Shown here one piece after another: positions 1 through 64,000 of a stretch of 64,000 nucleotides of DNA. The stretch is from Caulobacter sp. Root655 (GTDB taxonomy: Bacteria; Pseudomonadota; Alphaproteobacteria; Caulobacterales; Caulobacteraceae), in the NCBI RefSeq assembly GCF_001427665.1, contig NZ_LMHC01000023.1, forward strand, positions 532,024 to 596,023, written 5' to 3'. The notes under the pieces were generated by a model, which saw only the letters and a program-made list of their open reading frames with translations, did not search any database and was not told the origin of the DNA. Within the stretch, counting starts at the first letter, position 1. The number at the start of each line of letters is the position of its first letter. The translations under genes were made by a program, and so were the position numbers.

Positions 1-536
1 GGGTCGGGCGCGGTCAGACCGGCGGCCGCTTGGGCCAGCTCGCCGTAGGACGCCCGGCGCTTGCCGGCCGTGTCGACCACGAAGCCCGGCTCGGTGGTCA
101 GGCCGGCGGCGGGCGTCTTCCAGCGCTGGGCGGCCGCTTGGATCAGCAAGGCGCGGCCGACCGCGCCGACCTGGCGCATCGGCGTCCAGTCGTCAGGGGT
201 CGAGGTGCTGCCGCCGGCCGATTGCTCGCCGAACACCTTGGCGTCGATCGGCGCCTGCTCGATCCGCACCCTGGACCAGTCGGCGTCCAGTTCCTCGGCG
301 ATCAGCATCGGCGACGAGGTCTTGATCCCCTGACCGATCTCCGGACGCGTGGCGGCGATGGTCACCACCCCGTCGGGGGCGATGCGGACGAAGGCGTTGA
401 AGGGATTGGCCGTGGCCTCGCCCTCCGCCCGGCCGGCGGCCGGCAGGTTGAACGACAACAGCAGGCCGCCGCCGGCCGCCGCGCCGGTTTTCAGGAACAG
501 GCGGCGCGAGGGACTCTGAAGAAGGGTCGCGTCCAT
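1..536 (-). CDS. Molybdenum hydroxylase large subunit, IorB-like (partial, 3' end outside window)
   Basis: This is the N-terminal 178 residues of a xanthine dehydrogenase-family molybdopterin-binding subunit of the isoquinoline 1-oxidoreductase beta type; the rest lies beyond base 1. The ATG at 536 follows the small-subunit stop by two bases, the usual order and coupling for these enzymes. Residues 11-16 read RRLFLK, a twin-arginine export motif followed by a hydrophobic stretch, so the enzyme is probably folded with its cofactor and exported to the periplasm. The segment IRPEIGQGIKTSS-like around residues 63-76 (seen as TRPEIGQGIKTSS) is typical of the family. The substrate cannot be told from this fragment; IorAB-like enzymes oxidise N-heterocycles or aldehydes. 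Confidence 0.85.
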   Translation of the reverse strand, partial: MDATLLQSPSRRLFLKTGAAAGGGLLLSFNLPAAGRAEGEATANPFNAFVRIAPDGVVTIAATRPEIGQGIKTSSPMLIAEELDADWSRVRIEQAPIDAKVFGEQSAGGSTSTPDDWTPMRQVGAVGRALLIQAAAQRWKTPAAGLTTEPGFVVDTAGKRRASYGELAQAAAGLTAPD

Positions 537-538
537 GG

Positions 539-1003
<465 letters not shown>

Positions 1004-1204
1004 CGTTCACACTCCCGGATCGTCACGGCGACACACTGCCAAAGCCCGGGGGCGGCGCCCAGAGGCCACGACCGTTACAAAACCGTCATACAAGGGCTTG
1101 AACAGGGCCCACTTCCATGGTTCCGGTCCGGCCAGACATCGCGTTGTTCCGTGGTCGGAGCGCGCGTGCGATTTCCGCGCTTCGAACAAGAGGATGAAGC
1201 GACC

Positions 1205-1849
1205 ATGTTGGGTTTGTTCCGGGCCGTGATGCCCAAGGAAGACCGCTTCTTCCACCTGTTCTCGCAACACGCCGCGACCCTGGTGCTGGGCGCCCAGGCG
1301 CTGCGCGACCTTATGGAAGGCGGCGACGGCATCGAGGCCGCCAGCGGCCGCGTCTACCAGCACGAGGAAGAGGCCGACGAGATCACCCGCCAGGTGATGG
1401 GCGCCATCCGCCGCAGCTTCATCACGCCGTTCGATCGCAGCGACATCCAGGACCTGACCACCTCGCTGGACGACGCCATCGACCAGATGCGCAAGACCGC
1501 CAAGGTGGTCAGCCTGTTCGAGGTCAAGACTTTCGAGCCGCAGATGCGCGAGATGGCGCGGATCATCGTCGAGGCCGCCGAACTGACCGTCCAGGCCGTG
1601 GCCCTGCTGCCCAAGATGCGCCAGAACGCCCACCGGCTGACCGAACTAGCCGTGCGGGTCACCCAGATCGAGGAACAGGCCGACCTGATGTACGACCAAG
1701 GCCGCAAGGCGCTGTTCCTGGCCCACCGCACGGGTGATCCGATGGCCTTCATCGTCGGCGTCGACATCTACAGCCACCTGGAAAAGGTGGTCGACCGCTT
1801 CGAGGACGTCGCCAACCGCATCAGCGGTATCGTGATCGAGCAGGTCTAG
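1205..1849 (+). CDS. DUF47 family PhoU-like protein (Pit accessory protein)
   Basis: A 214-residue all-alpha protein of the DUF47/PhoU-like family, known as a partner or regulator of low-affinity phosphate (Pit) transporters. It is highly charged, with helical segments such as YQHEEEADEITRQVMGAIRR (about 50-70) and the acidic EVKTFEPQMREMARII region that bind metal clusters in PhoU relatives. The ATG at 1205 is chosen because MLGLFRAVMPKEDRFF is the family N terminus; an open frame continues upstream but has no matching sequence. Its stop codon TAG shares a base with the GTG start of the pit gene (TAGTG), so the two are translationally coupled. Confidence 0.92.
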   Translation: MLGLFRAVMPKEDRFFHLFSQHAATLVLGAQALRDLMEGGDGIEAASGRVYQHEEEADEITRQVMGAIRRSFITPFDRSDIQDLTTSLDDAIDQMRKTAKVVSLFEVKTFEPQMREMARIIVEAAELTVQAVALLPKMRQNAHRLTELAVRVTQIEEQADLMYDQGRKALFLAHRTGDPMAFIVGVDIYSHLEKVVDRFEDVANRISGIVIEQV

Positions 1850-2850
1850 TGGACCCCACCTTCATTATCCTGGTCTTCCTGGTGATCGTCGCCCTGGGCT
1901 TCGACTTCCTCAACGGCCTGCACGACGCCGCCAACTCGATCGCCACCATCGTCTCGACGCGGGTTCTGTCGGCCAAGTGGGCCGTGCTGTGGGCGGCGTT
2001 CTTCAACTTCATCGCCTTCCTGTTCTTCGGCCTGCACGTGGCCAAGATGGTCGGCTCGGGGATCATCGACCCGCACATCATCAGCGACCGGCTGATCTTC
2101 GCGGCCCTGATGGGGGCGATCAGCTGGAACCTGATCACCTGGTGGGCCGGCATCCCCTCCTCCAGCTCTCACGCCCTGATCGGCGGCCTGGTCGGCGCCT
2201 CGGTGGCTGCGGTCGGCGGCTTCGGCGCGGTGCAATGGGCGGGACTGGGCAAGACCGCGGCCGGGATCGTCGTCTCGCCGCTGATGGGCTTCCTGCTGGC
2301 GCTGGTGTTGGTGCTGGTCGTCTCGTGGACGTTCCTGAAGTCGTCGCCGTTCTTCGCCGACAAGGTGTTCCGCAAGCTGCAGTTCGTCTCGGCGGCCATG
2401 TACTCGCTGGGCCACGGCGGCAACGACGCCCAGAAGACCATGGGCATCATCGCCGCCCTGCTCTACGCCCACGGCGCGACGAACGCGCCGGGGACGATCC
2501 CGCTGTGGGTGGTGCTGTCGTGCCAGGCGGCCATGGCGTTGGGCACGCTGTTCGGCGGCTGGCGCATCGTCCACACCATGGGCAGCAAGATCACCCGCCT
2601 GACTCCGATGCAGGGCTTCTGCGCCGAGACCGGCGGGGCGATTACTTTGTTCCTGGCGACCCATATCGGCGTTCCGGTCTCGACGACTCACACGATCACG
2701 GGCGCTATTGTCGGCGTCGGCGCCTCGCGCCGGGTTTCGGCCGTCCGCTGGGGCGTGGCCAAGAGCATCGTCACCGCCTGGGTGGTGACCCTGCCCGCGG
2801 CAGGCCTGGTGGCCGCGACCTTCTATTACCTAGGGTTCTGGATGAAGTGA
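1849..2850 (+). CDS. pit: Inorganic phosphate transporter, PiT family
   Basis: A 333-residue inner-membrane protein with about ten hydrophobic segments, which imports phosphate or metal phosphate with a cation. Both family signatures are visible: the N-terminal GLHDAANSIATIV (residues 23-35) and the central GHGGNDAQKTMGI (about 186-198), together with VSTTHTITGAIVGVG near residue 277. It starts at a GTG that overlaps the stop of the DUF47 gene by one base, and its own end overlaps the next gene (GTGA), giving a three-gene coupled chain. At 333 residues it belongs to the shorter Pit class that lacks the long central loop of E. coli PitA and is normally found with DUF47. Confidence 0.95.
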   Translation: MDPTFIILVFLVIVALGFDFLNGLHDAANSIATIVSTRVLSAKWAVLWAAFFNFIAFLFFGLHVAKMVGSGIIDPHIISDRLIFAALMGAISWNLITWWAGIPSSSSHALIGGLVGASVAAVGGFGAVQWAGLGKTAAGIVVSPLMGFLLALVLVLVVSWTFLKSSPFFADKVFRKLQFVSAAMYSLGHGGNDAQKTMGIIAALLYAHGATNAPGTIPLWVVLSCQAAMALGTLFGGWRIVHTMGSKITRLTPMQGFCAETGGAITLFLATHIGVPVSTTHTITGAIVGVGASRRVSAVRWGVAKSIVTAWVVTLPAAGLVAATFYYLGFWMK

Positions 2851-3431
2851 GCGATCTGGCGGGCGGCAAGCAAGGGGGAAGCAAGACCGGACAGCGGCGC
2901 CGCCAGGTGGCCGCCCTGCCCTGGCGCGCCGCCTCCGGCGCGGATGGCGCCGCGCCGCCCGGCCTGGAGATCCTGCTGGTCTCGTCCCGCGAGACCCGTC
3001 GCTGGGTGATCCCCAAGGGCTGGCCGATGAAGGGCAAGGCCGACCACCTGGCCGCCGCCCAGGAAGCCTATGAGGAGGCCGGCCTCGACGGCCGCATCGT
3101 CGAGCGGCCGATCGGCGACTATCCCTATCTGAAGCGCCTGAAGAGCGGCGTCGGGCGTCCCGTCACGGTCGATGTCTTCCCGCTGGAAGTCACCGGCGAG
3201 CACGCCACCTGGCCGGAGAAGGGCCAGCGCGTCCTGCAATGGATGAGCCCGGTCGAGGCCGCCCTGGCGGTGCAGGAACCCGAGCTGCGCGACCTGATCG
3301 CCCGGTTCGCCGGCGTCGAGCTTCCGACCGAGGAACGCCCCGATCCGGTCCCGGCTCCCACGCCGGTGAAAGTGGCTTTGCAGCGTCTGCGGCGACGGAT
3401 CACGGCGCTGCTGAACCACCCTAGACGCTGA
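2847..3431 (+). CDS. NUDIX hydrolase
   Basis: A 194-residue NUDIX protein that hydrolyses a nucleoside diphosphate linked to another group. The NUDIX helix is at about residues 52-74: GWPMKGK, then ADHLAAA, then QEAYEEAGL. The metal-binding glutamates of the REUxEE core are kept (E, E, E), but the first Glu of the box is Lys and the Arg is Gln. The subfamily resembles the diphosphoinositol-polyphosphate phosphohydrolase type often seen in Alphaproteobacteria. The GTG start at 2847 is inferred from the four-base GTGA overlap with pit. Coupling to a phosphate importer suggests a link to phosphate or polyphosphate metabolism, but the substrate is unknown. Confidence 0.85.
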   Translation: MSDLAGGKQGGSKTGQRRRQVAALPWRAASGADGAAPPGLEILLVSSRETRRWVIPKGWPMKGKADHLAAAQEAYEEAGLDGRIVERPIGDYPYLKRLKSGVGRPVTVDVFPLEVTGEHATWPEKGQRVLQWMSPVEAALAVQEPELRDLIARFAGVELPTEERPDPVPAPTPVKVALQRLRRRITALLNHPRR

Positions 3432-3514
3432 TCTTCCGGGCGGAAGCTGGGGATAACTCGACAAACGCCTTCGCGTTATCTATGTTCTCGTTACGTTCCG
3501 GAACGAGAATCGCC

Positions 3515-4243
3515 ATGCAGCTTTCCCTCGACCTCTCGACCTCCCCGCTCGAAGCGATGCGCGACGCGTTGCTGAAGACGTTCGGGCCGCAGCGGCCGAC
3601 CAGGCGGCTCGACCCGGTGTCGCAGCTGGTCAAGTCGGCGATCAGCGGCCGGACCAAGGACGCGGTGTCCTGGGCGGCCTATCACCGGCTCAAGGACCGC
3701 TTCGCGACCTGGGAAGAGCTGGCCGAGGCGCCGGACGCCGTGGTGCTGGAGCTCATCAAGGAGGTGAGTTATCCCGAGGACAAGGCCCGCCACTTGCCGC
3801 ACGCCCTGCGCCTGATCCAGGTGCGCAGCGGCTGGAAACTGTCGCTCGACCATCTGAGCGAGCTGGAGCTGGATTCCGCCCGCTGGTGGCTGCAGGGCCT
3901 GCCCGGCGTCGGCGTCAAGGTCGCCGCCTCGGTGCTCAACTTCAGCCCGCTGAACATGCGGGCCCTGGTGGTCGACACCCACGTCCACCGTGTCGCCGGC
4001 CGGCTGGGCCTGATCCCGGCCAGCTACGACACCGCCCACGCCTATCGGGCGCTGATGGACCTGGTTCCCGACAGCTGGACGGCCGAGGACCTGTACGAGC
4101 TGCACTGGCTGATGAAGGGCCTGGGGCAACTGCTGTGCGGCCATCACGCGCCCCGCTGCGGGGCGTGTTCGCTGAAGGCCACCTGTTCGCGGGTGGGGGT
4201 GGAGCGCAGCGCCGACATCCTGGCCTGGCGGCCGCGCTCCTAG
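3515..4243 (+). CDS. Endonuclease III-like DNA glycosylase (HhH-GPD, iron-sulfur)
   Basis: A 242-residue base-excision-repair protein of the endonuclease III superfamily. The helix-hairpin-helix is LQGLPGVGVKVAASVL with catalytic-type Lys at about residue 135, and the catalytic Asp is in VVDTHVHRVAGRLGL at about 154, positions equivalent to K120 and D138 of E. coli Nth. The C terminus has the cluster ligands C-x6-C-x2-C-x5-C (CGHHAPRCGACSLKATC). The ATG at 3515 has GGAACGAGA upstream; an in-frame ATG at 3482 is an alternative. Sequence differs enough from housekeeping Nth that it may be a second, specialised glycosylase. A strong hairpin follows the stop. Confidence 0.88.
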   Translation: MQLSLDLSTSPLEAMRDALLKTFGPQRPTRRLDPVSQLVKSAISGRTKDAVSWAAYHRLKDRFATWEELAEAPDAVVLELIKEVSYPEDKARHLPHALRLIQVRSGWKLSLDHLSELELDSARWWLQGLPGVGVKVAASVLNFSPLNMRALVVDTHVHRVAGRLGLIPASYDTAHAYRALMDLVPDSWTAEDLYELHWLMKGLGQLLCGHHAPRCGACSLKATCSRVGVERSADILAWRPRS

Positions 4244-4245
4244 AA

Positions 4246-4266
4246 CCCTCTCCCGCTGGGAGAGGG
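4246..4266 (+). terminator. Perfect 9-bp hairpin after endonuclease III-like gene
   Basis: CCCTCTCCC, loop GCT, GGGAGAGGG starts three bases after the stop codon and lies between two convergent genes. There is no clear T run. The same arms with other loops occur at 22591, 22737 and 47677, so this is a member of a dispersed hairpin family that may act as a bidirectional terminator. Confidence 0.6.
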
Positions 4267-4274
4267 CGACCGCG

Positions 4275-5285
4275 CTAGCCTCCCGCACCGGCCAGCTCAT
4301 CGAACGTCTTCGTCCCGATGCCGTAGCTTCGCCAGTCCTTGTAGTCGAAGTGCCACCACTCCTCGGGATAGACCTCGAACCCTTCGGCCATCAGCGCCTC
4401 GCGTAGCAGGACCCGTAGCGCCCGTTGGCGCGTCGTGCCGCCGATGAAGTCGGCGTAGGAACGGCCCGACATCTCGTCGTAGCGGCTGGGCATCTCGACC
4501 GGCTTGCCGGTTTTCAGGTCGTACAGCGTCAGGTCCACCGCGCAGCCCCGGTTGTGACGCGACCCCTGGGCGGGGTCGGCGACGAACATGTGGTCCCGCG
4601 GCGGAGTCGCCTCCCAGAACATCCAGGTGACGAACCAGGGACGGTAGGCGTCGTGGATCAGCAGGCCGTAGCCCTTGGCCTCCAGGGCCTTGGCCGCCCG
4701 CGCCAGTGCCTCGGCGGCCGGACGCTGCATGTAGGCGGCGGCGCGCTCGTAGAGCGGCAGGCCCATGAAGTTGTCGGGGCCGGCGTAGCGGATGTCGAAG
4801 CGGATCGCGGGGTCGACGGTCGCCAGGTCGACGAGGTCGGCGGGCCGATGGTCGGCCGTCTCGACCGGCGGCGTGGCGGCCAGGGCCTTGGCCCGCAGGG
4901 CGTCCGGGTCGGCGCGCACCGCCGCCCGGATTCCGGCCTCGACCTCGGCCCCGAAATCGTGGCGGGCCAGGCGCGTTCCGTCCAGGCGCACGGCGACCGG
5001 TTCCAGCGCCAGCTCGCCGCCACCGTCGATGCGATAGCGGCCGCGCCCCAGCGGCGTCAGTCCGGCGTCGGCATGGCCTTGGCCATCGACACGCAAGGTC
5101 CCGTCCCGCTCGAACACCGTCAGCGGCGCGGCGCGCTCGCCGTACTGGCCGACCGCCGCCATTTCGGCGGCGTCCAGGGACTGGGCGAAGGCGCCCGTGG
5201 TCGAGCCCATGGTCGAGATCGTGGTCAGGATCAGCCCCATCAGGCAGGCGGCGATGACGTTGAAGGTTCGGTCCAGTCTTCGCAT
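4275..5285 (-). CDS. D-alanyl-D-alanine dipeptidase (VanX/DdpX family, exported)
   Basis: A 336-residue zinc dipeptidase that cleaves D-Ala-D-Ala. The C-terminal half carries the complete active site: HDAYRPW (substrate/transition-state Arg), SRHNRGCAVD with zinc ligands H244 and D251, and EEWWHFDY with catalytic E309 and zinc ligand H312. The N terminus (from the ATG at 5285) has a hydrophobic signal ending in GAFAQS near residue 35, so it acts in the periplasm, probably in peptidoglycan turnover rather than vancomycin resistance. About 110 residues between the signal and the enzyme form a beta-rich domain unlike VanX itself. It sits 17 bases after the mmsA stop and may be read from the same transcript. 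Confidence 0.88.
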   Translation of the reverse strand: MRRLDRTFNVIAACLMGLILTTISTMGSTTGAFAQSLDAAEMAAVGQYGERAAPLTVFERDGTLRVDGQGHADAGLTPLGRGRYRIDGGGELALEPVAVRLDGTRLARHDFGAEVEAGIRAAVRADPDALRAKALAATPPVETADHRPADLVDLATVDPAIRFDIRYAGPDNFMGLPLYERAAAYMQRPAAEALARAAKALEAKGYGLLIHDAYRPWFVTWMFWEATPPRDHMFVADPAQGSRHNRGCAVDLTLYDLKTGKPVEMPSRYDEMSGRSYADFIGGTTRQRALRVLLREALMAEGFEVYPEEWWHFDYKDWRSYGIGTKTFDELAGAGG

Positions 5286-5302
5286 CGCCCCCCGCCCTCG
5301 TC

Positions 5303-6799
5303 CTATTTCATCGTCGGGATGACGAAGGCGTCGCCTTCGTGGTCGCCCTCCGGCCACCGCGCGGTGATGGTCTTGACCTTGGTATAGAACTTCACGCCCT
5401 CGACGCCGTGCTGGTTGGTGTCGCCGAACGCGCTGCGCTTCCAGCCGCCGAAGGTGTGGTAGGCCACCGGCACCGGGATCGGCACGTTGATGCCGACCAT
5501 GCCGACATTGACCCGCGAGGCGAACTCGCGCGCCGCCTTGCCGTTGCGGGTGAAGATCGCCACGCCGTTGCCGTACTGGTGCTCGGACGGCAGGGCCAGC
5601 GCTTCCTCGAAGGTCTCTGCACGGACGATCTGCAGCACCGGGCCGAAGATTTCTTCCTGATAGGTCTTCATGCCTTTCTTGACGCCGTCGAACAGCGAGG
5701 GGCCGATGAAGAAGCCCTTCTCGAAGCCCTGCAGGGCGAAGTCGCGGCCGTCGACCACCAATTCCGCACCCTCTTCCACACCAATCCGGATGTAATCCGA
5801 GATCTTGGCGCGGTGCTGGGCGCTGACCACCGGGCCGTAGTGGGCGTCGAGGTCGGTGGAGATCCCGACCTTCAGGGTCTGCATCTCGGCGACCATCCGC
5901 TCGCGCAGCTCGTCACCGGTCTTCTTGCCGACCGGCACGACGACGGGCAGCGCCATGCAGCGCTCGCCGGCCGAGCCGAAGGCCGCGCCCGACAGGTCCT
6001 TGACCACCTGGTCGAGGTCGGCGTCGGGCAGGACGATCCCGTGGTTCTTGGCCCCGCCCATGGCCTGGACGCGTTTCCCGTGCGCCGTGCCGGTCTGGTA
6101 GACATAGTGGGCGATGTCCGACGAGCCAACGAAGCTGACGGCGCGGATCAGCGGGTGGGTCAGGATGGCGTCGACGGCGGTCTTGTCGCCGTGCACGACG
6201 TTGAGCACCCCGGCGGGCGCGCCGGCCTCCATCATCAGCTCGGCCAGCCTAACCGGCACGGTCGGGTCCTTTTCCGACGGCTTGAGGATGAAGCTGTTGC
6301 CCACGGCGATCGAGATGCCGAACATCCACATCGGGATCATGGCCGGGAAGTTGAACGGGGTGATGCCGGCGCAGACGCCCAACGGCTGGCGCATCGAATA
6401 GACGTCGATGCCGGGCCCCGCGCCCTCGGTATATTCGCCCTTGAGGATGTGGGGGATGCCGCAGGCGAACTCGATCACCTCCAGGCCGCGCTGGATGTCG
6501 CCCTTGCTGTCGGCGACGACCTTGCCGTGCTCGGACGACAGCATTTCGGCCAGGGCGTTCATGTCGCGCTCGATCAGGCGCTTGAACTCGAACATCACCC
6601 GGGCCCGGCGCTGCGGATTTGTCGCGGCCCAGCCGATCTGCGCCGCGGCGGCGGCCTGGACGGCGGCGTCCAGCTCGGCGTCGCTCGCCAGCTGCACGCG
6701 GGCCTGGACCTCGCCGGTGTTGGGGTTGAACACGTCACCGAAGCGGCCGGACGTCCCTTCGAGGGTCTGTCCGTTCACGAAATGGCTGATCGTCCGCAT
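5303..6799 (-). CDS. mmsA: Methylmalonate-semialdehyde dehydrogenase (CoA-acylating)
   Basis: A 498-residue aldehyde dehydrogenase of the MmsA type, which converts malonate or methylmalonate semialdehyde to acetyl- or propionyl-CoA in valine and inositol breakdown. The catalytic Cys is C281 in FGSAGERCMALPVVV, the MmsA-specific context, and the N terminus ISHFVNGQTLEGTSGRFGDVFNP is characteristic. The CoA-acylating group lacks the general-base Glu of ordinary ALDHs, and GAKNHGIVLPDAD at the expected place fits that. The ATG at 6799 has GGGAGCG seven bases upstream. No other valine- or inositol-catabolic genes adjoin. Confidence 0.95.
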   Translation of the reverse strand: MRTISHFVNGQTLEGTSGRFGDVFNPNTGEVQARVQLASDAELDAAVQAAAAAQIGWAATNPQRRARVMFEFKRLIERDMNALAEMLSSEHGKVVADSKGDIQRGLEVIEFACGIPHILKGEYTEGAGPGIDVYSMRQPLGVCAGITPFNFPAMIPMWMFGISIAVGNSFILKPSEKDPTVPVRLAELMMEAGAPAGVLNVVHGDKTAVDAILTHPLIRAVSFVGSSDIAHYVYQTGTAHGKRVQAMGGAKNHGIVLPDADLDQVVKDLSGAAFGSAGERCMALPVVVPVGKKTGDELRERMVAEMQTLKVGISTDLDAHYGPVVSAQHRAKISDYIRIGVEEGAELVVDGRDFALQGFEKGFFIGPSLFDGVKKGMKTYQEEIFGPVLQIVRAETFEEALALPSEHQYGNGVAIFTRNGKAAREFASRVNVGMVGINVPIPVPVAYHTFGGWKRSAFGDTNQHGVEGVKFYTKVKTITARWPEGDHEGDAFVIPTMK

Positions 6800-6876
6800 G
6801 ATACGCTCCCTAGACCTTGTTTTGCGCGTCAATAGCACCCGACTACACGCGCGTATCCCGCAAATTTCTTCCGCCC

Positions 6877-6986
6877 TGCGTCCTTCGAGGCTCGCCTGCG
6901 GCTCGCACCTCAGGATGAGGACCGTGGGTTGGCTTTGAATTCCTCATCCTGAGGTGCGTAGCGTAGCGAAGCCTCGAAGGACGCAC
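6877..6986. repeat. Long inverted repeat (intergenic palindrome, family A)
   Basis: TGCGTCCTTCGAGG with CACCTCAGGATGAGGA on the left is mirrored by TCCTCATCCTGAGGTG and CCTCGAAGGACGCA on the right, giving a near-perfect inverted repeat of about 46-bp arms. It separates two genes on the same strand. A closely related copy lies at 18308-18412 and a more distant one at 10291-10435. Confidence 0.85.
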
Positions 6987-6991
6987 CAAGC

Positions 6992-7513
6992 CTACTCCTC
7001 CACATGCACCCGGCGGAACCGGCCCTGCAGATAGACCAACGGCTCGTGGCCGGGATCGTAGCGAAGCTTGACCACCCGCCCGACATAGACCCGGTGGTCG
7101 CCGGCGTCGAAGACCTGGTGGGTGACGCATTCGAAATTGGCCATGCAGCCGGGCAGGATCGGGGCGCCGGTGCTCCAGGCCTCGGTCTCGACCCCGGCGA
7201 AGCGGTCGCCCTCCTTGAGGGTGAACTGGCGGGCCATGAGCTGCTGGTCGGCGTGCAGCACGTTGACGGTGAACCGGCCGGCCGCGTCCAGGGCTGGCAG
7301 GCTCTTGGATTTCAGGTCGACGCAGACCAGGGCCAGCGGCGGGTCCAGCGACACCGAGGTGAAGCTGTTGGCGGTCAACCCGACCCGGCGGCCGTCCTCA
7401 CCCGTGGTGGTGACGACCGTCACCCCGGTGGTGAAGCACCCGAAGGCGCTCCGCAAAGCCCGGGCGTCGTGCGCGCCGCCCTCGCCCAGTTCAATCGTGA
7501 CCGCCTGACTCAT
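6992..7513 (-). CDS. Flavin reductase-like (HpaC/RutF family) protein
   Basis: A 173-residue FMN-binding split-barrel protein of the flavin reductase family, which supplies reduced flavin to a monooxygenase or is a stand-alone NAD(P)H:flavin oxidoreductase. Family signatures are LRSAFGCFTTGVTVVTT (about 21-37), GLTANSFTSVSLDPPLALVCVD (about 44-65) and FECVTHQVFDAGDHRVYVGRV in the C-terminal half. The ATG at 7513 is preferred over an in-frame TTG 36 bases upstream. No partner oxygenase gene is adjacent, so the acceptor enzyme is unknown. Confidence 0.88.
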   Translation of the reverse strand: MSQAVTIELGEGGAHDARALRSAFGCFTTGVTVVTTTGEDGRRVGLTANSFTSVSLDPPLALVCVDLKSKSLPALDAAGRFTVNVLHADQQLMARQFTLKEGDRFAGVETEAWSTGAPILPGCMANFECVTHQVFDAGDHRVYVGRVVKLRYDPGHEPLVYLQGRFRRVHVEE

Positions 7514-7553
7514 TCGCTCACAAGTGGGGCAAAGCGGCGCGTCCGGCAAGGCT

Positions 7554-8141
7554 TCAGGCCGCGCTCGCCGCGCGGCGCAGCGCCAGGGCCTGGCGCACGC
7601 CTCGGATGTCGCAACGCCAATCCGGCAGGATCAGCATGATGGCCAGAGCTTCCAGTTGCGAGGCCACGCCCATCGCGAAGGCGACCGCCAGCACCAAGCC
7701 GCCGGTCCCGGTGATCAGCAACTGGGTCAGCAGCGCCCACAGCGCCAGTCCGAACAGCTTCGACAGCAGATGGTGCGGCGACGCCTCCCTGCGGAAGCGG
7801 GCGAAGCTGACGGCGTGGGCCGTCAGTTCCATCACGCCCAGCACCAGGACCGCCGGCCAGAGCGTGGCGACCAGACGCGGATGCAGGATCAGGACGGCGG
7901 CGGTCGCACACAGCCAGAAGACCACGTCGGCCCGGCTGTCGAAGATGCGCAGGCGATCGGTGACGCTGCCCAGGCGCCGAGCGATCACCCCGTCGAAGAT
8001 GTCGGACAGCACCCCGACCGCGAGCAGGGCCGCGCAGCTCCAGCGGGCCGGCGAGCCGACCAGCAGCGCCAGGGCGAGGATCAGCAGCCCGGCGGCGACG
8101 CGCAGCGCGATGAGGAGATAGGGGATGGCGCGCGGGGTCAT
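7554..8141 (-). CDS. CDP-alcohol phosphatidyltransferase family protein
   Basis: A 195-residue integral membrane enzyme with about five or six hydrophobic segments, which moves a phosphatidyl group from CDP-diacylglycerol to an alcohol. The motif D-x2-D-G-x2-A-R-x8-G-x3-D-x3-D is visible as SDIFDGVIARR...RIFDSRAD at about residues 46-68, with all four Asp present but the Gly replaced by Leu. That change and the short length make the alcohol acceptor uncertain. The ATG at 8141 is chosen because MTPRAIPYLLIALRVAAG is the family N terminus; the open frame further upstream is made by a repeat. Confidence 0.82.
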   Translation of the reverse strand: MTPRAIPYLLIALRVAAGLLILALALLVGSPARWSCAALLAVGVLSDIFDGVIARRLGSVTDRLRIFDSRADVVFWLCATAAVLILHPRLVATLWPAVLVLGVMELTAHAVSFARFRREASPHHLLSKLFGLALWALLTQLLITGTGGLVLAVAFAMGVASQLEALAIMLILPDWRCDIRGVRQALALRRAASAA

Positions 8142-8187
8142 GCGCGGACGGTAGTGGGAATGGCCAGAACCACAAGCTGACGCCTCA

Positions 8188-8335
8188 ACGCCTGTCCCTC
8201 CCCCTCGTGGGGAGGGCGGCGGCGAAGCCGACGGGTGGGGGCCGGTGCAGGACGTCCATTCCCCGCGCTCAATGCGGCGGCTCCCCCACCCGACCCCTTC
8301 GGGGCCACCCTCCCCGCAAGGGGGAGGGACGGGGC
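8188..8335. repeat. ~148-bp dispersed palindromic element, copy 1
   Basis: The element begins with CCTGTCCCTCCCCCTCGTGG and ends with CCGCAAGGGGGAGGGACGGG, with long complementary ends and internal GACGGGTGGGGGCCGG / CCCCCACCCGACCCC arms. A second copy at 54493-54640 is about 95% identical by eye. It fills most of the 311-base gap between 8142 and 8453; nothing else is seen in the remaining ~118 bases. Confidence 0.9.
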
Positions 8336-8453
8336 GTTTTGCTAGCCGCATTGCGTTTGCATCCGCCCGGCACGGCCGCATCCGGGGCGGATGTGGGCTT
8401 CCAACAGGCAGACGTTGGAAATGTCCGAGATGGGTGGTGAAGCTTGGAAAAAC

Positions 8454-8951
8454 TCAATGGATTTGAGGGATGACCGCGGCGCGAGAGCGGTGAACCGGAA
8501 AAGCGTTCTTGAGCGAGTCTCTGACCCTTCGGACGTCAAGATCTTCGTAGTCCACGGAGACATTGATAGTCTTTGGCGCGCCTAGCCGACGGGTTGCCTC
8601 CTCGAAGACAAGCCGGCCCGCGTATTGCAAATAGGCACGCTCCGCCGGGTTGGCGGAGACTCGCAATGAACCGATGCTGCTCACGGCGGTTGGTGCAAGG
8701 TCGGCGGCAACCTGAAAATTTCCGAGCCGAAGCGACACCACGGCCATCAGGAGGTTCGTCGTCGTAGACTCCACCGTACCAGGAGGCGCTAAGCCATATA
8801 TGCGCACGAGCCTACGCTCAGCGGAAAGATAGTCCTGCCGAGCTACATCCTTTTGCGCACGGACCAACTCGACCGCCATGCGCACGACCGCAGGCAAGTG
8901 CTTCAGGTTCCGAAGCGCGACCATGAGGCGGCTAAACCCACGCTGCGGCAT
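8454..8951 (-). CDS. Hypothetical protein, helical, possibly TPR-like
   Basis: A 165-residue protein that I do not recognise. It is rich in Ala, Arg and Leu, and segments such as DVARQDYLSAERRLVRIYGL (about 34-53), NLLMAVVSLRLGNFQVAADLA (about 66-86) and ERAYLQYAGRLVFEEATRRLG (about 103-123) resemble paired helices of tetratricopeptide repeats. There is no signal peptide or membrane segment. Third-position GC is clearly lower than in the neighbours, with codons such as AAA, ATA and TTT, which may mean recent transfer. It stands alone between a repeat element and the ATP-grasp gene. Confidence 0.55.
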   Translation of the reverse strand: MPQRGFSRLMVALRNLKHLPAVVRMAVELVRAQKDVARQDYLSAERRLVRIYGLAPPGTVESTTTNLLMAVVSLRLGNFQVAADLAPTAVSSIGSLRVSANPAERAYLQYAGRLVFEEATRRLGAPKTINVSVDYEDLDVRRVRDSLKNAFPVHRSRAAVIPQIH

Positions 8952-9042
8952 ATCCTAACGGCCTCTCCACAGTTGCCGGCTTCAACATAGATGCTCGCGC
9001 AGACGAAAGTCCGAAACGGGTCGAATCTCGCGGTGCGCGCCC

Positions 9043-10200
9043 CTACCCCTCGATCACGTGCGGCACGAACCGCGCCAGGTTCTTGGTCACCACGCTGTCG
9101 TCCTCGCGGATGCCGATGCCGACCGGTTCGGCCCCGACGATCCAGGCGCCGACCACCGGGCGCTTGCCGTCGAATTCCGGCGGCGGGTGGTAGGCCTGGA
9201 GGATCGCGCCCTCCTGGCCATAGCCCTGGTCGAGCACGGGTTCGTCGCCGCCGACGATCTCGACATTGGCCCCTTCGCGCGAGAACAGCGGCTTGCGCAC
9301 GTACCGCCCGCCGAGGTTCGAGGCGGCGGGGTCGCCCTCGAAATAGGCCTCCAGCAGGTTGGGGTGGCCGGGGTGGCGCTCCCACAGCAGCGGCAGGGCG
9401 CCCTTGTTGGACAGGATCGACTTCCACGCGGGTTCCAGCCAGCGCACCTGGGCGGTCTTCAGGTGGGCGGCATAGGGCTCGCGCAGCATGTGCTCCCACG
9501 GATAGAGCTTGAAGGCCGCCTGCAACACGAAGCCTTCCAGGTCGACGAACTGGCCCTCGGCGTTGACGCCGATGGCGTCCATGGCCACGAACTTCGGCTC
9601 GATGCCGGCCTGGATCGCCAGGTCCTCCAGGAAGCGCACGGTCTGGCGGTCCTCGACAGCCTCGGCGTCGCTGGCGAAGTGGACGAAGCCGCCGGTCGGG
9701 AACAGGGTCTTGAACCGGTCGCGCAGCGCCTCGAACAGGCTATTGAACTGGTCGGCGTTGGCCGGCAGCGTCCCGTTGGCGATCAGTTCTTCCAGCCACA
9801 GCCACTGGAAGGTGGCGGCCTCGAAGACGCTGGTCGGGGTGTCGGCGTTGTATTCGTAGAGCTTGGGCTTGCTGACGCCGTCATAGCCGAAGTCGAAGCG
9901 GCCATAGAGCGACGGCGACTTGGCGCGCCAGGAGGCGGCCACGAAGTCGCGGTGCTCGGCCGGGATCGCCAGCCGGGTCATCAGTTCCTCGCTGGCGACC
10001 ACCTCGTCGACCAGGTCCAGGCACAGGTCATGGAGCTCGGCGGCGGCCGGCTCCAGGTCGTCCTCCACCTGCTTGAGGGTGAAGGCGTAGGCCACGCTCT
10101 CGTCCCAATAGGCCTGGCCCTCGGTGTGGTGGTAGACGAAGCCGACGGCCTCGGCCTTGGCCTTCCAGTCGGGACGGGGCGTCAGCTTGAGGCGGCGCAT
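9043..10200 (-). CDS. Glutathionylspermidine synthase-like ATP-grasp protein (YjfC/YgiC family)
   Basis: A 385-residue member of the family named after the synthetase half of glutathionylspermidine synthase, an ATP-grasp fold that forms amide bonds. Visible signatures are YGRFDFGYDG and KLYEYNADTPTSVFEAATFQWLW (about 100-135), VHFASD, FKLYPWEHMLREPY (about 255), WEPAWKSILSNKGALPLLWERHPGHPNLL-like text (about 275-305) and GGRYVRKPLFSREGANV. It lacks the amidase half, as do YgiC and YjfC, whose real substrates are unknown. The ATG at 10200 has AGAGG nine bases upstream; an in-frame ATG lies nine bases earlier. It is downstream of the PspA-like gene on the same strand, across a large palindrome. 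Confidence 0.9.
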   Translation of the reverse strand: MRRLKLTPRPDWKAKAEAVGFVYHHTEGQAYWDESVAYAFTLKQVEDDLEPAAAELHDLCLDLVDEVVASEELMTRLAIPAEHRDFVAASWRAKSPSLYGRFDFGYDGVSKPKLYEYNADTPTSVFEAATFQWLWLEELIANGTLPANADQFNSLFEALRDRFKTLFPTGGFVHFASDAEAVEDRQTVRFLEDLAIQAGIEPKFVAMDAIGVNAEGQFVDLEGFVLQAAFKLYPWEHMLREPYAAHLKTAQVRWLEPAWKSILSNKGALPLLWERHPGHPNLLEAYFEGDPAASNLGGRYVRKPLFSREGANVEIVGGDEPVLDQGYGQEGAILQAYHPPPEFDGKRPVVGAWIVGAEPVGIGIREDDSVVTKNLARFVPHVIEG

Positions 10201-10290
10201 TGTGGTCATCCTCTGAGTCCATCCGGCCCCTCGGGTCGCGCGAAGTGCGCGCCCAAGCGCCGAGGCAATGGACAGGGAGCAAAGATAGGG

Positions 10291-10435
10291 TGAGCCTTTG
10301 ACCTTCGGGCCGAAATCCTCGTCCTTCGACAAGCTCAGGATGAGGATTTCTACTGAACCGCCGCGAAACTAGCCCTCATCCTGAGCTTGTCGAAGGACGA
10401 GGGCTAGTTTCGCGGCCTCGACCGTCAAAGGCTCA
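10291..10435. repeat. Nested inverted repeat between the PspA-like and ATP-grasp genes
   Basis: Outer arms TGAGCCTTTGAC and GTCAAAGGCTCA (10291-10302, 10424-10435) enclose two copies of a CTCGTCCTTCGACAAGCTCA / TGAGCTTGTCGAAGGACGAG inverted repeat. An inner perfect 17-bp pair runs 10361-10377 and 10399-10415 (CCGCGAAACTAGCCCTC and its complement). The structure could end or weaken transcription between the two genes. Confidence 0.85.
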
Positions 10436-10442
10436 GGACGTC

Positions 10443-11165
10443 CTAAGCCTCGTCAGGCTTCTGCTCGATCTGCAGGGTCGGCTTGGCCGGGGCCAGGCGC
10501 GCCAGGACGTCGTCGGCCGAGGACTGGCCGGGCAGGATGCCGGCCAGGCGCAGCTTCTCGTCCAGGTCGGCGCCGGTGCGGCGGTCTTCCAGTTCACCGG
10601 CCGCCTTGATGCGCTCGCCGCGGATCGCCTGCTTTTCCTTGATGCGAGCCAGGCTGTCGGCGGCCGAGCCCAGCGACGAGCCCGCGCCGGCGCCGCGCGC
10701 GGCGACCGAGGCCTGAGCCTTCTGGACGGACTCGTTGACCTTCACGACGTCGACCTCGCGACGCAGGGTCTCGATGCGGCGGTCGGTGGCGCTGATGGCG
10801 GTGTGCAGCTGGTCTTCGGCGACCCGCATGTCGGCGACCTGCGGCTCCTTCAGGGCGATGTCCGACTCCAGGTCGGCGATGCGCTGGGCCACCTGGCGGG
10901 CCAGGTCCATGTCGCCCTTGGTGACGGCGGCGCGGGCCGAGCCCTCGTACTTGACGACCTGGTCGCGGAAGCTGGCGACTTCCTTTTCCAGGATGCGTCG
11001 GCGGGCCACCAGGCTGGCCATGTCGTCGCGGGCCTTGCCCTGGGCGGTGTCGGCGTCGCGGATTTCCTGGTCGAGGATGCGCAGGGCGTTGGCGTCGACG
11101 ACGGCCGAGGTGGCGTCATGCGCGCCCGCGCGACCCAGGGTGAACAGCTTTTGCCAGATGGACAT
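10443..11165 (-). CDS. PspA/IM30 family protein (YjfJ-like)
   Basis: A 240-residue coiled-coil protein of the PspA/IM30 (ESCRT-III-like) family, which coats and stabilises the inner membrane. Residues ~30-190 are long amphipathic helices with heptad patterns (ALRILDQEIRDADTAQGKAR, VARRRILEKEVASFRDQVV, AQRIADLESDIALKEPQVAD). The N terminus MSIWQKLFTLGRAG is the membrane-binding amphipathic helix typical of YjfJ-type members. The C-terminal tail ends in a variable Pro/Lys region. The gene follows the DUF2170 gene by 25 bases, the same order as yjfI-yjfJ in E. coli. There is no pspF/pspBC nearby, so regulation is not the classical phage-shock type. Confidence 0.92.
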   Translation of the reverse strand: MSIWQKLFTLGRAGAHDATSAVVDANALRILDQEIRDADTAQGKARDDMASLVARRRILEKEVASFRDQVVKYEGSARAAVTKGDMDLARQVAQRIADLESDIALKEPQVADMRVAEDQLHTAISATDRRIETLRREVDVVKVNESVQKAQASVAARGAGAGSSLGSAADSLARIKEKQAIRGERIKAAGELEDRRTGADLDEKLRLAGILPGQSSADDVLARLAPAKPTLQIEQKPDEA

Positions 11166-11190
11166 TGGAAGGCTCCGAAGGGTCGTGGAA

Positions 11191-11619
11191 TCAGGCGGCG
11201 GGGGTGAAGGACGAGCGCAGGTCCGAGGCGGCCTCGATGGCGTTCTCGGCCAGGGCCCGCAGCTCGATCAGAATGTCGTCCAGCGACGAGGTCGTCGCCA
11301 GCTCGCCGAACAGCTCGTAATAGTCGCGGTCGCCGACCGCGCTGATGCCGAAGTTCGACAGCGGCACCAGCTTCTGGGCCTTGAGCAGGAATTCGTTGAA
11401 GGCGTGGCGGTCCTTCTGTTCGTCGACCGGCCACAGCAGCGTCGAGGCGGCGATCTGCTGGTCGCTGACGCTGACATAGATCTCCAGGTCGCCGTGATCG
11501 TGCATGGTGACCAGCAGGATCGGATCGGCGCCCTCGACGACGCGGGCCGTCATGGCGTCGCTGAATCCGTCGCCAAGGGCGGTCTTCAGCGAGCGAACAG
11601 TCCAGGCGGGGGTCGTCAT
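11191..11619 (-). CDS. DUF2170 family protein (YjfI-like)
   Basis: A 142-residue acidic, soluble protein of DUF2170, the family of E. coli YjfI. Recognisable text is WTVRSLKTALGDGF at the N terminus, VSDQQIAASTLLWPV (about 50-64), AFNEFLLKAQKLVPLSNFGI (about 73-92) and YYELFGELATTSSLDDILIEL (about 101-121). It leads the leftward arm, 25 bases before the PspA-like gene, and 172 bases from the divergent DUF2491 gene. No enzymatic motif is visible; partnership with the PspA-like protein is inferred from the conserved neighbourhood. Confidence 0.88.
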   Translation of the reverse strand: MTTPAWTVRSLKTALGDGFSDAMTARVVEGADPILLVTMHDHGDLEIYVSVSDQQIAASTLLWPVDEQKDRHAFNEFLLKAQKLVPLSNFGISAVGDRDYYELFGELATTSSLDDILIELRALAENAIEAASDLRSSFTPAA

Positions 11620-11791
11620 CGGGCGGTGTCTCCAATCGGCGATGAGTGTTTCATACTAGATGGGCGGACGAACGCCAGTCGTCGAGAGCGCAACCTTGCG
11701 TGCTCGCATGACAAGTTGGTAATGGCGCGGCCCCTTTTGCGAAGGCGGCGCGCGTCGTACATGTGGACGAGTTTCGCATTCGGATCGCTTC

Positions 11792-12445
11792 ATGTTCAGC
11801 AAGCTCTTCGGCCGCAAGGACAGCGCGCCCGCCTCGGCCCTGCCGGCGATCCGCAACGTCACCCTGGGCCGCACGGTCTGGCTCGACACGCTGGCCTGGC
11901 GGCGGCTGGGCGACGACCTGAAGTTCGTGCTCGACACCGACACCCTGGAAATCACCGCCCAGGGCTTGGTCGAGCTGCGCGAGGGCGGCTTCGTCCACCG
12001 GTTCTACACCGACGACAACGTGATGTTCCAGGCGGTCTCCGACGACCGCGAGGGCCAGCGGGTCACCGACATCACCGTCTTCATCCCCTGGGACAGCGCC
12101 TATCCGGGCGGCCGGGCCGACGAGGAGGCCTGGGCCAAGCGCCTGCGGGCCCGCACCTTCACCGGTCCCGGCCTGCCGGAATACCGGCGCGACTGGTTCG
12201 GCGACGAGGCCGACAGCCAGGAACCGGTGAGCTTCTGGGAAGACGTCCACGACGACCGCGACGGCATCCCGGATCGGCGGATCTTCCAGACCTGCATGCT
12301 GTTCTCCCGCGATTTGCCGGGCGACGGCCGCGAGCTTCTGCTAGCCATTCAGCAGGAAAACGAGAACGAGGACACGCGCCAGCGCGAGGTCTCGTTCGAG
12401 ATCATGGTCGGCGTGGCGTTGAACGTCGGCGAATTCCGGGCCTAG
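11792..12445 (+). CDS. DUF2491 family protein (YjfK-like)
   Basis: A 217-residue soluble protein of DUF2491, the family of E. coli YjfK. The N terminus MFSKLFGRKDSAPASALP is followed by LGRTVWLDTLAWRRLGDDLKF and a mixed alpha/beta body, with FYTDDNVMFQAVSDD (about 71-85) and the family-typical FMLFSRDLPGD/ELLLAIQQENE-like region (about 170-190, seen as CMLFSRDLPGDGRELLLAIQ). It opens the rightward arm of the divergent cluster and is followed, after a small palindromic repeat, by the DUF350 gene. Function is unknown. Confidence 0.88.
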   Translation: MFSKLFGRKDSAPASALPAIRNVTLGRTVWLDTLAWRRLGDDLKFVLDTDTLEITAQGLVELREGGFVHRFYTDDNVMFQAVSDDREGQRVTDITVFIPWDSAYPGGRADEEAWAKRLRARTFTGPGLPEYRRDWFGDEADSQEPVSFWEDVHDDRDGIPDRRIFQTCMLFSRDLPGDGRELLLAIQQENENEDTRQREVSFEIMVGVALNVGEFRA

Positions 12446-12450
12446 CGCCC

Positions 12451-12501
12451 AAGAGCGTGGCAGCCGAAAGTGTGAGCGGTTTTGGCGCCCGCCACGCTCT
12501 T
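12451..12501. repeat. Short inverted repeat AAGAGCGTGGC...GCCACGCTCTT
   Basis: Eleven-base perfect arms at 12451-12461 and 12491-12501 surround a 29-base centre containing GCCGAAAGTGTGAGCGGTTT. It lies between the DUF2491 and DUF350 genes. It looks like an intergenic repeat unit rather than a strong terminator because no T run follows. Confidence 0.75.
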
Positions 12502-12542
12502 AATGTTTAGTTTGGAGCCTCCGGCTCCAAGGGGGAATGAGA

Positions 12543-12956
12543 ATGAGCGACCTGCACGGATTTGGCGGCAACGCCCTGGCGTTCCTGGTGGCCTTCGTCG
12601 CCGCCGGCCTGTTCACCGTGGCCTTCAAGGTCATCTACCAGTGGGTGACGCCCTATAACGAGGCCAAGCTGATCCGCGAGGGCAATGTCGCCGCGGCCCT
12701 GGCCCTGGGCGGCGCCCTGGTGGGCTACGTGCTGCCCCTGGCCTCGGCCCTGAGCAACACCGTCAGCCTGATCGAGTTCTGCGCCTGGGCCGCTCTGGCC
12801 GGCGTGATCCAGATCGCCGCCTTCACCCTGGTGCGCATCGTGGCGATGAAGGACCTGACCAGCCGGATCGAGAAGGGCGAGATCGCCGCCGGCGTCTATC
12901 TGATGAGCATCTCCCTGGCGGTCGGCCTGCTCAACGCCGCCTGCATGACGGCCTGA
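12543..12956 (+). CDS. DUF350 family membrane protein (YjfL-like)
   Basis: A 137-residue inner-membrane protein with four hydrophobic segments (about 10-33, 50-72, 77-100, 113-135), the hallmark of DUF350/YjfL. It contains the family patterns YQWVTPYNEAKLIREGNVAAALALGGALVGYVLPLASAL-like text, here split over residues 32-70, and ISLAVGLLNAACMTA at the end. The ATG at 12543 is preferred over one six bases upstream because AAGGGGGA then sits at normal ribosome-binding distance. It is 11 bases before the DUF1190 gene. Confidence 0.92.
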   Translation: MSDLHGFGGNALAFLVAFVAAGLFTVAFKVIYQWVTPYNEAKLIREGNVAAALALGGALVGYVLPLASALSNTVSLIEFCAWAALAGVIQIAAFTLVRIVAMKDLTSRIEKGEIAAGVYLMSISLAVGLLNAACMTA

Positions 12957-12967
12957 GGAGAGCGACC

Positions 12968-13594
12968 ATGTCGGACCAACCCTCTCCCCCGCGTCGCCGC
13001 CTGCGCTCCAGCGGCCTGGCCCTGACCAGCCTGATGGCCGGCACGGCGATGTCGATCAGCGCTTGCGACGGCTCGCCCGGCGCCACCCAGTGGGGCGACC
13101 CGCCGGCCGCCGTCTCGAGCGTCGACGCCAAGACCTTCGCCAGCCTGGACGAGTGCAAGAGCTCCGGCGACATGACCGCCGAGCAGTGCGACACCGCCTA
13201 CGCCCAGGCCCAGAAGGACAGCGCCGCCAACGCGCCCAAGTTCGGCGACCAGCAGAGCTGCGAGGAGCGCTACGGCGTCGACCAGTGCGTGCCGCGCAGC
13301 AGCCAGGGCGGCGGCAGCTTCTTCACCCCGCTGCTGACCGGCTTCATCGTCGGCCAGGCGCTCAGCAACATGGGCGGCGGCTATCGCGGCGCGCCGATGT
13401 ACCGCGACCGCGACGGCGGCTACGTCAACGGCTCGGGCTATCCGGTGTCGCGCGACTACGTCACCGGCCGCACGCGGGTGCGCTCCGACAGCTTCGACGC
13501 GCCCGAGGCCCGCGCCCCGGCCCGGGTCCAGAGCCGCAGTTCGGTGATCTCGCGCGGCGGCTTCGGCGGCGGCGGACGGTCGTACGGGGGGTAG
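12968..13594 (+). CDS. DUF1190 family protein (YjfM/YgiB-like), probable lipoprotein
   Basis: A 208-residue exported protein of DUF1190. After a basic N terminus (PPRRRLRSSGLALTSL) a hydrophobic segment ends in SISAC near residue 33, a possible lipobox. The body has paired Cys (ECKSSGDMTAEQC, SCEERYGVDQCV) and a long Gly/Arg/Ser-rich C terminus (GGGYRGAPMYRDRDGGYVNG, ending GGFGGGGRSYGG) typical of YgiB and YjfM. GGAGAGCGACC precedes the ATG. YgiB homologues are regularly encoded beside YgiC-type ATP-grasp proteins, and that pair is also in this cluster. Confidence 0.9.
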   Translation: MSDQPSPPRRRLRSSGLALTSLMAGTAMSISACDGSPGATQWGDPPAAVSSVDAKTFASLDECKSSGDMTAEQCDTAYAQAQKDSAANAPKFGDQQSCEERYGVDQCVPRSSQGGGSFFTPLLTGFIVGQALSNMGGGYRGAPMYRDRDGGYVNGSGYPVSRDYVTGRTRVRSDSFDAPEARAPARVQSRSSVISRGGFGGGGRSYGG

Positions 13595-13837
13595 GCGCCC
13601 GCTACCAACATGATCCGGGATGAGCGGAACCGTGGGGCCTCGAACTGGACTGTAAACCATTGTAAAATTGCCGGGACAACCGGAGCGGTTGGGATTTCGG
13701 CGGGCTAGTCTGCCAGCGCGGACGGCCGCCTTGGTCCATGCCCCCCACGGATTTGGCGTCGCCCCGCCGCGCGTCCCATGCTTCGACTCCATGCGAAGCG
13801 CGGGACGCGCGAGTTCTTCTGGTTTGCAAGTGAGCCC

Positions 13838-14560
13838 ATGAAAGTCGCCCTGCTCGACGACGACGACAGCCACAACGCGCTGGTCGCCGCCCTTCTCGGG
13901 CCGGCGGGTTATGACTGCACCAGTTTCACCCACCCCGAACGCCTGCTGGCCGAGCTGCGCCGCCAGACCTTCGACCTGATCATCCTCGACTGGAACATGC
14001 CCGACCTCAGCGGCATCGAGACCCTGCGCCGGATCGGCGAGGTGCTGACCCCCGCGCCGCCGGTGTTGCTGCTGACCAGCCGCTCGATCGAGGCCGACCT
14101 GGTCGAGGGCCTCAACGCCGGGGCCGACGACTACATCGTCAAGCCGCTGCAGCCCCCGGTGCTGCTGGCCCGGGTCAACGCCCTGGCCCGCCGCGCCTAT
14201 CGCCCGGCCGCCATCCCGCAGGTCGAACAGCACGGGCCCTACCGCCTGGACCCCGGCGCCCAGACGGCCGGCTGGGGCGACCGGGTCGAGGCCCTGACGC
14301 CCAAGGAGTTCCAGCTGGCCTCGCTGCTGTTCAACAACCTGGCCCGGCCGCTGTCGCGCGAGTACCTGCTGCGCCGGGTCTGGGGCCAGCGGCCGGACCT
14401 GGAGACCCGCACCCTGGACGCCCACATCTCGCGCCTGCGATCAAAGCTTCACCTTCGGCCCGCGAACGGCTTTAGACTGACCACGGTCTACGGGTTCGGC
14501 TACCGACTGGAAGCCTGCGAACCCGAAGCCGACACCGCGACCGGAGCCGTTCCCTCATGA
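13838..14560 (+). CDS. OmpR/PhoB-family response regulator
   Basis: A 240-residue two-component response regulator. The receiver domain (1-120) has the acidic pocket DDDD (8-11), the phosphoacceptor D51 in LIILDWNMPD, the Thr/Ser in LLLTS, and the Lys in YIVKPLQPPVLLARV. The winged-helix DNA-binding domain (about 140-232) contains LTPKEFQLASLLFNN and VWGQRPDLETRTLDAHISRLRSKL. The ATG at 13838 begins MKVALLDDDDS; the longer open frame upstream has no family match. It overlaps the FecR gene by four bases (ATGA) and is almost certainly the cognate regulator of the CHASE2 kinase two genes on. Confidence 0.93.
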   Translation: MKVALLDDDDSHNALVAALLGPAGYDCTSFTHPERLLAELRRQTFDLIILDWNMPDLSGIETLRRIGEVLTPAPPVLLLTSRSIEADLVEGLNAGADDYIVKPLQPPVLLARVNALARRAYRPAAIPQVEQHGPYRLDPGAQTAGWGDRVEALTPKEFQLASLLFNNLARPLSREYLLRRVWGQRPDLETRTLDAHISRLRSKLHLRPANGFRLTTVYGFGYRLEACEPEADTATGAVPS

Positions 14561-15939
14561 AGCTTGCCCCTGTGCGGGACCTCGCCGCCGCCGCGGCGTT
14601 GAGCCTCGTTCCTGGCATGGCCCTGGCCGGTCCGCCGACCGCTCCGCCTCCCCCCTCGCCCATCGACGCGCCGATCACCTACGTGGTCCAGCGGGGCGAC
14701 ACCCTCTACGACCTGGCCAAGGCCTATCTGCGCAGCGTCAACGACTACCGCCACGTGCAGCGCGTCAACCGGATCAGCCAGCCCCGCGCGCTGCCGATCG
14801 GCGCGCGCCTGCGCATCGACCCGGCCCTGCTCCGCACCGACCCGCTCGACGCCCGGCTCAGCGCCTTCAGCGGCCGGGTCCAGGTCGAGACCGGCGGCCG
14901 CCTCGCGCCGGCTCGGGTCGGCATGGCGATCCTCGAAGGCCAGCGGCTGATCACCGGCCCCAACGCCTTCGCCACCATCGACATCGCCGACGCCTCGCGG
15001 GTCACCCTGCCCTCCAACACCAGCCTGCGCGTCGTGCGCCTGCGCCAGGTGGTGCTGACCAGCGCCCCGCAGCGGATCTTCCAGCTGGACGAGGGCCGCG
15101 GGACGGTGTCGGCCACCCCGACCACCAACCCCAACGCCCGCTTCGAGGTCCGCACGCCGGTCTCGATCTCGGCCGTGCGCGGCACCGAGTTCCGGGTGCG
15201 CTACGCCCCGGCCCAGCCGGGCCTGCTGGCCCGCGCCCAGACCGAGGTGCTGAAGGGCGCCGTGGCGGTCTATGCGCCCGACGCCAGTTCCGTGGTCCTG
15301 AACACGGCGACGGCCACCCCGGCCGGCTTCGGCGTCACCGCCACCGCCGACGCTGTCAGCGGGCCGACCGCCTTGCTGCCACCGCCCCGCCTGGCGGCGG
15401 GCGACGACCGGCAAAGCGAGCGGATAGTCCGCTTCGCCGCCGAGCCCGTGGCCGGGGCCGCCGCCTACCGGATGCAGCTGTCGCGCGACGCCGGCTTCGT
15501 CGACCTGTTCGCCGAGGCCACGGCGCCCGAGCCGGTCGCGGTGTTCGACGACATGCCGGGCGGCACCTATTTCATCCGCCTGACCGCGCTGGACGGCGGC
15601 GGACTGGAAGGCCTGGGGGCCGACTACAGCTTCGACCGCGACCTGGACACCCTGGAGCCGGGCCCCTCGCCCACGCCCAGCGTCGAAGGCAAGCACCGCT
15701 ACTTCCTGTTCCGCTGGAACGCCGCCGGCGACGGTGTGCGCAGCTTCCGCTTCCAGCTGTTTTCCGGAACCGAGCCGGTCTCGCCGATCGTCGACCAGCC
15801 CGGCCTGACAGACCCACAGCTGACCCTCACCGACCTGCCGCCCGGCGCCTATAGCTGGCGCGTCAGCGCGGTGCGGTTCAAGAAGGGGACCTACACCGAA
15901 CGACTCGGCCCATTGCAGCCATTGCAGATCGGTCGCTAG
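14557..15939 (+). CDS. Exported LysM-FecR domain protein
   Basis: A 460-residue periplasmic protein. A signal peptide (1-24, ending MALAG) is followed by a LysM peptidoglycan-binding motif (about 39-85, YVVQRGDTLYDLAKAYLRS ... LPIGARLRIDP). A FecR-type beta domain follows (about 110-225, with ITGPNAFATIDIADASRVTLPSN-type text and VSISAVRGTEFRVRYA). Two immunoglobulin-like segments follow (about 285-370 and 375-460). It has no membrane anchor of its own. Placed between a response regulator and a CHASE2 kinase and coupled to the former, it probably acts as an extracytoplasmic sensing or anchoring component for the kinase. Confidence 0.88.
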   Translation: MKLAPVRDLAAAAALSLVPGMALAGPPTAPPPPSPIDAPITYVVQRGDTLYDLAKAYLRSVNDYRHVQRVNRISQPRALPIGARLRIDPALLRTDPLDARLSAFSGRVQVETGGRLAPARVGMAILEGQRLITGPNAFATIDIADASRVTLPSNTSLRVVRLRQVVLTSAPQRIFQLDEGRGTVSATPTTNPNARFEVRTPVSISAVRGTEFRVRYAPAQPGLLARAQTEVLKGAVAVYAPDASSVVLNTATATPAGFGVTATADAVSGPTALLPPPRLAAGDDRQSERIVRFAAEPVAGAAAYRMQLSRDAGFVDLFAEATAPEPVAVFDDMPGGTYFIRLTALDGGGLEGLGADYSFDRDLDTLEPGPSPTPSVEGKHRYFLFRWNAAGDGVRSFRFQLFSGTEPVSPIVDQPGLTDPQLTLTDLPPGAYSWRVSAVRFKKGTYTERLGPLQPLQIGR

Positions 15940-15943
15940 AACC

Positions 15944-18301
15944 TTGTTCAGCGCTTTTTCCTCAAGCGAACCGACACCCGCTTCACTCGAAAACGCTTCG
16001 GGCCTGGATCTTCCCTTGCGATTGTTCCGACGCCACCCGCCCCGGTCCACCAAGCGTCGGCTGCTCAGCTGGCTGGTCGTCGCCGCCCTGACCAGCCTGG
16101 CCCTGGCCGCCCTGACGGCCAGCCCGCTGACCACGCGGCTGGACAACATCCTCTATGACCGCCTGCAGCGGGCCTCGGCCCGGCCGGTCGACCCGTCGAT
16201 CCTGATTGTCGGCGTCGACGAGCGCAGCCTGCGCGAACTGGGCGCCTGGCCCTGGTCGCGGGCCAGGCACGCGGCGATGATCGACCGACTGACCCAGGCC
16301 GGCGCCAAGGCCATCGTCTACGACGTGCTGTTCAGCCAACCAGCCCCCGACCCGACCGACGACGCGGCCCTGGCCTCGGCCATCGCCCGCTCGGGCAAGG
16401 TCTACCTGCCACAGTTCCTGGAGTCCGACGGCCAGGACGGCGCCCCACCGACCCTGGTCGGGCCGCTGCCCGAATTGGCCCAGGGCGCGGCCGGCCTTGG
16501 CCTGGCCCACGTGCGGTTCGACGCCGACGGCGTGGTCCGGCGCATGGCCCCGTTCGAGGCGGGTGGCCCGGACCTGGCGCCCGACCTGATGACCGTGGTC
16601 CATCGCGCCACCAAGGCGTTCGGCGCGCCCGACGCAACGCGCGGCTCGGCCCAGACCCTGCTGATCCCCTTCGCCGGACCGCCCGACCGCTATCGCCAGA
16701 TCGCCTTTTCCAGCGTGCTGGCCGGAGAGATCCCGCCCGAGCTGATCGCCGGCCGCACGGTGTTCGTCGGCCTGACCGCGCCGGGCCTGGGTCCCGCCTT
16801 CCCGACCCCGGTCACCCCCGACGCGGCCAGCATGACCGGCGTGCAGCTGCAGGCCAGCGTGCTGGACGGCCTGCGCGGCGGCAAGATGGTCAAGCCAGCC
16901 GGCCTGGTCAGCCGCCTGACCTTCGCGCTCAGCCTGCTGTGGCTGCTGCTGGCCGGCCTGCTGGTGCTGCCGCCGCGCGCCGCCCTGCTGCTGCTGGCCA
17001 GCCTGCTGGCGGTCGCCCTGGGCGTCAGCGCCGCCCTGTTCGGCGTCGCCCACCTGTGGCTGTCGCCGGTGGCGGCGATCCTTGGCCTGGCGGTGGTCTC
17101 GCTGGTTTGGGGCTGGGGCCAGCTGGGCCGGGTCAACGACCTGCTGGGCCATCAGCTGGATCGCCTGCGGTCGGCTGGGCCGGCTTCCTCCGCCCGCGAC
17201 GAAGCCGGCTTCGAGAGCGACGTCGTCGCCCGCCAGGCCTTCAGCCTGGGCGCGGCCATTACCCGGATCGACGACCTGCGGCGGTTCTCGGCCGACGCCC
17301 TGTTTAGCCTGCCCGACGCCACCCTGGTGGCCGACGCCGAGCGCCGGGTGATCGCCGCCAACGCCGCCGCCCGGACCTTGCTGGGCCGCGCGCCCCAGGC
17401 GACGGCCGGCGGGACCCTGGCCTGCGCCCTCAACGCCCTGGAGCCGCTGGGCCGCACCTTCCCGCCGACCTGGCCAACCGAGGCCGACAGCGGCCGGGCC
17501 ATCGACCTGCACCTGGCCGACGGCCGCGCCTACCAGTTGCAGACGGTGTTCCGTCGCGACGAGGCGGGTGGCGACGCCGGCTGGATCCTGCGCCTGGCCG
17601 ACATCACGCCCCTGACCGCCGCCATGCGCCAGCGCGAGCAGGCCCTGCAACTGCTGACCCACGACATGCGCTCGCCGCAGACCTCGATCCTGGCCCTGCT
17701 GGCCACCACGCCGGACCTGCCGGCCGACGTCTCCGAGCGCCTGGCCGCCTGCGCCCGCCGCACCCTGGCCCTGGCCGACGGCTTCGTGCAGCTGGCCCGG
17801 GCCGAGGTCACCCAGACGATCATGGAGCCGCTCGACGTCTGCGACGTGGCCGTCGAGGCGGTGGACGAGTTGTGGCCGCAATGCCGCCAGCGCCGGATCG
17901 AGATCCGCCAGGAGGGCGGTGACGCGCCGATGATGGTGCTGGGCGACCGCGGCGTGCTGGCCCGGGCCCTGGTCAACCTGATCGGCAACGCGGTGAAGTA
18001 CAGCCCCGACGGGGCCGGCATCACCGTGCGCGCCGCCGCGGTGCTGGACGACGGCCGCACCTTCATCGACCTCGCCGTCGTCGACCAGGGCCCGGGCCTG
18101 ACGCCCGAGGAGGCCGCCCTGGCCTTCCGTCCGTTCCAGCGCTTCGACCGGCCGGGCGCCAGCGCCATCGACGGCGCCGGCCTGGGCCTGGCCTTCGTCC
18201 AGGCCGCCGCCGCGCGCCACGGCGGCGCGGTGACCTGCACCAGCACGCCGGGACAAGGGGCGACGTTCACGCTGAGACTGCCGGAGGTGGCGGCGGGATA
18301 G
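15944..18301 (+). CDS. CHASE2-domain sensor histidine kinase
   Basis: A membrane histidine kinase of up to 785 residues. One transmembrane segment (about 45-65) precedes a periplasmic CHASE2 domain (ILIVGVDERSLRELGAWPWSRARHA near residue 85 is the signature). Three clustered transmembrane segments follow (about 325-395), then a PAS domain (about 450-555), the phosphoacceptor H573 in LLTHDMRSPQTS, and the ATPase domain with NLIGNAVKYSPDG, VDQGPGL and GAGLGLAFVQAA. The start is uncertain: the frame opens at a TTG four bases after the FecR stop, but its first ~18 codons are a dispersed repeat; TTG codons at 16016 and 16022 are alternatives. The last gene of a three-gene signalling operon. Confidence 0.9.
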   Translation: MFSAFSSSEPTPASLENASGLDLPLRLFRRHPPRSTKRRLLSWLVVAALTSLALAALTASPLTTRLDNILYDRLQRASARPVDPSILIVGVDERSLRELGAWPWSRARHAAMIDRLTQAGAKAIVYDVLFSQPAPDPTDDAALASAIARSGKVYLPQFLESDGQDGAPPTLVGPLPELAQGAAGLGLAHVRFDADGVVRRMAPFEAGGPDLAPDLMTVVHRATKAFGAPDATRGSAQTLLIPFAGPPDRYRQIAFSSVLAGEIPPELIAGRTVFVGLTAPGLGPAFPTPVTPDAASMTGVQLQASVLDGLRGGKMVKPAGLVSRLTFALSLLWLLLAGLLVLPPRAALLLLASLLAVALGVSAALFGVAHLWLSPVAAILGLAVVSLVWGWGQLGRVNDLLGHQLDRLRSAGPASSARDEAGFESDVVARQAFSLGAAITRIDDLRRFSADALFSLPDATLVADAERRVIAANAAARTLLGRAPQATAGGTLACALNALEPLGRTFPPTWPTEADSGRAIDLHLADGRAYQLQTVFRRDEAGGDAGWILRLADITPLTAAMRQREQALQLLTHDMRSPQTSILALLATTPDLPADVSERLAACARRTLALADGFVQLARAEVTQTIMEPLDVCDVAVEAVDELWPQCRQRRIEIRQEGGDAPMMVLGDRGVLARALVNLIGNAVKYSPDGAGITVRAAAVLDDGRTFIDLAVVDQGPGLTPEEAALAFRPFQRFDRPGASAIDGAGLGLAFVQAAAARHGGAVTCTSTPGQGATFTLRLPEVAAG
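15951..15996. repeat. Alphaproteobacterial-type intergenic repeat (family B), copy 1
   Basis: This stretch reads CGCTTTTTCCTCAAGCGAAC ... CGCTTCACTCGAAAACGC and matches the element at 46361-46406 (CGCATTTTCTTCACGCGAAC ... CACTTCGCTCGAAAATGC) at about 80% of positions. Its ends are complementary (GCG..TTTTC / GAAAACGC). It overlaps the presumed 5' end of the CHASE2 kinase gene. Confidence 0.7.
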
Positions 18302-18307
18302 GCGCCG

Positions 18308-18412
18308 TGCGTCCTTCGAGGCCCTCCGTTGGAGGGCGCCTCAGGAAGAGGAATTCTGTGCTGCCTTCCTCATCCTGAGGTGCGTAGCGTAGCGAAGCCT
18401 CGAAGGACGCAC
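18308..18412. repeat. Long inverted repeat (intergenic palindrome, family A), copy 2
   Basis: TGCGTCCTTCGAGG on the left and CCTCGAAGGACGCA on the right bracket a partly degenerate left arm and an intact right arm (CCTCATCCTGAGGTGCGTAG). The right arm is identical to that at 6940-6986. It sits between the convergent kinase and methyltransferase genes and may serve as a terminator for both. Confidence 0.85.
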
Positions 18413-18436
18413 GGTCCCTGGCTCCGCCCCGCCCCC

Positions 18437-19189
18437 CTACGGCTTGACGAACTTCAGGATGAACTGGTCCGTCTTGCCCCGGATGGCGGGGTCGAAGACG
18501 ATCAGGGTGCGCGGGTCGGCGGGGTTGCGCAGCAGCGGGCTCTCGGCCGCCAGCTTGAAGCCCGCGCCTTCGACCTCCTTCTTGACCGCCGCGATGTCGA
18601 TGCGGTGCAGGCTGTCGGACGCCGTGGTCCCCGAGCCGTCGGCGGCGGCATGGTCGACGATCAGGAACACGCCGCCGGGCTTCAGCGCCTTGAAGATCGC
18701 GGCGTCGATCGCGGCGGCGGCGCCGGCCGGCGACGATTTCAGGTGCAGGTCGTGATAGTTCTGGACGGTGATCACCAGGTCCAGGTCGCCGGGCAGGTCC
18801 AGCGCGCCGAGACTGCCGTTCAGCGGCGTGACGTTCTTGTAGGCCCCGGCCACGGCCTTCAGGTCTTCGCCGTAGCTGGCCTTGTAGGCGATGAATTCGG
18901 CGGGCTGGTAGGCGTAGACCTTGCCCGTCGGGCCGACGGCCGGTGACAGGATGCGGGTGAAATAACCGCCGCCGATGATGAAATCCAGCGCCTTGGCGCC
19001 CGGCTTGACCCCGGCCAGGGCCAGGATCTCGCCCGGATGCCGGGCGGCGTCGCGGGCGGTGTCGGCCGCCGGACGGGCCGGGTCGGCCAGGGCGGCGGTG
19101 ATGTTGGCCGGAATCTGGGCGTAGACCGGAAGGGCGAACGCGCCGACGGCGAACGCCGCCAGGATGGAAAGCATGGGTCGCGACGTCAT
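18437..19189 (-). CDS. Exported class I SAM-dependent methyltransferase-like protein
   Basis: A 250-residue protein with a clear signal peptide (MTSRPMLSILAAFAVGAFAL, cleaved after VYA near 25). A Rossmann-type methyltransferase fold follows: GAKALDFIIGGGYFTRILS (motif I, about 67-85), DLDLVITVQNYHDLHL (motif IV region, about 130-145) and LKPGGVFLIVDHAA (about 170-183). This matches the 'predicted methyltransferase' group COG4798, many of which are exported although SAM is not expected in the periplasm. The glycine motif is FIIGGGY rather than DxGxGxG, so catalytic competence is uncertain. It is a single gene. Confidence 0.82.
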   Translation of the reverse strand: MTSRPMLSILAAFAVGAFALPVYAQIPANITAALADPARPAADTARDAARHPGEILALAGVKPGAKALDFIIGGGYFTRILSPAVGPTGKVYAYQPAEFIAYKASYGEDLKAVAGAYKNVTPLNGSLGALDLPGDLDLVITVQNYHDLHLKSSPAGAAAAIDAAIFKALKPGGVFLIVDHAAADGSGTTASDSLHRIDIAAVKKEVEGAGFKLAAESPLLRNPADPRTLIVFDPAIRGKTDQFILKFVKP

Positions 19190-19272
19190 GGGGGTTTCCT
19201 CACCTTTGGCTTTGGACTTCGATAGCGTGTCCAGAGCATCGGGTGAACGACGTTCTGCGAGATGACGGATTG

Positions 19273-19797
19273 TTAATCCTGGCCCTTGCCGGGCGGCGAG
19301 CTCAGGGCCGCCAGCAGTCGGTCGGCCAGGTCCGTCGCATCCGTGCCGGACGAACGCACCGTGGCCCACCCTGTCGGCTTGCCGGTGGCGACGTCGAGGA
19401 CCACGAGGGTGGCGACGCGGACGGGGCCGCGACGCGACCACAGGCGAAGCCGGGTGGGGGCGCTGCGCCACGGGGCCTGGGCGGCCAGGGGGCCGGCGGC
19501 GGCGGAAACCCCGACGGCGGGCGGCGAGGTCCCGACCGCCACCTGCACCAGATAGGCCGGGGCCCGCGCGCCGGAGGCGTCGGCCCCACCGGCGACCAGG
19601 CGGCTCAGCACCTGGGCTTCGATCGCCTTGGCTAGGGCCGCGTCGGCCTCGGTCGGCGCCGCCGGGCTGGTCGGGGCGGCCAGGGCCTGGCCGGCCAGGG
19701 CTGGAAGGGCGCCATCATGCGCCAGGCGCGGCGGGGTGGCGCAGCCGGCCAGCACCAGGGTCGAGAACGCGACCGAGGCCGTCACTACAATACGCAC
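19273..19797 (-). CDS. Hypothetical lipoprotein
   Basis: A 174-residue protein I do not recognise. With the GTG at 19797, which has GGAGCAG seven bases upstream, it begins VRIVVTASVAFSTLVLAGCAT, a textbook lipoprotein signal with lipobox LAGC at about residues 16-19. The mature part is Ala- and Pro-rich and includes a segment APAYLVQVAVGTSP followed by a GKPTGWATVRSSGTDATDLADRLLAAL C terminus. That pattern (ligand-like beta strands then a terminal helix) resembles DUF4136-type outer-membrane lipoproteins, without a firm match. Confidence 0.7.
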   Translation of the reverse strand: MRIVVTASVAFSTLVLAGCATPPRLAHDGALPALAGQALAAPTSPAAPTEADAALAKAIEAQVLSRLVAGGADASGARAPAYLVQVAVGTSPPAVGVSAAAGPLAAQAPWRSAPTRLRLWSRRGPVRVATLVVLDVATGKPTGWATVRSSGTDATDLADRLLAALSSPPGKGQD

Positions 19798-19876
19798 GTG
19801 TGTCTGCTCCCCGACCGAAGGCTCGGTCCTCAAACTCTAGCTTCCGGACGCGGCCGGGTCATCCGTTTCGAAGGAC

Positions 19877-20062
19877 CTAGGTCTGGCCCAGCCAGACGAT
19901 CAGCCGCCACAGGCCCCAGCCGATGACCGCCCACAGCGCCAGGCTGACCAGGCCGGCGACGGCCAGGAACACCAGCCGGGGACGGCCGTCAGCCTTCCGG
20001 TGCGGGGCCGGGTGCAGACCCAGGCGGTCGGCCAGGTCCTGCAAGGCCGTCATCACGTTCAT
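19877..20062 (-). CDS. Small single-pass membrane protein
   Basis: A 61-residue protein with a basic N-terminal half (LHPAPHRKADGRPRLV) and one strongly hydrophobic segment (about 31-57, VFLAVAGLVSLALWAVIGWGLW). No family is recognised. The ATG at 20062 overlaps the stop of the gene upstream by four bases (ATGA), which is the main support for it being real; an in-frame ATG nine bases later is possible. Confidence 0.6.
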   Translation of the reverse strand: MNVMTALQDLADRLGLHPAPHRKADGRPRLVFLAVAGLVSLALWAVIGWGLWRLIVWLGQT

Positions 20063-20427
20063 CGCGCCCCGACGCCAACGCCCCGACGGGCGTTGGCGGG
20101 CGTTTCGCCGCGCAACAGGCCATAGGCCTGGTCGGTCAGCGCCCAGCGATGGCTGTAGGGCCCGTAGGGCAGGTGCAGCAGGCCCGATGCGCGCGGATCG
20201 CTGGCCTGACCGCAATAGGCGGCGAAGGCGGCGTCCAGCTCGCGCCGCAGGCTCTCCGGCGGGCGATAGACGCCGCGCTGCTTGGCGATATAGGCCACCA
20301 CCAGGTCGCGATGCGCCGCACCGCCCAGGTCCAGCAGGGCCTGGGTGATCTCGGCGACCAGCGGATTGAGGAACGCGACCCCGACGCTCGTCGCGCCAAG
20401 GCCGCGTGTCGCGACCGCCCGGTTCAT
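20059..20427 (-). CDS. Hypothetical protein (122 residues)
   Basis: A small soluble protein of unknown family. The first half contains ATSVGVAFLNPLVAEITQALLDLGGAAHRDLVVAYIAKQR, read here as two helices and a winged-helix-like turn (split over residues 12-51). The second half has RRELDAAFAAYCG and SGLLHLPYGPYSHRWALTDQ (about 82-101). The helix-turn-helix-like arrangement with a YGPYSHRWALT wing suggests a small DNA-binding or adaptor protein, but this is only a guess. It is translationally coupled to the 61-residue membrane protein. Confidence 0.65.
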   Translation of the reverse strand: MNRAVATRGLGATSVGVAFLNPLVAEITQALLDLGGAAHRDLVVAYIAKQRGVYRPPESLRRELDAAFAAYCGQASDPRASGLLHLPYGPYSHRWALTDQAYGLLRGETPANARRGVGVGAR

Positions 20428-20554
20428 GGTCCATCCCCTAAAACGCTGTTCGGCGGATGTTAAAGGGCATGAACCCCAGCGCCACCAGAGGTGGTGGCCT
20501 CGTTTTTACAAAGCGTTACATTGACCTGGCGTCCCAAACCCGCCGTCGATCGGG

Positions 20555-22048
20555 TCAATGCGTCTCATAGGCCGCCTTGCCGCCGTTGAGGGCGAAGGCT
20601 TCTTCCGGCGACAGCACCAGCTTCTTGCGGCCGAAGGCGGCGAAGTAGGCGATGCCGACCGCGAACCAGACGGCCACGCCGATCACCCCGCTGCGATAGA
20701 TCGGGTCTTTCAGTTGGTAGAAGATGGTGACCAGCGAGATCACCACCGTCAGGACCGCGCCGGTGACCCCGAACCGGCTCTTGTAGGGCCGTTCCATCAG
20801 CGGGAACTTGCGGCGTAGCAGGATGAACGACACGCCCTGGGCCACATAGGACAGCATGGCCCCAAACACCGCCATGTTCAGCAGCGTGCCGCCGATCGCC
20901 GCCGCGCCCTTCTCGGCCCCCAGGATGAACCAGACCGCCAGCATCACCAGCAGGCCGGCGGCCGAGCCGGTCAGCAGGGCGACGTCCGGGGTCTTGCGCA
21001 CCCCGTGGGTCACCGACAGGGCGCGCGGGAAGTAGCCGGCCCGCGACAGCGAATAGATCTGCCGGCCATAGGCGAAGATGATGGCGTGGAAGCTGGCGAC
21101 CAGGCCGGCCACCGCGATCGCCGCCAGGACCTTGGCCAGGCCGCCGCCGTAGATCGTTCGGAAGCCCTCCAGGATCGGCTCGCCCGACTTCGACAGCGCG
21201 AAGGCCCCCGGCGCGATGGCGCTGTTGAGCCACAGCACCAGCAGGGCCGAGACGATCAGGGTCGAGATGCCCAGGATGATGCCCTTGGGCAGGTCGCGGG
21301 CCGGAGTGTGCGACTCCTCGGCCGCCAGGGGCAGTTGCTCGATGGCCAGGAACAGCCAGACCGCGAACGGCAGCTGGGCCAGGGCCCCGCCGACCCCGGC
21401 CGGCAGGAACGGTCCATGACCGTCCTTCAGCTCGGTCCCGCCGGGGCCAACGTTCATGGCGTACTTGAAGAAGTCGGCGTGCGGCAGGGCGCTGACCCAG
21501 AACACCACCAGACAGGCCAGGGCCAGCAGGGTGATGAACACCGTGAACTTGAACGACATCGCCACCCCGCCGGCGTTCAGCCCGACGAAAATGACATAGG
21601 CCCCGATCCAGTAGAGCGGTTGCACCCAGGCCGGCGTCTCGAAGATGCCGCCCAGATAGCTGCCGATGAAGAAGCAGACGACGGCGGCGGTCAGCACGTA
21701 TTCGACGTTCTCGCACAGGCCGGTGACGAAGCCGCCCCATGGCCCCATGGCGGCGCGGGCGAAGCTGTAGGCTCCGCCGGTGTGCGGCTGGGCCGCCGCC
21801 ATCTCGGCGATCGAGAAGGTCAGGCCCAGATACATGACAGTGATGATCAGGGTGGCCACCAGCATGCCGCCCCAGCCGCCGACGCCCATCCCCAGGTTCC
21901 AGCCCGAGAACTGGCCGGAGATCACCGCTCCGACCCCCAGGGCCCACAGCGAGAACACGCCCGCATAGCGTTTCAGTCCGCGCTTGTCGAAATACGCGGC
22001 GTCGACCTTTTCGTAGCTGACGCCGCCGCCGGCGGTTTCTTCGCTCAT
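20555..22048 (-). CDS. eat: Ethanolamine permease, APC superfamily
   Basis: A 497-residue inner-membrane transporter with about 12 transmembrane segments. The Eat-specific N terminus (YFDKRGLKRYAGVFSLWALG, about 19-38) leads into VGAVISGQFSGWNLGMGVGG, and the consensus QPHTGGAYSFARAAMGPWGG is at about 87-106. FLAIEQLPLAAEESHTPARD (about 232-251) is the ethanolamine permease signature. It imports ethanolamine for the ammonia-lyase encoded by eutB and eutC just upstream on the same strand, with a VOC gene on the other strand between them. No regulator of the eut type is nearby. Confidence 0.9.
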   Translation of the reverse strand: MSEETAGGGVSYEKVDAAYFDKRGLKRYAGVFSLWALGVGAVISGQFSGWNLGMGVGGWGGMLVATLIITVMYLGLTFSIAEMAAAQPHTGGAYSFARAAMGPWGGFVTGLCENVEYVLTAAVVCFFIGSYLGGIFETPAWVQPLYWIGAYVIFVGLNAGGVAMSFKFTVFITLLALACLVVFWVSALPHADFFKYAMNVGPGGTELKDGHGPFLPAGVGGALAQLPFAVWLFLAIEQLPLAAEESHTPARDLPKGIILGISTLIVSALLVLWLNSAIAPGAFALSKSGEPILEGFRTIYGGGLAKVLAAIAVAGLVASFHAIIFAYGRQIYSLSRAGYFPRALSVTHGVRKTPDVALLTGSAAGLLVMLAVWFILGAEKGAAAIGGTLLNMAVFGAMLSYVAQGVSFILLRRKFPLMERPYKSRFGVTGAVLTVVISLVTIFYQLKDPIYRSGVIGVAVWFAVGIAYFAAFGRKKLVLSPEEAFALNGGKAAYETH

Positions 22049-22191
22049 GACCCGTCCCCTGATTGCGAGCTCCCGGGGGGAGATTGCACGCGCAAAGCGA
22101 GGACGGCGACTCCGCGTTCTGGTGGGCCGGTGTTTGGACGACCGGCGTTCACTATTTCGGCGCCGCGCCGCGGGTCTGCTATGAAGGCGGC

Positions 22192-22575
22192 ATGATCACC
22201 ATCGACTATCTCGACCACCTGGTGCTGACCGTGGCCAGCCTGGAGGCGACCACCGCCTGGTACCGCGACGTGCTGGGCATGCGGGTGGAGACCTTCGGCG
22301 AGGGCCGCACGGCCCTGGTGTTCGGTGGCGAGAAGATCAACCTGCACGAGGCTGGCCAGGAGTTCGAGCCCAAGGCGCTGAGACCGACGCCGGGCTCGGC
22401 CGACCTGTGCTTCGTGTCCTCGACGCCGATCGAGGCGGTGATCGAACATCTCGGCGCGCTGGGGGTGGCGGTCGAGGAAGGGCCGGTGAAGCGGACGGGC
22501 GCGTCGGGGCCGATCCTGTCGGTCTATGTGCGGGACCCGGATGAGAACTTGATCGAGATCTCGAACCTGGTGTGA
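22192..22575 (+). CDS. VOC family protein, GLOD5/STM3117-like
   Basis: A 127-residue single-domain vicinal-oxygen-chelate protein. Two beta-alpha-beta-beta-beta modules are seen: IDYLDHLVLTVASLEATTAW with YRDVLGMRVETF, and ADLCFVSSTPIEAVIEHLGA ending in YVRDPDENLIEISN. Candidate metal ligands are the His of DHLVLTV, the Glu in INLHE and the Glu of LIEIS. AAGGCGG precedes the ATG at 22192. The closest family type is the STM3117/GLOD5 glyoxalase-like group, whose substrate is unsettled. It lies on the opposite strand inside the ethanolamine locus; a functional link is possible but not shown. Confidence 0.85.
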   Translation: MITIDYLDHLVLTVASLEATTAWYRDVLGMRVETFGEGRTALVFGGEKINLHEAGQEFEPKALRPTPGSADLCFVSSTPIEAVIEHLGALGVAVEEGPVKRTGASGPILSVYVRDPDENLIEISNLV

Positions 22576-22590
22576 GGCGGTAAACGCGAA

Positions 22591-22611
22591 CCCTCTCCCA
22601 TGGGGAGAGGG
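22591..22611. repeat. CCCTCTCCC hairpin (family C)
   Basis: CCCTCTCCC, loop ATG, GGGAGAGGG follows the VOC gene. It is the left end of a larger palindromic region (22591-22757) whose right end is another copy of the same hairpin, with GGGTGAGGGG and CCCCTCACCC arms between them. Probably terminates the convergent VOC and eutC transcripts. Confidence 0.65.
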
Positions 22612-22705
22612 AGGGGCCCATGCGAAGCATGGGAGGGTGAGGGGGTAAGACGTCGGACGGCGTGCCGGCAGGGCGCCCGTGAGAAAACGGTGAGGGCGTA
22701 ACCCC

Positions 22706-23515
22706 TCACCCTCCCACGCCTTCGGCGCGGGCCCCTCCCTCTCCCTCTGGGAGAGGGTTCAGGGTGGCGTTCCCCAGCAACGCCGTGTCGCTCTCGTCCT
22801 TCAGCCCTACCCCCGTCAGCTCCAACCGCAGCGCCTCGCGTGCGTGCCAGGCCAGCTTGAACGCCGCCGCCGCGTAGCTCAGCCCCTCGGCCCGGATGTT
22901 GGAGACGCAGTTGCGCATCGCGTCGGTGCGGCCGACCCGAGGATCGAAGGTGATGTAGGCGCCCAGGCTGTCGGGCGACGACAGGCCGGGCCGCTCGCCG
23001 ACCAGCAGGATCACCAGCCGCGCGCCCAGAAGTTCGCCAACCGCGTCGCCCAGCGCCACCCGCGCCTGGCGGGCGACCACCACCGGCCCCAGGCGCCAGC
23101 CGGCCTCCCGCACGGCGGGCAACAGGGCCTCGACCAGCGGCGCGGCGTGGGCGTGGACGGCGGTGCTGGACAGGCCATCGGCGATGACGATGGCCAGGTC
23201 GCAGGACCCCCGCGCCAGGGCGGCGCCTCCCGCCGCCGACAGCGTCCGCCCCAGGTCGGGCCGGCGCAGATAGGACGCCCGGTCCGGGGCGGCGCTGTCG
23301 ACGATCGTCGTCGCCAGGCCCAGGGCCTCGATCGCCGCCGCCACGCTTTCGGCGTCGAACGCCGTATGCACCGCGTCGCGGGCCTGGGCGTGGGCCAGGG
23401 CGAGGGCCAGCACCTCGGCGGTCGGCAGGCTGGACCCCGAGCGGCCCAGGGCGATGCGGGCCGGGGTGTGGCGGCGCAGGGCCGTCCAGGGATCGGGCGT
23501 GACCGGCGCGTTCAA
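22706..23515 (-). CDS. eutC: Ethanolamine ammonia-lyase light chain
   Basis: A 269-residue small subunit of adenosylcobalamin-dependent ethanolamine ammonia-lyase, which with EutB splits ethanolamine into acetaldehyde and ammonia. Family text is TPARIALGRSGSSLPTAEVLALALAHAQARDAV (read across residues 15-47), YLRRPDLGRTLS (about 83-94) and VLLVGERPGLSSPDSLGAYI-like text (seen as ILLVGERPGLSSPDSLGAYI, about 173-192), plus NIRAEGLSYAAAAFKLAW. Its start overlaps the eutB stop by four bases. The last ~17 codons (NPLPEGEGGARAEGVGG) are read through a dispersed hairpin repeat, so the native C terminus was probably altered by repeat insertion. Confidence 0.93.
   Translation of the reverse strand: MNAPVTPDPWTALRRHTPARIALGRSGSSLPTAEVLALALAHAQARDAVHTAFDAESVAAAIEALGLATTIVDSAAPDRASYLRRPDLGRTLSAAGGAALARGSCDLAIVIADGLSSTAVHAHAAPLVEALLPAVREAGWRLGPVVVARQARVALGDAVGELLGARLVILLVGERPGLSSPDSLGAYITFDPRVGRTDAMRNCVSNIRAEGLSYAAAAFKLAWHAREALRLELTGVGLKDESDTALLGNATLNPLPEGEGGARAEGVGG
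22737..22757. repeat. CCCTCTCCC hairpin inside the 3' end of eutC
   Basis: CCCTCTCCC, loop TCT, GGGAGAGGG, the same arms as at 4246, 22591 and 47677. Here the hairpin is within the reading frame of eutC and encodes part of its tail. Confidence 0.75.
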
Positions 23516-24900
23516 GTTCTGGCCCCCGCCCCCGCCGTCAGCAGCGGGTGGCCGGCGGCGCGCGGGGCCAGGCGGCCGTCGGCCCCGACGATCCGCGCGC
23601 GCTCCAGCCAGGCCTCGAACTCCGGCGCCCGTTTCAGGCCCAGCAGCTCGCGGACATAGAGGGCGTCGTGGAATGAGGTCGACTGGTAGTTCAGCATCAC
23701 GTCGTCGGCCCCCGGCACGCCCATGATGAAGGTGACGCCCGCCGTGGCCAGCAGGGTCAGCAGGCTGTCCATGTCGTCCTGGTCGGCCTCGGCGTGGTTG
23801 GTGTAGCAGACGTCCACCCCTAGCGGCGCGCCCAGCAGCTTGCCGCAGAAGTGGTCCTCCAGGCCCGCCCGGATGATCTGCTTGCCGTCATAGAGGTATT
23901 CCGGCCCGATGAAGCCGACCACGCTGTTGACCAGCAGCGGCTCGAAGGCCCGGGCCACCCCGTAGGCGCGGGCCTCCAGGGTCTGCTGGTCGATCCCATG
24001 ATGCGCGCCGGCCGACAGGGCCGAGCCCTGGCCGGTCTCGAAATACATGACGTTGTCGCCGACCGTGCCCCGGTTCAGCGACCGGCCGGCGTCGAGACCC
24101 TCCCGCAGCAGCGCCAGGGTAACCCCGAAGCTGGCGTTGGCCGCCTGCGTGCCGGCGATCGACTGGAATACCAGGTCGACCGGCGCGCCGCGCTCGATCA
24201 GCTGGATCGCCGTGGTGACGTGGGTCAGCACGCAGGACTGGGTGGGGATTTCGAAGCGCTGGATCAGGTCGTCCATCAGCCGGGTCAGGTCGGCCAGCAC
24301 CGACAGGCTGTCGCTGGCCGGATTGATGCCGATCACCGCGTCGCCGCAGCCGTAGAGCAGGCCGTCCAGGATCGAGGCGGTGATCCCGGCCGGGTCGTCG
24401 GTCGGGTGGTTGGGCTGCAAGCGCACGGCCATGGTCCCGGGAAGGCCGATGGTGTCACGAAACTTCGTCGTCACCCGGCATTTGGAGGCGGCCAGGATCA
24501 GGTCCTGGTTACGCATCAGCTTGCTGACCGCCGCCACCATCTCCGGCGTCAGGCCCGGGGCCAGGCGGGCCAGGGCGGCGGGCGTGGCGATCTCCGACAG
24601 CAGCCAGTCGCGAAACTCGCCGACCGTCAGCGACGCTACCGGCGCGAAGGCCTGGGCGTCGTGGCCGTCGAGGATCAGCCGAGTGACCTCGTCGGTCTCG
24701 TAGGGGACCAGGGCCTGGCCCAGGAAGGCCCTCAGCGGCGTGTCGGCCAGGGCCATCTTGGCGGCGACATTGTGCTGGGCGCTGGTGGCGGCGATCCCGG
24801 CCAACACGTCGCCCGAACGCAACGGCGAGGCCTTGGCCATCAGGTCGGCCAGACCCTCGAAGGTCCAGGTCGTGGCTCCCAGCGTCGCGCGATAGGTCAT
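23512..24900 (-). CDS. eutB: Ethanolamine ammonia-lyase heavy chain
   Basis: A 462-residue TIM-barrel large subunit of ethanolamine ammonia-lyase, which holds the substrate and the cobalamin. Recognisable segments are LMAKASPLRSGDVLAGIAA (about 19-37), RVTTKFRDTIGLPGTMAVRLQPNHPTDD (two blocks near 141-168), DAVIGINPASDSL (about 186-198), ETGQGSALSAGAHHGIDQQT (about 290-309) and NSVVGFIGPEYLYDGKQIIRAGLEDHF in the C-terminal third. It opens the eutB-eutC operon. No EutA reactivase, acetaldehyde dehydrogenase or microcompartment gene is in the window, so acetaldehyde must be handled elsewhere. Confidence 0.95.
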   Translation of the reverse strand: MTYRATLGATTWTFEGLADLMAKASPLRSGDVLAGIAATSAQHNVAAKMALADTPLRAFLGQALVPYETDEVTRLILDGHDAQAFAPVASLTVGEFRDWLLSEIATPAALARLAPGLTPEMVAAVSKLMRNQDLILAASKCRVTTKFRDTIGLPGTMAVRLQPNHPTDDPAGITASILDGLLYGCGDAVIGINPASDSLSVLADLTRLMDDLIQRFEIPTQSCVLTHVTTAIQLIERGAPVDLVFQSIAGTQAANASFGVTLALLREGLDAGRSLNRGTVGDNVMYFETGQGSALSAGAHHGIDQQTLEARAYGVARAFEPLLVNSVVGFIGPEYLYDGKQIIRAGLEDHFCGKLLGAPLGVDVCYTNHAEADQDDMDSLLTLLATAGVTFIMGVPGADDVMLNYQSTSFHDALYVRELLGLKRAPEFEAWLERARIVGADGRLAPRAAGHPLLTAGAGART

Positions 24901-25037
24901 GGCGGTGAAGGTGGCGCCGATGGGCGCGGCTGGGAAGCCGGCGGCGTGGTGACGGGATATTCAAGGCGATCCTGCGCCATCGTTGATCGCGGACCTGCCG
25001 TTTCGCCTACGCGACGCGCGCTTCCTCCTCAACGTCC

Positions 25038-25162
25038 GTCATCCCGGGTTGTGCCCACGGTTCAGCCGACGGTGAAGCGCTTTGGCGCTCTGGCGCGCCA
25101 CACCTCCGCACCCTGGGGCGGACAGATGGGCCGGACAGCCTCTGCGAGGCTTCCGGGATGAC
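25038..25162. repeat. Inverted repeat GTCATCCCGG / CCGGGATGAC
   Basis: Ten-base perfect arms at 25038-25047 and 25153-25162 lie in the 298-base gap between eutB and the cckA stop. The same decamer opens the stretch before the second 148-bp element (54471-54480). Nothing else coding is seen in the gap. Confidence 0.55.
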
Positions 25163-25198
25163 AACCCATTTGGAGCTTCGGTGTCTCCAGGGGACTCC

Positions 25199-27298
25199 CT
25201 AAGCCGCCGCCATCTGCTGCTTGACCCGCTCGGCCAGGGTCTTGATGTCGATCGGCTTGGGCAGGAAGGTGACCCCCGTCTCGCCTTCCAGCAGGTCGCT
25301 GAACTCGGCCTCGGCATAGCCGCTGATGAACATCACCGGGGCGTTGCCCAGATAGGGGCGGGCCTTCTTGAGCAGGGTCGGGCCGTCGATGCCGGGCATG
25401 ATCACGTCGCTGATCAGCAGGTCGATGGTCCCGGCGTGCGCCTCGGCGATCAGCAGGGCCTCCTCGCCGTCGCAGGCCTCCAGGACCTCGTAGCCCCGGG
25501 CCCGCAGCAGGCGGGCGGCGACGCCGCGCACGGCGTCCTCGTCCTCGACGAACAGGATGCGGCCGGCGCCCGACAAGTCGCGGGGCGGACGCGGCCTGGC
25601 CGGTTCGGCGACCGCCAGGGCCGCCGCGGCGGCCGCCTGCTGGGCGGGGGTGGCCTCATAGACCGGCAGGAAGATGCGGAAAGCCGCGCCCTCGTTCGGG
25701 CGGCTGTGGACGTGGATCCAGCCGTCGCTCTGCTTGACGATGCCGTAGACCGTGGCCAGGCCCAGGCCGGTGCCCTCGCCCACCGGCTTGGTGGTGAAGA
25801 ACGGGTCGAAGATCTTGCCCATCACCTCGGGCGGGATGCCGGGGCCGTCGTCGCTGACCTCGATGAACGCCTGGTCGCCCAAGGCGCCGGGGAAGCCCAG
25901 GCCCTGGGCCTCTTCCTGGGTCAGGCGGGCGACGCGGATGCGCACCACGCCGCCGCCCTTGGCCGCCCGCACCGCGTCGCGGGCGTTGACGGCCAGGTTC
26001 ATGACGGCGGTCTCCAGCTGGCTCTTGTCGGCCCGCACCTGCGGCAGGTCGCGGCCGTAGTCGGTGACCAGCTTGACGTCCTCGCGCAGCAGGCGGCGCA
26101 GCAGGACCTCGAACTCGCTGATCAGTTCGCCCAGCTCCAGCACCTCGCGCTGCACGGTCTGCTTGCGGCTGAAGGCCAGCAGCTTGCGCACCAGGTCGGC
26201 GGCGCGGACGCCGGTCTGGCGGATCTCGTTGAGGCCTTCGTAGGACGGATCGCCGACCGGATGGCGGTGCAGCAGCTCGTCCAGGCGCAGCTGGATGGCG
26301 GTCAGCAGGTTGTTGAAGTCGTGGGCCACGCCGCCGGCCAACTGGCCGATGGCCTGCATCTTCTGGGCCTGGGCGAGCTGCAGCTCCATCTGCTTCTGCT
26401 CGGAGACGTCGATCAGATAGGCCACCAGCCGCCCGTCGACGCGGTACAGATAGAGGTGGGCGATGCGGGTCGGGTCACGGGCCAAGCGCACCTCGAACGG
26501 CCCCGCCTTGCCCTCGGCCAGGCGGGCGTCGGCGTCGGCCCGCGACGGCGGATCGATCAGGGCGCCGAACAGCGTGCCGGTCGGCACCGGGCCAGCCATG
26601 GCGTTCAGGGCCGGATTGGCTTCCAGAATGCGGGCGTTGAAGGGGTCCAGGCCTTCCAGCAAGGCCGCGCCGAACGGCGAGGCGCCGGAGAAGGCGTCCA
26701 GGGTGCGGGGAGCCGGGGCGGCCTCCGCCACGGTCGGGGCCGGGGCGACCGCCAGCGGCAGGGCCGGCGCCTCGATCACCACGGGCAGGCGCACCAGCAG
26801 TCGGCCGCCGCGCAGGCGGGAGGCCTCGGCGCGGTGCTCCCGGCCGGCGAGGATCAGCACCCCGTCGGCGCGCTCGCCGCCGCGGGCCTTGACCAGGGCG
26901 GCGAACAGGCCGGCCCCCGCCGCGCCCTTGGGCAGGCGGCGGGCGTCGCCCACGGTCAGGGCCCAGGCGTCGTTGGCGGCCAGCACGCGGCCGTCGGCGG
27001 CGGTCAGGGCGGCGGGTTCGGACAGGGCGTCGATGAAGGTCTCGGCGCCGTCCAGGTCCTGGTCCTGGCTCGAGGTCGAGGCGCGGATGGCCACCAGGCC
27101 CAGGATCGCCACGCCGGCGACGCCGCCCAGCAACAACAGGCCCGCCAGGGTGGTCGGTCCGGCACGCAGGGCGGGCGCGGCGGCGAACACCGCGGCCAGC
27201 ACCAGGAACACCGCCGCACCCCAGATCAGGAGGTCGGGGCGACGCTTGGCGCCGGGGATGTCCTTTACGTCGATGTCTTTCAGGGACGTCTCGGTCAT
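25199..27298 (-). CDS. cckA: Cell-cycle hybrid histidine kinase CckA
   Basis: A 699-residue bifunctional kinase/phosphatase that, through ChpT, controls phosphorylation of CtrA and CpdR. Two N-terminal transmembrane segments (about 24-42 and 48-68) are followed by two PAS-like regions (about 85-200 and 215-330). The phosphoacceptor H326 is in [15 protein letters not shown], and the ATPase domain has [35 protein letters not shown]-type text and [13 protein letters not shown]. The receiver domain has D631 in [13 protein letters not shown]. Numbering is within a few residues of the C. crescentus protein (H322, D623). The ATG at 27298 starts [16 protein letters not shown]. Neighbouring flhB-fliR-fliQ is the Caulobacter arrangement. 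Confidence 0.95.
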
Positions 27299-27434
27299 GG
27301 GGGACCGATATCCTTCTTCAGCCTTTACGGGACCTTGTCCCTTCGATTCGCGGCACAGGATACTCTTAACGCGTCGTCTGAGCGCGATCCCTGATCGATT
27401 GTCGATTCCGTGACGGAATGGAGGAGGCTCCGCC

Positions 27435-27869
27435 CTAGGGTTTTCCGCCGCCGACATTGACGCGTAGCCGGCCCAGCAGGTCGCGCAGTTGGTCCACCAT
27501 CGCGTCATCGAGGTCGCCGCGCAGGCGGACGTCGAAGCGCTCGGCCGTCTGGCGCAGGTGGAGAAATCGGGCCCGTCCCTCGGGGGTCAGGCTGACCTGG
27601 TGCGAGCGGCGGTCGCCCGGGTCGCGCGCCCGGACGATCAGCCCGTCGGCCTCCAGGCCGTTGAGGTGGTGGGTCAGGGTGGGGCCCTGGACCCCGACCG
27701 CCTGGGCCAGCTCGGACTGGCTTCGCTCGCCGCCGGGCGCCAGCGACAGCAGCACCAGCCAGACCGGCAGCGACCCGCCGGCTTCGACCATGGCGTCGTC
27801 GAACGCACGGGCCACGGCCTTGGAGGCCTGGGAGAGCACGAAGCCGATCGGCGGTTTGGTGGGTTTCAT
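27435..27869 (-). CDS. MarR-family transcriptional regulator
   Basis: A 144-residue winged-helix regulator. The recognition region is ERSQSELAQAVGVQGPTLTHHLNGLEADGL (about 51-80) and the wing RARDPGDRRSHQVSLTPEGR (about 83-102), with dimerising helices at both ends. The start codon is six bases from an 18+18-bp palindrome (27875-27911) that also fronts the divergent membrane gene. It very probably represses both genes and is released by a ligand that cannot be predicted. The pair is inserted between cckA and flhB. Confidence 0.9.
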   Translation of the reverse strand: MKPTKPPIGFVLSQASKAVARAFDDAMVEAGGSLPVWLVLLSLAPGGERSQSELAQAVGVQGPTLTHHLNGLEADGLIVRARDPGDRRSHQVSLTPEGRARFLHLRQTAERFDVRLRGDLDDAMVDQLRDLLGRLRVNVGGGKP

Positions 27870-27874
27870 GACTC

Positions 27875-27911
27875 AATATATAGACATCGAATGATTCGAC
27901 GTCTATATATT
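27875..27911. promoter_or_regulatory. Palindromic operator between marR-like and membrane genes
   Basis: Left arm AATATATAGACATCGAAT (27875-27892), one-base centre G, right arm ATTCGACGTCTATATATT (27894-27911); only one of 18 pairs mismatches. It is by far the most AT-rich stretch in the neighbourhood and lies between divergent start codons (27869 and 27947), as expected for a MarR operator overlapping both promoters. Confidence 0.85.
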
Positions 27912-27946
27912 TCGCGCCAGACTGCCCTCCGCGAAAGGACCCCGCC

Positions 27947-28300
27947 ATGACCATCGGATTGATCCTGCTGCTGTCGTTCCACGTGCTGGCCGCCATCTTC
28001 TGGGCGGGCACGACCTTCGTGCTGGCCCGGACGGGCGGAGCCGGGATCGAGGCCTTGCGCCGCCCGCAGACCGGGGCCGCGGTCGTCGCCGTGCTGACCG
28101 GCGCGGGCCTGGGCGCCTGGGTGCATGGCGGCGCCTTCGGCCGCACCGAACAGGTGCTGATGATCGCGGTCGTCGCCTCCCTGGCCGCCTTGACCGTCCA
28201 ACTGCTGGACCGCGCCCATCCCGCCCGCAGCCAGCGCATCGCCGCCGGCCTGCTGATGATCGCCGTCGTCGGGATGGTGGCGGCGCGCTACGTGGCGTGA
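27947..28300 (+). CDS. Small integral membrane protein, probably MarR-regulated
   Basis: A 117-residue protein with four hydrophobic segments (about 3-25, 42-60, 67-86 and 95-114) and few charged residues. The N terminus LILLLSFHVLAAIFWAGTT with a conserved-looking His in the first segment is similar to CopD- or cytochrome b-like small membrane proteins (DUF2269-type), but a firm family call is not possible. GAAAGGA lies upstream of the ATG. Its divergent pairing with the MarR gene over a shared palindrome makes it the likely regulatory target. Confidence 0.75.
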   Translation: MTIGLILLLSFHVLAAIFWAGTTFVLARTGGAGIEALRRPQTGAAVVAVLTGAGLGAWVHGGAFGRTEQVLMIAVVASLAALTVQLLDRAHPARSQRIAAGLLMIAVVGMVAARYVA

Positions 28301-28315
28301 CCGACCTCAGCCGCC

Positions 28316-29389
28316 TCAGCCCCGCGCCTTGGCCTTCTTGTTGTTCATCACGAAGCCGATGACCTTGGCCACCGCCTCGAAATGGTCGGCCGGGATCTGC
28401 TCGTCCACCTCGACCGAGGCGTAGAGGGCGCGGGCCAGGGGCGGGTCTTCCAGCACATAGACCCCAGCCTCCTCGGCCACGGCGCGGATCCGCAGGGCCA
28501 GGGCGTCGACGCCCTTGGCCACGCAGACCGGCGCGGCGTTCTCGCCCTGCTCGTATTTCAGCGCCACGGCGTAGTGGGTGGGGTTCATGACCACCACGGT
28601 CGCCTTGGGCACGGCCTGCATCATCCGCTGGCGCGAGCGCTGCATGCGCAACTGCTTCTGCTTGCCCTTGACGTGAGGGTCGCCCTCGGACTGCTTCATC
28701 TCGTCCTTGACGTCCTGCAGGCTCATCCGCATGCGCTTGTTGAAGCGCATGCGCTGCCAGAACCAGTCGAAGCCGGCCGTGCAGATCAGGAAGATCAGCA
28801 CCGCCCAGAACAGCTTGACGCACAGCTTCATCGCCAGCGGCGTCATCGCCCCCACGTCCATGCCCACCAGATTGACGAACTCGAAGGCGTGCGGCTTGAC
28901 CACGAACCAGGCGATGACGCCGGTGACGATGAACTTCAGGGCCGACTTGGCGAACTGCACGAAGCCGTCGGGGCCGAAGATCCGGCCCAGGCCCTTGATG
29001 ATGTCCAGCTTCTTGAGGTCCGGCTTGATCTTGTCGGCCGACAGGATGAAGCCGGACTGGCTGACATTGGCCGCCGCGCCCAGCAGGCCCGACACGACCA
29101 TGACCAGGACCACGGCCGGCAAGGCGGCGAGGATGGCGGTCTTGGCGATCGCCCGGATGCCGCCCTCGACGTCCATGGTGCCGGCGTGGGCCAGGAACGG
29201 GGTCAGGGCCCCGACCAGGTCGCGGGCCAGCCAGCCGCCGGCGATCACCACCACCCCAAAGGCGCCCGACAGCGAGGCCAACTGCGAGATGTCGGCGGAC
29301 TTGGGGACGTCGCCCTTGGCGCGGGCGTCCGACAGCTTCTTGGCTGTTGGTTCTTCTGTTTTCGAGGCGTCGTCAGTCTCTTCGGCCAT
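28316..29389 (-). CDS. flhB: Flagellar type III export switch protein FlhB
   Basis: A 357-residue inner-membrane protein of the flagellar export gate, which switches secretion from rod-hook to filament substrates. Four transmembrane segments (about 33-52, 80-105, 140-165, 180-205) lead to a cytoplasmic domain with the self-cleaving NPTH motif at residues 269-272, exactly the Salmonella numbering, in VVMNPTHYAVALKY. The N terminus DDASKTEEPTAKKLSDARAKGDV is the family's export-gate leader. It is the last gene of fliQ-fliR-flhB, 12 bases after fliR. Confidence 0.97.
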   Translation of the reverse strand: MAEETDDASKTEEPTAKKLSDARAKGDVPKSADISQLASLSGAFGVVVIAGGWLARDLVGALTPFLAHAGTMDVEGGIRAIAKTAILAALPAVVLVMVVSGLLGAAANVSQSGFILSADKIKPDLKKLDIIKGLGRIFGPDGFVQFAKSALKFIVTGVIAWFVVKPHAFEFVNLVGMDVGAMTPLAMKLCVKLFWAVLIFLICTAGFDWFWQRMRFNKRMRMSLQDVKDEMKQSEGDPHVKGKQKQLRMQRSRQRMMQAVPKATVVVMNPTHYAVALKYEQGENAAPVCVAKGVDALALRIRAVAEEAGVYVLEDPPLARALYASVEVDEQIPADHFEAVAKVIGFVMNNKKAKARG

Positions 29390-29401
29390 GCCGACGCTCC
29401 C

Positions 29402-30157
29402 CTAGTTGAACACCGCCAGGAGGTCGCGATAGCGATCGCTCCAGACCATGGCGATGCCGCCGAGCGAGAGGCCCAGCAGGGAGAGGCCCAGGATGACGCT
29501 GAGCGGCGAGGTGACGAAGAAGATCTGGAACGACGGCATCACCCGGCCGACCAGGCCGGTGGCCAGGTTGAAGACGATCGAAAACACCAGCACCGGCGCG
29601 GCCAGCTGGACGCCCAGCTTGAAGCTGTCGGCCACTGTACGCACCGCCAGAGCGGCGGCGTCGTTGACCGGCACGACGCGGGTGAACGGAAAGATGTCGT
29701 AGGACTTGACGATCGCCCCGATGAACAGGTGATGCAGGTCGGTGACCATGACCAGGGTCAGGCCCAGCATCGACAGGAAGGTGGCCACCGCCGTGCTGCT
29801 GGGCGCGCCGGCCGGGTTGGCGGTCTGGGCGAAGGACAGGGTGGTCTGGATCGAGATGATTTCGCCGGCCGTGGTCAGCGAGCTCATGAACATCTTCAGC
29901 ACCGCGCCGATCATCAGGCCGATCAACACCTCGTGCAGCACCGCGCCGGCCAGGGCGCCGACGCCGACGGGCACGGTGATGATGCTCTTGGAGACCAGCG
30001 GGGCCAGCAGCATGGCCATCAGCACGGCGAAGGACAGGCGGATGCGCGGCGGCACGACAGTCTCGCCGATGCCGGGAATCAGCATGACCATCGCCCCGAC
30101 CCGGGCGAAGACCAGGCCGCCGACATAGACCTGAAGAACCGTGGCGTAGCTGTCCAA
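29402..30157 (-). CDS. fliR: Flagellar export protein FliR
   Basis: A 251-residue membrane component of the flagellar type III export gate, assembled with FliP and FliQ into the pore. About six hydrophobic segments are visible; AGEIISIQTTLSFAQTANPA (about 100-120) is the conserved central motif. A TTG start at 30157 is proposed: it encodes MDSYATVLQVYVGGLVFARVG, the expected N terminus, is 11 bases after the fliQ stop and follows GGCAGGGGAC. No ATG fits. Cotranscribed with fliQ and flhB. Confidence 0.93.
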   Translation of the reverse strand: MDSYATVLQVYVGGLVFARVGAMVMLIPGIGETVVPPRIRLSFAVLMAMLLAPLVSKSIITVPVGVGALAGAVLHEVLIGLMIGAVLKMFMSSLTTAGEIISIQTTLSFAQTANPAGAPSSTAVATFLSMLGLTLVMVTDLHHLFIGAIVKSYDIFPFTRVVPVNDAAALAVRTVADSFKLGVQLAAPVLVFSIVFNLATGLVGRVMPSFQIFFVTSPLSVILGLSLLGLSLGGIAMVWSDRYRDLLAVFN

Positions 30158-30168
30158 GTCCCCTGCCC

Positions 30169-30432
30169 CTACATCCCGGCGATCTTGGCGGCGATCTCGC
30201 GCATGAAGCCCGACATCAGCGCGCCCATCAGCGGCAGGAACAGCAGCAGCGAGATGAAGATCGCCACGATCTTGGGGGCGTAGACCAGGGTGGCTTCCTG
30301 GATCTGGGTCAGGGCCTGGAACAGGCCGATGGCCACACCGACCACCAGGCCGACGATCAGGATCGGCGCGCAGAGCTGCAGGGTGAGCCAGATCGCGTCG
30401 CGTCCGACATCCAGGACTTCGGCTCCGGTCAT
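30169..30432 (-). CDS. fliQ: Flagellar export protein FliQ
   Basis: An 87-residue protein with two transmembrane hairpin segments (about 14-38 and 50-75), normal length for the family. Family motif text is LTLQLCAPILIVGLVVGVAIGLFQALTQIQEATL, spread over residues 16-49, followed by KIVAIFISLLLFLPLMG. First gene of the fliQ-fliR-flhB operon, which is preceded by a CtrA-type box about 70 bases upstream, as expected for an early (class II) flagellar operon. Confidence 0.97.
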   Translation of the reverse strand: MTGAEVLDVGRDAIWLTLQLCAPILIVGLVVGVAIGLFQALTQIQEATLVYAPKIVAIFISLLLFLPLMGALMSGFMREIAAKIAGM

Positions 30433-30498
30433 CGGAGAGCCTCTCATGACGCGCGCACGCGGGGTGGGAACTGATGTCCGCACCATCGCCCGTCATGG

Positions 30499-30513
30499 TT
30501 AACAGCGGGTTAG
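30499..30513 (-). promoter_or_regulatory. Probable CtrA binding site of fliQ operon
   Basis: On the minus strand the sequence is CTAA, seven bases (CCCGCTG), TTAAC, matching the CtrA box TTAA-N7-TTAA(C) except for one base. It is 67 bases upstream of fliQ. Another TTAA lies at 30520-30523. CtrA activation of the fliQ promoter is known in Caulobacter. Confidence 0.75.
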
Positions 30514-30572
30514 GGAGGGTTAATGGAAGCTGTGGAGAACCGTGGCGAATGGTCGCCGGGGCGGTCGCTCTT

Positions 30573-30684
30573 CCCCCTATGGGGGAGGAGCGCCGAAGGC
30601 GCGGAGGGGGCAAGTGCGCCAGTGATGCGTCACACTTGCCCCCACCTGGCGACTGCGTCGCCTGTCCGCCCCCATAGGGGGCGG
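30573..30684. repeat. Imperfect palindromic intergenic element
   Basis: CCCCCTATGGGGG at the left end and CCCCCATAGGGGG at the right enclose further complementary blocks (GGGGGCAAGTG / CACTTGCCCCC). It lies between the RidA-like gene stop and the fliQ promoter, which are on the same strand, and probably stops transcription from running on. Same general design as the 148-bp elements but a different sequence. Confidence 0.75.
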
Positions 30685-30695
30685 AGCCGAGTCCC

Positions 30696-31199
30696 TTACT
30701 TCGGCTTCCGCGCCGCCTGGACCTCGATCTCGACCAGCATGCCCGGGGCCACCAGCGACGACACCTGGCTGGTGATGCGCGAGGGCTTGTTGGGCTGGGT
30801 CGCGGTGCCGAAGAAGGTCTTGTAGGCCTCCATCATGCCGGGGAAATCCATCTTGCCGCCCTTGGCCGGGTCGCCGACCAGCAGGACGCGCATCATCACC
30901 ACGTCGCCCATGGTCGCGCCCTGGCTCTTCAGCGCTTCCTCGATGCGGCCCAGCACGCCCATCGTCTGGGTCTTGGTGTCGCCGAAGGTGGCGGTCAGGG
31001 CCGGATCGCCCTTGTCGACGACCATCGGCGGGGTCATGCCGCTGACATAGATGGTGTCGTAGCCGGCCGGCACGGTCACCACGCTGGCGATCGGCGAGGT
31101 GGGCGCGCCGCCACGGACGATCTCGGCGGCGTTTGCAGCGCCGGCTCCAATGGCCAGCATGCTGGTCAGGGCGGCGGCGGCGAGGATCAGGCGCTTCAT
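30696..31199 (-). CDS. Exported RidA (YjgF/UK114) family protein
   Basis: A 167-residue RidA-fold protein carrying an N-terminal signal peptide (MKRLILAAAALTSMLAIGAGAANA, cleaved near 24). Cytosolic RidA enzymes hydrolyse reactive enamines/imines made by amino-acid enzymes. The fold is recognised from TIYVSGMTPPMV, IEEALKSQGATMGDVVMMRV (about 86-105) and the C-terminal PSRITSQVSSLVAPGMLVEIE with the conserved Arg. Two genes upstream on the same strand is an exported flavin amine oxidase, which makes imines, so the pair could work together in the periplasm. 24 bases separate it from the cytochrome gene. Confidence 0.88.
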   Translation of the reverse strand: MKRLILAAAALTSMLAIGAGAANAAEIVRGGAPTSPIASVVTVPAGYDTIYVSGMTPPMVVDKGDPALTATFGDTKTQTMGVLGRIEEALKSQGATMGDVVMMRVLLVGDPAKGGKMDFPGMMEAYKTFFGTATQPNKPSRITSQVSSLVAPGMLVEIEVQAARKPK

Positions 31200-31223
31200 G
31201 GGTCGTCTCCTTGAGGGCTTTTT

Positions 31224-31616
31224 CTAGTGAGCCTGCAGGTTGCGAGGCTTCTTGGCGGCATTGATCTTGGCGCGAGCGGCGACGACGTCGGCGGTGGTCA
31301 CCGGCTTGCCCTTGTTGCCCCAGGACGTGCGGACATAGGTCAGCAGCGAGGCCAGGTCGGCGTCGTTGAGGTCGTCCTTGAAGGCCGGCATGCCCGCCCG
31401 ACCGGCCAGGACGGTGGTCAGCATCGGCGCGGGATCACCCTGCACGAAGGGGTCGCCGGCCAGGGCCGGAAAAGCGCCCTTCACACCCTTGCCGCTGGTC
31501 TGGTGGCAAGCGGAGCAATTGTCATTGAACAGCGACTGCGGCGTCGCGGCCTGAACCGACACGGCGAAGGCGGACGCGGCCAACAGGCCGCAGGCGAAGA
31601 CGATCGAACGGCTCAT
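31224..31616 (-). CDS. Periplasmic cytochrome c
   Basis: A 130-residue mono-haem class I cytochrome c. A signal peptide (1-23, ending SVQA) is followed by the haem motif CSACH at about 34-38 and the axial Met in GRAGMPAFKDDLNDADLASLLTYVRTSWGN (Met near 75). It lies between the amine oxidase and RidA genes and is a candidate electron acceptor for the oxidase, which would make that enzyme a dehydrogenase coupled to the respiratory chain. Confidence 0.92.
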   Translation of the reverse strand: MSRSIVFACGLLAASAFAVSVQAATPQSLFNDNCSACHQTSGKGVKGAFPALAGDPFVQGDPAPMLTTVLAGRAGMPAFKDDLNDADLASLLTYVRTSWGNKGKPVTTADVVAARAKINAAKKPRNLQAH

Positions 31617-31657
31617 GGAATCTCCCGAAACACTTCTTCCCCAGGCATAGCCCAGCC

Positions 31658-33262
31658 TCACGCGGTGCGCACCCGGGCGTGGATCTTGCCGATCTGCTGC
31701 CAGGCCGACTCGATGGCCCCGGCCTGCCAGCCGCCCAGATAGCTGAGGTGCTCGCCGGCCAGGTAGACCCGGCCGTCGGGCTCGCACAACACCGGATAGG
31801 CCTCCTTGCGCCCCTGCTCGCCCCACTCGGCCCAGCCGCCCAGATTGAACTCGGCCAGGTGCCAGCAGAACGAGAAGGCGGTCTCGAAGTTCTCGGCGTA
31901 TTCCGGGAACACCTTCTGGCCGGCGGCGACGGCGAAGGCCGCGCGGTCGGCCGGGGTCTTGGCGCTGATCTTGGCCGCCTCGCCACCGAACGCATAGAAG
32001 CCCAGCAGCACGCCCTTCTGGCTCTGCCAGCCGGTGGACGGCAGGGTGATGGTGTTGATGCCGGGCATGTCGTTGTAGATGTGGCCGCCGTAGATGTGGT
32101 GGTTCTCTTCCCAGAACCGGGTCTTCATCTGCAGGCCGATTTTGTTGACCGGCGCATAGGCCACGCCCGACATCGCCGCCTTGAATGGCTTGGAGAAGTC
32201 GGCGTCGATGCCCTTCAGCACGCTGAGCGGGATGGTGCAGACGCAGTAGTCGGCGGTGATGGTGTCCTGCTCGCCGAACTTGTCGGTGTAGGTGACGGTC
32301 ACGCCCTTGGGGCTCTGCTTGATCTTCTGGACCACGCAGGAATAGCGGATCAGGCTGCCGACGCGCTTCTCGAAGCCCTTGGCGATCTGATCCATGCCGC
32401 CGATCGGCTGCAGCATCGTGCGCTGCTGCTCGTAGCCGCTGACCGAGGTCAGCACATGCCAGGCGCCCGAGTGCAGCACGTCGGTCAGGCTGTAGGGGAC
32501 CGAGGGCTTGCCCGGCCCCGGATCGACCCCCGCCCCCGGATGCACCGCGAAGCCGCGGCCTTCGGTGCCGGTATAGGTCAGGTCGGTGGCCGAAAGCCGG
32601 CCCTCGTTGATCATGTAGGCCACGAACAGGTCGCGGTCCTCCGCCGTCAGGGGCGCGTCCAGCTGGCCCTTCGAGGCCGCCTTGGCGATCATCTCGGCGG
32701 CGTAGCCGCGGGCGTCGGCGGCGATCTCGCCCTTGCGGATCGGCTTGCCCTTCAGCGGGCCCGAGCCCTTCTCGAAATAGACGTAGGCCGCGTCGTTGTC
32801 GTTGACGAAGCTCTCCAACAGCACGCCGAACTGCTTGGTGTAGTGCAGGGTCGAACGGTGGTGATACGGGATCCGCCACGGGCCGTGGTTGATGTAGAGG
32901 CCCTCGTCGAAGTCGCAGGTCTGGGCGTTGCCGTTGAGGTCGGTGTGCTGGAAGCCTTTGCGCGCCGTCTGGCAGCGACCGCCGGCGAAGGACCGGGCCT
33001 CGATGACCTGCACCTCGTAACCGGCCTTGGTCAGCTCGTAGGCCGCCGTCATGCCGGCCAAGCCCGCGCCCAGCACCACGATCTTGGTCCCCTTGCCGCC
33101 ACCTTCGAGGGTGGGGGGCGCGGCCATCGCCGAGGAGAAGCCGAAGCCCAGGGCGTCCATGCCCGCCATCGCCAAGGACACGCCGCCGAAAGCCGCCAGG
33201 CCTTCGAAAAACCGCCGCCGCGTCAGTACGCCACCCGACGCCGCCGCCGATTGATCACTCAT
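31658..33262 (-). CDS. Tat-exported flavin monoamine oxidase family protein
   Basis: A 534-residue FAD amine oxidase. The N terminus has a Tat-like motif (TRRRFFEGLAAFGGVSLAM, about 14-32) so the folded flavoprotein is exported. The dinucleotide-binding motif is VVLGAGLAGMTAAYELTKAG (about 61-80) with the following acidic end IEARSFAGGRC. The C-terminal FAD motif is VYLAGEHLSYLGGWQAGAIE (about 499-518), close to the monoamine/L-amino-acid oxidase consensus. Substrate is unknown. First gene of a three-gene unit with a cytochrome c and an exported RidA protein. Confidence 0.88.
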   Translation of the reverse strand: MSDQSAAASGGVLTRRRFFEGLAAFGGVSLAMAGMDALGFGFSSAMAAPPTLEGGGKGTKIVVLGAGLAGMTAAYELTKAGYEVQVIEARSFAGGRCQTARKGFQHTDLNGNAQTCDFDEGLYINHGPWRIPYHHRSTLHYTKQFGVLLESFVNDNDAAYVYFEKGSGPLKGKPIRKGEIAADARGYAAEMIAKAASKGQLDAPLTAEDRDLFVAYMINEGRLSATDLTYTGTEGRGFAVHPGAGVDPGPGKPSVPYSLTDVLHSGAWHVLTSVSGYEQQRTMLQPIGGMDQIAKGFEKRVGSLIRYSCVVQKIKQSPKGVTVTYTDKFGEQDTITADYCVCTIPLSVLKGIDADFSKPFKAAMSGVAYAPVNKIGLQMKTRFWEENHHIYGGHIYNDMPGINTITLPSTGWQSQKGVLLGFYAFGGEAAKISAKTPADRAAFAVAAGQKVFPEYAENFETAFSFCWHLAEFNLGGWAEWGEQGRKEAYPVLCEPDGRVYLAGEHLSYLGGWQAGAIESAWQQIGKIHARVRTA

Positions 33263-33499
33263 ACGACCCCCGAATTATCCGCCGCGATAGCCGCCCATGA
33301 ACCAAGCGTCCGCGTGCTGATATGTCAGGCCACGGCAGGGGTGGAACAATGCGAAAAACTCGCCAGCCTTATGAGAAGTCCCGGTATGCCGTACCCATGG
33401 GCGCCCATGATGCCGCTTGTATGAAGAGCAGGCGAGGTGAAATTTTACGGCGGAAAAGTGCGTTCCCGACGGCGGAAAATGAAATTGACGAAAAACGCA

Positions 33500-33528
33500 A
33501 AAGAGCCGGGCGCGAGGCCCGGCTCTTT
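33500..33528 (-). terminator. Rho-independent terminator after TonB-dependent receptor
   Basis: AAAGAGCCGGG and CCCGGCTCTTT form an 11-bp stem with a 7-base loop. On the minus strand it is followed by TGCGTTTTT, so it ends the receptor gene whose stop is at 33555. The A-rich other side makes it bidirectional, though nothing on the plus strand needs it. The rest of the gap 33263-33499 shows no gene. Confidence 0.85.
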
Positions 33529-33554
33529 CTCAGGCGAAGTCCTTCCGACAGGGA

Positions 33555-36077
33555 TCAGAAGGCGACGGTCACCCGGCCGTAGTAGTAGCCGCCGTTGATG
33601 CCGAACGGCGAGTAGGTGGGGTATTGGGCCACGCAACCGCCGCCGGAAGCGACGCAGGCGCTCTGGAAGGCGGCGGACAGCTTGTCCGGATACTCGTTGA
33701 ACAGATTGTTGGCGCCGATCGTCGCGGTGACGCCAGCCGGCAGCTTGTAGGAGACCTCCAGGTCGGTGATCGCCGCCGTACCGATCTTGGTGTTGAGCAG
33801 CGGGCCGGTGCCGGGATCCGACAGCGACGAGGATTCGCCGTGGAAGGTCTCGGTCAGGTTCACGGTCAGTTGGCCGTAGCTGTAGAGCGCGTTCAGGCCG
33901 ACCTTGAACTTGGGCGAGGCCTTTTCGAGCAGCGAGGCGGCGTTGCCGGCGAACAGCACCTGGCCGTTCGGGAACGGCACGCTGGGCGTCGACAGCGAGG
34001 CCGGCGGCGCCTTCACCTTGGTGATCTTGGTGGTGTTGTAGTTGCCGCTCAGGGTCCAGTCGACGCGGCCGTAGGCGCCCAGGTCGGTCGGGTACGAGAC
34101 CACGACGTCCACGCCCTGGGTGCGGGTGTCCAGCCCGTTGGAGAAGATGTTGATCCCCGTGCTGGTCACCGTCGGGTCCAGGCTGTTGCCGTTGGCGATG
34201 ATCGCGGCCGTGACCTGCGGCGAGGTCACCACTCCGTTGCGCAGGCCGTAGACCGAGCTGGAGCCGAAGATCCGGTCGCGCAGTTCAATGCGGTAGGCGT
34301 CGATCGTCGCGGTCATCTTCGGAATCGGATGCAGCACGGCGCCGATGCTGTAGTTGCGCGACTTTTCCGGCTTCAGCTTGCCGATGCCCAGAAGGGCGGC
34401 CGCCGCCGAGTTCGGCGCCAGTTGGACGAAGGCCGAGGTCGGCGAGACGTTGGTGGCCGAATAGTAGGATTCGGCCAGGGTCGGGGCGCGGAAGCCGGTG
34501 CTGGCCGTGCCGCGGATGGCGATCATCTCGTTGAAGTCGTAGCGGCTGGTCAGCTTGAAGACGGTGGTGTCGCCAAAGTCGCTGAAGTGCTCGAAGCGCG
34601 CCGCGGCGTCGATCTTCCAGGCGATGACCGGCGAGACCGCCAGGTCGGTATAGGCCGCCCAGTTGGTGCGGCTGTGGCCGCCGGCGTCGGTCTTGGAGAA
34701 GCCCGGATAGGACTGCGAGCCTTCCTTGTAGGTCGAGGCGGCGTCGCCCTGGCCGATGGCATAGGTGTCACGCCGCTGTTCGAAGCCGAAGGCCACGTCC
34801 AGCGGGGTGGCGAGGCCAACCTCGAAGTCCCTGCGCAGGTCGAGGTTGTTGGTCCACTGGGTGGTCAGCCAGCTGCCGGCGTGGAACGAGGTCGGGGTGA
34901 AGCCCTTGGTCGTCAGGGTGGAGGTGTCGGCATAGAGGCTGGCGTTGGCCGAGTCCTCGACGCGAACCTCGATGGAGTCCTTGCCGTAGGTGGCGCTGAG
35001 GTCGACGTCCCAGCCCAGCACCGCGCCCGAGACGCCCAGAGTCATGGCGTAGTCGTCCTCGATGATCCGCTCGCGGGGGCTGAAGCCCAGCGGGAAGGGC
35101 CGGTCGGCCGCGCCCTGCTTGCCCTGGACGCGGCTGTACCGGCGGTAGTTCTCGTAAGCCGAGGCGTCCTTGTGGCCGTAGGTGCCGAACGAATAGACCT
35201 CGAAGTCGGCCGGCAGCGTGATGGCGGCGTTGTAGCCCAGATTGCTGAGCCGGTACTCGGCGTCGCCCGAGATCAGGTTGAGGTTCGGGTAGCCCGGGAT
35301 CTGGCTTTCAACGGCGTTGTTGGCCGCCGAATAGCTGGGGCTGGCCGGGTTGTAGATGCGCTGGTCGGGCAGGCCGCGGTTGCTGAAGCCGTGGTACTTG
35401 GTCTCGGCGGTCAGGTTCAGGTAGCTGTTCTCGGTCGGCGCCATGCCGAGGTTGACCGAAAGGCCGGCGGTCTTGCCGCCGCCATCGAAATATTCACCGC
35501 CGGTGGCCGAGATCGTGCCGCCCGAGGCGCCCTTCTTGAGAATGACGTTGATGACGCCGGCGATGGCGTCGGTGCCGTACTGGGCGGCCGCGCCGTCGGT
35601 CAGCACTTCGATCCGACCGATCGAAGCCATGGGGATGAAGTTGAGGTCGGCCGCGGCCGCGCCTTGATAGGAACCCGAAAGGACGGCCAGGTTGCCGGTG
35701 GTGTGACGGCGCTTGCCGTTGATCAGCACCAGGGCGTGGTTGGGGCTGAGGCCCCGCAGGCGGGCCGAAAGGGTCAGGTTGGCGGCGTCGCCGCCGAAGG
35801 CCTGGGCGTTGAACGACGGCACCAGATTGGCCAGGCCCAGACGCAGGTCGGTCTGGCCGGTGCGCTGGAGCGTCGTGGAATCGACCACCTGCACGGGCGC
35901 GGGGCTGTCGATGACCTTCAGGCCGGTCTGACGGGTGCCGGTGACGATCACCGCTTCCAGTTCGGCGGCCTCGGTCGGTTCGGGAACGTCGGCGGCGAAT
36001 GCATTCGCGCTGCACGCCAAAGCGATGCTGACGGTTGAAATCCCTGCAAGCAGAACATTCCGTGAGCGATTATTCAT
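33555..36077 (-). CDS. TonB-dependent receptor
   Basis: An 840-residue outer-membrane transporter. Signal peptide 1-28 (ending NAFAAD) is followed by a plug domain (about 40-165; ELEAVIVTGTRQTGLKVIDSPAPVQVVD-type TonB-box region and RGLSPNHALVLINGKRRH at about 108-125) and a 22-strand barrel ending in the aromatic YYYGRVTVAF. Plug text VLTDGAAAQYGTDAIAGVINVILKKGASGG-like sequence at 157-185 is typical of the large-substrate (carbohydrate or siderophore) group. It adjoins a GH9/GH20 locus, so an amino-sugar oligomer is a likely substrate, by inference. Confidence 0.93.
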   Translation of the reverse strand: MNNRSRNVLLAGISTVSIALACSANAFAADVPEPTEAAELEAVIVTGTRQTGLKVIDSPAPVQVVDSTTLQRTGQTDLRLGLANLVPSFNAQAFGGDAANLTLSARLRGLSPNHALVLINGKRRHTTGNLAVLSGSYQGAAAADLNFIPMASIGRIEVLTDGAAAQYGTDAIAGVINVILKKGASGGTISATGGEYFDGGGKTAGLSVNLGMAPTENSYLNLTAETKYHGFSNRGLPDQRIYNPASPSYSAANNAVESQIPGYPNLNLISGDAEYRLSNLGYNAAITLPADFEVYSFGTYGHKDASAYENYRRYSRVQGKQGAADRPFPLGFSPRERIIEDDYAMTLGVSGAVLGWDVDLSATYGKDSIEVRVEDSANASLYADTSTLTTKGFTPTSFHAGSWLTTQWTNNLDLRRDFEVGLATPLDVAFGFEQRRDTYAIGQGDAASTYKEGSQSYPGFSKTDAGGHSRTNWAAYTDLAVSPVIAWKIDAAARFEHFSDFGDTTVFKLTSRYDFNEMIAIRGTASTGFRAPTLAESYYSATNVSPTSAFVQLAPNSAAAALLGIGKLKPEKSRNYSIGAVLHPIPKMTATIDAYRIELRDRIFGSSSVYGLRNGVVTSPQVTAAIIANGNSLDPTVTSTGINIFSNGLDTRTQGVDVVVSYPTDLGAYGRVDWTLSGNYNTTKITKVKAPPASLSTPSVPFPNGQVLFAGNAASLLEKASPKFKVGLNALYSYGQLTVNLTETFHGESSSLSDPGTGPLLNTKIGTAAITDLEVSYKLPAGVTATIGANNLFNEYPDKLSAAFQSACVASGGGCVAQYPTYSPFGINGGYYYGRVTVAF

Positions 36078-36444
36078 TTAGTATCCCCTCGTAGCGCTTC
36101 AACGCGCGATTGTTCTCTCCTCCATGGCGTTTCCCGGTAAGCGTGTTCTTGTTATTACACTAGAATACAGACGCAACTCACGGCCACAGCCGCGCACGAA
36201 CAGTTCGTCAGCCCTGAAATTTCTGCAACCGCTTCGATCGCCGTGAGATCGCAAGGTGGTGATTGGAGCCCCAGGCGCCCCTTTGCACGGCGCCTGCCCG
36301 CATTTTTGGGCAGAATGCTGATCACCGACGCGGCGCCGAAACGCCTCGATCCCTCCCGGGTGGGTCCCAAAAATTTGGCCGACCGTCCCAGGGACGACCG
36401 GCCAAATGTCTTCGAGGGCAAGAATCCCGGCTGCGGGATTCGAC
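36078..36444. other. Non-coding gap upstream of TonB-dependent receptor
   Basis: No gene is seen in these 367 bases. They hold an AT-rich stretch (GTTCTTGTTATTACACTAGA, from 36142) that is a likely promoter/regulatory region for the receptor reading leftward. An imperfect inverted repeat (36373-36407, ATTTGGCCG ... CGGCCAAAT) follows, and then the hairpin at 36422-36441. Confidence 0.6.
36422..36441 (-). terminator. Hairpin after GH9 gene
   Basis: GAATCCCG, loop GCTG, CGGGATTC, four bases after the GH9 stop codon, followed on the minus strand by TTGCCC without a long T run. Likely a weak or bidirectional terminator. Confidence 0.55.
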
Positions 36445-38283
36445 CTAGTTCGCCGGGGCGGCGCCCGCCGGCTGGGTCATGGCCGTGGCCGCCAGCAGCA
36501 TCCACGAGGTGTGGGGGATCCACTGCTCGATCCACCGCCAGTTCTGCTCGTCCGGACCGGCGGCGAAGGCGATTCCCCGGCCGGAGTCGCTGTCGGGGGC
36601 GCCGGTGATCCCGTTGGAGATCCCGCCCACCACCATGTCGCCGGCGCTGTCGGCGTGCGGCGGGTTCTTGGCCCCGAACCCGTAGAGCAGGCTCAGGTCG
36701 TAGGGATTGCGCCCCAGGGTCCAGTCGATATTGGCCTGGGCGAAGGTCGCCAGGTCCGGGGCGACGCCGAAGGTCCCGCCGGCTCGCGGATCGGTCGCCC
36801 GGCCGCCGATCACCGCGGCGTAGGACAGCGAGGCCAGCCGCGCGCTTTCGCCCTGCCACCAGTAGCCGGTCTCGTTGACGTGCGGCATGAAGAAGCCCTC
36901 CTGCCGCCCGCCGACCGGCTTGCCGGCCTTGGACATACGGAAGGTCTGGCGCGGATAGTCGTAGGGGTTGGCGACCTTGGCGTTGAGGGCCAGTTGCGCG
37001 GCCAGGCTCTTGGCGATCACCGCCCTGGCCGAAGCGGCGCGGGCGGCGTCGGGCTCGATGTCCAGGTACTCGCCCAGGGCCAGCACAGGGAAGCCGGCGT
37101 CGGCCCCGTGGTAGAACGGCCGGTCGCCGTCGTCGCTGCGGAACCAACCCTCGGGCGTCAGGCGGCCCTCCAGGGCCTTGGCGCGCCGGCGGGCGGCGTC
37201 CAGATAGGTCGGCCTCCCGGTCGAACGGAAAAGCTCGGTGGCGGCCAGCAGCAGCGTGTAGTCGTCGATGATGTTCTCGTGGCCGTCGTCGACATAGCGA
37301 CGGTTGTTGGCCTGGAGGTGCGCGAAGGCCCGCTCCGCATCGGCTTCGTACTGCTCGTCCGAGAACACGCCCTTAACGCCGCTGGCCTTGGACAGCCGCG
37401 CGGCGCGGGCCAGGGCCGCCACCGCCACCGCCCCGCCTTCGCGGGCGGCGGCCTGGTAGTCCTTGGTGTAGACGCCCTCGACCCCGACATAGCCGGTGAC
37501 CACCCGCTCGGCGCCGGGCGTCGCCCAGCGGTCGAAGACGGTCATGTAGAAGTAGCCCTCGGGCGACAGCAGCCGGTGCAGGTAGTCGGCGCCCCACAGA
37601 GCCTCCTCGATCAGCTGCTGTTCCAGCCCGGCCTTGCGGAACCGCTCGGGGGCCATGTCGTGAGCCTTGGCCAGCGACCAGGCGGTGAACGAGGTCTGCT
37701 GGGGATTGAAGAAGTTGGCGTAGGACAGGTGCGACAGGTACTTGCCGTTGTCGCCGCCGGCGTCCTTCCATCCGCCCCAAACGTCGACGACGCGCTTCGT
37801 GCCGTAGACGCGGATCTGGTGGTCGGCCGGTTTGGTGTGGCGGCTGAGCTTGAAATATCTTACCAGCGCTGAAGCCGTGGTGACGAACAGCGCGTCGTCG
37901 ATGACCTTGACGGGCGCCGAGGTCGCCGTGTCACCGCCGATGGCGACCTTCAGCTGATAGGTCCCCTCCGTCTCCACCCCCGAGAAATCGGCCTGGTAAT
38001 ATTGCTTGCCCGCGCCCCATTCGCCGAAGGCCGGCAGCGGCGTCAGGGCGCCGGTCAGGCCGGGCGCGCCGTCCTTGAGCACCGTGAAGGCGCCCGGGGC
38101 GCCATCCTTCAAGGCGAGAGCCGGGCCTGAATATTCGACCACCGCCACCTTGGGTCCGTCGCGCTCCAGGGCGACCTGGTTGAGATGGACCTTGAGCTCA
38201 TCGGCGACAGCGCCACCGGCCAGGGCCGAGCCCGCCATCAGCGCGCCCATCCAGGCCACGAACCGTTTCTTCTTGGCGAGCAT
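36445..38283 (-). CDS. Glycoside hydrolase family 9 protein, exported
   Basis: A 612-residue enzyme. Signal peptide 1-27; an N-terminal Ig-like CelD_N domain (about 30-115, LKVHLNQVALERDGPKVAVV onward); then the GH9 (alpha/alpha)6 barrel. The catalytic base region is DVWGGWKDAGGDNGKYLSHL (about 168-187), where the usual DAGD has one extra Gly (D174, D178). The C-terminal acid lies in RWIEQWIPHTSWML. GH9 is best known for cellulases, but a subgroup hydrolyses chitosan-derived GlcN-beta-1,4 links, and that fits the adjoining GH20 hexosaminidase and ROK regulator better. GGGGGAGGCGTT precedes the ATG at 38283; 25 bases after the GH20 gene. Confidence 0.88.
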   Translation of the reverse strand: MLAKKKRFVAWMGALMAGSALAGGAVADELKVHLNQVALERDGPKVAVVEYSGPALALKDGAPGAFTVLKDGAPGLTGALTPLPAFGEWGAGKQYYQADFSGVETEGTYQLKVAIGGDTATSAPVKVIDDALFVTTASALVRYFKLSRHTKPADHQIRVYGTKRVVDVWGGWKDAGGDNGKYLSHLSYANFFNPQQTSFTAWSLAKAHDMAPERFRKAGLEQQLIEEALWGADYLHRLLSPEGYFYMTVFDRWATPGAERVVTGYVGVEGVYTKDYQAAAREGGAVAVAALARAARLSKASGVKGVFSDEQYEADAERAFAHLQANNRRYVDDGHENIIDDYTLLLAATELFRSTGRPTYLDAARRRAKALEGRLTPEGWFRSDDGDRPFYHGADAGFPVLALGEYLDIEPDAARAASARAVIAKSLAAQLALNAKVANPYDYPRQTFRMSKAGKPVGGRQEGFFMPHVNETGYWWQGESARLASLSYAAVIGGRATDPRAGGTFGVAPDLATFAQANIDWTLGRNPYDLSLLYGFGAKNPPHADSAGDMVVGGISNGITGAPDSDSGRGIAFAAGPDEQNWRWIEQWIPHTSWMLLAATAMTQPAGAAPAN

Positions 38284-38308
38284 AACGCCTCCCCCAAATC
38301 CAGAATGA

Positions 38309-40891
38309 CTATTGAACGACGAAGCTTCGACCGGCCCGCTTGCCGTCGGCCGAGCGCGCCCGCACCTCGACCGGGCCAGAAACGGGCGCGTCCGGGACGT
38401 AGGGCCGCCAGGCTCCGCCCTCGACGCGGTACTCGATCGGCAGGCCCGGAAACTCGACATTGGCGCGCAGCTTGTCGCCCTCGACCACCGCCCCGACGGT
38501 CGGCACGCGATAGGCGACGCCCGCCGCGTCCAGCCGGGCCAGCTCGCGCCCGCCCAGCAGGTTGGCGAAGGCGTTCCAGTCGGCGTCGCGCCGGGCCCGC
38601 TGCGCCGCGTCGAAGGCGCCGGTGGCGCGGCTGTAGCCGGCGCCGGGCGCATAGGGCTCTTCCCAGTCGGCGACATGCCAGGCGCGTTCGGCCAAGGCCA
38701 GCAGGCGTGGATACAGCATGTAGTCGACCTGGGCGTCGGAGCGGATGGTCTCGCTCCACAGCTGGCCTTGCAGGCCGGCGAATCGGACGCCGGGCTTCAG
38801 CGGATGCTCGTCCTTCGAGGCCTGGTCCTTGCCGTGCAGGTCGGTCCACAGCTCGGCGTGGGCCGGCAGGTTCTCGGGCATGAAGTCGAACACCTTGCGC
38901 GTGCCGGTGGCGCGCGAGGGCCAGTCGTAGCCGCGCTCCTTGGGATCGGCCGCGTAGGGGCTGTCGAAGTACAGGACCTCGGGGGTCGAGATCACCACCT
39001 CCCAGCCCTGGTTGGCCTGGAGGTGTGCGCTGGCCGGCCCCTCCCCGCCCAGCGCGCCCCAGTTGTTGGAGTGCACCTGGCCGGGCATGCGCTCGGCCTT
39101 GGCGTGGCTCATGCCGTCGCTCCAGCCTGCCGGGACAACGCCCCTGGCCGCCAGCATGGCCGAGACCCGCTCGATGAAATGACCGCCCAGCTCGGCCGGC
39201 GCGATCCCGGTCTTCTTCTCATAGGCCGCGCAGGCCGGTGAGGCGGTCCAGGCGCCAGGCGTCTCGTCGGCGCCGATGTGGTAGCGGGTCAGGGGCTGGC
39301 CGGCGGCGGCGTGCAGCCGGGCCATCTCGTCCACCACCTTGCCGAGGAAGGCGTAGCTGCTGTCGAGACAGACATTGATGGTGTTGTCGCTGTAGTGCTG
39401 GATGCTGCTGTAGACGCTTTTGTTGGCCGCCTCGCTGAGCAGGTAGCGGCCGGCCTCGGCTTCCGGACGGCCGGTGGCGCGCAGGCGGGCGGCGCGGGCC
39501 TCCATCGCCTTGATCGCCGCCCGCGAATGGCCGGGCATGTCGAAGGACGGGATCACCTGGATGTGGCGCGCCTGGGCCGCCCGGACGATCTGGATGTAGT
39601 CGGCCCGCGAATAGAAGCCGTTGACCGGCGCGCTCGGATCGGGACCCGAGCCCAGTTGCGGGATCAGGCAGGTCCGTTCGGCCAGGTCGTGGCAGCGGCG
39701 CGAACCGACCTGCGTCAGCTCCGGCAACCCCGTGATCTCGACCCGCCAGCCCTCGTCGTCGGCCAGGTGCAGGTGCAGGCGGTTGAGCTTGTAGGCCGCC
39801 ATCTGGTCGAGGATGGCCAGGACCTCGGCCTTGGAATGGAAGTTGCGGGCCACGTCGACGTGCAGGCCACGGAAGGCGAAGCGCGGCGCGTCGTCGATCG
39901 TCAGCGCGGGGACCGAGCGGCGGGCGTCGAGCAGGGCGGTCAGCGAGGCCAGGCCGTTGGCCGCGCCCTCGGCGTCGGACGCCGTCACCTGGATCGCCTG
40001 GGCTGTCGTCGTCAGGTGGTAGGCGCCGGGCGACGGCGTCTTGGCGGGCGTCACCGTGATCTTCAGCGGCGCGCCGCCCTTCGCCTGACCCACCCCGGCC
40101 TTGGCCAGGCGCGACAGGGCGGCCGCGAGTTCCGTGCGTTGCACGCCGGCGAGCGACACGGCCACGCCGCGTGAGAGGTCCAGACTCGCGCCGTTCGGAT
40201 CGAGCCTGGTGCTCAACGGGGTCGGCAGGATCGCGCCGCGCGGGATCGGCCGCACGCTGGCCCCGGCGGCGGCGTTGACCTGATAGAGGCGCGGAGCGGT
40301 GGCCCATACCGTGACGTCGGCCGCCGCGCCGCCGGCCAGGCGGGCCTCGTCGGTGAACGGCGCGACGAAGGCCAGGCTCTCCAGGCCCGTCTCCGGGTCG
40401 ATCACCGGCCGGGTGCTGGCGATGGTCCGCGCGGCCAGGCCGTCGGCCGCCACATAGTAGTTGGGCATCGGATAGAGCTCGGACAGCTGATGACCGTCCA
40501 GGCGCAGGGCGATGCGGATCGGCTGGCCCGGAGCGAAGCCGGCGAAGGCCGCCGTCGGCGTCAGGCGATAGAGGTCGCCGTTGATGTGGATGAGCGCGAA
40601 GAGGTCGCCGCCGGCGTTCTGGATCTTGTCGACGCTGCTGAAATACAGCGACCAGCCAGCCGCCGGGGCCTCGGGCGCCGACAGGGTCAGCTCGGCCAGC
40701 ATGCAGGATGGGTTGGGCGCGCAGGCCGTGGCGGCGGGCCGGTTGTCGAGCACCTTGTAGCCGACCTTCAGGGTCGCGGCGAACCGGTCGAGTTGCGCCT
40801 GGGTCGGCTGGGCCAGGGTCCCGCCCGCGCCCAACAGCATCGCCAAGGCCGCGCTCGCGCCTAGCCAGGTCCGCGTCTGTCGTTTCCTCAC
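38309..40891 (-). CDS. Beta-N-acetylhexosaminidase, GH20, exported
   Basis: An 860-residue chitobiase-type enzyme that removes terminal GlcNAc from chito-oligosaccharides. Signal peptide 1-28; an N-terminal carbohydrate-binding CHB_HEX domain (about 30-190); GH20b domain (about 200-340); catalytic TIM barrel from FAFRGLHVDVARNFHS (about 345) with LNRLHLHLADDEGWRVEI and the catalytic pair D542-E543 in YHIGADETPGAW; and a C-terminal beta domain. The architecture is that of Serratia chitobiase. 25 bases upstream of the GH9 gene and ~100 bases after the receptor gene. Confidence 0.95.
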   Translation of the reverse strand: MRKRQTRTWLGASAALAMLLGAGGTLAQPTQAQLDRFAATLKVGYKVLDNRPAATACAPNPSCMLAELTLSAPEAPAAGWSLYFSSVDKIQNAGGDLFALIHINGDLYRLTPTAAFAGFAPGQPIRIALRLDGHQLSELYPMPNYYVAADGLAARTIASTRPVIDPETGLESLAFVAPFTDEARLAGGAAADVTVWATAPRLYQVNAAAGASVRPIPRGAILPTPLSTRLDPNGASLDLSRGVAVSLAGVQRTELAAALSRLAKAGVGQAKGGAPLKITVTPAKTPSPGAYHLTTTAQAIQVTASDAEGAANGLASLTALLDARRSVPALTIDDAPRFAFRGLHVDVARNFHSKAEVLAILDQMAAYKLNRLHLHLADDEGWRVEITGLPELTQVGSRRCHDLAERTCLIPQLGSGPDPSAPVNGFYSRADYIQIVRAAQARHIQVIPSFDMPGHSRAAIKAMEARAARLRATGRPEAEAGRYLLSEAANKSVYSSIQHYSDNTINVCLDSSYAFLGKVVDEMARLHAAAGQPLTRYHIGADETPGAWTASPACAAYEKKTGIAPAELGGHFIERVSAMLAARGVVPAGWSDGMSHAKAERMPGQVHSNNWGALGGEGPASAHLQANQGWEVVISTPEVLYFDSPYAADPKERGYDWPSRATGTRKVFDFMPENLPAHAELWTDLHGKDQASKDEHPLKPGVRFAGLQGQLWSETIRSDAQVDYMLYPRLLALAERAWHVADWEEPYAPGAGYSRATGAFDAAQRARRDADWNAFANLLGGRELARLDAAGVAYRVPTVGAVVEGDKLRANVEFPGLPIEYRVEGGAWRPYVPDAPVSGPVEVRARSADGKRAGRSFVVQ

Positions 40892-40992
40892 GTCGGGCCC
40901 TTTCGTCGGTGGCTCCGGCAGATTCTGGAAAAGGTGGGAGGACGGCCCACAAGAACGCCGTCCTCCCGGTTCTGACGATTAAGGGAGGAACG

Positions 40993-43617
40993 TCAGAAGG
41001 TGTAGCCCAGGCGCACGCCCCAGGTGCGCGGCGGGTCGTAGGAACCGCGGATCGCGCCGCGATTGAAGCCGCCGTAGTTCTTGGTGTCCTTGTTGGTCAG
41101 GTTCTCGCCGAACAGCTCGACAGAGTACCGGTCCTCGGGGGCCTTGATCTTCAGGCTGGCGTTGATCTTGGCGAAGGCGTGCTGCGAGTTGTCGAAGTGC
41201 TTCAGGTCCAGGTTCTGGACGTCCATCCACATGCGGTCCTGCCAGTGGACCTGGACATAGGGCAGCAAGGCGTAGCCGTTCTTCAGCCCGATGGTGTGCT
41301 CGTAGGTCACCGACATCGAGTACTTCGGAGCGAAGGGCAGCTGGTTGCCGACGATGGTGTCCTGGCCGGGCGCGCCGCAGTGGGCCACGCCCAGGATCTC
41401 GCGCTCGGCGCAGGCGAAGCCGTCGGAGAAGGTTCCGCCGTTCTTGATCTTGGTGTCCAGCCAGGCGCCGTAGCCCGACAGGCGGCCGTTGGCCCAGGGG
41501 ATGATGTCGAACTCGACCTCGAGGCCCTGGATCCGGGCGCTGTTGAGGTTGTCGGTGGTCCAGGCCAGCACCGGGTCGCCGAAGTGGGGGCTGATCGGGT
41601 TGGTGTCGACGCCGACCACCTTCTCGCCGGTGTTCTGCATGTCGGTATAGTCGCTGTAGAAACCGGTGATCGACAGGCGGGCGCGGCCTTCCAGCAGCGT
41701 GGCCTTGTAGCCCAGTTCGTAGGTCTTCACCGTCTCGGGATCATAGGTGAGAAGGTTCATGCAACCGTTGTTGCAGAAGTCGAACATCTCATACATGCCG
41801 CCCATCTTGTAGCCGGTGGCGACCGAGGCGAACCACATGGTGTTGTCGTCCGGATAGTACTGAGCGCCCAGGCGATAGGTGCCTTGCTTCCACTTCATGG
41901 CCACGTTGTTGGGCTCACCGCCCGGCATGACCGTGCCCAGGGGCGCGTCGCCGCCCATGTCGAAGTTCAGGTCCGGCGCCTGATGGCCGCGGATGCTGTC
42001 GGGCGTGTGATGACCATTGTACCAGGCGCTGGAGCCCTCCCAGAAGGCGTAGGTCATCCCGCCCTGGTCGGTCTTCCTGTCCCAGCTGTAGCGATAGCCG
42101 GCCGTCAGGTTCAACTTCTCGAGCACGCGATAGTCGAACTGGCCGAACAGGGCCTTGGATTCCGTGGTGCGCTTGTTCTGGTCGAACACCCAGGTGTCGG
42201 GCAGGCCGTCCGGCTGAAAGCCCAGCACCGGATCGTACGACGCCGCCGTGCTCTGGTCCGACCAGCTTTTGTTGGCCAGCATCTCGATATCATAACGGAT
42301 CTTCTTGTTTTCCTTGAGGTAGTACGCGCCAAGCACGTACTGGAACTTGGAAGGACCGGTCGACTTCAGCTGCACCTCGTGGGTGGTGGTGCGATAGCGG
42401 CTGCCCTTGGTGGCCCAGCTCTCGTCCCAGATCGGGTAGTAGCCGGTCAGCACGGCTTCGGGCGAATGCAGCGACGGATCGCCGATCGACGCCCAGGCCG
42501 AGGGCGGATGGGCGCCGCCGTCGATGTCGGCCACCTGGTCGCGCCTCTGGTCCTGGTACGCGGTGCGGTACTCCAGCATCGCCTTGTCGGTCAGCGCGTA
42601 GCCGACCTTCAGCTGGTAGTCGTCGACCGTCATGTCCCGCTTGCCGGGCACGTTGATCTTGGCGTAGCGCAGCGGATGGTCGCAGGCCGCCGGAGTTCCG
42701 GCCGCCTGCTGGCAGTCGACATAGTCGATGTCGCCCGCGCCCTGGTCCGAGAACCGCGAGACCGTGCCGGTCAGCTCCAGCTTCTCGATCGGCCGCCAGC
42801 GGCTGATCAGGCGCACGGCCCATTGATCGGCGTTGTTGTAGTAGTCCTTGGGCTTGACCAGGTGGTTGCGGCGCTGGTCGACGTCGGGAATCCCGTCCTT
42901 GTGGATGCCGTAGGCTGGCTCCTCCAGGTCGGTGAAGTCCTGCACCTGGGTGATGTAGCCGTCGTGCTTCTCGACCATGAAGGCCGCGCGCACGGCGAAC
43001 TTGTCGCTGATCCCCCAGTTGACGCTGCCGCGCAGCTGCTTGGCGTTGTAGTTGCCAAGCTCGCCCTCGACCTTGCCGAAGACGTCGTTGAACACCGGCT
43101 TGGCGGGGATGATGTTGATCGCGCCGGCTGGCGAGTTCATGCCGAACAGCGTGCCCTGCGGCCCGCGCAGCACCTCGACACGCTCGACGTCGAACATCAG
43201 CGCCAGAGCGCCCTGCGAGCGGGGGGAATAGAAGCCGTCCTGGTGGATGGCGACCGCGCCCTCGCCCACCTCGGTGAAGTCGGTCGAGGTGACGCCGCGA
43301 ATGGTGGCGGCCGTGCCGCTGTCCTGGCCGGTGCTCAGTTGCACGTTGGGCATGGTGGCCGACAGGTCGCGGGCCGATTTGATCCCCTGGCGGTCCAGGC
43401 TGTCCTGGGTGAAGGCCGAGATCGCCAGCGGCGTCTGCATCAGCTTGGTTTCACGCTTCGAAGCGGTGACCACCAGCTCTTCCAGCACCCCGACGTCGGA
43501 GGCGGCGGCGGCCTGTTGGGCCATGGCGACGGCGGGCAGAGCCGCGGCGGCCAGGGCCGAGCTCATCAGCAAAGCGGTGCGTCGACCGATGTGGCGACGA
43601 CGTGCGACTTGAGTCAC
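40993..43617 (-). CDS. TonB-dependent receptor
   Basis: An 874-residue outer-membrane transporter. With the GTG at 43617, which has GGGGGAG five bases upstream, the signal peptide runs to AVAMAQQ (about 38). A TonB-box-like VLEELVVTASKRE (about 49-61), plug domain (about 65-190, with GAINIIPAKP and DVERVEVLRGPQGTLFGMNS, here about 125-160) and barrel ending in RTWGVRLGYTF follow. It is the first gene of the leftward receptor-GH20-GH9 operon and probably takes up oligosaccharides from chitin or chitosan. AT-rich sequence at 43775-43815 is its likely promoter/operator. Confidence 0.94.
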   Translation of the reverse strand: MTQVARRRHIGRRTALLMSSALAAAALPAVAMAQQAAAASDVGVLEELVVTASKRETKLMQTPLAISAFTQDSLDRQGIKSARDLSATMPNVQLSTGQDSGTAATIRGVTSTDFTEVGEGAVAIHQDGFYSPRSQGALALMFDVERVEVLRGPQGTLFGMNSPAGAINIIPAKPVFNDVFGKVEGELGNYNAKQLRGSVNWGISDKFAVRAAFMVEKHDGYITQVQDFTDLEEPAYGIHKDGIPDVDQRRNHLVKPKDYYNNADQWAVRLISRWRPIEKLELTGTVSRFSDQGAGDIDYVDCQQAAGTPAACDHPLRYAKINVPGKRDMTVDDYQLKVGYALTDKAMLEYRTAYQDQRRDQVADIDGGAHPPSAWASIGDPSLHSPEAVLTGYYPIWDESWATKGSRYRTTTHEVQLKSTGPSKFQYVLGAYYLKENKKIRYDIEMLANKSWSDQSTAASYDPVLGFQPDGLPDTWVFDQNKRTTESKALFGQFDYRVLEKLNLTAGYRYSWDRKTDQGGMTYAFWEGSSAWYNGHHTPDSIRGHQAPDLNFDMGGDAPLGTVMPGGEPNNVAMKWKQGTYRLGAQYYPDDNTMWFASVATGYKMGGMYEMFDFCNNGCMNLLTYDPETVKTYELGYKATLLEGRARLSITGFYSDYTDMQNTGEKVVGVDTNPISPHFGDPVLAWTTDNLNSARIQGLEVEFDIIPWANGRLSGYGAWLDTKIKNGGTFSDGFACAEREILGVAHCGAPGQDTIVGNQLPFAPKYSMSVTYEHTIGLKNGYALLPYVQVHWQDRMWMDVQNLDLKHFDNSQHAFAKINASLKIKAPEDRYSVELFGENLTNKDTKNYGGFNRGAIRGSYDPPRTWGVRLGYTF

Positions 43618-43849
43618 GGAACTCCCCCTTCTTCTTGTTTTTACAAGCACTTGAACCTCGACGGATCTTCCGTCCGGCTCACCCTTCAAGCGCTCGCAGC
43701 CAATCTTTCGTCCGGGATCGACGCGACGCGCCGCCCTTCGACCCTGGAACGATAGGCGCCGGATTTGGGGGGTGTCAATATATACTTCTATTGGATGTTT
43801 TTATTATAACGCGCTGATCGAAGCGGTGGCGCCCGAGGATAAAACGCGA

Positions 43850-45103
43850 TCAGAGGGTGTTAGCGCGACCACTTGGGCGGCCACCCAGGAACGTCTCGAC
43901 CTCCAGCCGGCCCTGGCGTTCCTGCAGCAGCACGTCGAAGCTGGGCGACAGCATCTCGTGGATCGGCAGCACCGCCGCCCCGAGGATCGAGCTGTCCTCC
44001 TGGCGCTCGGACAGGGTAATGCGCACGCCTCCGTCCCCTGCCCCGCCGCGCACCGAATGGCGCAGCGGCATGGCCAGGGCCACCAGCCTTTCGACCAGGG
44101 CCCGCGGGGCCGAACCGCCGATGACGATGGTCGAGGGGTCGAGCATGTTCTCGATGATGCAGATGGCGTTGCGCAGGTGGCCGGCGGCCTGCCGGCACCA
44201 ATCCATCAGCCGCTCGTCCTCGGCGGCCAGCAGCGCGAGGATCTGGGCGTTGGTCAGCTCGACGTCGGGGTCGCCGCTGACGAACTCAGACAGCGAGTGC
44301 AGCGAGACGTAGCGCTCCAGGCAGCCATGGTTGCCGCAGTAGCAGGCCTTGCCGTGCGGCACGATCGGGATGTGGCCGATCTCGGTGGCGTTGCCGTTGG
44401 CGCCCTTGTAGGCGGCCTTGTCCGTGACCAGCGCCCCGCCCAGGCCGACGCCGAAATGCAGGTAGAAGAAGCCCGTCAGGCCCTGCGCCACGCCGAACAG
44501 CGACTCGCCCAGCGCCCCGGCCGCGCTGTCGATGTTGTAGAACACGTGCAGGCCAGTGGCCTTTTGCAGGTCCTCGAGGATCGACAGGTCGGTCCAGCCC
44601 TCGAAGGCGGTGGGCCCGGTGAAGCTGAGGCCGGGCACGTCGAACGGCCCCGGCAGGGCCACGCCCACGCCCCAGATGCGCTTGGCGTCGGCCGAGCAGG
44701 CCTGCAGTTCACGCACCAGCTGGACCATGGTCGCCAGGGTGGCCGCCTGGTCGCGGGCGTCGATCTCGACCTCGCGACGGTGCAGCACCTCGCCCACCAG
44801 GTTGACCAGGGCCGCCGAGGCCCGGCGTGGCTCCAGGCTGATGCCGATCGAGTCGCCCCCGCGCGGGTTCAGGGTGAAGGCCATGGGCGGCTGGCCGCGG
44901 GCCTTCTCGCCCTTCAGCCGCTTGGAGACGACTAGGCCGATCTCCCCCAGGTCCTGGGTGATGTTGGCCACCGTCTGGGGGCTGAGCGCCACCAGGTCGA
45001 TGATCTCCTTGCGCGAGACCTCGCCACGACGGCGGATGACGTCCAGCACGATGCGCCGGTTGTAGGGCGCGCTGGACTGCTGGGTGGCGCCGCGGGTGGC
45101 CAT
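43850..45103 (-). CDS. ROK family transcriptional regulator (NagC/Mlc type)
   Basis: A 417-residue regulator. The N-terminal winged helix (about 12-75) includes VLDVIRRRGEVSRKEIIDLVALSPQTVANI split over 20-49. The ROK sugar-binding domain has ALPGPFDVPGLSFTGPTAFE (about 172-191), the zinc-binding HIPIVPHGKACYCGNHGCLE region (HxCxCGxxGCxE, about 245-265) and FGVGLGGALVTDK. The ATG at 45103 starts MATRGATQQSSAPYNRRIV. It is divergent from a PfkB kinase and upstream of a receptor operon on its own strand, so it probably represses the amino-sugar locus until it binds a sugar or sugar phosphate. Confidence 0.92.
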   Translation of the reverse strand: MATRGATQQSSAPYNRRIVLDVIRRRGEVSRKEIIDLVALSPQTVANITQDLGEIGLVVSKRLKGEKARGQPPMAFTLNPRGGDSIGISLEPRRASAALVNLVGEVLHRREVEIDARDQAATLATMVQLVRELQACSADAKRIWGVGVALPGPFDVPGLSFTGPTAFEGWTDLSILEDLQKATGLHVFYNIDSAAGALGESLFGVAQGLTGFFYLHFGVGLGGALVTDKAAYKGANGNATEIGHIPIVPHGKACYCGNHGCLERYVSLHSLSEFVSGDPDVELTNAQILALLAAEDERLMDWCRQAAGHLRNAICIIENMLDPSTIVIGGSAPRALVERLVALAMPLRHSVRGGAGDGGVRITLSERQEDSSILGAAVLPIHEMLSPSFDVLLQERQGRLEVETFLGGRPSGRANTL

Positions 45104-45363
45104 GCGGGCTTTTAAACTCCAGATCTCGGAGGCGACTCCTGCCACTCGGATGGCATGTTCACAAGGCCCGCGCTCTCTCAGCCAATTTCTTCCATCCATT
45201 GGTTTTATTAATTGACACGCGCCGGACGCCCTCGCATCCTTGCCGTCGAACAAGGGGGCCGCCGACACGAAGCGGGCCCAGACATACGATCTGGGGGCGG
45301 AGACGTGGCGCGGCGATCCAAGGCGGATCGGCAGGCGCCGCCCCGTTCCTGGACATGGGACGA
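45104..45363. promoter_or_regulatory. Divergent regulatory region, ROK gene / PfkB gene
   Basis: This 260-base gap carries promoters for both directions. An AT-rich block at 45187-45214 includes CCAAT ... ATTGG (45182-45202) and a TTGACA element reading rightward. The leader before the kinase has two hairpins: CCCAGA/TCTGGG (45277-45295) and CGATCC/GGATCG (45314-45330). The ROK operator is probably within the AT-rich block, but no strong palindrome identifies it. Confidence 0.5.
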
Positions 45364-46347
45364 ATGAGCAAACCTCCGATGGATCATCGAAACACCGCCC
45401 CGCCCAGTCTGGCGATCATCGGCGACGTCGCCGTCGATCTGGTGCTGGGCCCCGTCGACGGCTGGCCGGCCATCGGCACCGAGACGATCATGCGGCGCAG
45501 CGAGCTACGGGCCGGCGGCTCGGGCGGCAACACCGCCCTGGCCATGCGTCACCTGGGCGCGCCATGCCGCCTGCTGTCGCAGGTCGGCGCCGACACCTTC
45601 GGCGGCTGGCTGGCGGGCGAGTTCTCCGGCATCGACGCACAACTGGGCGTAGCCCAGGCGGCGACCACGGTGTCGACGGGCGTCATCCACACCTGCGGCG
45701 AGCGGACCTTCTTCACCACCAGGGGCCATCTGGAAGAGCAGAGCTGGGCTCAAATTCGCCCCTTGGTGGGAGCCGCCCCCACCCCTGGCTCCATCGCCCT
45801 GCTGACCGGCGCCTTCCTGCTGCCGAAGATGCGCGACGCCTATGGCCAGGTGATCGATGACCTGGCCGAACTGGGCTACCAGATCGCCATCGACACCGGC
45901 TGGCCGCCCGAGGGCTGGACCCCGGCGATCCGCGCCGCGACCCTGGGCTGGCTCAGCCGCTGCGACCACATCCTGCTCAACGAGATCGAGGTCACCGGCT
46001 TGGCCGAGACCGACGACCTGGACACCGCCCTGCGCCGGCTGACCCCGCTGCTGCGGCCCGAGGCGGTGCTGGTCGCCAAGACCGGGGCCAAGGGGGCGGT
46101 GGCCCACTACGGCGGCGCCCGGTTCGCCGCCGCCGCGCCCCAGGTCGAGGTGTTCGACACCATCGGGGCCGGCGACTCGTTCAATGCCGGCTACCTGGCG
46201 GCGCGCCTTTCAGGCCTGGGAATCCAAGACGCCCTGGCCGGCGGTTGCCGCGCGGCCTCGGCGATCATCAACCACTTCCCGCGCCGCGCCATCGCGCCGG
46301 GGCAGTTGGCCGACCTGGTCGCGCCAGCCCACGCCGGGCGGAACTAG
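45364..46347 (+). CDS. PfkB family sugar kinase
   Basis: A 327-residue ribokinase-fold kinase. Signatures are LRAGGSGGNTALAMRHLGAP (about 45-64; the sugar-binding GG motif) and the ATP/catalytic motif VFDTIGAGDSFNAGYLAARL (about 262-281) with the base Asp in GAGD. The sugar could be glucosamine, N-acetylglucosamine or a related hexose given the neighbours; PfkB members do serve as GlcN or GlcNAc kinases in other bacteria. Three in-frame ATGs (45355, 45364, 45379) are close; 45364 has GGGACGA upstream. It is followed after 84 bases by the permease gene. Confidence 0.85.
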   Translation: MSKPPMDHRNTAPPSLAIIGDVAVDLVLGPVDGWPAIGTETIMRRSELRAGGSGGNTALAMRHLGAPCRLLSQVGADTFGGWLAGEFSGIDAQLGVAQAATTVSTGVIHTCGERTFFTTRGHLEEQSWAQIRPLVGAAPTPGSIALLTGAFLLPKMRDAYGQVIDDLAELGYQIAIDTGWPPEGWTPAIRAATLGWLSRCDHILLNEIEVTGLAETDDLDTALRRLTPLLRPEAVLVAKTGAKGAVAHYGGARFAAAAPQVEVFDTIGAGDSFNAGYLAARLSGLGIQDALAGGCRAASAIINHFPRRAIAPGQLADLVAPAHAGRN

Positions 46348-46360
46348 AGTTTTGTTTTAA

Positions 46361-46406
46361 CGCATTTTCTTCACGCGAACCGGCATCCACTTCGCTCGAA
46401 AATGCC
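46361..46406. repeat. Alphaproteobacterial-type intergenic repeat (family B), copy 2
   Basis: CGCATTTTCTTCACGCGAAC, then GGCATCCACTTCGCTCGAAA and ATGC: the ends GCATTTTC and GAAAATGC are complementary. Very similar units are widespread between genes in Alphaproteobacteria. It lies between the kinase and permease genes; the other copy in the window is at 15951. Confidence 0.8.
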
Positions 46407-46431
46407 TTGGAAGACGGACGGGGAAACGACG

Positions 46432-47667
46432 ATGAAAAACCGGGCTCTGGTGGTCGGCTACATTCTGGTCGTCTGGTTCGTGATCTCGTTCGTGACCAAC
46501 ATCATCGGCCCGCTGATGCCGCTGATCATCTCCGACTTCCACCTCAGCCTGACCCTGGCCGGCTTCCTGCCGTTCTCGTTCTTCCTGGCCTATGGCGTGG
46601 TGTCGATCCCGGCCGGGATGATGATCGAGACCTTCGGGCCCAAGCCCGTGCTGCTGGCGGCCTTCCTGCTGAACCTGGCCGGGGCGCTGGCCTTCTCACG
46701 CTTCCCGACCTACGGCGTGGCGGTCGGGGCGCTGTTCGTGATCGGCCTGGGCATGGCGATGCTGCAGGTGGTGATCAATCCGCTGATGCGCGTGGCCGGC
46801 GGCGAGCAGCACTTCGCCTTCTATTCGGTGATGGGCCAGTTGGTGTTCGGCCTGGCTTCGTTCGTCAGCCCGCTGGTGTTCGCCGGCCTGATGACCGGCC
46901 AGGACGCCAGGGACCTGCTGGCCGCCCTGCCCTTCGCCGCCCGGCCCCAGTGGATCGCGCTCTACTGGCTGTTCGCTGCGATCTTCGGGGCGGTGATCCT
47001 GGTCACCCTTTGCATGAAGATCCCCGTGATCGAGCTGAAGGACGACGAGAAGGCCGGGGCTTTCGACGCCTATGTCACCCTGCTCAAGACCCCGCACGTG
47101 ATCCTGTTCTTCCTGGGCATCGCCGCCTATGTCGGCACGGAACAGAGCCTGGCCAACTGGATGAGCCAGTTCCTGTCGACCTATCACGGCGTTTCGCCAA
47201 CCGCCGAGGGCGCCCACAGCGTCGGCAATTTCTGGGGCCTGATGTCGGTGGGCTGTCTGGTCGGCCTGGGCGCGCTGAAGCTGTTGGACGCCAAGGCGGT
47301 GCTGGTGGCGATCTGCGCCCTGGCCATGATCTGCGTCGGCGCGGCGCTGTTCGGCGATCGTCAGCTGTCGCTGATCGCTTTTCCGACCTGCGGCTTCTTC
47401 CTGTCGGCGATGTTCTCGATCGTCTTCTCGCTGGCGCTCAACTCCGTGCCGAAGAACCACGGGGCGCTGTCGGGCATCCTGTGCTCGGGCATCCTGGGAG
47501 GGGCCGTCGTGCCGCTGATCGTCGGGGCGTTGGGCGAGCACATCGGCCTGCGCGCGGCGATGCTGGCGGTGCTCGTGACGCTGGGCTTCCTGATGAGCAT
47601 CGGGTTCTGGGCCCGGCCGCTGGTGCGCAACGAGACGATCGCCTGGCGGAAGAAGGCGGCGGTTTAG
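46432..47667 (+). CDS. MFS sugar transporter, FucP/NagP-like
   Basis: A 411-residue inner-membrane proton symporter with 12 hydrophobic segments. Family signs are VISFVTNIIGPLMPLIISDF in the first helix, PAGMMIETFGPKPVLLAAF at the loop 2-3 (about 55-73) and GMAMLQVVINPLMR (about 105-118), a signature of the FHS (fucose/galactose/NAG) group. The GlcNAc permease NagP belongs to this group. It starts at the ATG at 46432 behind GGGGAAA. With the PfkB kinase it would form the uptake-phosphorylation step for a monosaccharide set free by the periplasmic GH20/GH9 enzymes. Confidence 0.85.
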   Translation: MKNRALVVGYILVVWFVISFVTNIIGPLMPLIISDFHLSLTLAGFLPFSFFLAYGVVSIPAGMMIETFGPKPVLLAAFLLNLAGALAFSRFPTYGVAVGALFVIGLGMAMLQVVINPLMRVAGGEQHFAFYSVMGQLVFGLASFVSPLVFAGLMTGQDARDLLAALPFAARPQWIALYWLFAAIFGAVILVTLCMKIPVIELKDDEKAGAFDAYVTLLKTPHVILFFLGIAAYVGTEQSLANWMSQFLSTYHGVSPTAEGAHSVGNFWGLMSVGCLVGLGALKLLDAKAVLVAICALAMICVGAALFGDRQLSLIAFPTCGFFLSAMFSIVFSLALNSVPKNHGALSGILCSGILGGAVVPLIVGALGEHIGLRAAMLAVLVTLGFLMSIGFWARPLVRNETIAWRKKAAV

Positions 47668-47674
47668 TTTTAGA

Positions 47675-47699
47675 AACCCTCTCCCAGCGGGAGAGGGTT
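47675..47699. terminator. CCCTCTCCC hairpin between convergent genes
   Basis: AACCCTCTCCC, loop AGC, GGGAGAGGGTT makes an 11-bp perfect stem between the permease and phosphatase stop codons. Fourth copy of hairpin family C. Confidence 0.7.
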
Positions 47700-47707
47700 C
47701 TACGCCC

Positions 47708-49393
47708 TCAGCACCCCGGCCCGCCCCCCAGTGGCAGACACCGCCCATCGACGTCCGCCGGCACGGTCACGCCTGTCACCGCGGCGATCGTCGGGGCGAT
47801 GTCCACGGTCTCGATCGGCAGCACCCGCTCGCGCGCGCCCGCGCCCTTCCACCAGAACAGGATCGGCACCCGCCGGTCGTAGTTCCACGGGCTGCCATGG
47901 CTGGCCACGTAGTTGGCGTTGGCGTTGGCCGGGGTCAGGTAGGGCTGGAAGGCCACCAGGATGTCGCCGACCCGCCCGGGATAGGCGCTGCGGCGCATGC
48001 GTTCCGCGACGCTGATCTCGTCCGGCGGCGTGCCCTTGGGCGGCGGCGCGGCGGTGGCCAGGGCGCCCGCGTCATAGGCCTCGAACACCTCCGACCGCTT
48101 GGCCAGGATCGCCAGGGTCACGGCGGTGATCCGCGCATGGTCGACGGCCGACGGCGCCTTGTCGTCCGAACCGACCACATAAAGCGACTCGATGCCGCCC
48201 GCCTGGACCAGAGGATCGTAACCCAGGCCCAATTGCTCGCGGACGGCGGCGTTGAGGTCCTTCAGCCAGACGATCGGCGACACGCGGCCGGCGTCGTAGC
48301 CCTGTTCGCGCAGGCGCTCGGGAAAGTCCGAGCCGCCATGGTCGGCGGCCAGCACCACCAGGACCTGGCCCTTCACCTTGGACAGGCCGTCGAGGAAGCT
48401 TCCCAGCCGGGCGTCGAGCTGGCCTAGCTGGTCGCACATCTCCGGCCCGCGCGTGCCGAACCGGTGGCCGACGAAGTCGGTGCCCGACAGGCTGACCGTC
48501 AACACGTCGACCGCGTCGCCGTCGCCCAGATGGAATGTCTCGCGCAGCGCCTGGGCGGCTTCCAGGGTCACGCGGTCGGTATAGGGGCTGGTCGCCAGGT
48601 TCCGGGCCGCGCCGGCCGCATCGGTCGCCTTGGGCAGCGGCAGGGCCGCGCGCCACTGGCGGTCGCCGGTGACATAATCGGCCTCCTTGGCCGCACAGCC
48701 CTTGTCGGCGTAGGTCCAGGCGGTCGGCGCTTTCTTGAGGTCCGCCGCCAGCTTGAGGTTCAGCGCCGCCACCGGCGCCAGCCGCGCCTTGGCGTCCTGC
48801 CCCGGCTCGACCCAGGTGGTGAAACCAAAGCCCTGCTGCAGCCAGAACACGCCGTCGCCGCGGTGGCCGGCCATGGCGATCGCCCCGCGGTCCTTGCCCG
48901 ACACCGCGTAGACCTTGCTCTTCGGAGAGGCGGCCTTCAGCCAGTCGCCATAGGTGGTGGCCAGCAGCAGCTTGGGGCTCACCCCCTTGGCGGCGGGGTC
49001 GTGGGCCAGGGTCACCGACGGATCGTCCAGGCAATAGGTCTTCTGGCCTGTCGCCAGGTCGTAGAAGTCGTTGGCGACGATGCCGGTCTTGTTGGGATAC
49101 TTGCCGGTCAGCAGGGTGGAGTGGCCCGGGCAGGTCTCGGTCATGCCGTGCGACTGGTAGCCGCTGGGATAGACCACGCCCTCGCGCGCCATTCGCCCGA
49201 GCCCGCCCTTGAAGTTGCCCCGATACTGTTCGAACAGGCTGGCGCTGAATTGGTCGATCGAGATCACGACCACCAGCTTGGGTTGGGGCTTGGCGATGGT
49301 CGCGGCTTGGGCGGGACCGGCGAGGGCGAACAGGGCGGCGGCCAGGGCCGAGCCGGCGACGGTTTTGGTGAAGCTGGACATGGCGCGCACCAT
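47708..49393 (-). CDS. Alkaline phosphatase family protein, PafA-like
   Basis: A 561-residue exported metallophosphatase of the nucleotide pyrophosphatase/phosphodiesterase superfamily. After a signal peptide (ending GPAQAA near 30) it has the first metal Asp in VVISIDQFSASLFEQY, the nucleophile Thr in MTETCPGHSTLLTGKYPNKTGIVANDFYD (read over 82-110; the Asn of AND matches the PafA substrate ligand), GTDFVGHRFGTRGPEM (about 307-322) and AADHGGSDFPER (about 351-362). It frees phosphate from monoesters in the periplasm. The start at 49393 or at the ATG at 49381 is possible; neither has a strong ribosome site. Confidence 0.88.
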   Translation of the reverse strand: MVRAMSSFTKTVAGSALAAALFALAGPAQAATIAKPQPKLVVVISIDQFSASLFEQYRGNFKGGLGRMAREGVVYPSGYQSHGMTETCPGHSTLLTGKYPNKTGIVANDFYDLATGQKTYCLDDPSVTLAHDPAAKGVSPKLLLATTYGDWLKAASPKSKVYAVSGKDRGAIAMAGHRGDGVFWLQQGFGFTTWVEPGQDAKARLAPVAALNLKLAADLKKAPTAWTYADKGCAAKEADYVTGDRQWRAALPLPKATDAAGAARNLATSPYTDRVTLEAAQALRETFHLGDGDAVDVLTVSLSGTDFVGHRFGTRGPEMCDQLGQLDARLGSFLDGLSKVKGQVLVVLAADHGGSDFPERLREQGYDAGRVSPIVWLKDLNAAVREQLGLGYDPLVQAGGIESLYVVGSDDKAPSAVDHARITAVTLAILAKRSEVFEAYDAGALATAAPPPKGTPPDEISVAERMRRSAYPGRVGDILVAFQPYLTPANANANYVASHGSPWNYDRRVPILFWWKGAGARERVLPIETVDIAPTIAAVTGVTVPADVDGRCLPLGGGPGC

Positions 49394-49466
49394 GCATTGT
49401 CACAAAACCGTCGCAAGTCGGAATTGGCCGAGCGCCGATGTTTCCGACCGGATGTCCTGATGGCGC

Positions 49467-49826
49467 TCAGGCCTCGGTGTGGCTGACGAACTCCACCAGC
49501 CGACCGTCGGGATCGTGGGCGAAGCCGGCATAGTAGTAGGGATGGATCTGCGGCAGGACGGCGGGCGCGCGCTCCTGTACGCCGCCGTGGTCGCCGGCCA
49601 TGGCGTAGGCCCGATCGACCGCGGCCCGGTCGTCGGTCACGAAGGCGTAGTGCACGTCGGCCGAGGGATCGCCCTCGACGATCCAGAAGTCGAGACGACC
49701 TCCCGAGCCGAAGCCCTTCTTCGGCCCGTCGACCACCAGGCTGTAGCCGGCGGGCTCCAGGACCTGCCGGTAGAAGCCGACGCAATCGGCCAGGCGACGG
49801 GTGCGGATTTCCAGATGATCAAGCAA
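49467..49826 (-). CDS. VOC family protein
   Basis: A 119-residue single-domain glyoxalase/bleomycin-resistance-fold protein, starting LLDHLEIRTRRLADCVGFYR and ending AGFAHDPDGRLVEFVSHTEA, which give the two half-barrels. Candidate metal residues are His4, the His of DVHYAFV and the Glu of VEFV. The start is assigned to the TTG at 49826 because DHLEI is the family start and AAAGG lies upstream; an in-frame TTG at 49844 is also possible. Divergent from an Lrp/AsnC regulator across a palindrome, so it may be a target of that regulator. Confidence 0.78.
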   Translation of the reverse strand: MLDHLEIRTRRLADCVGFYRQVLEPAGYSLVVDGPKKGFGSGGRLDFWIVEGDPSADVHYAFVTDDRAAVDRAYAMAGDHGGVQERAPAVLPQIHPYYYAGFAHDPDGRLVEFVSHTEA

Positions 49827-49916
49827 GGGATTGGAACCTTTCAACGGAGAACACGTCAGCGACGCCGTGAGGTTTAGCCGCGCCAGCCTGCCTTCTGACC
49901 GCGAAGAACGACCTTT

Positions 49917-49937
49917 GAACGCGGAAATTCCGCGTTC
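49917..49937. promoter_or_regulatory. Perfect 21-bp palindrome upstream of Lrp/AsnC gene
   Basis: GAACGCGGAA, centre A, TTCCGCGTTC: all ten pairs match. It lies 32 bases upstream of the regulator ATG (49970) and ~90 bases upstream of the divergent VOC gene, a typical operator position for autoregulation. Confidence 0.75.
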
Positions 49938-49969
49938 TGGCGCGGCATCCGGAGTGCTAGCGTCACGGC

Positions 49970-50446
49970 ATGAAGCTTGATCGTTTCGACCGCCAACTCC
50001 TCAACCTCGTCCAGGACGACGCGGGGCAGACTTCCGAGCAGTTGGCCCAGCAGGTCGCCCTGTCCCCCTCGGCCGTGCAGCGCCGCCTGCGCAAGCTGAA
50101 GGACGCCGGGGTCATCGTCCGCCACACCGCCATCCTCGAACCGCGCAAGGTGGGACGGCCGACCTTCTTCATCGTCTCGCTGGAGGTCGAGCGCGACCGC
50201 CCCGAACTGCTGGCCCAACTTCGGGCCTGGCTGGCGGCGCAGGAGCATGTGCAGCAGGCCTTCTACGTCACCGGCGAAGCCGACTTCATCCTGGTGGTCA
50301 CCGCGCCCGACACCGAGACCTACGACGCCCTGATGGCCCGCCTGGCGGTGGAGAACCCCAACGTTCGCAAGTTCACCACCAATGTCGCCCTGGGCGTGGT
50401 CAAGCGCGGCCTGACGATCCCGGTGCCGCTGGACGAGGCGGACTAG
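49970..50446 (+). CDS. Lrp/AsnC family transcriptional regulator
   Basis: A 158-residue regulator. The N-terminal helix-turn-helix is LDRFDRQLLNLVQDDAGQTS with EQLAQQVALSPSAVQRRLRK (about 1-42) and the C-terminal AsnC/RAM ligand-binding domain covers about 66-145 (VQQAFYVTGEADFILVVTAP, about 92-111). These proteins form octamers that respond to amino acids. Amino-acid-specific contacts cannot be read from the sequence. Upstream lies a perfect 21-bp palindrome shared with the divergent VOC gene. Confidence 0.93.
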   Translation: MKLDRFDRQLLNLVQDDAGQTSEQLAQQVALSPSAVQRRLRKLKDAGVIVRHTAILEPRKVGRPTFFIVSLEVERDRPELLAQLRAWLAAQEHVQQAFYVTGEADFILVVTAPDTETYDALMARLAVENPNVRKFTTNVALGVVKRGLTIPVPLDEAD

Positions 50447-50572
50447 AGTCACGGGAGGGCGGAGCCTGAGGAGGTCGACCATGGGTGGAAAGCAGTCCTT
50501 TGCACCAGTGTCGAGACTCCGCCGGCCACATGCGCTCTATTGCTGTTCAAAGCGGAGCGTTTGGAGAGCGGC

Positions 50573-51136
50573 ATGATCCACGGCTTGAGGGCGACCATCG
50601 CAGCGGTGGCGCTTTTGCTCGGCGGCCCGCCACTGGCCGCCGCCGCGCAGCAATCCCCCGCCGTCGCGGCCGAGAATCGGGACGGTCAGCGGGACTTTGA
50701 CTGGGAGGTCGGTGAATGGACGACACGCCTGTCTCGCCTCCAGCGCCCTCTGAGCGGTTCGAGCACCTGGGTCAAGTACGAGGGCGTGACTGTCGTGCGC
50801 CCTGTGCTGGGCGGCAGCGCCAATCTGGTCGAACTGAAGGTCGAAGGACCGGCTGGACGGATCGAGGGCCTGTCCTTGCGCCTGTACGACCCGGACGCCC
50901 GGCAGTGGAGCCTCAACTTCGCCGGCGGCGGGGTGCTGACCCGGCCGGTGTATGGCAAGTTCAGGGACGGTCGCGGCGTATTCTACGGACAGGACACGCT
51001 GGGCGCCCGGGCCATCCTGGTGCGCTTCATCATCTCCGACGTGACCGCCAACTCCGCTCGCTTCGAGCAAGCGTTTTCCGATGACGGCGGGATCAACTGG
51101 GAAGTGAATTGGATCGCCGTCGACACCCGCCGCTGA
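50573..51136 (+). CDS. Hypothetical exported protein (DUF1579-like)
   Basis: A 187-residue protein with a signal peptide (1-24, ending LAAAAQ). The mature part begins RDFDWEVGEWTTRLSRLQRP (about 42-61), close to the DFxxGxW pattern of DUF1579-type calycin-like barrels, and continues as a beta-rich domain (GRIEGLSLRLYDPDARQWSL; GVFYGQDTLGARAILVRFII) ending in GGINWEVNWIAVDTRR. A heme or lipid-like ligand is possible for such a fold, but nothing indicates one here. GGAGAGC precedes the ATG at 50573. Single gene. Confidence 0.7.
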   Translation: MIHGLRATIAAVALLLGGPPLAAAAQQSPAVAAENRDGQRDFDWEVGEWTTRLSRLQRPLSGSSTWVKYEGVTVVRPVLGGSANLVELKVEGPAGRIEGLSLRLYDPDARQWSLNFAGGGVLTRPVYGKFRDGRGVFYGQDTLGARAILVRFIISDVTANSARFEQAFSDDGGINWEVNWIAVDTRR

Positions 51137-51197
51137 GCGCGCACTTCGCGCGTCGCGATGTCCGCCGAGGGGTCGAAAGCCGATCTTGGACCGCACG

Positions 51198-52745
51198 TCA
51201 GCGCTTCAACCCCGCCGCCAGCGCCTTGGCCGCCTGGGCCGGCGAGACCTTGCCGTCGTCGCGATCGACCGAGAAGTTGGCCGCCCTCATCGCTTCGACC
51301 GTGATCGCGCCGTCCAGCCCCGCCAGCGCCTTGCGCAACCGTGCGTCGCCGGCCCGGCCCGGGGCGATCAGCAGCACGGCGTCGTAGGGCGGCAGCGCCC
51401 CCTTCGGGTCGCCCAGCACCACCAGGCCGTCGGCGGCGATGCGGCCGTCGCTGGAAAAGGCCGAGATCACGTCGGCCTCGCCCGAACCGAGGGCGCGGTA
51501 CATGAAGGTCGGCTGGAACTGGCGGCGGGCCTTGAAGCGCAGGCCGTAGGTGCGCTCGACGCTGGCCCATTCGGGGCGCGAGAAGAACTCCAGGTCGCCG
51601 CCCATGGTCAGGTCCGGCGCCTTGGCGGCCAGGTCGGCCAGGGTCATGATCCCCAGCGCCTGGGCGCGGTCGCGGCGCATGGCCAGGGCGTAGGCGTTCT
51701 CGAAGCCCAGCGGCGCCAGCAGCACGACGCCGTCGCGGCGTTTCAGCTCGGTCCGCAGCCCGTCCAGCACCGCCGCCCTGCCGGGATTGTCGGTCCGCCC
51801 CAGGACGTTGGCCCACAGGGTGCCGGAATAGTCGACATAGGCGTCGATTTCGCCGGCGGCCAGGGCGCGGTAGGCGACGGCCGAGCCGAGGTTGATCTTG
51901 CGCGTGACCCGCGCGCCCTGCCCCTCCAGCCGGTCGGCCATCAGCTCGGCCAGGATGTACTGCTCGGAGAAGTTCTTGGCTCCGATCACGTAGGAAGACG
52001 GGCGCGGCGCCAGATCAGCCGCCAGGGGCGCGACGGCGACGGCCAAGCCGATCGCCAGGCCGGCCAGGCCCGCGCCCCAGACCCGGCGGTCGCGTCGCTC
52101 GGCCCCGCGCTCGACCAGGCCCAGAAGCTGGTCGACCACCAGGGCCAGGCCCGCCGAGGCGACGCAGCCGGTCAATACCATCGCCCAGTTCTCGGTCTGC
52201 AGGCCGGAGAAGATGTAGTCGCCCAGCGAGGTCTGGCCGACGGGCGTGGAGAGCGTGGCCGCTCCGATGGTCCAAACCGCCGCCGTGCGCACGCCGGCCA
52301 TGATCACCGGCAGGGCCAGGGGCAGCTCCACCCGCCACAGCCGCTGGCGATCGGTCATGCCGACGCCGCGCGCCGCCTCGACCACCGCCGGCTCGACGCC
52401 GGTCAGGCCGGCCACGGTGTTGCGCAGGATCGGCAGCATCGAATACAGCGTCAGGGCCAGCAGCGACGGCAGGAAGCCCAGGGCCGAGAAGCCGTGGCCG
52501 AACGCGGCCTTGGCCAGGTTCGAGAGCAGCAGCAGCAACGGATAGAACAGGGCCAGCAGGGCCAGGCTGGGGATGGTCTGCACCAGCCCGGCCAGGGCCA
52601 GGGCCGGCCAGCGCAGGCGCGGGCTGCGGGCGGCCAGCACGCCCAGCGGCAGGGCTACAGCCAAGCCCAGGACCAGGGCCGAGGCCGACAGCACCACGTG
52701 CCAGGCCAGGCGTTCAGGCAGCAGGGACAACAGGCCGCTATTCAC
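51198..52745 (-). CDS. Osmoprotectant ABC transporter, permease-binding protein fusion
   Basis: A 515-residue fusion. Residues ~1-210 form an ABC permease with five or six transmembrane segments and the coupling loop EAARGVGMTDRQRLWRVELP (EAA-like, about 135-154). Residues ~235-515 are an OpuAC-type substrate-binding domain (VIGAKNFSEQYILAELMADR, YVDYSGTLWANVLGRTDN, and FKARRQFQPTFMYRALGSGE) for quaternary ammonium compounds such as glycine betaine or choline. The start is a GTG that overlaps the ATPase gene by eight bases. Together they make a complete two-gene importer. Confidence 0.9.
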   Translation of the reverse strand: MNSGLLSLLPERLAWHVVLSASALVLGLAVALPLGVLAARSPRLRWPALALAGLVQTIPSLALLALFYPLLLLLSNLAKAAFGHGFSALGFLPSLLALTLYSMLPILRNTVAGLTGVEPAVVEAARGVGMTDRQRLWRVELPLALPVIMAGVRTAAVWTIGAATLSTPVGQTSLGDYIFSGLQTENWAMVLTGCVASAGLALVVDQLLGLVERGAERRDRRVWGAGLAGLAIGLAVAVAPLAADLAPRPSSYVIGAKNFSEQYILAELMADRLEGQGARVTRKINLGSAVAYRALAAGEIDAYVDYSGTLWANVLGRTDNPGRAAVLDGLRTELKRRDGVVLLAPLGFENAYALAMRRDRAQALGIMTLADLAAKAPDLTMGGDLEFFSRPEWASVERTYGLRFKARRQFQPTFMYRALGSGEADVISAFSSDGRIAADGLVVLGDPKGALPPYDAVLLIAPGRAGDARLRKALAGLDGAITVEAMRAANFSVDRDDGKVSPAQAAKALAAGLKR

Positions 52746-53502
52746 CGGCGATCTCCCGCATCCGGGCGGCCTGGCGGCGCGGGGCCTGCATCAGGGCCTC
52801 GACCGCCGGGTCGGCATGGCCGGCCAGCAGGGCGCGCGGGGTGTTGTCGGCGATCACCCTGCCCCCGGCCATCACCACGATGCGGTCGGCCAGCAGCACG
52901 GCCTCGGCGATGTCGTGGGTGACCATCACCGTGGTCAGGGACAGCTGGTCGTGCAGGCGGCGGACGTCGTCGGCCAGGGCGACGCGGGTCACCGAGTCCA
53001 GCGCCCCGAACGGCTCGTCCATCAGCAGGATCGACGGCCGCGCCGCCAGGGCCCGGGCCACGCCCACCCGCTGGCGCTGGCCGCCGGACAGGTTGGCGGG
53101 ACGCCGCGTCGCCAATTCGCGGGGCAGGGCCACCAGGTCGAGCAGTTCCGCGGTGCGCGCCGTGATCTTGGCCGCGTCCCAGCCCAGCAGGGTCGGGACC
53201 ACGCCGATGTTCTCGCCCACCGTCAGGTGCGGAAACAGGCCGACCTCCTGGAACACGTAGCCGATGCGGCGGCGCAGGGTCGGGCCGTCCAGGTCGGCGG
53301 TCGGCGCGCCGTCGATCCGCACCTGGCCGCCGGTGGGCGTGACCAGGCCGTTGAGGGTCTTGAGCAGGGTGGTCTTGCCGGCCCCCGAGCCGCCGACCAG
53401 GGCGACGAACTGGCCGCGCGGGATCACAAGATCGGTGGGCTGGAGGACGGCCACACCGTCATAGGCCTTGCTGACCTGGTCCAGGACGATGGCGTCGGTC
53501 AT
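52738..53502 (-). CDS. Osmoprotectant ABC transporter ATP-binding protein
   Basis: A 254-residue ABC ATPase of the OpuA/ProV type. Walker A is GGSGAGKTT (about 35-43), the Q-loop is in YVFQEVGLFPHLTVGENIG (about 83-101), the signature is NLSGGQRQRVGVARAL (about 138-153), Walker B is ILLMDEPFGALD (about 158-169) and the switch His is in VMVTHDIAEA. It has no C-terminal CBS pair, unlike many osmoregulated ProV proteins, so regulation by ionic strength may differ. First gene of the two-gene operon. Confidence 0.93.
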   Translation of the reverse strand: MTDAIVLDQVSKAYDGVAVLQPTDLVIPRGQFVALVGGSGAGKTTLLKTLNGLVTPTGGQVRIDGAPTADLDGPTLRRRIGYVFQEVGLFPHLTVGENIGVVPTLLGWDAAKITARTAELLDLVALPRELATRRPANLSGGQRQRVGVARALAARPSILLMDEPFGALDSVTRVALADDVRRLHDQLSLTTVMVTHDIAEAVLLADRIVVMAGGRVIADNTPRALLAGHADPAVEALMQAPRRQAARMREIAGE

Positions 53503-53667
53503 GCGGCTCCAGATCGGCGTGGGCGAGACAAGCGGCGTCCCAGGGACGTGCTGTCGCAGGGGCGTCCTGTCACAGTCAGCCAGAACGCGCGGCGTGGGAA
53601 GCCTATTGCGACAGCTGATTCCCCGCGCGCGGTTCGCCGCGACGAGGCCGGCTCCCGGAGACCGATC

Positions 53668-53919
53668 ATGACCGCCACCCTCGCCGCCCGCCCGTTCGAA
53701 GCCCGCGTCACCCCCGCCGACAAGCGCGCCCGCGCCTTGATCAGCCGCCTGCGCTGGGCCGTCTTCGCGATGGCGCTGCTGAACGCCGTGGTCTGGGGCG
53801 GCATGATCGCGGCCCTGCGCGGCGTGGTCGACCTGCACGAGCTGGTGGACCAGGCCTGGGCTTGGGGCGCGGCCTGGCTGGCGGCGCTGCCCCACGTGAG
53901 CATCACGATTTCGCACTGA
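53668..53919 (+). CDS. Small membrane protein, paralogue 1
   Basis: An 83-residue protein of unknown function. A basic stretch (PADKRARALISR) precedes one transmembrane segment (about 29-51) with the core LRWAVFAMALLNAVVWGGMI, then a short amphipathic tail with Trp residues. CCGGAGACC precedes the ATG at 53668. A second gene at 54737 has the same core (LRWAV-x2-M-x-LLN-x2-VWGGMIA), so the two define a small family not named by any domain I know. No operon partner. Confidence 0.65.
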   Translation: MTATLAARPFEARVTPADKRARALISRLRWAVFAMALLNAVVWGGMIAALRGVVDLHELVDQAWAWGAAWLAALPHVSITISH

Positions 53920-54492
53920 GCCGCCTTTCCTCGCGGCAAGGCTTCGCCGCCTCACGCGGCGCGCCGCTGAGGTTCGGGGAGGGACGCGGAGCGCCGGGCT
54001 GGGCCCGGAGTTTGATTTGGAAATACCGTTTCGACACAGACCGACGCTCCGCGCGGTGCGTTTTCCAGGAGCGCTCGACGGTCGGCGTTGTTGGCGCCTC
54101 GCCGATTGAAGCCCCCGGCGGGAGAACGGAGCCAACGAAGCCCCGTCCGGTCCGCGTGCGTCACCGCACGCCTGCCGCCCTCGTCGGCCCATGCATCCCA
54201 CGCCGTATCTGTGTTCCATGCCCGGCCGGCACCAGAGGGATACAGGTCGCGGTTCCGTCCGAGGACGACACCGCCACCGACGAGCGCTACCCGCTCGACC
54301 GCCCCCCAAGGCCACGAAGGTCGCTGGCCACGCGCCCTCCCCATGCCTTGAGGTGGGTTGACTATGCGGCGGCTTCTGGAGGGGAGGACAGACGGGTTTT
54401 CGGCGTTGAATTCGTTGGGGAATGACGGCGGTTGCGGTGGGGACAACTTTCTCCGCTCACCTTTCTAGCGTCATCCCGGGCCTTGCCTCAGC
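53920..54492. other. Unexplained non-coding stretch, possible structured RNA
   Basis: No convincing gene lies in these ~570 bases. They hold several hairpins: GCGTGCG/CGCACGC with a TCAC loop (54154-54171), CGCTCC/GGAGCG (near 54046-54074), and a GGCCACG direct repeat (near 54312-54337). It does not match tmRNA, RNase P RNA or SRP RNA by their key motifs. A long open frame on the minus strand has no recognisable domain. A repeat element follows at 54493. Confidence 0.45.
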
Positions 54493-54640
54493 GTCCTGTC
54501 CCTCCCCCTTGTGGGGAGGGTGGCGGCGAAGCCGACGGGTGGGGGCCGGTGCAGGGCGCCTATTCCCCGCGCTCAATGCGGCGGCTCCCCCACCCGACCC
54601 CTTCGGGGCCATCCTCCCCGCAAGGGGGAGGGACGAGGCG
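54493..54640. repeat. ~148-bp dispersed palindromic element, copy 2
   Basis: Nearly identical to 8188-8335, including the internal TTCCCCGCGCTCAATGCGGC and the terminal CCGCAAGGGGGAGGGAC. The few differences are single bases (for example CACCCTCC becomes CATCCTCC). Same orientation as copy 1. Confidence 0.9.
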
Positions 54641-54736
54641 TGTTGCTGGCGGCGCGGCGGAAGAGCCTTGCCAACCGCGCGTCCTGAGCGCGAAATGACC
54701 GTATCGGGGGAAACTAAAGGCTACGTGGAGATAGCC

Positions 54737-54937
54737 ATGGCCGCCAGCTTGGACGCCCCGAGCACCGCTTCACCCGCCGCGAAGCCGCGCAAGCGCGGTC
54801 GCGCCAAGCGCAGCAGCCTGCGCTGGGCCGTGGTCGTGATGGTGTTGCTGAACGTTCTGGTGTGGGGCGGCATGATCGCCCTGACGCGCGGCCTGATCGC
54901 CTTGGGCGGTCAGCCCGGTTTGCGCCTGTTTCCCTGA
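54737..54937 (+). CDS. Small membrane protein, paralogue 2
   Basis: A 66-residue protein with an Ala/Lys/Arg-rich N terminus (AAKPRKRGRAKRSS) and one transmembrane segment carrying LRWAVVVMVLLNVLVWGGMI (about 28-47). The core matches the protein at 53668 almost residue for residue, while the ends differ. GTGGAG lies eight bases before the ATG. Function unknown; the strongly basic N terminus would sit in the cytoplasm. Confidence 0.65.
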   Translation: MAASLDAPSTASPAAKPRKRGRAKRSSLRWAVVVMVLLNVLVWGGMIALTRGLIALGGQPGLRLFP

Positions 54938-55311
54938 CGGGCCGAAGAAACCGAAAGCAACGATCCGCTCTTCCCGTGTCCCTCTTCCCAGGGCCGGCTC
55001 CCAGGTCCCGCGACCTCCCGTGTATCCCTGAGATTTTGCCGATAGCGAGTTCTACAATCTGCTCCATATTTTGATGGAGATATGAACCATATCTGACGCA
55101 CTCGCCGTCTTGGACCGACTATCCAATGCCCGTTCGCTCGAAGAGGTGGAGCAGGCCCGCCGCGATCTTCTCGCTGAGGCGTATGAACAGCGCCGCTTGA
55201 TGAAGACCAATGAGTTCGAACGCAGCGCGGAGATTGGCGACACCTAGCAGGGCGGATTGGAAAGAGGGACACGCGCTCTTTTCCCACTGCTTGAGCCCCT
55301 TCGCCCACCCC
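54938..55311. other. Gene-poor gap with an AT-rich pocket
   Basis: Between the small membrane gene and fliE. The pocket at 55032-55095 (GATTTTGCCGATAGCGAGTT and following) is much more AT-rich than its surroundings and could be a promoter or the edge of foreign DNA. A short open frame follows (55110-55247). Nothing else is recognised. Confidence 0.5.
55110..55247 (+). CDS. Possible small ORF or gene remnant
   Basis: A 45-codon frame (TTG start) with protein-like composition: LEEVEQARRDLLAEAYEQRR followed by LMKTNEFERSAEIGDT, a charged helix. The frame is open from 55086 after a stop, without an ATG or a good ribosome site, so it may be the 3' remnant of a lost gene. No family recognised. Confidence 0.25.
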   Translation: MDRLSNARSLEEVEQARRDLLAEAYEQRRLMKTNEFERSAEIGDT

Positions 55312-55620
55312 CTAGATCGGCATCCGCATGATTTCCTGATAGGCCGAGATCACCTGGTCGCGGACGGCCATCACCGTGTCGAGGCTGGCCTCGGCCGACG
55401 AGATGGCGGTGACGACGTCGATCAGTTCGGCCTTGCCGGCCGCCTGCTGGCCGATCTTCATTTCGGCCGCCTTGGTCTGGTGCAGGGTGTCGGTCATGGC
55501 CGACTTCAGCATCTCGCCGAAATCCATGCCCTTCTTGACCTCGCCGACCCCGCCCAGCGACGGCGTGGCCATCGAACCCTGGGCGGCGTAGGCCTTGGCG
55601 GCCGCGAGCGCGGTGATCAT
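55312..55620 (-). CDS. fliE: Flagellar hook-basal body protein FliE
   Basis: A 102-residue protein that joins the MS ring to the proximal rod. The C-terminal two thirds is the conserved region: [40 protein letters not shown] and [18 protein letters not shown]. No signal peptide; it is exported by the flagellar type III system. Last gene of flgB-flgC-fliE, 10 bases after flgC. Confidence 0.95.
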
Positions 55621-55630
55621 CGGCTAGCCC

Positions 55631-56050
55631 TTACTTGCGCAGGATGTCGAGGGTGCGCGATTCCATGGCGCGCGACGTCTCGATGACATTGAGATTGGCT
55701 TCGTAGGCGCGTTGCGCCTCCTTCATGTCCAGCGCCTCGACCAGGGTGTCGACGTTGGGCAGCTTCATGTAGCCCTGGGCGTCGGCCGCCGGATTGCCGG
55801 GCTCGTAGACGGTGCGGAAGTCCTTGCGGTCGGGATCGACGCGAGCCATCGACACGCCCTCGGCGCCGGCCACCGTCATCGGGCGGAACACCGGCACCTG
55901 GCGGCGATAGGGGTCGCCGCCCGGCGTGCGGGCCGTGGAATTGGCGTTGGCGATGTTCTCGGCGATCACCCGCATCCGGCCCTGCTGGGCCTTCAGGGCG
56001 CTGGCGGCGACTTGCATGGTCGCCATCGACTGGGAGCGGATCTCAGGCAT
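55631..56050 (-). CDS. flgC: Flagellar basal-body rod protein FlgC
   Basis: A 139-residue proximal rod subunit. The N-terminal rod motif ALKAQQGRMRVIAENIANAN (about 18-37) with the following STARTPGGDPYRRQ, and the C-terminal YEANLNVIETSRAMESRTLDILRK helix (read over 115-139) form the usual paired coiled ends. Normal length. Eleven bases after flgB. Confidence 0.96.
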   Translation of the reverse strand: MPEIRSQSMATMQVAASALKAQQGRMRVIAENIANANSTARTPGGDPYRRQVPVFRPMTVAGAEGVSMARVDPDRKDFRTVYEPGNPAADAQGYMKLPNVDTLVEALDMKEAQRAYEANLNVIETSRAMESRTLDILRK

Positions 56051-56061
56051 CTTAAGTCTCC

Positions 56062-56508
56062 TTAGCCGCCCGGACGGCGCGTGGCCGTCTTCAGCATCTG
56101 CATCGATTTCTGGTAGAAGCCGACCGCCGCGTCGTAGTTCATCCGCGCGTCGGTCATCTTCAGCATCTGGTCCTCGAGCGTCACCGAATTGCCGTCGAGG
56201 GTGGTCTCGGTGTCGGCGCCCTCCGGCGAGCGCCAGACGCTGGCCGGCCTGGACGGCGCCATGTGGGCGGCGCTGGTGGCGATCATCTGGACGCCCGAGG
56301 TCGCCGTTCCCACCGGTCCGCCGCGATAGGGCTGGCCCGTGGTCTGCGACGCCAGCGACGCCTGGAAGGTGTAGGCCTTCAGGTCGCGCGGCCGGTAATC
56401 CGGCGTATCGCCGTTGGCGACGTTCTGCGCGATGACCTTCTGCCGTTCGGACAGATAGCCCATGCGGCTCTTGAGCATCGCGAAGAGAGGAATGTCATCG
56501 GGACCCAT
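56062..56508 (-). CDS. flgB: Flagellar basal-body rod protein FlgB
   Basis: A 148-residue proximal rod subunit with the rod motif SERQKVIAQNVANGDTPDYR (about 18-37) and C-terminal MLKMTDARMNYDAAVGFYQK. The ATG at 56508 (MGPDDIPLFAMLKSRMGYL) is proposed; a frame further upstream is not supported. First gene of the flgB-flgC-fliE operon, facing fliO-fliP across a 99-base region with a CtrA box. Confidence 0.94.
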   Translation of the reverse strand: MGPDDIPLFAMLKSRMGYLSERQKVIAQNVANGDTPDYRPRDLKAYTFQASLASQTTGQPYRGGPVGTATSGVQMIATSAAHMAPSRPASVWRSPEGADTETTLDGNSVTLEDQMLKMTDARMNYDAAVGFYQKSMQMLKTATRRPGG

Positions 56509-56531
56509 GCCGTCATGGTGAAGAAACAGGG

Positions 56532-56546
56532 TTAATCCAGCCTTAA
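56532..56546. promoter_or_regulatory. CtrA box between flgB and fliO
   Basis: TTAA, seven bases (TCCAGCC), TTAA followed by G: an exact CtrA consensus core, 24 bases from the flgB start and 62 from fliO. One site can serve both divergent class II flagellar operons. Confidence 0.85.
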
Positions 56547-56607
56547 GAACCTTGGGGCACACCAGGGGTGCGGCTCCGCGTCGCGCCCTTTTGCACCGTC
56601 AGGCGAC

Positions 56608-56934
56608 ATGAACTTCGACTTCGTTGAACTGATCCGCGCCGTCGCCGCCCTGGCCATCACCCTGGGGCTGGTCGGGCTGGCCGGCGTGGCCCTGCGCAAG
56701 TTCGGCCCCGACGCCATGTCGCGCCTGTCGATCCTGCGCAAGGAACGGCGGATGCAGGTGGTCGAGACCCTGGCCCTGGACCCCACGCGGCGCCTGGTGC
56801 TGTTCACCCTCGACGGCGAGGAGCGCCTGCTGGTGCTGGGCGACGGCAAGCTGCTGGAATGGGGCCCCAAGCCGGTGGCGACGGCGCCGGTCTCGATCGC
56901 CAAGATCTCTTCCTCGACGGGGCCCGTGGTCTGA
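56608..56934 (+). CDS. fliO: Flagellar biosynthesis protein FliO
   Basis: A 108-residue membrane protein with one transmembrane segment (about 8-28, LIRAVAALAITLGLVGLAGV) and a cytoplasmic FliO domain (LRKERRMQVVETLALDPTRR, then LVLFTLDGEERLLVLGDGKL). FliO is a scaffold for assembly of the FliP ring. Its TGA shares a base with the fliP ATG (TGATG). Confidence 0.93.
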   Translation: MNFDFVELIRAVAALAITLGLVGLAGVALRKFGPDAMSRLSILRKERRMQVVETLALDPTRRLVLFTLDGEERLLVLGDGKLLEWGPKPVATAPVSIAKISSSTGPVV

Positions 56935-57731
56935 TGCGCGGTTTCCTCAAGCTGATCACCGGCGCCGACCCCAAGGACCTGCGCCAGGCGGCGATCATCG
57001 CGGTGCTGGCCGGCCTGGTCACGGTGCTGGGCCCGGCGGCCGCCGTCGCCCAATCGGCGATCAATGTCGACCTGGGCACCGGCGCGGGCCTGTCCGAGCG
57101 CGTGGTGCAGATGGTCGGCCTGCTGACCGTGCTGAGCCTGGCGCCGTCGATCGTCATCATGACCACCTCGTTCGTGCGGATCGTCGTGGTGCTGGGCCTG
57201 CTGCGCACCGCCATCGGCGTGCAGCAGAGCCCGCCCAACCCGGTGATCATCAGCCTGGCCCTGTTCCTGACCGCCATCGTCATGGGTCCGACCTTCGAGA
57301 AGTCCTACGACGAGGGCGTCAAGCCGCTGCTCGACAAGCAGATGGAGATGCCCGAGGCGTTCGACGCCGCCGCCCAGCCTGTGAAGGTCTTCATGCTGCG
57401 GCAGGTGGACCAGGACGACCTGGCGCTGTTCATCCGCCTGTCGAAGATCGAGAAGCCCAAGACCGCCGCCGACACGCCACTCAAGGTGGTCACCCCGGCC
57501 TTCATGATCTCGGAACTGAAGCGCGCCTTCGAGATCGGCTTCCTGCTGTTCATCCCGTTCCTGGTCATCGACCTGGTGGTCGCCAGCGTGCTGATGAGCA
57601 TGGGCATGATGATGCTGCCGCCCGCCAGCGTCAGCCTGCCGTTCAAGCTGATCTTCTTCGTGCTAGTGGACGGCTGGCGACTCGTCGCCGGCAGCCTGGT
57701 CGAGAGCTTCCAGCGCGGCGCCGGCGGCTAG
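56934..57731 (+). CDS. fliP: Flagellar export protein FliP
   Basis: A 265-residue export-gate pore protein. It has a cleavable signal (about 1-40, ending AAAVAQ) as FliP proteins do, then the conserved block VQMVGLLTVLSLAPSIVIMTTSFVRIVVVLGLLRTA split over residues 60-95, and the second core GFLLFIPFLVIDLVVASVLMSMGMMMLPP (about 200-228). Four transmembrane segments. The ATG at 56934 overlaps the fliO stop by one base. Confidence 0.96.
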   Translation: MRGFLKLITGADPKDLRQAAIIAVLAGLVTVLGPAAAVAQSAINVDLGTGAGLSERVVQMVGLLTVLSLAPSIVIMTTSFVRIVVVLGLLRTAIGVQQSPPNPVIISLALFLTAIVMGPTFEKSYDEGVKPLLDKQMEMPEAFDAAAQPVKVFMLRQVDQDDLALFIRLSKIEKPKTAADTPLKVVTPAFMISELKRAFEIGFLLFIPFLVIDLVVASVLMSMGMMMLPPASVSLPFKLIFFVLVDGWRLVAGSLVESFQRGAGG

Positions 57732-57758
57732 AAAACAAGAAGAAGCAGAAGAACAACG

Positions 57759-58670
57759 ATGGGCGTTTTCGTACTGGGGTCGATCAATCTGGACGCCGTG
57801 GCGCGGGTCGACGACCTGCCGCGGCCGGGCGAGACGGTGGCCGGCATTTCGCTGGAGCTGTTCCCGGGCGGCAAGGGCGCCAACCAGGCGGTGGCCGCCG
57901 CCCGGATGGGCGTGGCGACCCGGCTGATGGGCGCGGTCGGCAAGGAAGACAGCGGCCCCAGCCTGAAGGCCAAGCTGGCCGGCTACGGCGTGCAGGTCTC
58001 CGACGTCATGGAGCTGCCGTCGATCCCCACCGGCCAGGCCCACGTCTGGGTGTCCAACAGCGGCGAGAACATGATCGTCGTCACCGGCGGCGCCAACGCC
58101 ACGCTCACCCCCTCGCATGTGGCCGCCACGGCGCTGGAGGGCCAGCGCGTGCTGCTGTGCCAGCTGGAAACCCCGGCCCCCGCCATCGAGGCCCTGTTCC
58201 GGGCCGGCGTGGCCAAGGGCGCCCTGCGCATCCTCAACGCGGCCCCCGCCCTGCCCCAGGGCGCGGCGCTGTTCCCGCTGACCGACATCCTGATCCTCAA
58301 CCAGACCGAACTGGCCACCTACGCCCGGCTGGGCCACGAGCCGTCGCGCCTGGAAGAGGTCTCGCGGGTCGCCCGCAAGCTGATGAGCCGCCCCGACCAG
58401 ACGGTGATCGTCACCCTCGGTTCGGCCGGCGTGGCCACCGTGCGCCGCGACGAGGCCTTCCTGGTCGAGGGCCGCAAGGTCAAGGCCGTCGACACCACCG
58501 GGGCCGGCGACTGCTTCTGCGGAGCCCTGGCCGCCTGCCTGGCGGGCAACATGGACCTGCGCGAGGCCGTCGAGCAGGCCAACGCCGCCGCCGCCCTGTC
58601 GGTGCAGAAGGCCGGCGCCGCCCCGTCGATGCCCAGCCGTCGCGAGGTGGAGGCGTTCCTGAAGGGGTGA
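57759..58670 (+). CDS. rbsK: Ribokinase
   Basis: A 303-residue sugar kinase that phosphorylates ribose at O5. Signatures are GSINLDAVARVDDLPRPGET (about 7-26), FPGGKGANQAVAAARMG (about 37-53; sugar-binding GG) and VDTTGAGDCFCGALAACLAG (about 246-265) with the catalytic base D251 and the cation-binding loop. It is 27 bases after fliP, so may be read with the flagellar operon, but no ribose transporter is present. A related sugar or nucleoside substrate is possible. Confidence 0.88.
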   Translation: MGVFVLGSINLDAVARVDDLPRPGETVAGISLELFPGGKGANQAVAAARMGVATRLMGAVGKEDSGPSLKAKLAGYGVQVSDVMELPSIPTGQAHVWVSNSGENMIVVTGGANATLTPSHVAATALEGQRVLLCQLETPAPAIEALFRAGVAKGALRILNAAPALPQGAALFPLTDILILNQTELATYARLGHEPSRLEEVSRVARKLMSRPDQTVIVTLGSAGVATVRRDEAFLVEGRKVKAVDTTGAGDCFCGALAACLAGNMDLREAVEQANAAAALSVQKAGAAPSMPSRREVEAFLKG

Positions 58671-58763
58671 GGCCTCGCCGCGCACGATCATGAAGTAAGG
58701 TTCATTTGCACGGCGGCGCTTTAGCCTGCCCTCTCTCGCCAACATCGCGGGAGCTTGGAACAC

Positions 58764-60215
58764 ATGGTCGGCAGAATCTTCGCCGCGGGCGTCGCCGTCC
58801 TCACCGCGGCCTTCGCCGTCGCCGCGCCGCTCACCGTCCAGGCCGCTCCGGACGCTCGCGCCCAACGGACCGACGCCATCGTCCGCCGGGCCATCGCCGA
58901 TAGCCGCATTCCCGGCCTGCAGATCGCGGTGGTCAAGGACGGCAAGGTGGTGCTGGAACGCGCCTACGGCGTCGCCAACCTGCAGACGCCCGCTCCCGTG
59001 ACGGACCAGACCATCTTCTCGATCAATTCGATCACCAAGGCCTTCACCGGCGTGGCGGCGATGCGGGAGGTCGAGGCCGGCCGCCTGGACCTGTCCAAGC
59101 CGGTCTCGGCCTATCTCGACGACCTGCCGCAAGCCTGGCGCGAGGTCACGATCCGCCAGCTTCTCAGCCACACCTCGGGCCTGCCCAACATCATCAACAA
59201 CGCGACGGGCAAGATGAAGGGCGCGACCGAAGCCGAGGCGTGGGCCTGGGCCGCCGCCCAGCCGATGGCCTTCGAGCCTGGCGAACGGTTCAGTTACAAC
59301 CAGACCAACTACGGCCTGATCCAACAGGTGATCAACAAACTGGAAGGCCGACCGCGGGACGCCACCGTGGCCGATCCGCAGTTTCAATTGGTCGGCATGA
59401 CCCGCACGGTGTTTGGCGACAGCCGCGACGTCATTCCTGGCAAGGCCGCCGGCTACGCCTATCGCTATCCGGACCCCGCCGCCCCGGGGGTTCTCAAGCC
59501 GGTCCAGGAAGAGTTCGAGCCGCTGCACCGCGCGGCCTCGGGCCTCAACAGCACCGCCGACGACATGGCGCGCTGGATGATCGCCATCATGGACGGCCGC
59601 CTGCTCAAGCCCGCGGCGCGTCAGACGATGTGGACGCCCGTCGCTTTCAACAACGGCCAGGCCGGCCAGTGGGGCATGGGCTGGGTGGTCATGCCGCGCC
59701 CCGACCACCCAGCGGTCGGCATGACGGGCGGCAGTCGCGCCGCCATGCGGCTCTATCCCCAGGATGGCGTCGGCGTGGTCATTCTGACCAACCTCTCGGG
59801 CGCGACGCCCGAAGACCTGATCGACGAGATCGCCGCCCTCTACATTCCCAGCATGAAACTGACCGGCGTCTCCGGCCTGCGGGCCGCGCTGCGGGCCCGG
59901 GGCTTCGAGAACGCGCCGGCCGTCCTGGCCGAGCTTCGCCGCCAGGATCCGGGCTTCAAGCCCGCCGAACTGGAACTGAACGACTGGGGCTATCGCCTGC
60001 TCACCACCGGCAAGTCCAAGGAAGGGCTGGCGGTGCTGAAGATCGGCGCCGAGCTCTACCCCGACAGCGGTAACGCCTTCGACAGCCTGGCCGAGGCCTA
60101 TCAAGTGAATGGCGACCGCGCCGAGGCGATCCGCAACTACCGGCGCTCGCTGGAACTAGACCCGAAGAACACCAACGCGGCGGGTCGCCTCAAGGCGCTG
60201 GAAACGCCGGCCTGA
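58764..60215 (+). CDS. Serine hydrolase (class C beta-lactamase family) with C-terminal TPR-like helices
   Basis: A 483-residue exported protein. Signal peptide 1-28 (ending VQAAPD). The beta-lactamase/DD-peptidase fold has the nucleophile S89-x-x-K92 in SINSITKAFTG, ATIRQLLSHTSGLPNI-type text (about 130-145), a Tyr motif in GERFSYNQTNYGL (about 177-189) and GMTGGSRAAMRLYPQDGVGV. Residues ~380-483 form helix pairs ending GNAFDSLAEAYQVNGDRAEA and IRNYRRSLELDPKN, one clear TPR. This combination is seen in esterases and peptidases of the family, not resistance enzymes. The ATG at 58764 is chosen over an in-frame TTG nine bases upstream. Confidence 0.87.
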   Translation: MVGRIFAAGVAVLTAAFAVAAPLTVQAAPDARAQRTDAIVRRAIADSRIPGLQIAVVKDGKVVLERAYGVANLQTPAPVTDQTIFSINSITKAFTGVAAMREVEAGRLDLSKPVSAYLDDLPQAWREVTIRQLLSHTSGLPNIINNATGKMKGATEAEAWAWAAAQPMAFEPGERFSYNQTNYGLIQQVINKLEGRPRDATVADPQFQLVGMTRTVFGDSRDVIPGKAAGYAYRYPDPAAPGVLKPVQEEFEPLHRAASGLNSTADDMARWMIAIMDGRLLKPAARQTMWTPVAFNNGQAGQWGMGWVVMPRPDHPAVGMTGGSRAAMRLYPQDGVGVVILTNLSGATPEDLIDEIAALYIPSMKLTGVSGLRAALRARGFENAPAVLAELRRQDPGFKPAELELNDWGYRLLTTGKSKEGLAVLKIGAELYPDSGNAFDSLAEAYQVNGDRAEAIRNYRRSLELDPKNTNAAGRLKALETPA

Positions 60216-60219
60216 TGGC

Positions 60220-60720
60220 TCAAGCCGCGCGGATGCCGCTATGCTGGCCGGCGTCCTGCGAGCCGACCACCGCGTCGTAGCCGAGGATCATGTCGACGTC
60301 GCGGCCGTTGCTGGCCAGCGGCAGGCGCAGCCACAGGATCGACATGTGCGGCGAGCCCTTCCAGGCCAGGCTGTGCACGCCGACGCCGGGACGGCGCTCG
60401 TTGACGACCTTGTCCAGTTGCTCGCGCCAGTATTCGACGGCGGCGCTGTTGTAGACGTCGTTCAGGGCCTTGCCGGTGATCTCCCGGCCATAGACCGAGT
60501 AGAGACCGGTGCCGGCCAACCGCAGGCGGTAGTCCACAGCCCCGTCGAGGTCACGCTTGACGTCGATCAGGCTGACGGTGGGCAGCATGCGCTTGATGCT
60601 GGTGGGATGCAGGTCAACGCGCGCGGGGAGGCTAGCCCCCCGACGGAGGGACGCCCAGTAGGCGAACATCTCCTGGTGAGCACGGGCCGCCGTAGCGGAT
60701 GCGCTCAGCTGCGCGTTCAT
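60220..60720 (-). CDS. PAS-like domain protein (PF07310 type)
   Basis: A 166-residue cytoplasmic protein of the alphaproteobacterial PAS_5 group, with FAYWASLRRGASLPARVDLHPTSIKRMLPTVSLIDV spread over about residues 18-52 as the signature opening, YRLRLAGTGLYSVYGREITG (about 63-82), and a C-terminal strand ILWLRLPLASNGRDVDMILGYD. A stand-alone PAS fold suggests a sensor or adaptor without its own output domain. The ATG at 60720 has AAGGAA seven bases upstream; a GTG at 60762 is the alternative. Upstream is the mucR terminator region. Confidence 0.8.
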   Translation of the reverse strand: MNAQLSASATAARAHQEMFAYWASLRRGASLPARVDLHPTSIKRMLPTVSLIDVKRDLDGAVDYRLRLAGTGLYSVYGREITGKALNDVYNSAAVEYWREQLDKVVNERRPGVGVHSLAWKGSPHMSILWLRLPLASNGRDVDMILGYDAVVGSQDAGQHSGIRAA

Positions 60721-60844
60721 CTTCAGATTCCTTAACAAGCCGTTGGAATCACGACGATTCACTATGTCTTAAGGACCGAATCGCCGCCAGCGAAAATCGC
60801 GGCCTACAGCAAAGATTCCCTCGAAGAGTCAATCCGCAAGCGAA

Positions 60845-60875
60845 ACGCCCGGCTCCCGCGAGGGATGCCGGGCGT
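60845..60875 (-). terminator. Strong hairpin downstream of mucR
   Basis: ACGCCCGGC and GCCGGGCGT form a 9-bp stem, with an inner pairing TCCC/GGGA, between the mucR stop and the PAS gene start. A second hairpin, ACGCTCA/TGAGCGT, is at 60930-60952 immediately after the mucR stop, and the palindrome ATTAACGTTAAT is at 60916-60927. Confidence 0.65.
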
Positions 60876-60955
60876 GGCTGGAATTTGCGCGGAAACGGCG
60901 CAAGCGCTTGTTTGAATTAACGTTAATGAACGCTCAGACTCAGCTTGAGCGTATC

Positions 60956-61372
60956 CTAGCGCCCTTTGCGGACCGGTTTGCGGCCGCCCTGCCCCAGGCC
61001 CATCTGCTTGGCCAGATCCGACCGCGCCTTGGCGTAATTGGGCGCCACCATGGGATAGTCCTTCGAAAGGTCCCACTTGGCCCGATACTGTTCGGGGCTC
61101 AAATCGTACTGGGTCCGCAGGTGCCGCTTCAGCGACTTGAACTTCCGGCCGTCCTCGAGACAGACCAGATAGTCCGGCGTGATCGAACGCCGGACCGACA
61201 CCGCCGGCTCCTTGCTGACCGCCGACGCCTCGGCCTCGCCCCCGACGCTGGCCAGCGCCCCGTGCACGCAGCGGATCAGCCCCGGCACGTCCGATGCGGC
61301 GATGTGGTTGCCCCCGACATAGGCGGCGACCAGGCTGGCCGTGATCTCGATGAGTTCGGACTGTTCGTCCAT
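60956..61372 (-). CDS. mucR: MucR family zinc-finger transcriptional regulator
   Basis: A 138-residue Ros/MucR regulator. The zinc-finger region is at about 74-100: DYLVCLEDGRKFKSLKRHLR with TQYDLSPEQYRAKWDLSKDY. As in other MucR proteins it departs from C2H2 by using a single Cys-His set around a long finger. The C terminus is basic (GGRKPVRKGR). In Caulobacter two MucR proteins repress the G1-phase programme and activate the CtrA modulator SciP; which paralogue this is cannot be decided here. It lies 4 kb from fliO-fliP. AT-rich DNA at 61405-61450 is the likely self-regulated promoter. Confidence 0.9.
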   Translation of the reverse strand: MDEQSELIEITASLVAAYVGGNHIAASDVPGLIRCVHGALASVGGEAEASAVSKEPAVSVRRSITPDYLVCLEDGRKFKSLKRHLRTQYDLSPEQYRAKWDLSKDYPMVAPNYAKARSDLAKQMGLGQGGRKPVRKGR

Positions 61373-61589
61373 GTGTATCCGTGCTCCCCCGACTCCCTTG
61401 GTCCTGATGGATCCAATTGAGTTTTGGATAGCAGATTATGACCTTCCGGCAACATAGACGCGAGGTCATCCTGGGTAGATGTCGGCAGGTCGACAGACCT
61501 TGATCGCCACCTGTACATCCTTCAGTTGAACTAAACTCTTGGTTTCTGGACGACAGTATTCGTCGAATGCGTTCGACGGTCGTGGCGAA

Positions 61590-62810
61590 CTAGCGCCCGA
61601 AATCTCGCGAGAGCGCCAGCATGGCCGCGCGCTGCGGCACCGAATACTCGTCGACGGCGCCTTCGTCGCCCTCGCGGATGGCCTTAAGCAGGGCCGGGGT
61701 CATGGCCGACGACAGCGACCAGTTCCAATAGCGCAGCACGGTCTGGGCGCGGTCCACGGCCACCGTGTCGAACGCCGCCAGCACGCGTTCGAGGCCCGGC
61801 GCCGGCGCGCCGGCCGAGTCGGTCTCCGGCCGCCGCAACCCGCGCCACAAGGCCCGTACGGCGCCGCGCGGCAGGCCGGTGGCCTTGCACAGGATGGCCA
61901 GCGGCTCGCCGCCGGGGTCGGTGAAGATCTTGGCGCCGGTCATTGGCTTGAGGCCCGACAGGTAGGAGATCTCCTCGGCGATCTCGCGGGTCATGCCGTT
62001 CTGGGCGGCGGAGACGGCGGCCTCCAGGCTGTCGTAGGGGCTCTTGGCGATCGCCGCGCGATTTCGCTGACGCCGTTCAATGAATTGCAAGGCCTTGCGC
62101 GACAACGGGTCCTGCCAGCCTTCCGCCGACGCCAGCGGGAAGACGTCGCCGACCGCATCCTGCAGGATTTCGCGCGACACGGCGAAGCGTTGCAAAATCG
62201 TCCGGCGCGCGTCGGCGTCCGACCACCAGAACATCACGTAGGCGTGGCTGGGCCGCAGTTCCGGACGCTTGAGCAGCAGGGCGATCAGGTTCGGGTTGTC
62301 GCGGGTCGCCGCGACGATGTTCTCCAGCCCCTGGTGACTGAAGCGCACCAGCTCGTTCTTCAGCAGGATCTCGGTGACGGCCGTTTCGTCCATGTCGACC
62401 AGGGCATCGGCCACCACCTCGCTGACCCCGCGCCGCTGGGCGATCAGCCGGCGATGGTCGTGGCCGGCGTTGTAAAGGCAGTTGATCAGGTCGGCGTCGC
62501 TGAGGTTGGGCGAGTTCTCGAGCAGGGCGCGGGCCACCGGCAGTTCGTCGCGCAGCAGCAGGCGGACCAGCACGCCGGGCATCTCGGTCAGGTTGGCCAG
62601 GCGCCGGGCCACCTTCTCGCGTTCGCCCACGACGGCGTCGCGCAGCATCTCGACCAGCAGGTCGGCGGTCACCGAGCGCTCGAAGGCGTTGATGCGGCTG
62701 GCCGGCAGGCACAGCACGTCGGCCAGCCGCTTGAGCAAGGCGGCGCGCGAGCGGTGCGCGACGACCGGCTCGGGCTGGGGGCTGTCGAAGGGCGTGGCGT
62801 GATCGTTCAT
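61590..62810 (-). CDS. DUF2336 domain protein
   Basis: A 406-residue soluble, all-helical protein of DUF2336, found mainly in Alphaproteobacteria. HEAT-like helix pairs are visible, e.g. REKVARRLANLTEMPGVLVR, LLRDELPVARALLENSPNLS and LVDMDETAVTEILLKNELVR (residues ~60-150), and the C-terminal part has SGLKPMTGAKIFTDPGGEPL. No catalytic motif or membrane segment. The biochemical role of the family is not known. Single gene; the neighbouring receptor gene is 126 bases upstream on the same strand. Confidence 0.85.
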   Translation of the reverse strand: MNDHATPFDSPQPEPVVAHRSRAALLKRLADVLCLPASRINAFERSVTADLLVEMLRDAVVGEREKVARRLANLTEMPGVLVRLLLRDELPVARALLENSPNLSDADLINCLYNAGHDHRRLIAQRRGVSEVVADALVDMDETAVTEILLKNELVRFSHQGLENIVAATRDNPNLIALLLKRPELRPSHAYVMFWWSDADARRTILQRFAVSREILQDAVGDVFPLASAEGWQDPLSRKALQFIERRQRNRAAIAKSPYDSLEAAVSAAQNGMTREIAEEISYLSGLKPMTGAKIFTDPGGEPLAILCKATGLPRGAVRALWRGLRRPETDSAGAPAPGLERVLAAFDTVAVDRAQTVLRYWNWSLSSAMTPALLKAIREGDEGAVDEYSVPQRAAMLALSRDFGR

Positions 62811-62936
62811 GGTCGTCCTGACGGAAAACCGCCGTGCTCAAATCTAGACCAGAACGCCCTTAACGTCGGATGAGCGGCCGGCACGATCGCCTCCTGGCCT
62901 GGACGCTGCGGGCGGGGCGGCCTGGCTCCGCCACGC

Positions 62937-64000
62937 CTAGAATTCCCGCCACTCGCCGGGTCGCGAACGCGGCTCGATCTTAAGCGCGTTGGCGCCCTGC
63001 ACATAGCGTTCGCGAAAAGCTTCCCGGCGCGGCGCGGCGGGGGCCTCGCGACGCTCGCGATCCTGGCGCGGGCGGTATTCATGGACCTCGGCGCCCACCT
63101 GGAAGCGGCCGATCAGGCGCTCCAGCTCGGCGGCCTCCGAGGCCAGGGCGTGGCTGGCGGCGGTCGATTGCTCGACCATGGCGGCATTCTGCTGGGTGAC
63201 CTGGTCCATCTGGTTGACCGCGACATTGACCTCGGCCAGGCCGACGGCCTGCTCCTTGGACGAGGCGGCGATCTCGCCGACCAGGTCGTTGATCTCGTCC
63301 ACCTGGGCCAGGATCTGGTCGAGGGTCTGGCCGGTCTCGCCGACCAGCTTGACGCCCTTGCCGACCTGTTCGCTGGAGGCGCGGATCAGGCTCTTGATCT
63401 CCTTGGCCGCCTCGGCCGAGCGCTGGGCCAGGGCCCGCACTTCCTGCGCCACCACCGCGAAGCCGCGACCGGCGTCGCCGGCCCGGGCGGCCTCCACCCC
63501 GGCGTTCAGCGCCAGCAGGTTGGTCTGGAAAGCGATCTCGTCGATCACCCCGATGATCTGGGTGATCGACTGCGACGACTTTTCGATGCCGCCCATGGCC
63601 TCGACGGCCTCGCGCACTACCTTGCCGCTGCGCTCGGCGTTGGCCTTGGTGCTCTGGGTGACGCCGCGCGCCTTCTCGGCGCTGTCGGAACTGCGACGAA
63701 CGGTGGCGGTGATCTGGTCGAGGGCGGCGGCGGTCTGCTCCAGGCCCGCGGCCTGGCGTTCCGTACGCCGCGACAGGTCGTCGGCGGCGGTCGAGATTTC
63801 GCCGCAGCCGCCGCGGATGCTGCGGGCGGCGCCCAGGATGCCGGCCATGGTCTGCTGCAGGCTTTCCACGGCGGCGTTGAAATCGCGCGGCGCCTTGCGG
63901 GCCTCGCCGTCGAAGCCGTCCTCGCGCATCCGCCAGATCAGGTCGCCGTCGGCCAGCTTCTCCATGCCCTCGCCGAGGGTCGCCACGGCGGCGGCCTGGC
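62937..64000 (-). CDS. Methyl-accepting chemotaxis protein (partial, 5' end outside window)
   Basis: The C-terminal ~354 residues of a chemoreceptor; the N-terminal sensing part lies beyond base 64000. A HAMP remnant (GMEKLADGDLIWRMRE) leads into the coiled-coil signalling domain. The hairpin tip is IDEIAFQTNLLALNAGVEAARAGDAGRGFAVVAQEVRALAQRSAEAAKEI (split over the middle), the near-invariant MCP core. Glu/Gln-rich methylation segments flank it. The protein ends GEWREF, a W-x-x-F tail like the CheR/CheB docking pentapeptide (NWETF type) of high-abundance receptors. Confidence 0.93.
   Translation of the reverse strand, partial: QAAAVATLGEGMEKLADGDLIWRMREDGFDGEARKAPRDFNAAVESLQQTMAGILGAARSIRGGCGEISTAADDLSRRTERQAAGLEQTAAALDQITATVRRSSDSAEKARGVTQSTKANAERSGKVVREAVEAMGGIEKSSQSITQIIGVIDEIAFQTNLLALNAGVEAARAGDAGRGFAVVAQEVRALAQRSAEAAKEIKSLIRASSEQVGKGVKLVGETGQTLDQILAQVDEINDLVGEIAASSKEQAVGLAEVNVAVNQMDQVTQQNAAMVEQSTAASHALASEAAELERLIGRFQVGAEVHEYRPRQDRERREAPAAPRREAFRERYVQGANALKIEPRSRPGEWREF

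Follow-up and report, generated by a model that had tools for sequence, protein, structure and literature searches.

The six genes of the E. coli yjfIJKLMC cluster, all of them co-directional, encode DUF2170, PspA-like, DUF2491, DUF350 and DUF1190 proteins together with an ATP-grasp ligase, and in the accessible text of Ravi 2024 (PMC11237479) the yjf-type set of families, found in one neighbourhood, forms the third PspA neighbourhood group. DUF2170 is described in the parts available of that paper and of PMC10948618 as CesT/Tir-like.

The ligase of the cluster, YjfC, and its relative YgiC are stand-alone enzymes that are both labelled "peptide--spermidine ligase" in RefSeq. Their structures have been solved (7uk6/7uk7 for YjfC and 7uk8/7uka for YgiC), yet in the accessible text no protein substrate is named for either; the tail of a neighbouring protein is proposed here. 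The GspS/A enzymes, which are bifunctional glutathionylspermidine synthetase/amidases, share the Pfam family PF03738 with the ligase of the present locus, and their chemistry acts on a C-terminal Gly carboxylate. LysW, a cytoplasmic amino-group carrier protein, bears its intermediates on its C-terminus, and it is on the C-terminus of this dedicated protein, which has the sequence EDWGE and ends in Glu, that an ATP-grasp enzyme acts. The DUF1190 protein considered below differs in being a predicted lipoprotein that ends in Gly, its terminus being RSYGG. In eukaryotes, SUMO and ubiquitin, proteins that end in Gly-Gly, are conjugated to spermidine through an amide at their last Gly according to the accessible text of PMC12270671, which gives a mass shift of +127.15 Da for spermidine; this resembles what is proposed here, but in that text the conjugates are made by E1/E2 enzymes and not by an ATP-grasp ligase.

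Gene content and arrangement of the locus

How does the Caulobacter sp. Root655 locus compare? A Pfam search of the window, by which is meant the whole stretch of 64,000 nucleotides that was analysed, found all six families at 9043-13594 in two divergent arms, with scores far above the cut-offs and with the coordinates, strands and two-arm split that the preliminary description had given.

9043..10200, minus strand: ATP-grasp ligase of the YjfC/YgiC type, stand-alone, 385 aa (PF03738, GSP_synth, 477.5 bits)
10320..10404, no strand: palindrome, a copy of a dispersed repeat, separating the PspA gene from the ligase gene (genome matches)
10443..11165, minus strand: PspA/IM30 family protein, YjfJ type (PF04012, PspA_IM30, 173.2 bits)
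11191..11619, minus strand: DUF2170 protein, YjfI/BacA type (PF09938, 151.6 bits)
11650..11690, no strand: conserved block between the two divergent arms, a candidate promoter or operator (alignment)
11792..12445, plus strand: DUF2491 protein, YjfK type, beta-rich model (PF10679, 183.4 bits)
12537..12956, plus strand: DUF350 membrane protein, YjfL type (PF03994, 122.2 bits)
12968..13594, plus strand: DUF1190 predicted lipoprotein, YjfM/YgiB type (PF06693, 130.7 bits, cut-off 22)
13553..13567, plus strand: tail anchor RGGFG, DUF1190 residues 196-200 (pattern match at G000:C23:545576)
13586..13591, plus strand: C-terminal Gly-Gly, DUF1190 residues 207-208, the proposed polyamine ligation site (terminal Gly conservation)

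In the window, unlike in E. coli, the genes are split into two divergent arms; the ligase gene belongs to the PspA arm and the DUF1190 gene to the opposite one. The accessible text on the published group also lists a potassium-channel gene (PMC11237479), whereas none is present among the window genes at 9043-13594. To call the set "rearranged", as was done at the outset, is nevertheless misleading: all six genes have the identical layout in 16 of 18 same-order loci (window itself excluded), and DUF2491 and PspA lie on opposite strands in all 18, such that a local rearrangement is ruled out and the divergent layout is a lineage-wide trait. DUF2491 is present in 19 of the 150 genomes sampled in the order, window included. 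The laboratory strain of Caulobacter vibrioides, used as a control, gives matches to GSP_synth, DUF1190, DUF2170 and DUF2491. At L038, DUF2170 and the ligase are absent within the 16.6 kb stretch examined, and L039 is without a recognisable DUF1190.

The view of the six families as one functional set is supported, and the gene set is already in print in the accessible text of Ravi 2024 (PMC11237479); the lack of co-occurrence elsewhere that had been named as grounds for giving it up did not materialise. The notion of "one machine" of six is too broad: in a first phylum sample PspA, DUF2170 and DUF2491 are all missing near 25 of the 34 stand-alone ligases (neighbourhoods of ~5 kb per side, some shortened by contig ends).

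The ATP-grasp ligase

By homology the window enzyme is a YjfC/YgiC-type ligase, related over its full length to YjfC (47% identity) and YgiC (50%), the structures of which are its PDB relatives. PF03738 is its sole Pfam family and no amidase (CHAP) domain was found in it, in contrast to the long GspS/A-type controls, 8 of 8 of which have one. The NCBIfam model PRK10507 gives 142.6 bits, far under its cut-off of 882. Alignment to relatives indicates that translation most likely starts at the ATG at 10200 or 10209 (385-388 aa) and disfavours the TTG at 10332 with which the listed open reading frame begins. The earlier proposal that an amide-forming enzyme modifies a partner is supported by homology and can be made more specific, in that the enzyme is of the YjfC/YgiC type and its partner is likely to be the C-terminal tail of DUF1190.

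The DUF1190 protein and its C-terminal tail

The window DUF1190 has, after a hydrophobic segment, a lipobox-like ISAC followed by Asp and then by a Cys that is conserved in family alignments, from which it is predicted to be a lipoprotein; a crude lipobox rule picks out 99 of 115 DUF1190 proteins. A fold search with its model (mean pLDDT 69), which bears on whether a ubiquitin-like beta-grasp fold precedes the Gly-Gly, gave no PDB match at E <= 0.001, and residues 181-208, with pLDDT below 50, are predicted to be disordered. It is this tail that carries the RGGFG anchor, beyond which the C-terminal end of DUF1190 tails lies 7 to 37 residues away. Among 111 distinct DUF1190 tails, 102 finish with Gly and the remaining 9 with Ser. 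In alignments with a mean column identity of 30-33%, the anchor's Arg and Gly never vary, nor does the next-to-last Gly, which puts them on a level with several Cys. The own genome holds 13 further in-frame matches to the anchor pattern within 60 codons of a stop, none of which ends GG.

The other five families have C-termini without comparable Gly-richness. The preliminary description had envisaged "a modified DUF1190 or PspA tail"; DUF1190 is favoured, because the C-terminus of PspA is variable and not conserved, which leaves the PspA tail unsupported as a ligase substrate. The C-terminus of DUF350 is conserved too, as NAA[CS]MT followed by one final residue, but that final residue varies and the candidate is a weaker one. 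Its tail makes the DUF1190 protein a strong candidate for the protein substrate of the neighbouring spermidine-attaching enzyme. That this tail (RGGFG plus C-terminal GG) accompanies stand-alone ligases appears to be what is new here, and within the open-licence PMC literature a search on the tail, DUF1190 and YgiB gave, among the papers listed, no description of the tail and no modified DUF1190.

Association of tail and ligase

The tail is associated with stand-alone ligases and is conserved. GSP_synth was found in 38 of the 200 genomes of the first phylum sample, with 43 matches (34 stand-alone, 8 long and 1 fragment), and by rule a tail protein is present at 33 of the 34 stand-alone ligases, in a sample that is not independent because the motif was first spotted there. 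At the one miss, L223, the tail protein lies 2.4 kb upstream. A GG end is found in 24 of the 33 tail proteins, as against 3.4 expected when the residues after the anchor are shuffled.

The same association is seen in held-out loci. Here a rule fixed before the loci were retrieved, which counts any DUF1190-family ORF in the stretch at any distance and uses an anchor expression already broadened with the help of the first sample, gives a tail protein at 42 of 50 stand-alone ligases, a class that takes in the low-scoring L367 and L368 (382 and 394 aa) and a set that excludes G017, G022, G027 and G042 (in the order set already) and G380 (below the cut-off). Of these 42 proteins 37 end GG. Five of the eight misses are tail-like by eye and three are not; no tail neighbour was found in the stretches examined for the held-out loci L343, L363 and L367, nor for L039, and at L168 the DUF1190 ends KGG without the anchor. 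When ligases are grouped at 60% identity (the long control L250 being excluded), the anchor is present in 25 of 26 clusters and the tails end GG in 16, in Ser in 9 and in Glu in 1.

Among named loci a tail protein is found at 78 of 80, the contigs of the other two ending too early, and 73 of the 78 end GG (8.7 expected), although these loci are biased towards the query because they are the best 80 of 592. Overall, close relatives among the enterobacteria supply many of the loci. Ten tail proteins that are not assigned to DUF1190 were scanned: seven gave no match to that family at E <= 1, and the other three gave one below the cut-off. Proteins of this kind may be outlying members of DUF1190 and not a separate family.

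The controls behave differently. No tail protein is found under the same rule at the 8 long GspS/A-type loci of the first sample or at 4 held-out long or CHAP-containing enzymes of this type (0 of 12 overall); a looser rule gave nominal matches at two of the eight, L250 and L251, and these were gone under the same-strand rule. As a background, 6 of 685 ORFs upstream of other large ORFs match, in pairs built on stop-to-stop ORFs and not on annotated genes, and 3 of the 6 are true tail proteins. In G234, a genome without a GSP_synth match, DUF1190 lacks the anchor and ends EGS.

Proposed mechanism and alternatives

What might the ligase do with the tail? We consider it probable, though by no means assured, that it attaches a polyamine to DUF1190 at the C-terminal carboxylate before export. 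The carboxylate would be activated with ATP and then joined to an amine of spermidine or a relative, with RGGFG in the disordered tail as the recognition site of the ligase and the small C-terminal residue, usually within Gly-Gly, as the site of ligation. The reaction would have to take place in the cytoplasm ahead of lipoprotein export, because the tail proteins are exported while ATP-grasp enzymes need cytoplasmic ATP, and would leave a polyamine-capped tail in the periplasm. DUF350 would be a frequent membrane partner, and PspA, DUF2170 and DUF2491 an extra module acquired in some lineages. The gene set, its layout, the conservation of the tail and the tail's association with the ligase are observed; which reaction occurs, where on the protein and when, and what the four remaining proteins do is inference.

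A broader reading, for which we would put the chances at about even, is of a dedicated bacterial system of protein polyaminylation, where an ATP-grasp enzyme reads a C-terminal tag, in which RGGFG is followed by a variable linker and usually by Gly-Gly, and caps lipoproteins and other membrane-anchored proteins with a polyamine before export. This would be a one-enzyme counterpart of ubiquitin-type Gly-Gly conjugation, and E. coli K-12 would have two such pairs, YgiB-YgiC and YjfM-YjfC. If ligation to the tail is true, YgiC and YjfC would have as substrates the products of their neighbouring genes, and this in the best-studied bacterium, a polyamine amide at the C-terminus of an exported protein would be added as a protein modification, the PspA-linked yjf cluster would gain a chemical function to test and the tail could be used for finding further substrates.

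Alternatively, the tail could be a docking or regulatory motif by which DUF1190 holds or controls a ligase that modifies another peptide. The wider retention of the anchor (25 of 26 clusters) than of the GG end (16 of 26) and the predicted disorder of the tail are consistent with this, but it is an unlikely explanation, leaving the near-invariant extreme C-terminus, well past the anchor, without a role. Less probable again is that the polyamine is borne on the DUF1190 tail transiently, in the manner of LysW, and is passed to another acceptor or let go once in the periplasm; the same tail evidence would serve, as would the presence of the membrane protein DUF350 in 24 of the 34 stand-alone loci of the first sample. 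Least probable is a PSP-like envelope stress machine in which no protein is modified and the product of the ligase is a small metabolite of polyamine and peptide. The published grouping with PspA (accessible text of PMC11237479) and heat-evolved E. coli, in which yjfIJKL is up-regulated (available text of PMC12492005), point to it, but against it stand the absence of PspA, DUF2170 and DUF2491 near 25 of 34 stand-alone ligases, as compared with a tail protein at 33 of the 34, and the want of a tail protein at all 12 glutathionylspermidine-type relatives.

Two weak points attach to the ligation reading, namely the exported tail protein as against the cytoplasmic enzyme, and the Ser-ending tails of some lineages. 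The placement of the ligase and DUF1190 genes of the window in opposite arms and the few ligases at which no tail neighbour was found also speak against it.

Remaining genes and non-coding features

The DUF2170 protein scores 108.9 bits with the NCBIfam BacA model, which has a cut-off of 300 and is thus not reached. The AlphaFold model of DUF2491 has a mean pLDDT of 85.2; a fold search with it gave no PDB matches at E <= 0.001, and the best row of a second look, YgiF with Z 5.9 over 89 residues, is below the trustworthy level.

The palindrome that had been placed within the cluster is real, but it is not a specific part of it: it belongs to a dispersed repeat, for which the own genome gives 38 strand-matches (the cluster copy included, and many being both strands of one site), and this rules it out as a cluster component. 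Rfam has no match in the window at gathering scores, with a permissive search giving sub-threshold matches. A promoter/terminator scan was uninformative, and no site matching the sigma-70 consensus came up for the putative promoter or operator block at 11650..11690. Of nine intergenic regions that were aligned, seven keep this block, those of L022 and L027 being without it.

Polyamine supply

AdoMet decarboxylase, tested as a source of polyamine, has no match in the own genome. A carboxyspermidine route is suggested, because a saccharopine-dehydrogenase-family gene adjoins there an nspC-like gene (396.2 bits, below the cut-off of 409.05).

A known gene set in a lineage-wide layout

The six open reading frames at window positions 9043-13594 match the Pfam families GSP_synth (an ATP-grasp ligase), PspA_IM30, DUF2170, DUF2491, DUF350 and DUF1190, all far above the cut-off. 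The preliminary description had proposed a six-family set split into two divergent arms, and this is confirmed by the Pfam assignments and ORF strands.

The two arms of the cluster (Pfam and ORF strands)
Left arm, - strand: ligase, PspA, DUF2170
Right arm, + strand: DUF2491, DUF350, DUF1190

The arms are separated by 172 bp. The same families form yjfI-J-K-L-M-C in E. coli K-12, where, however, they are co-directional. In a sample of the order, DUF2491 is present in 19 of 150 genomes, and 16 of the 18 other neighbourhoods hold all six genes in a layout identical to that of the window, where the ligase shares an arm with PspA; L038 has neither DUF2170 nor ligase within the stretch fetched, and L039 has a ligase with no recognisable DUF1190 and no tail neighbour found in its fetched neighbourhood. 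Among 80 named loci found with the ligase (the best 80 of 592), 18 are arranged as in the window (Caulobacter, Phenylobacterium, Brevundimonas, Sphingomonas). Another 9 are divergent in a second way, the ligase lying on the side of DUF1190 (8 with names of the kind Rhizobium, Agrobacterium, Aurantimonas and Jiella, plus L149, an unclassified proteobacterial MAG), 10 have the co-directional layout (gammaproteobacteria), 4 have DUF350, DUF1190 and ligase, and 34 only DUF1190 and ligase. The two-armed arrangement therefore recurs and is lineage-wide; the cluster itself is of a known kind, and its layout is one that its lineage shares. The same gene set, plus a potassium channel, is described as the third PspA group of Ravi 2024 (PMC11237479). 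BacA, which belongs to DUF2170, has a crystal structure reported to resemble type III secretion chaperones (PMC10948618), and yjfIJKL is reported to be up-regulated in heat-evolved E. coli (PMC12492005). The likely new content lies in the association described below and the substrate prediction that follows from it.

The tail of DUF1190

When the C-termini of all six families were compared, it was DUF1190 that stood out. The window protein and the E. coli proteins YjfM and YgiB, which share only 24-25% overall identity with it, have in common an RGG[FY]G motif (the anchor) near the end and a final Gly-Gly. In two alignments (15 and 13 proteins, mean column identity 30% and 33%) Arg 196, Gly 198, Gly 200 and Gly 207 are invariant, as are several cysteines. 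Of 111 distinct tails, 102 end in Gly and 9 in Ser, 106 have Gly in the penultimate position, and the spacing from anchor to end ranges from 7 to 37 residues. AlphaFold models the window protein with a domain of fair to good confidence (51-180) and a tail with pLDDT below 50 (181-208). Together these features have the look of a linear motif in which the end of the chain is important. Elsewhere in the window's own genome, 13 further in-frame anchor matches lie no more than 60 codons from a stop (one site is counted twice among them); none ends in GG, and the anchor DNA pattern is not enriched in that genome (45 places vs 50 for the reversed control).

Association of tail and ligase

To be scored as a carrier, a protein had to have the anchor among its last 70 residues and to be encoded either by a DUF1190-family ORF within the stretch or by an adjacent ORF on the same strand whose last residue is Gly, Ser or Glu. 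In the first phylum sample GSP_synth occurs in 38 of 200 genomes, its 43 matches comprising 34 stand-alone (YjfC/YgiC-type) ligases, 8 long (GspS/A-type) proteins and 1 fragment. Carriers accompany 33 of the 34 stand-alone ligases, the exception (L223) having a tail protein 2.4 kb upstream, and none of the 8 long loci; all 8 long proteins contain a CHAP domain, as expected for glutathionylspermidine synthetase/amidases. The 33 carriers end in GG (24), GS (5), SS (2), AS (1) and GE (1), with only 3.4 GG endings expected if the post-anchor residues are shuffled.

As the motif had already been seen in this sample, a larger one was drawn (91 of 398 genomes with GSP_synth), from which 54 previously unseen loci were held out. 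Carriers were found at 42 of the 50 held-out stand-alone ligases, ending in GG (37), SS (2), GS, AT and GT (1 each), and at 0 of the 4 long loci. The 8 misses comprise 2 DUF1190 proteins without the anchor expression and 6 loci without a candidate; by eye, L340, L344, L347, L364 and L366 look tail-like and L343, L363 and L367 do not. As background, 6 of 685 ORFs upstream of other large ORFs satisfy the rule, 3 of these 6 being true carriers. In genome G234, DUF1190 is present with no GSP_synth match; there the anchor is absent and the protein ends in EGS. Tail and ligase are very probably functionally coupled.

Ten carriers left unassigned by the DUF1190 profile were scanned: 7 had no DUF1190 match at E <= 1 and 3 matched only below the cut-off. 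These short proteins contain a hydrophobic segment or a stretch resembling a lipobox, carry a tail of the same type, and may be far-diverged DUF1190 proteins. Carriers outside Pfam's DUF1190 at L222, L223, L224, L233 and L161 share a further short motif, FGKR, close to the N-terminus and ahead of the hydrophobic segment. DUF1190 lies downstream of the ligase rather than upstream, with the tail kept, in several Rhodobacteraceae-like loci (L160, L180, L194, L197, L198 and L237). Genome G432 has two stand-alone ligase genes, one with a tailed DUF1190 downstream (L368) and one without a carrier found (L363).

A proposed reaction

GspS couples the Gly carboxylate of glutathione to spermidine. The E. 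coli stand-alone ligases YjfC and YgiC, for both of which PDB entries exist, are labelled 'peptide--spermidine ligase' in RefSeq, and a table citing Sui 2012 lists YgiC as without glutathionylspermidine synthase activity (PMC12506659). A non-Gsp ligase so labelled, beside a protein ending in Gly-Gly after a recognition-like motif, points to the chain end as acceptor: the ligase would join a polyamine to the Gly-Gly end of the neighbouring DUF1190, with the anchor as a fixed recognition-like motif ahead of it. Such chemistry has precedent, since SUMO and ubiquitin are spermidine-conjugated at their C-terminal Gly-Gly in eukaryotes, via E1/E2 enzymes (PMC12270671). We consider C-terminal polyamine ligation of DUF1190 moderately likely. 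The tail might instead have a docking role: when the ligases of the pooled earlier loci were grouped at 60% identity and one control removed, the anchor was present in 25 of 26 clusters and the ends were GG in only 16 (Ser in 9, Glu in 1), so that the anchor varies less than the chain end. L039 and three held-out loci, where the ligase has no tail neighbour found, also count against polyamine ligation.

For polyamine ligation, the weak step is place. A lipobox, by a crude rule, is present in 99 of 115 DUF1190 proteins, so the tail is expected to come to lie outside the cytoplasm, whereas the ATP-needing ligase has no sign of export in its sequence; the simplest way out is that ligation would precede DUF1190 export. 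As to the amine, no match to AdoMet decarboxylase was found in the Root655 genome, and a saccharopine-dehydrogenase-family gene adjoining an nspC-like gene suggests a carboxyspermidine route of supply, the donor amine being uncertain.

Other features of the window

At 10320-10404 lies a near-perfect palindrome with CTCATCCTGAGCTTGTCGAAGG-like arms, a dispersed element with 38 strand-matches in the genome. The DUF2491 model (11792-12445) has, on a second look, structural matches below the trusted level that include several triphosphate-tunnel-like proteins (YgiF, Z 5.9; Vtc4; Cet1), a likeness that is a lead only. The stretch 13778-18301, beyond the DUF1190 gene, holds a response regulator, a 460-aa ORF whose start looks LysM-like by eye, and a large ORF resembling a CHASE2-type sensor kinase; among the 18 relatives, a close response-regulator homologue directly follows DUF1190 in L024 and L026. 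The ARAGORN tRNA-Gln call at 16458-16538 falls within the long ORF 15944-18301, in the same orientation, and is probably a false positive. Finally, DUF350 (12537-12956) and its relatives have a conserved NAA[CS]MT at the C-terminus, after which comes a single residue that varies.
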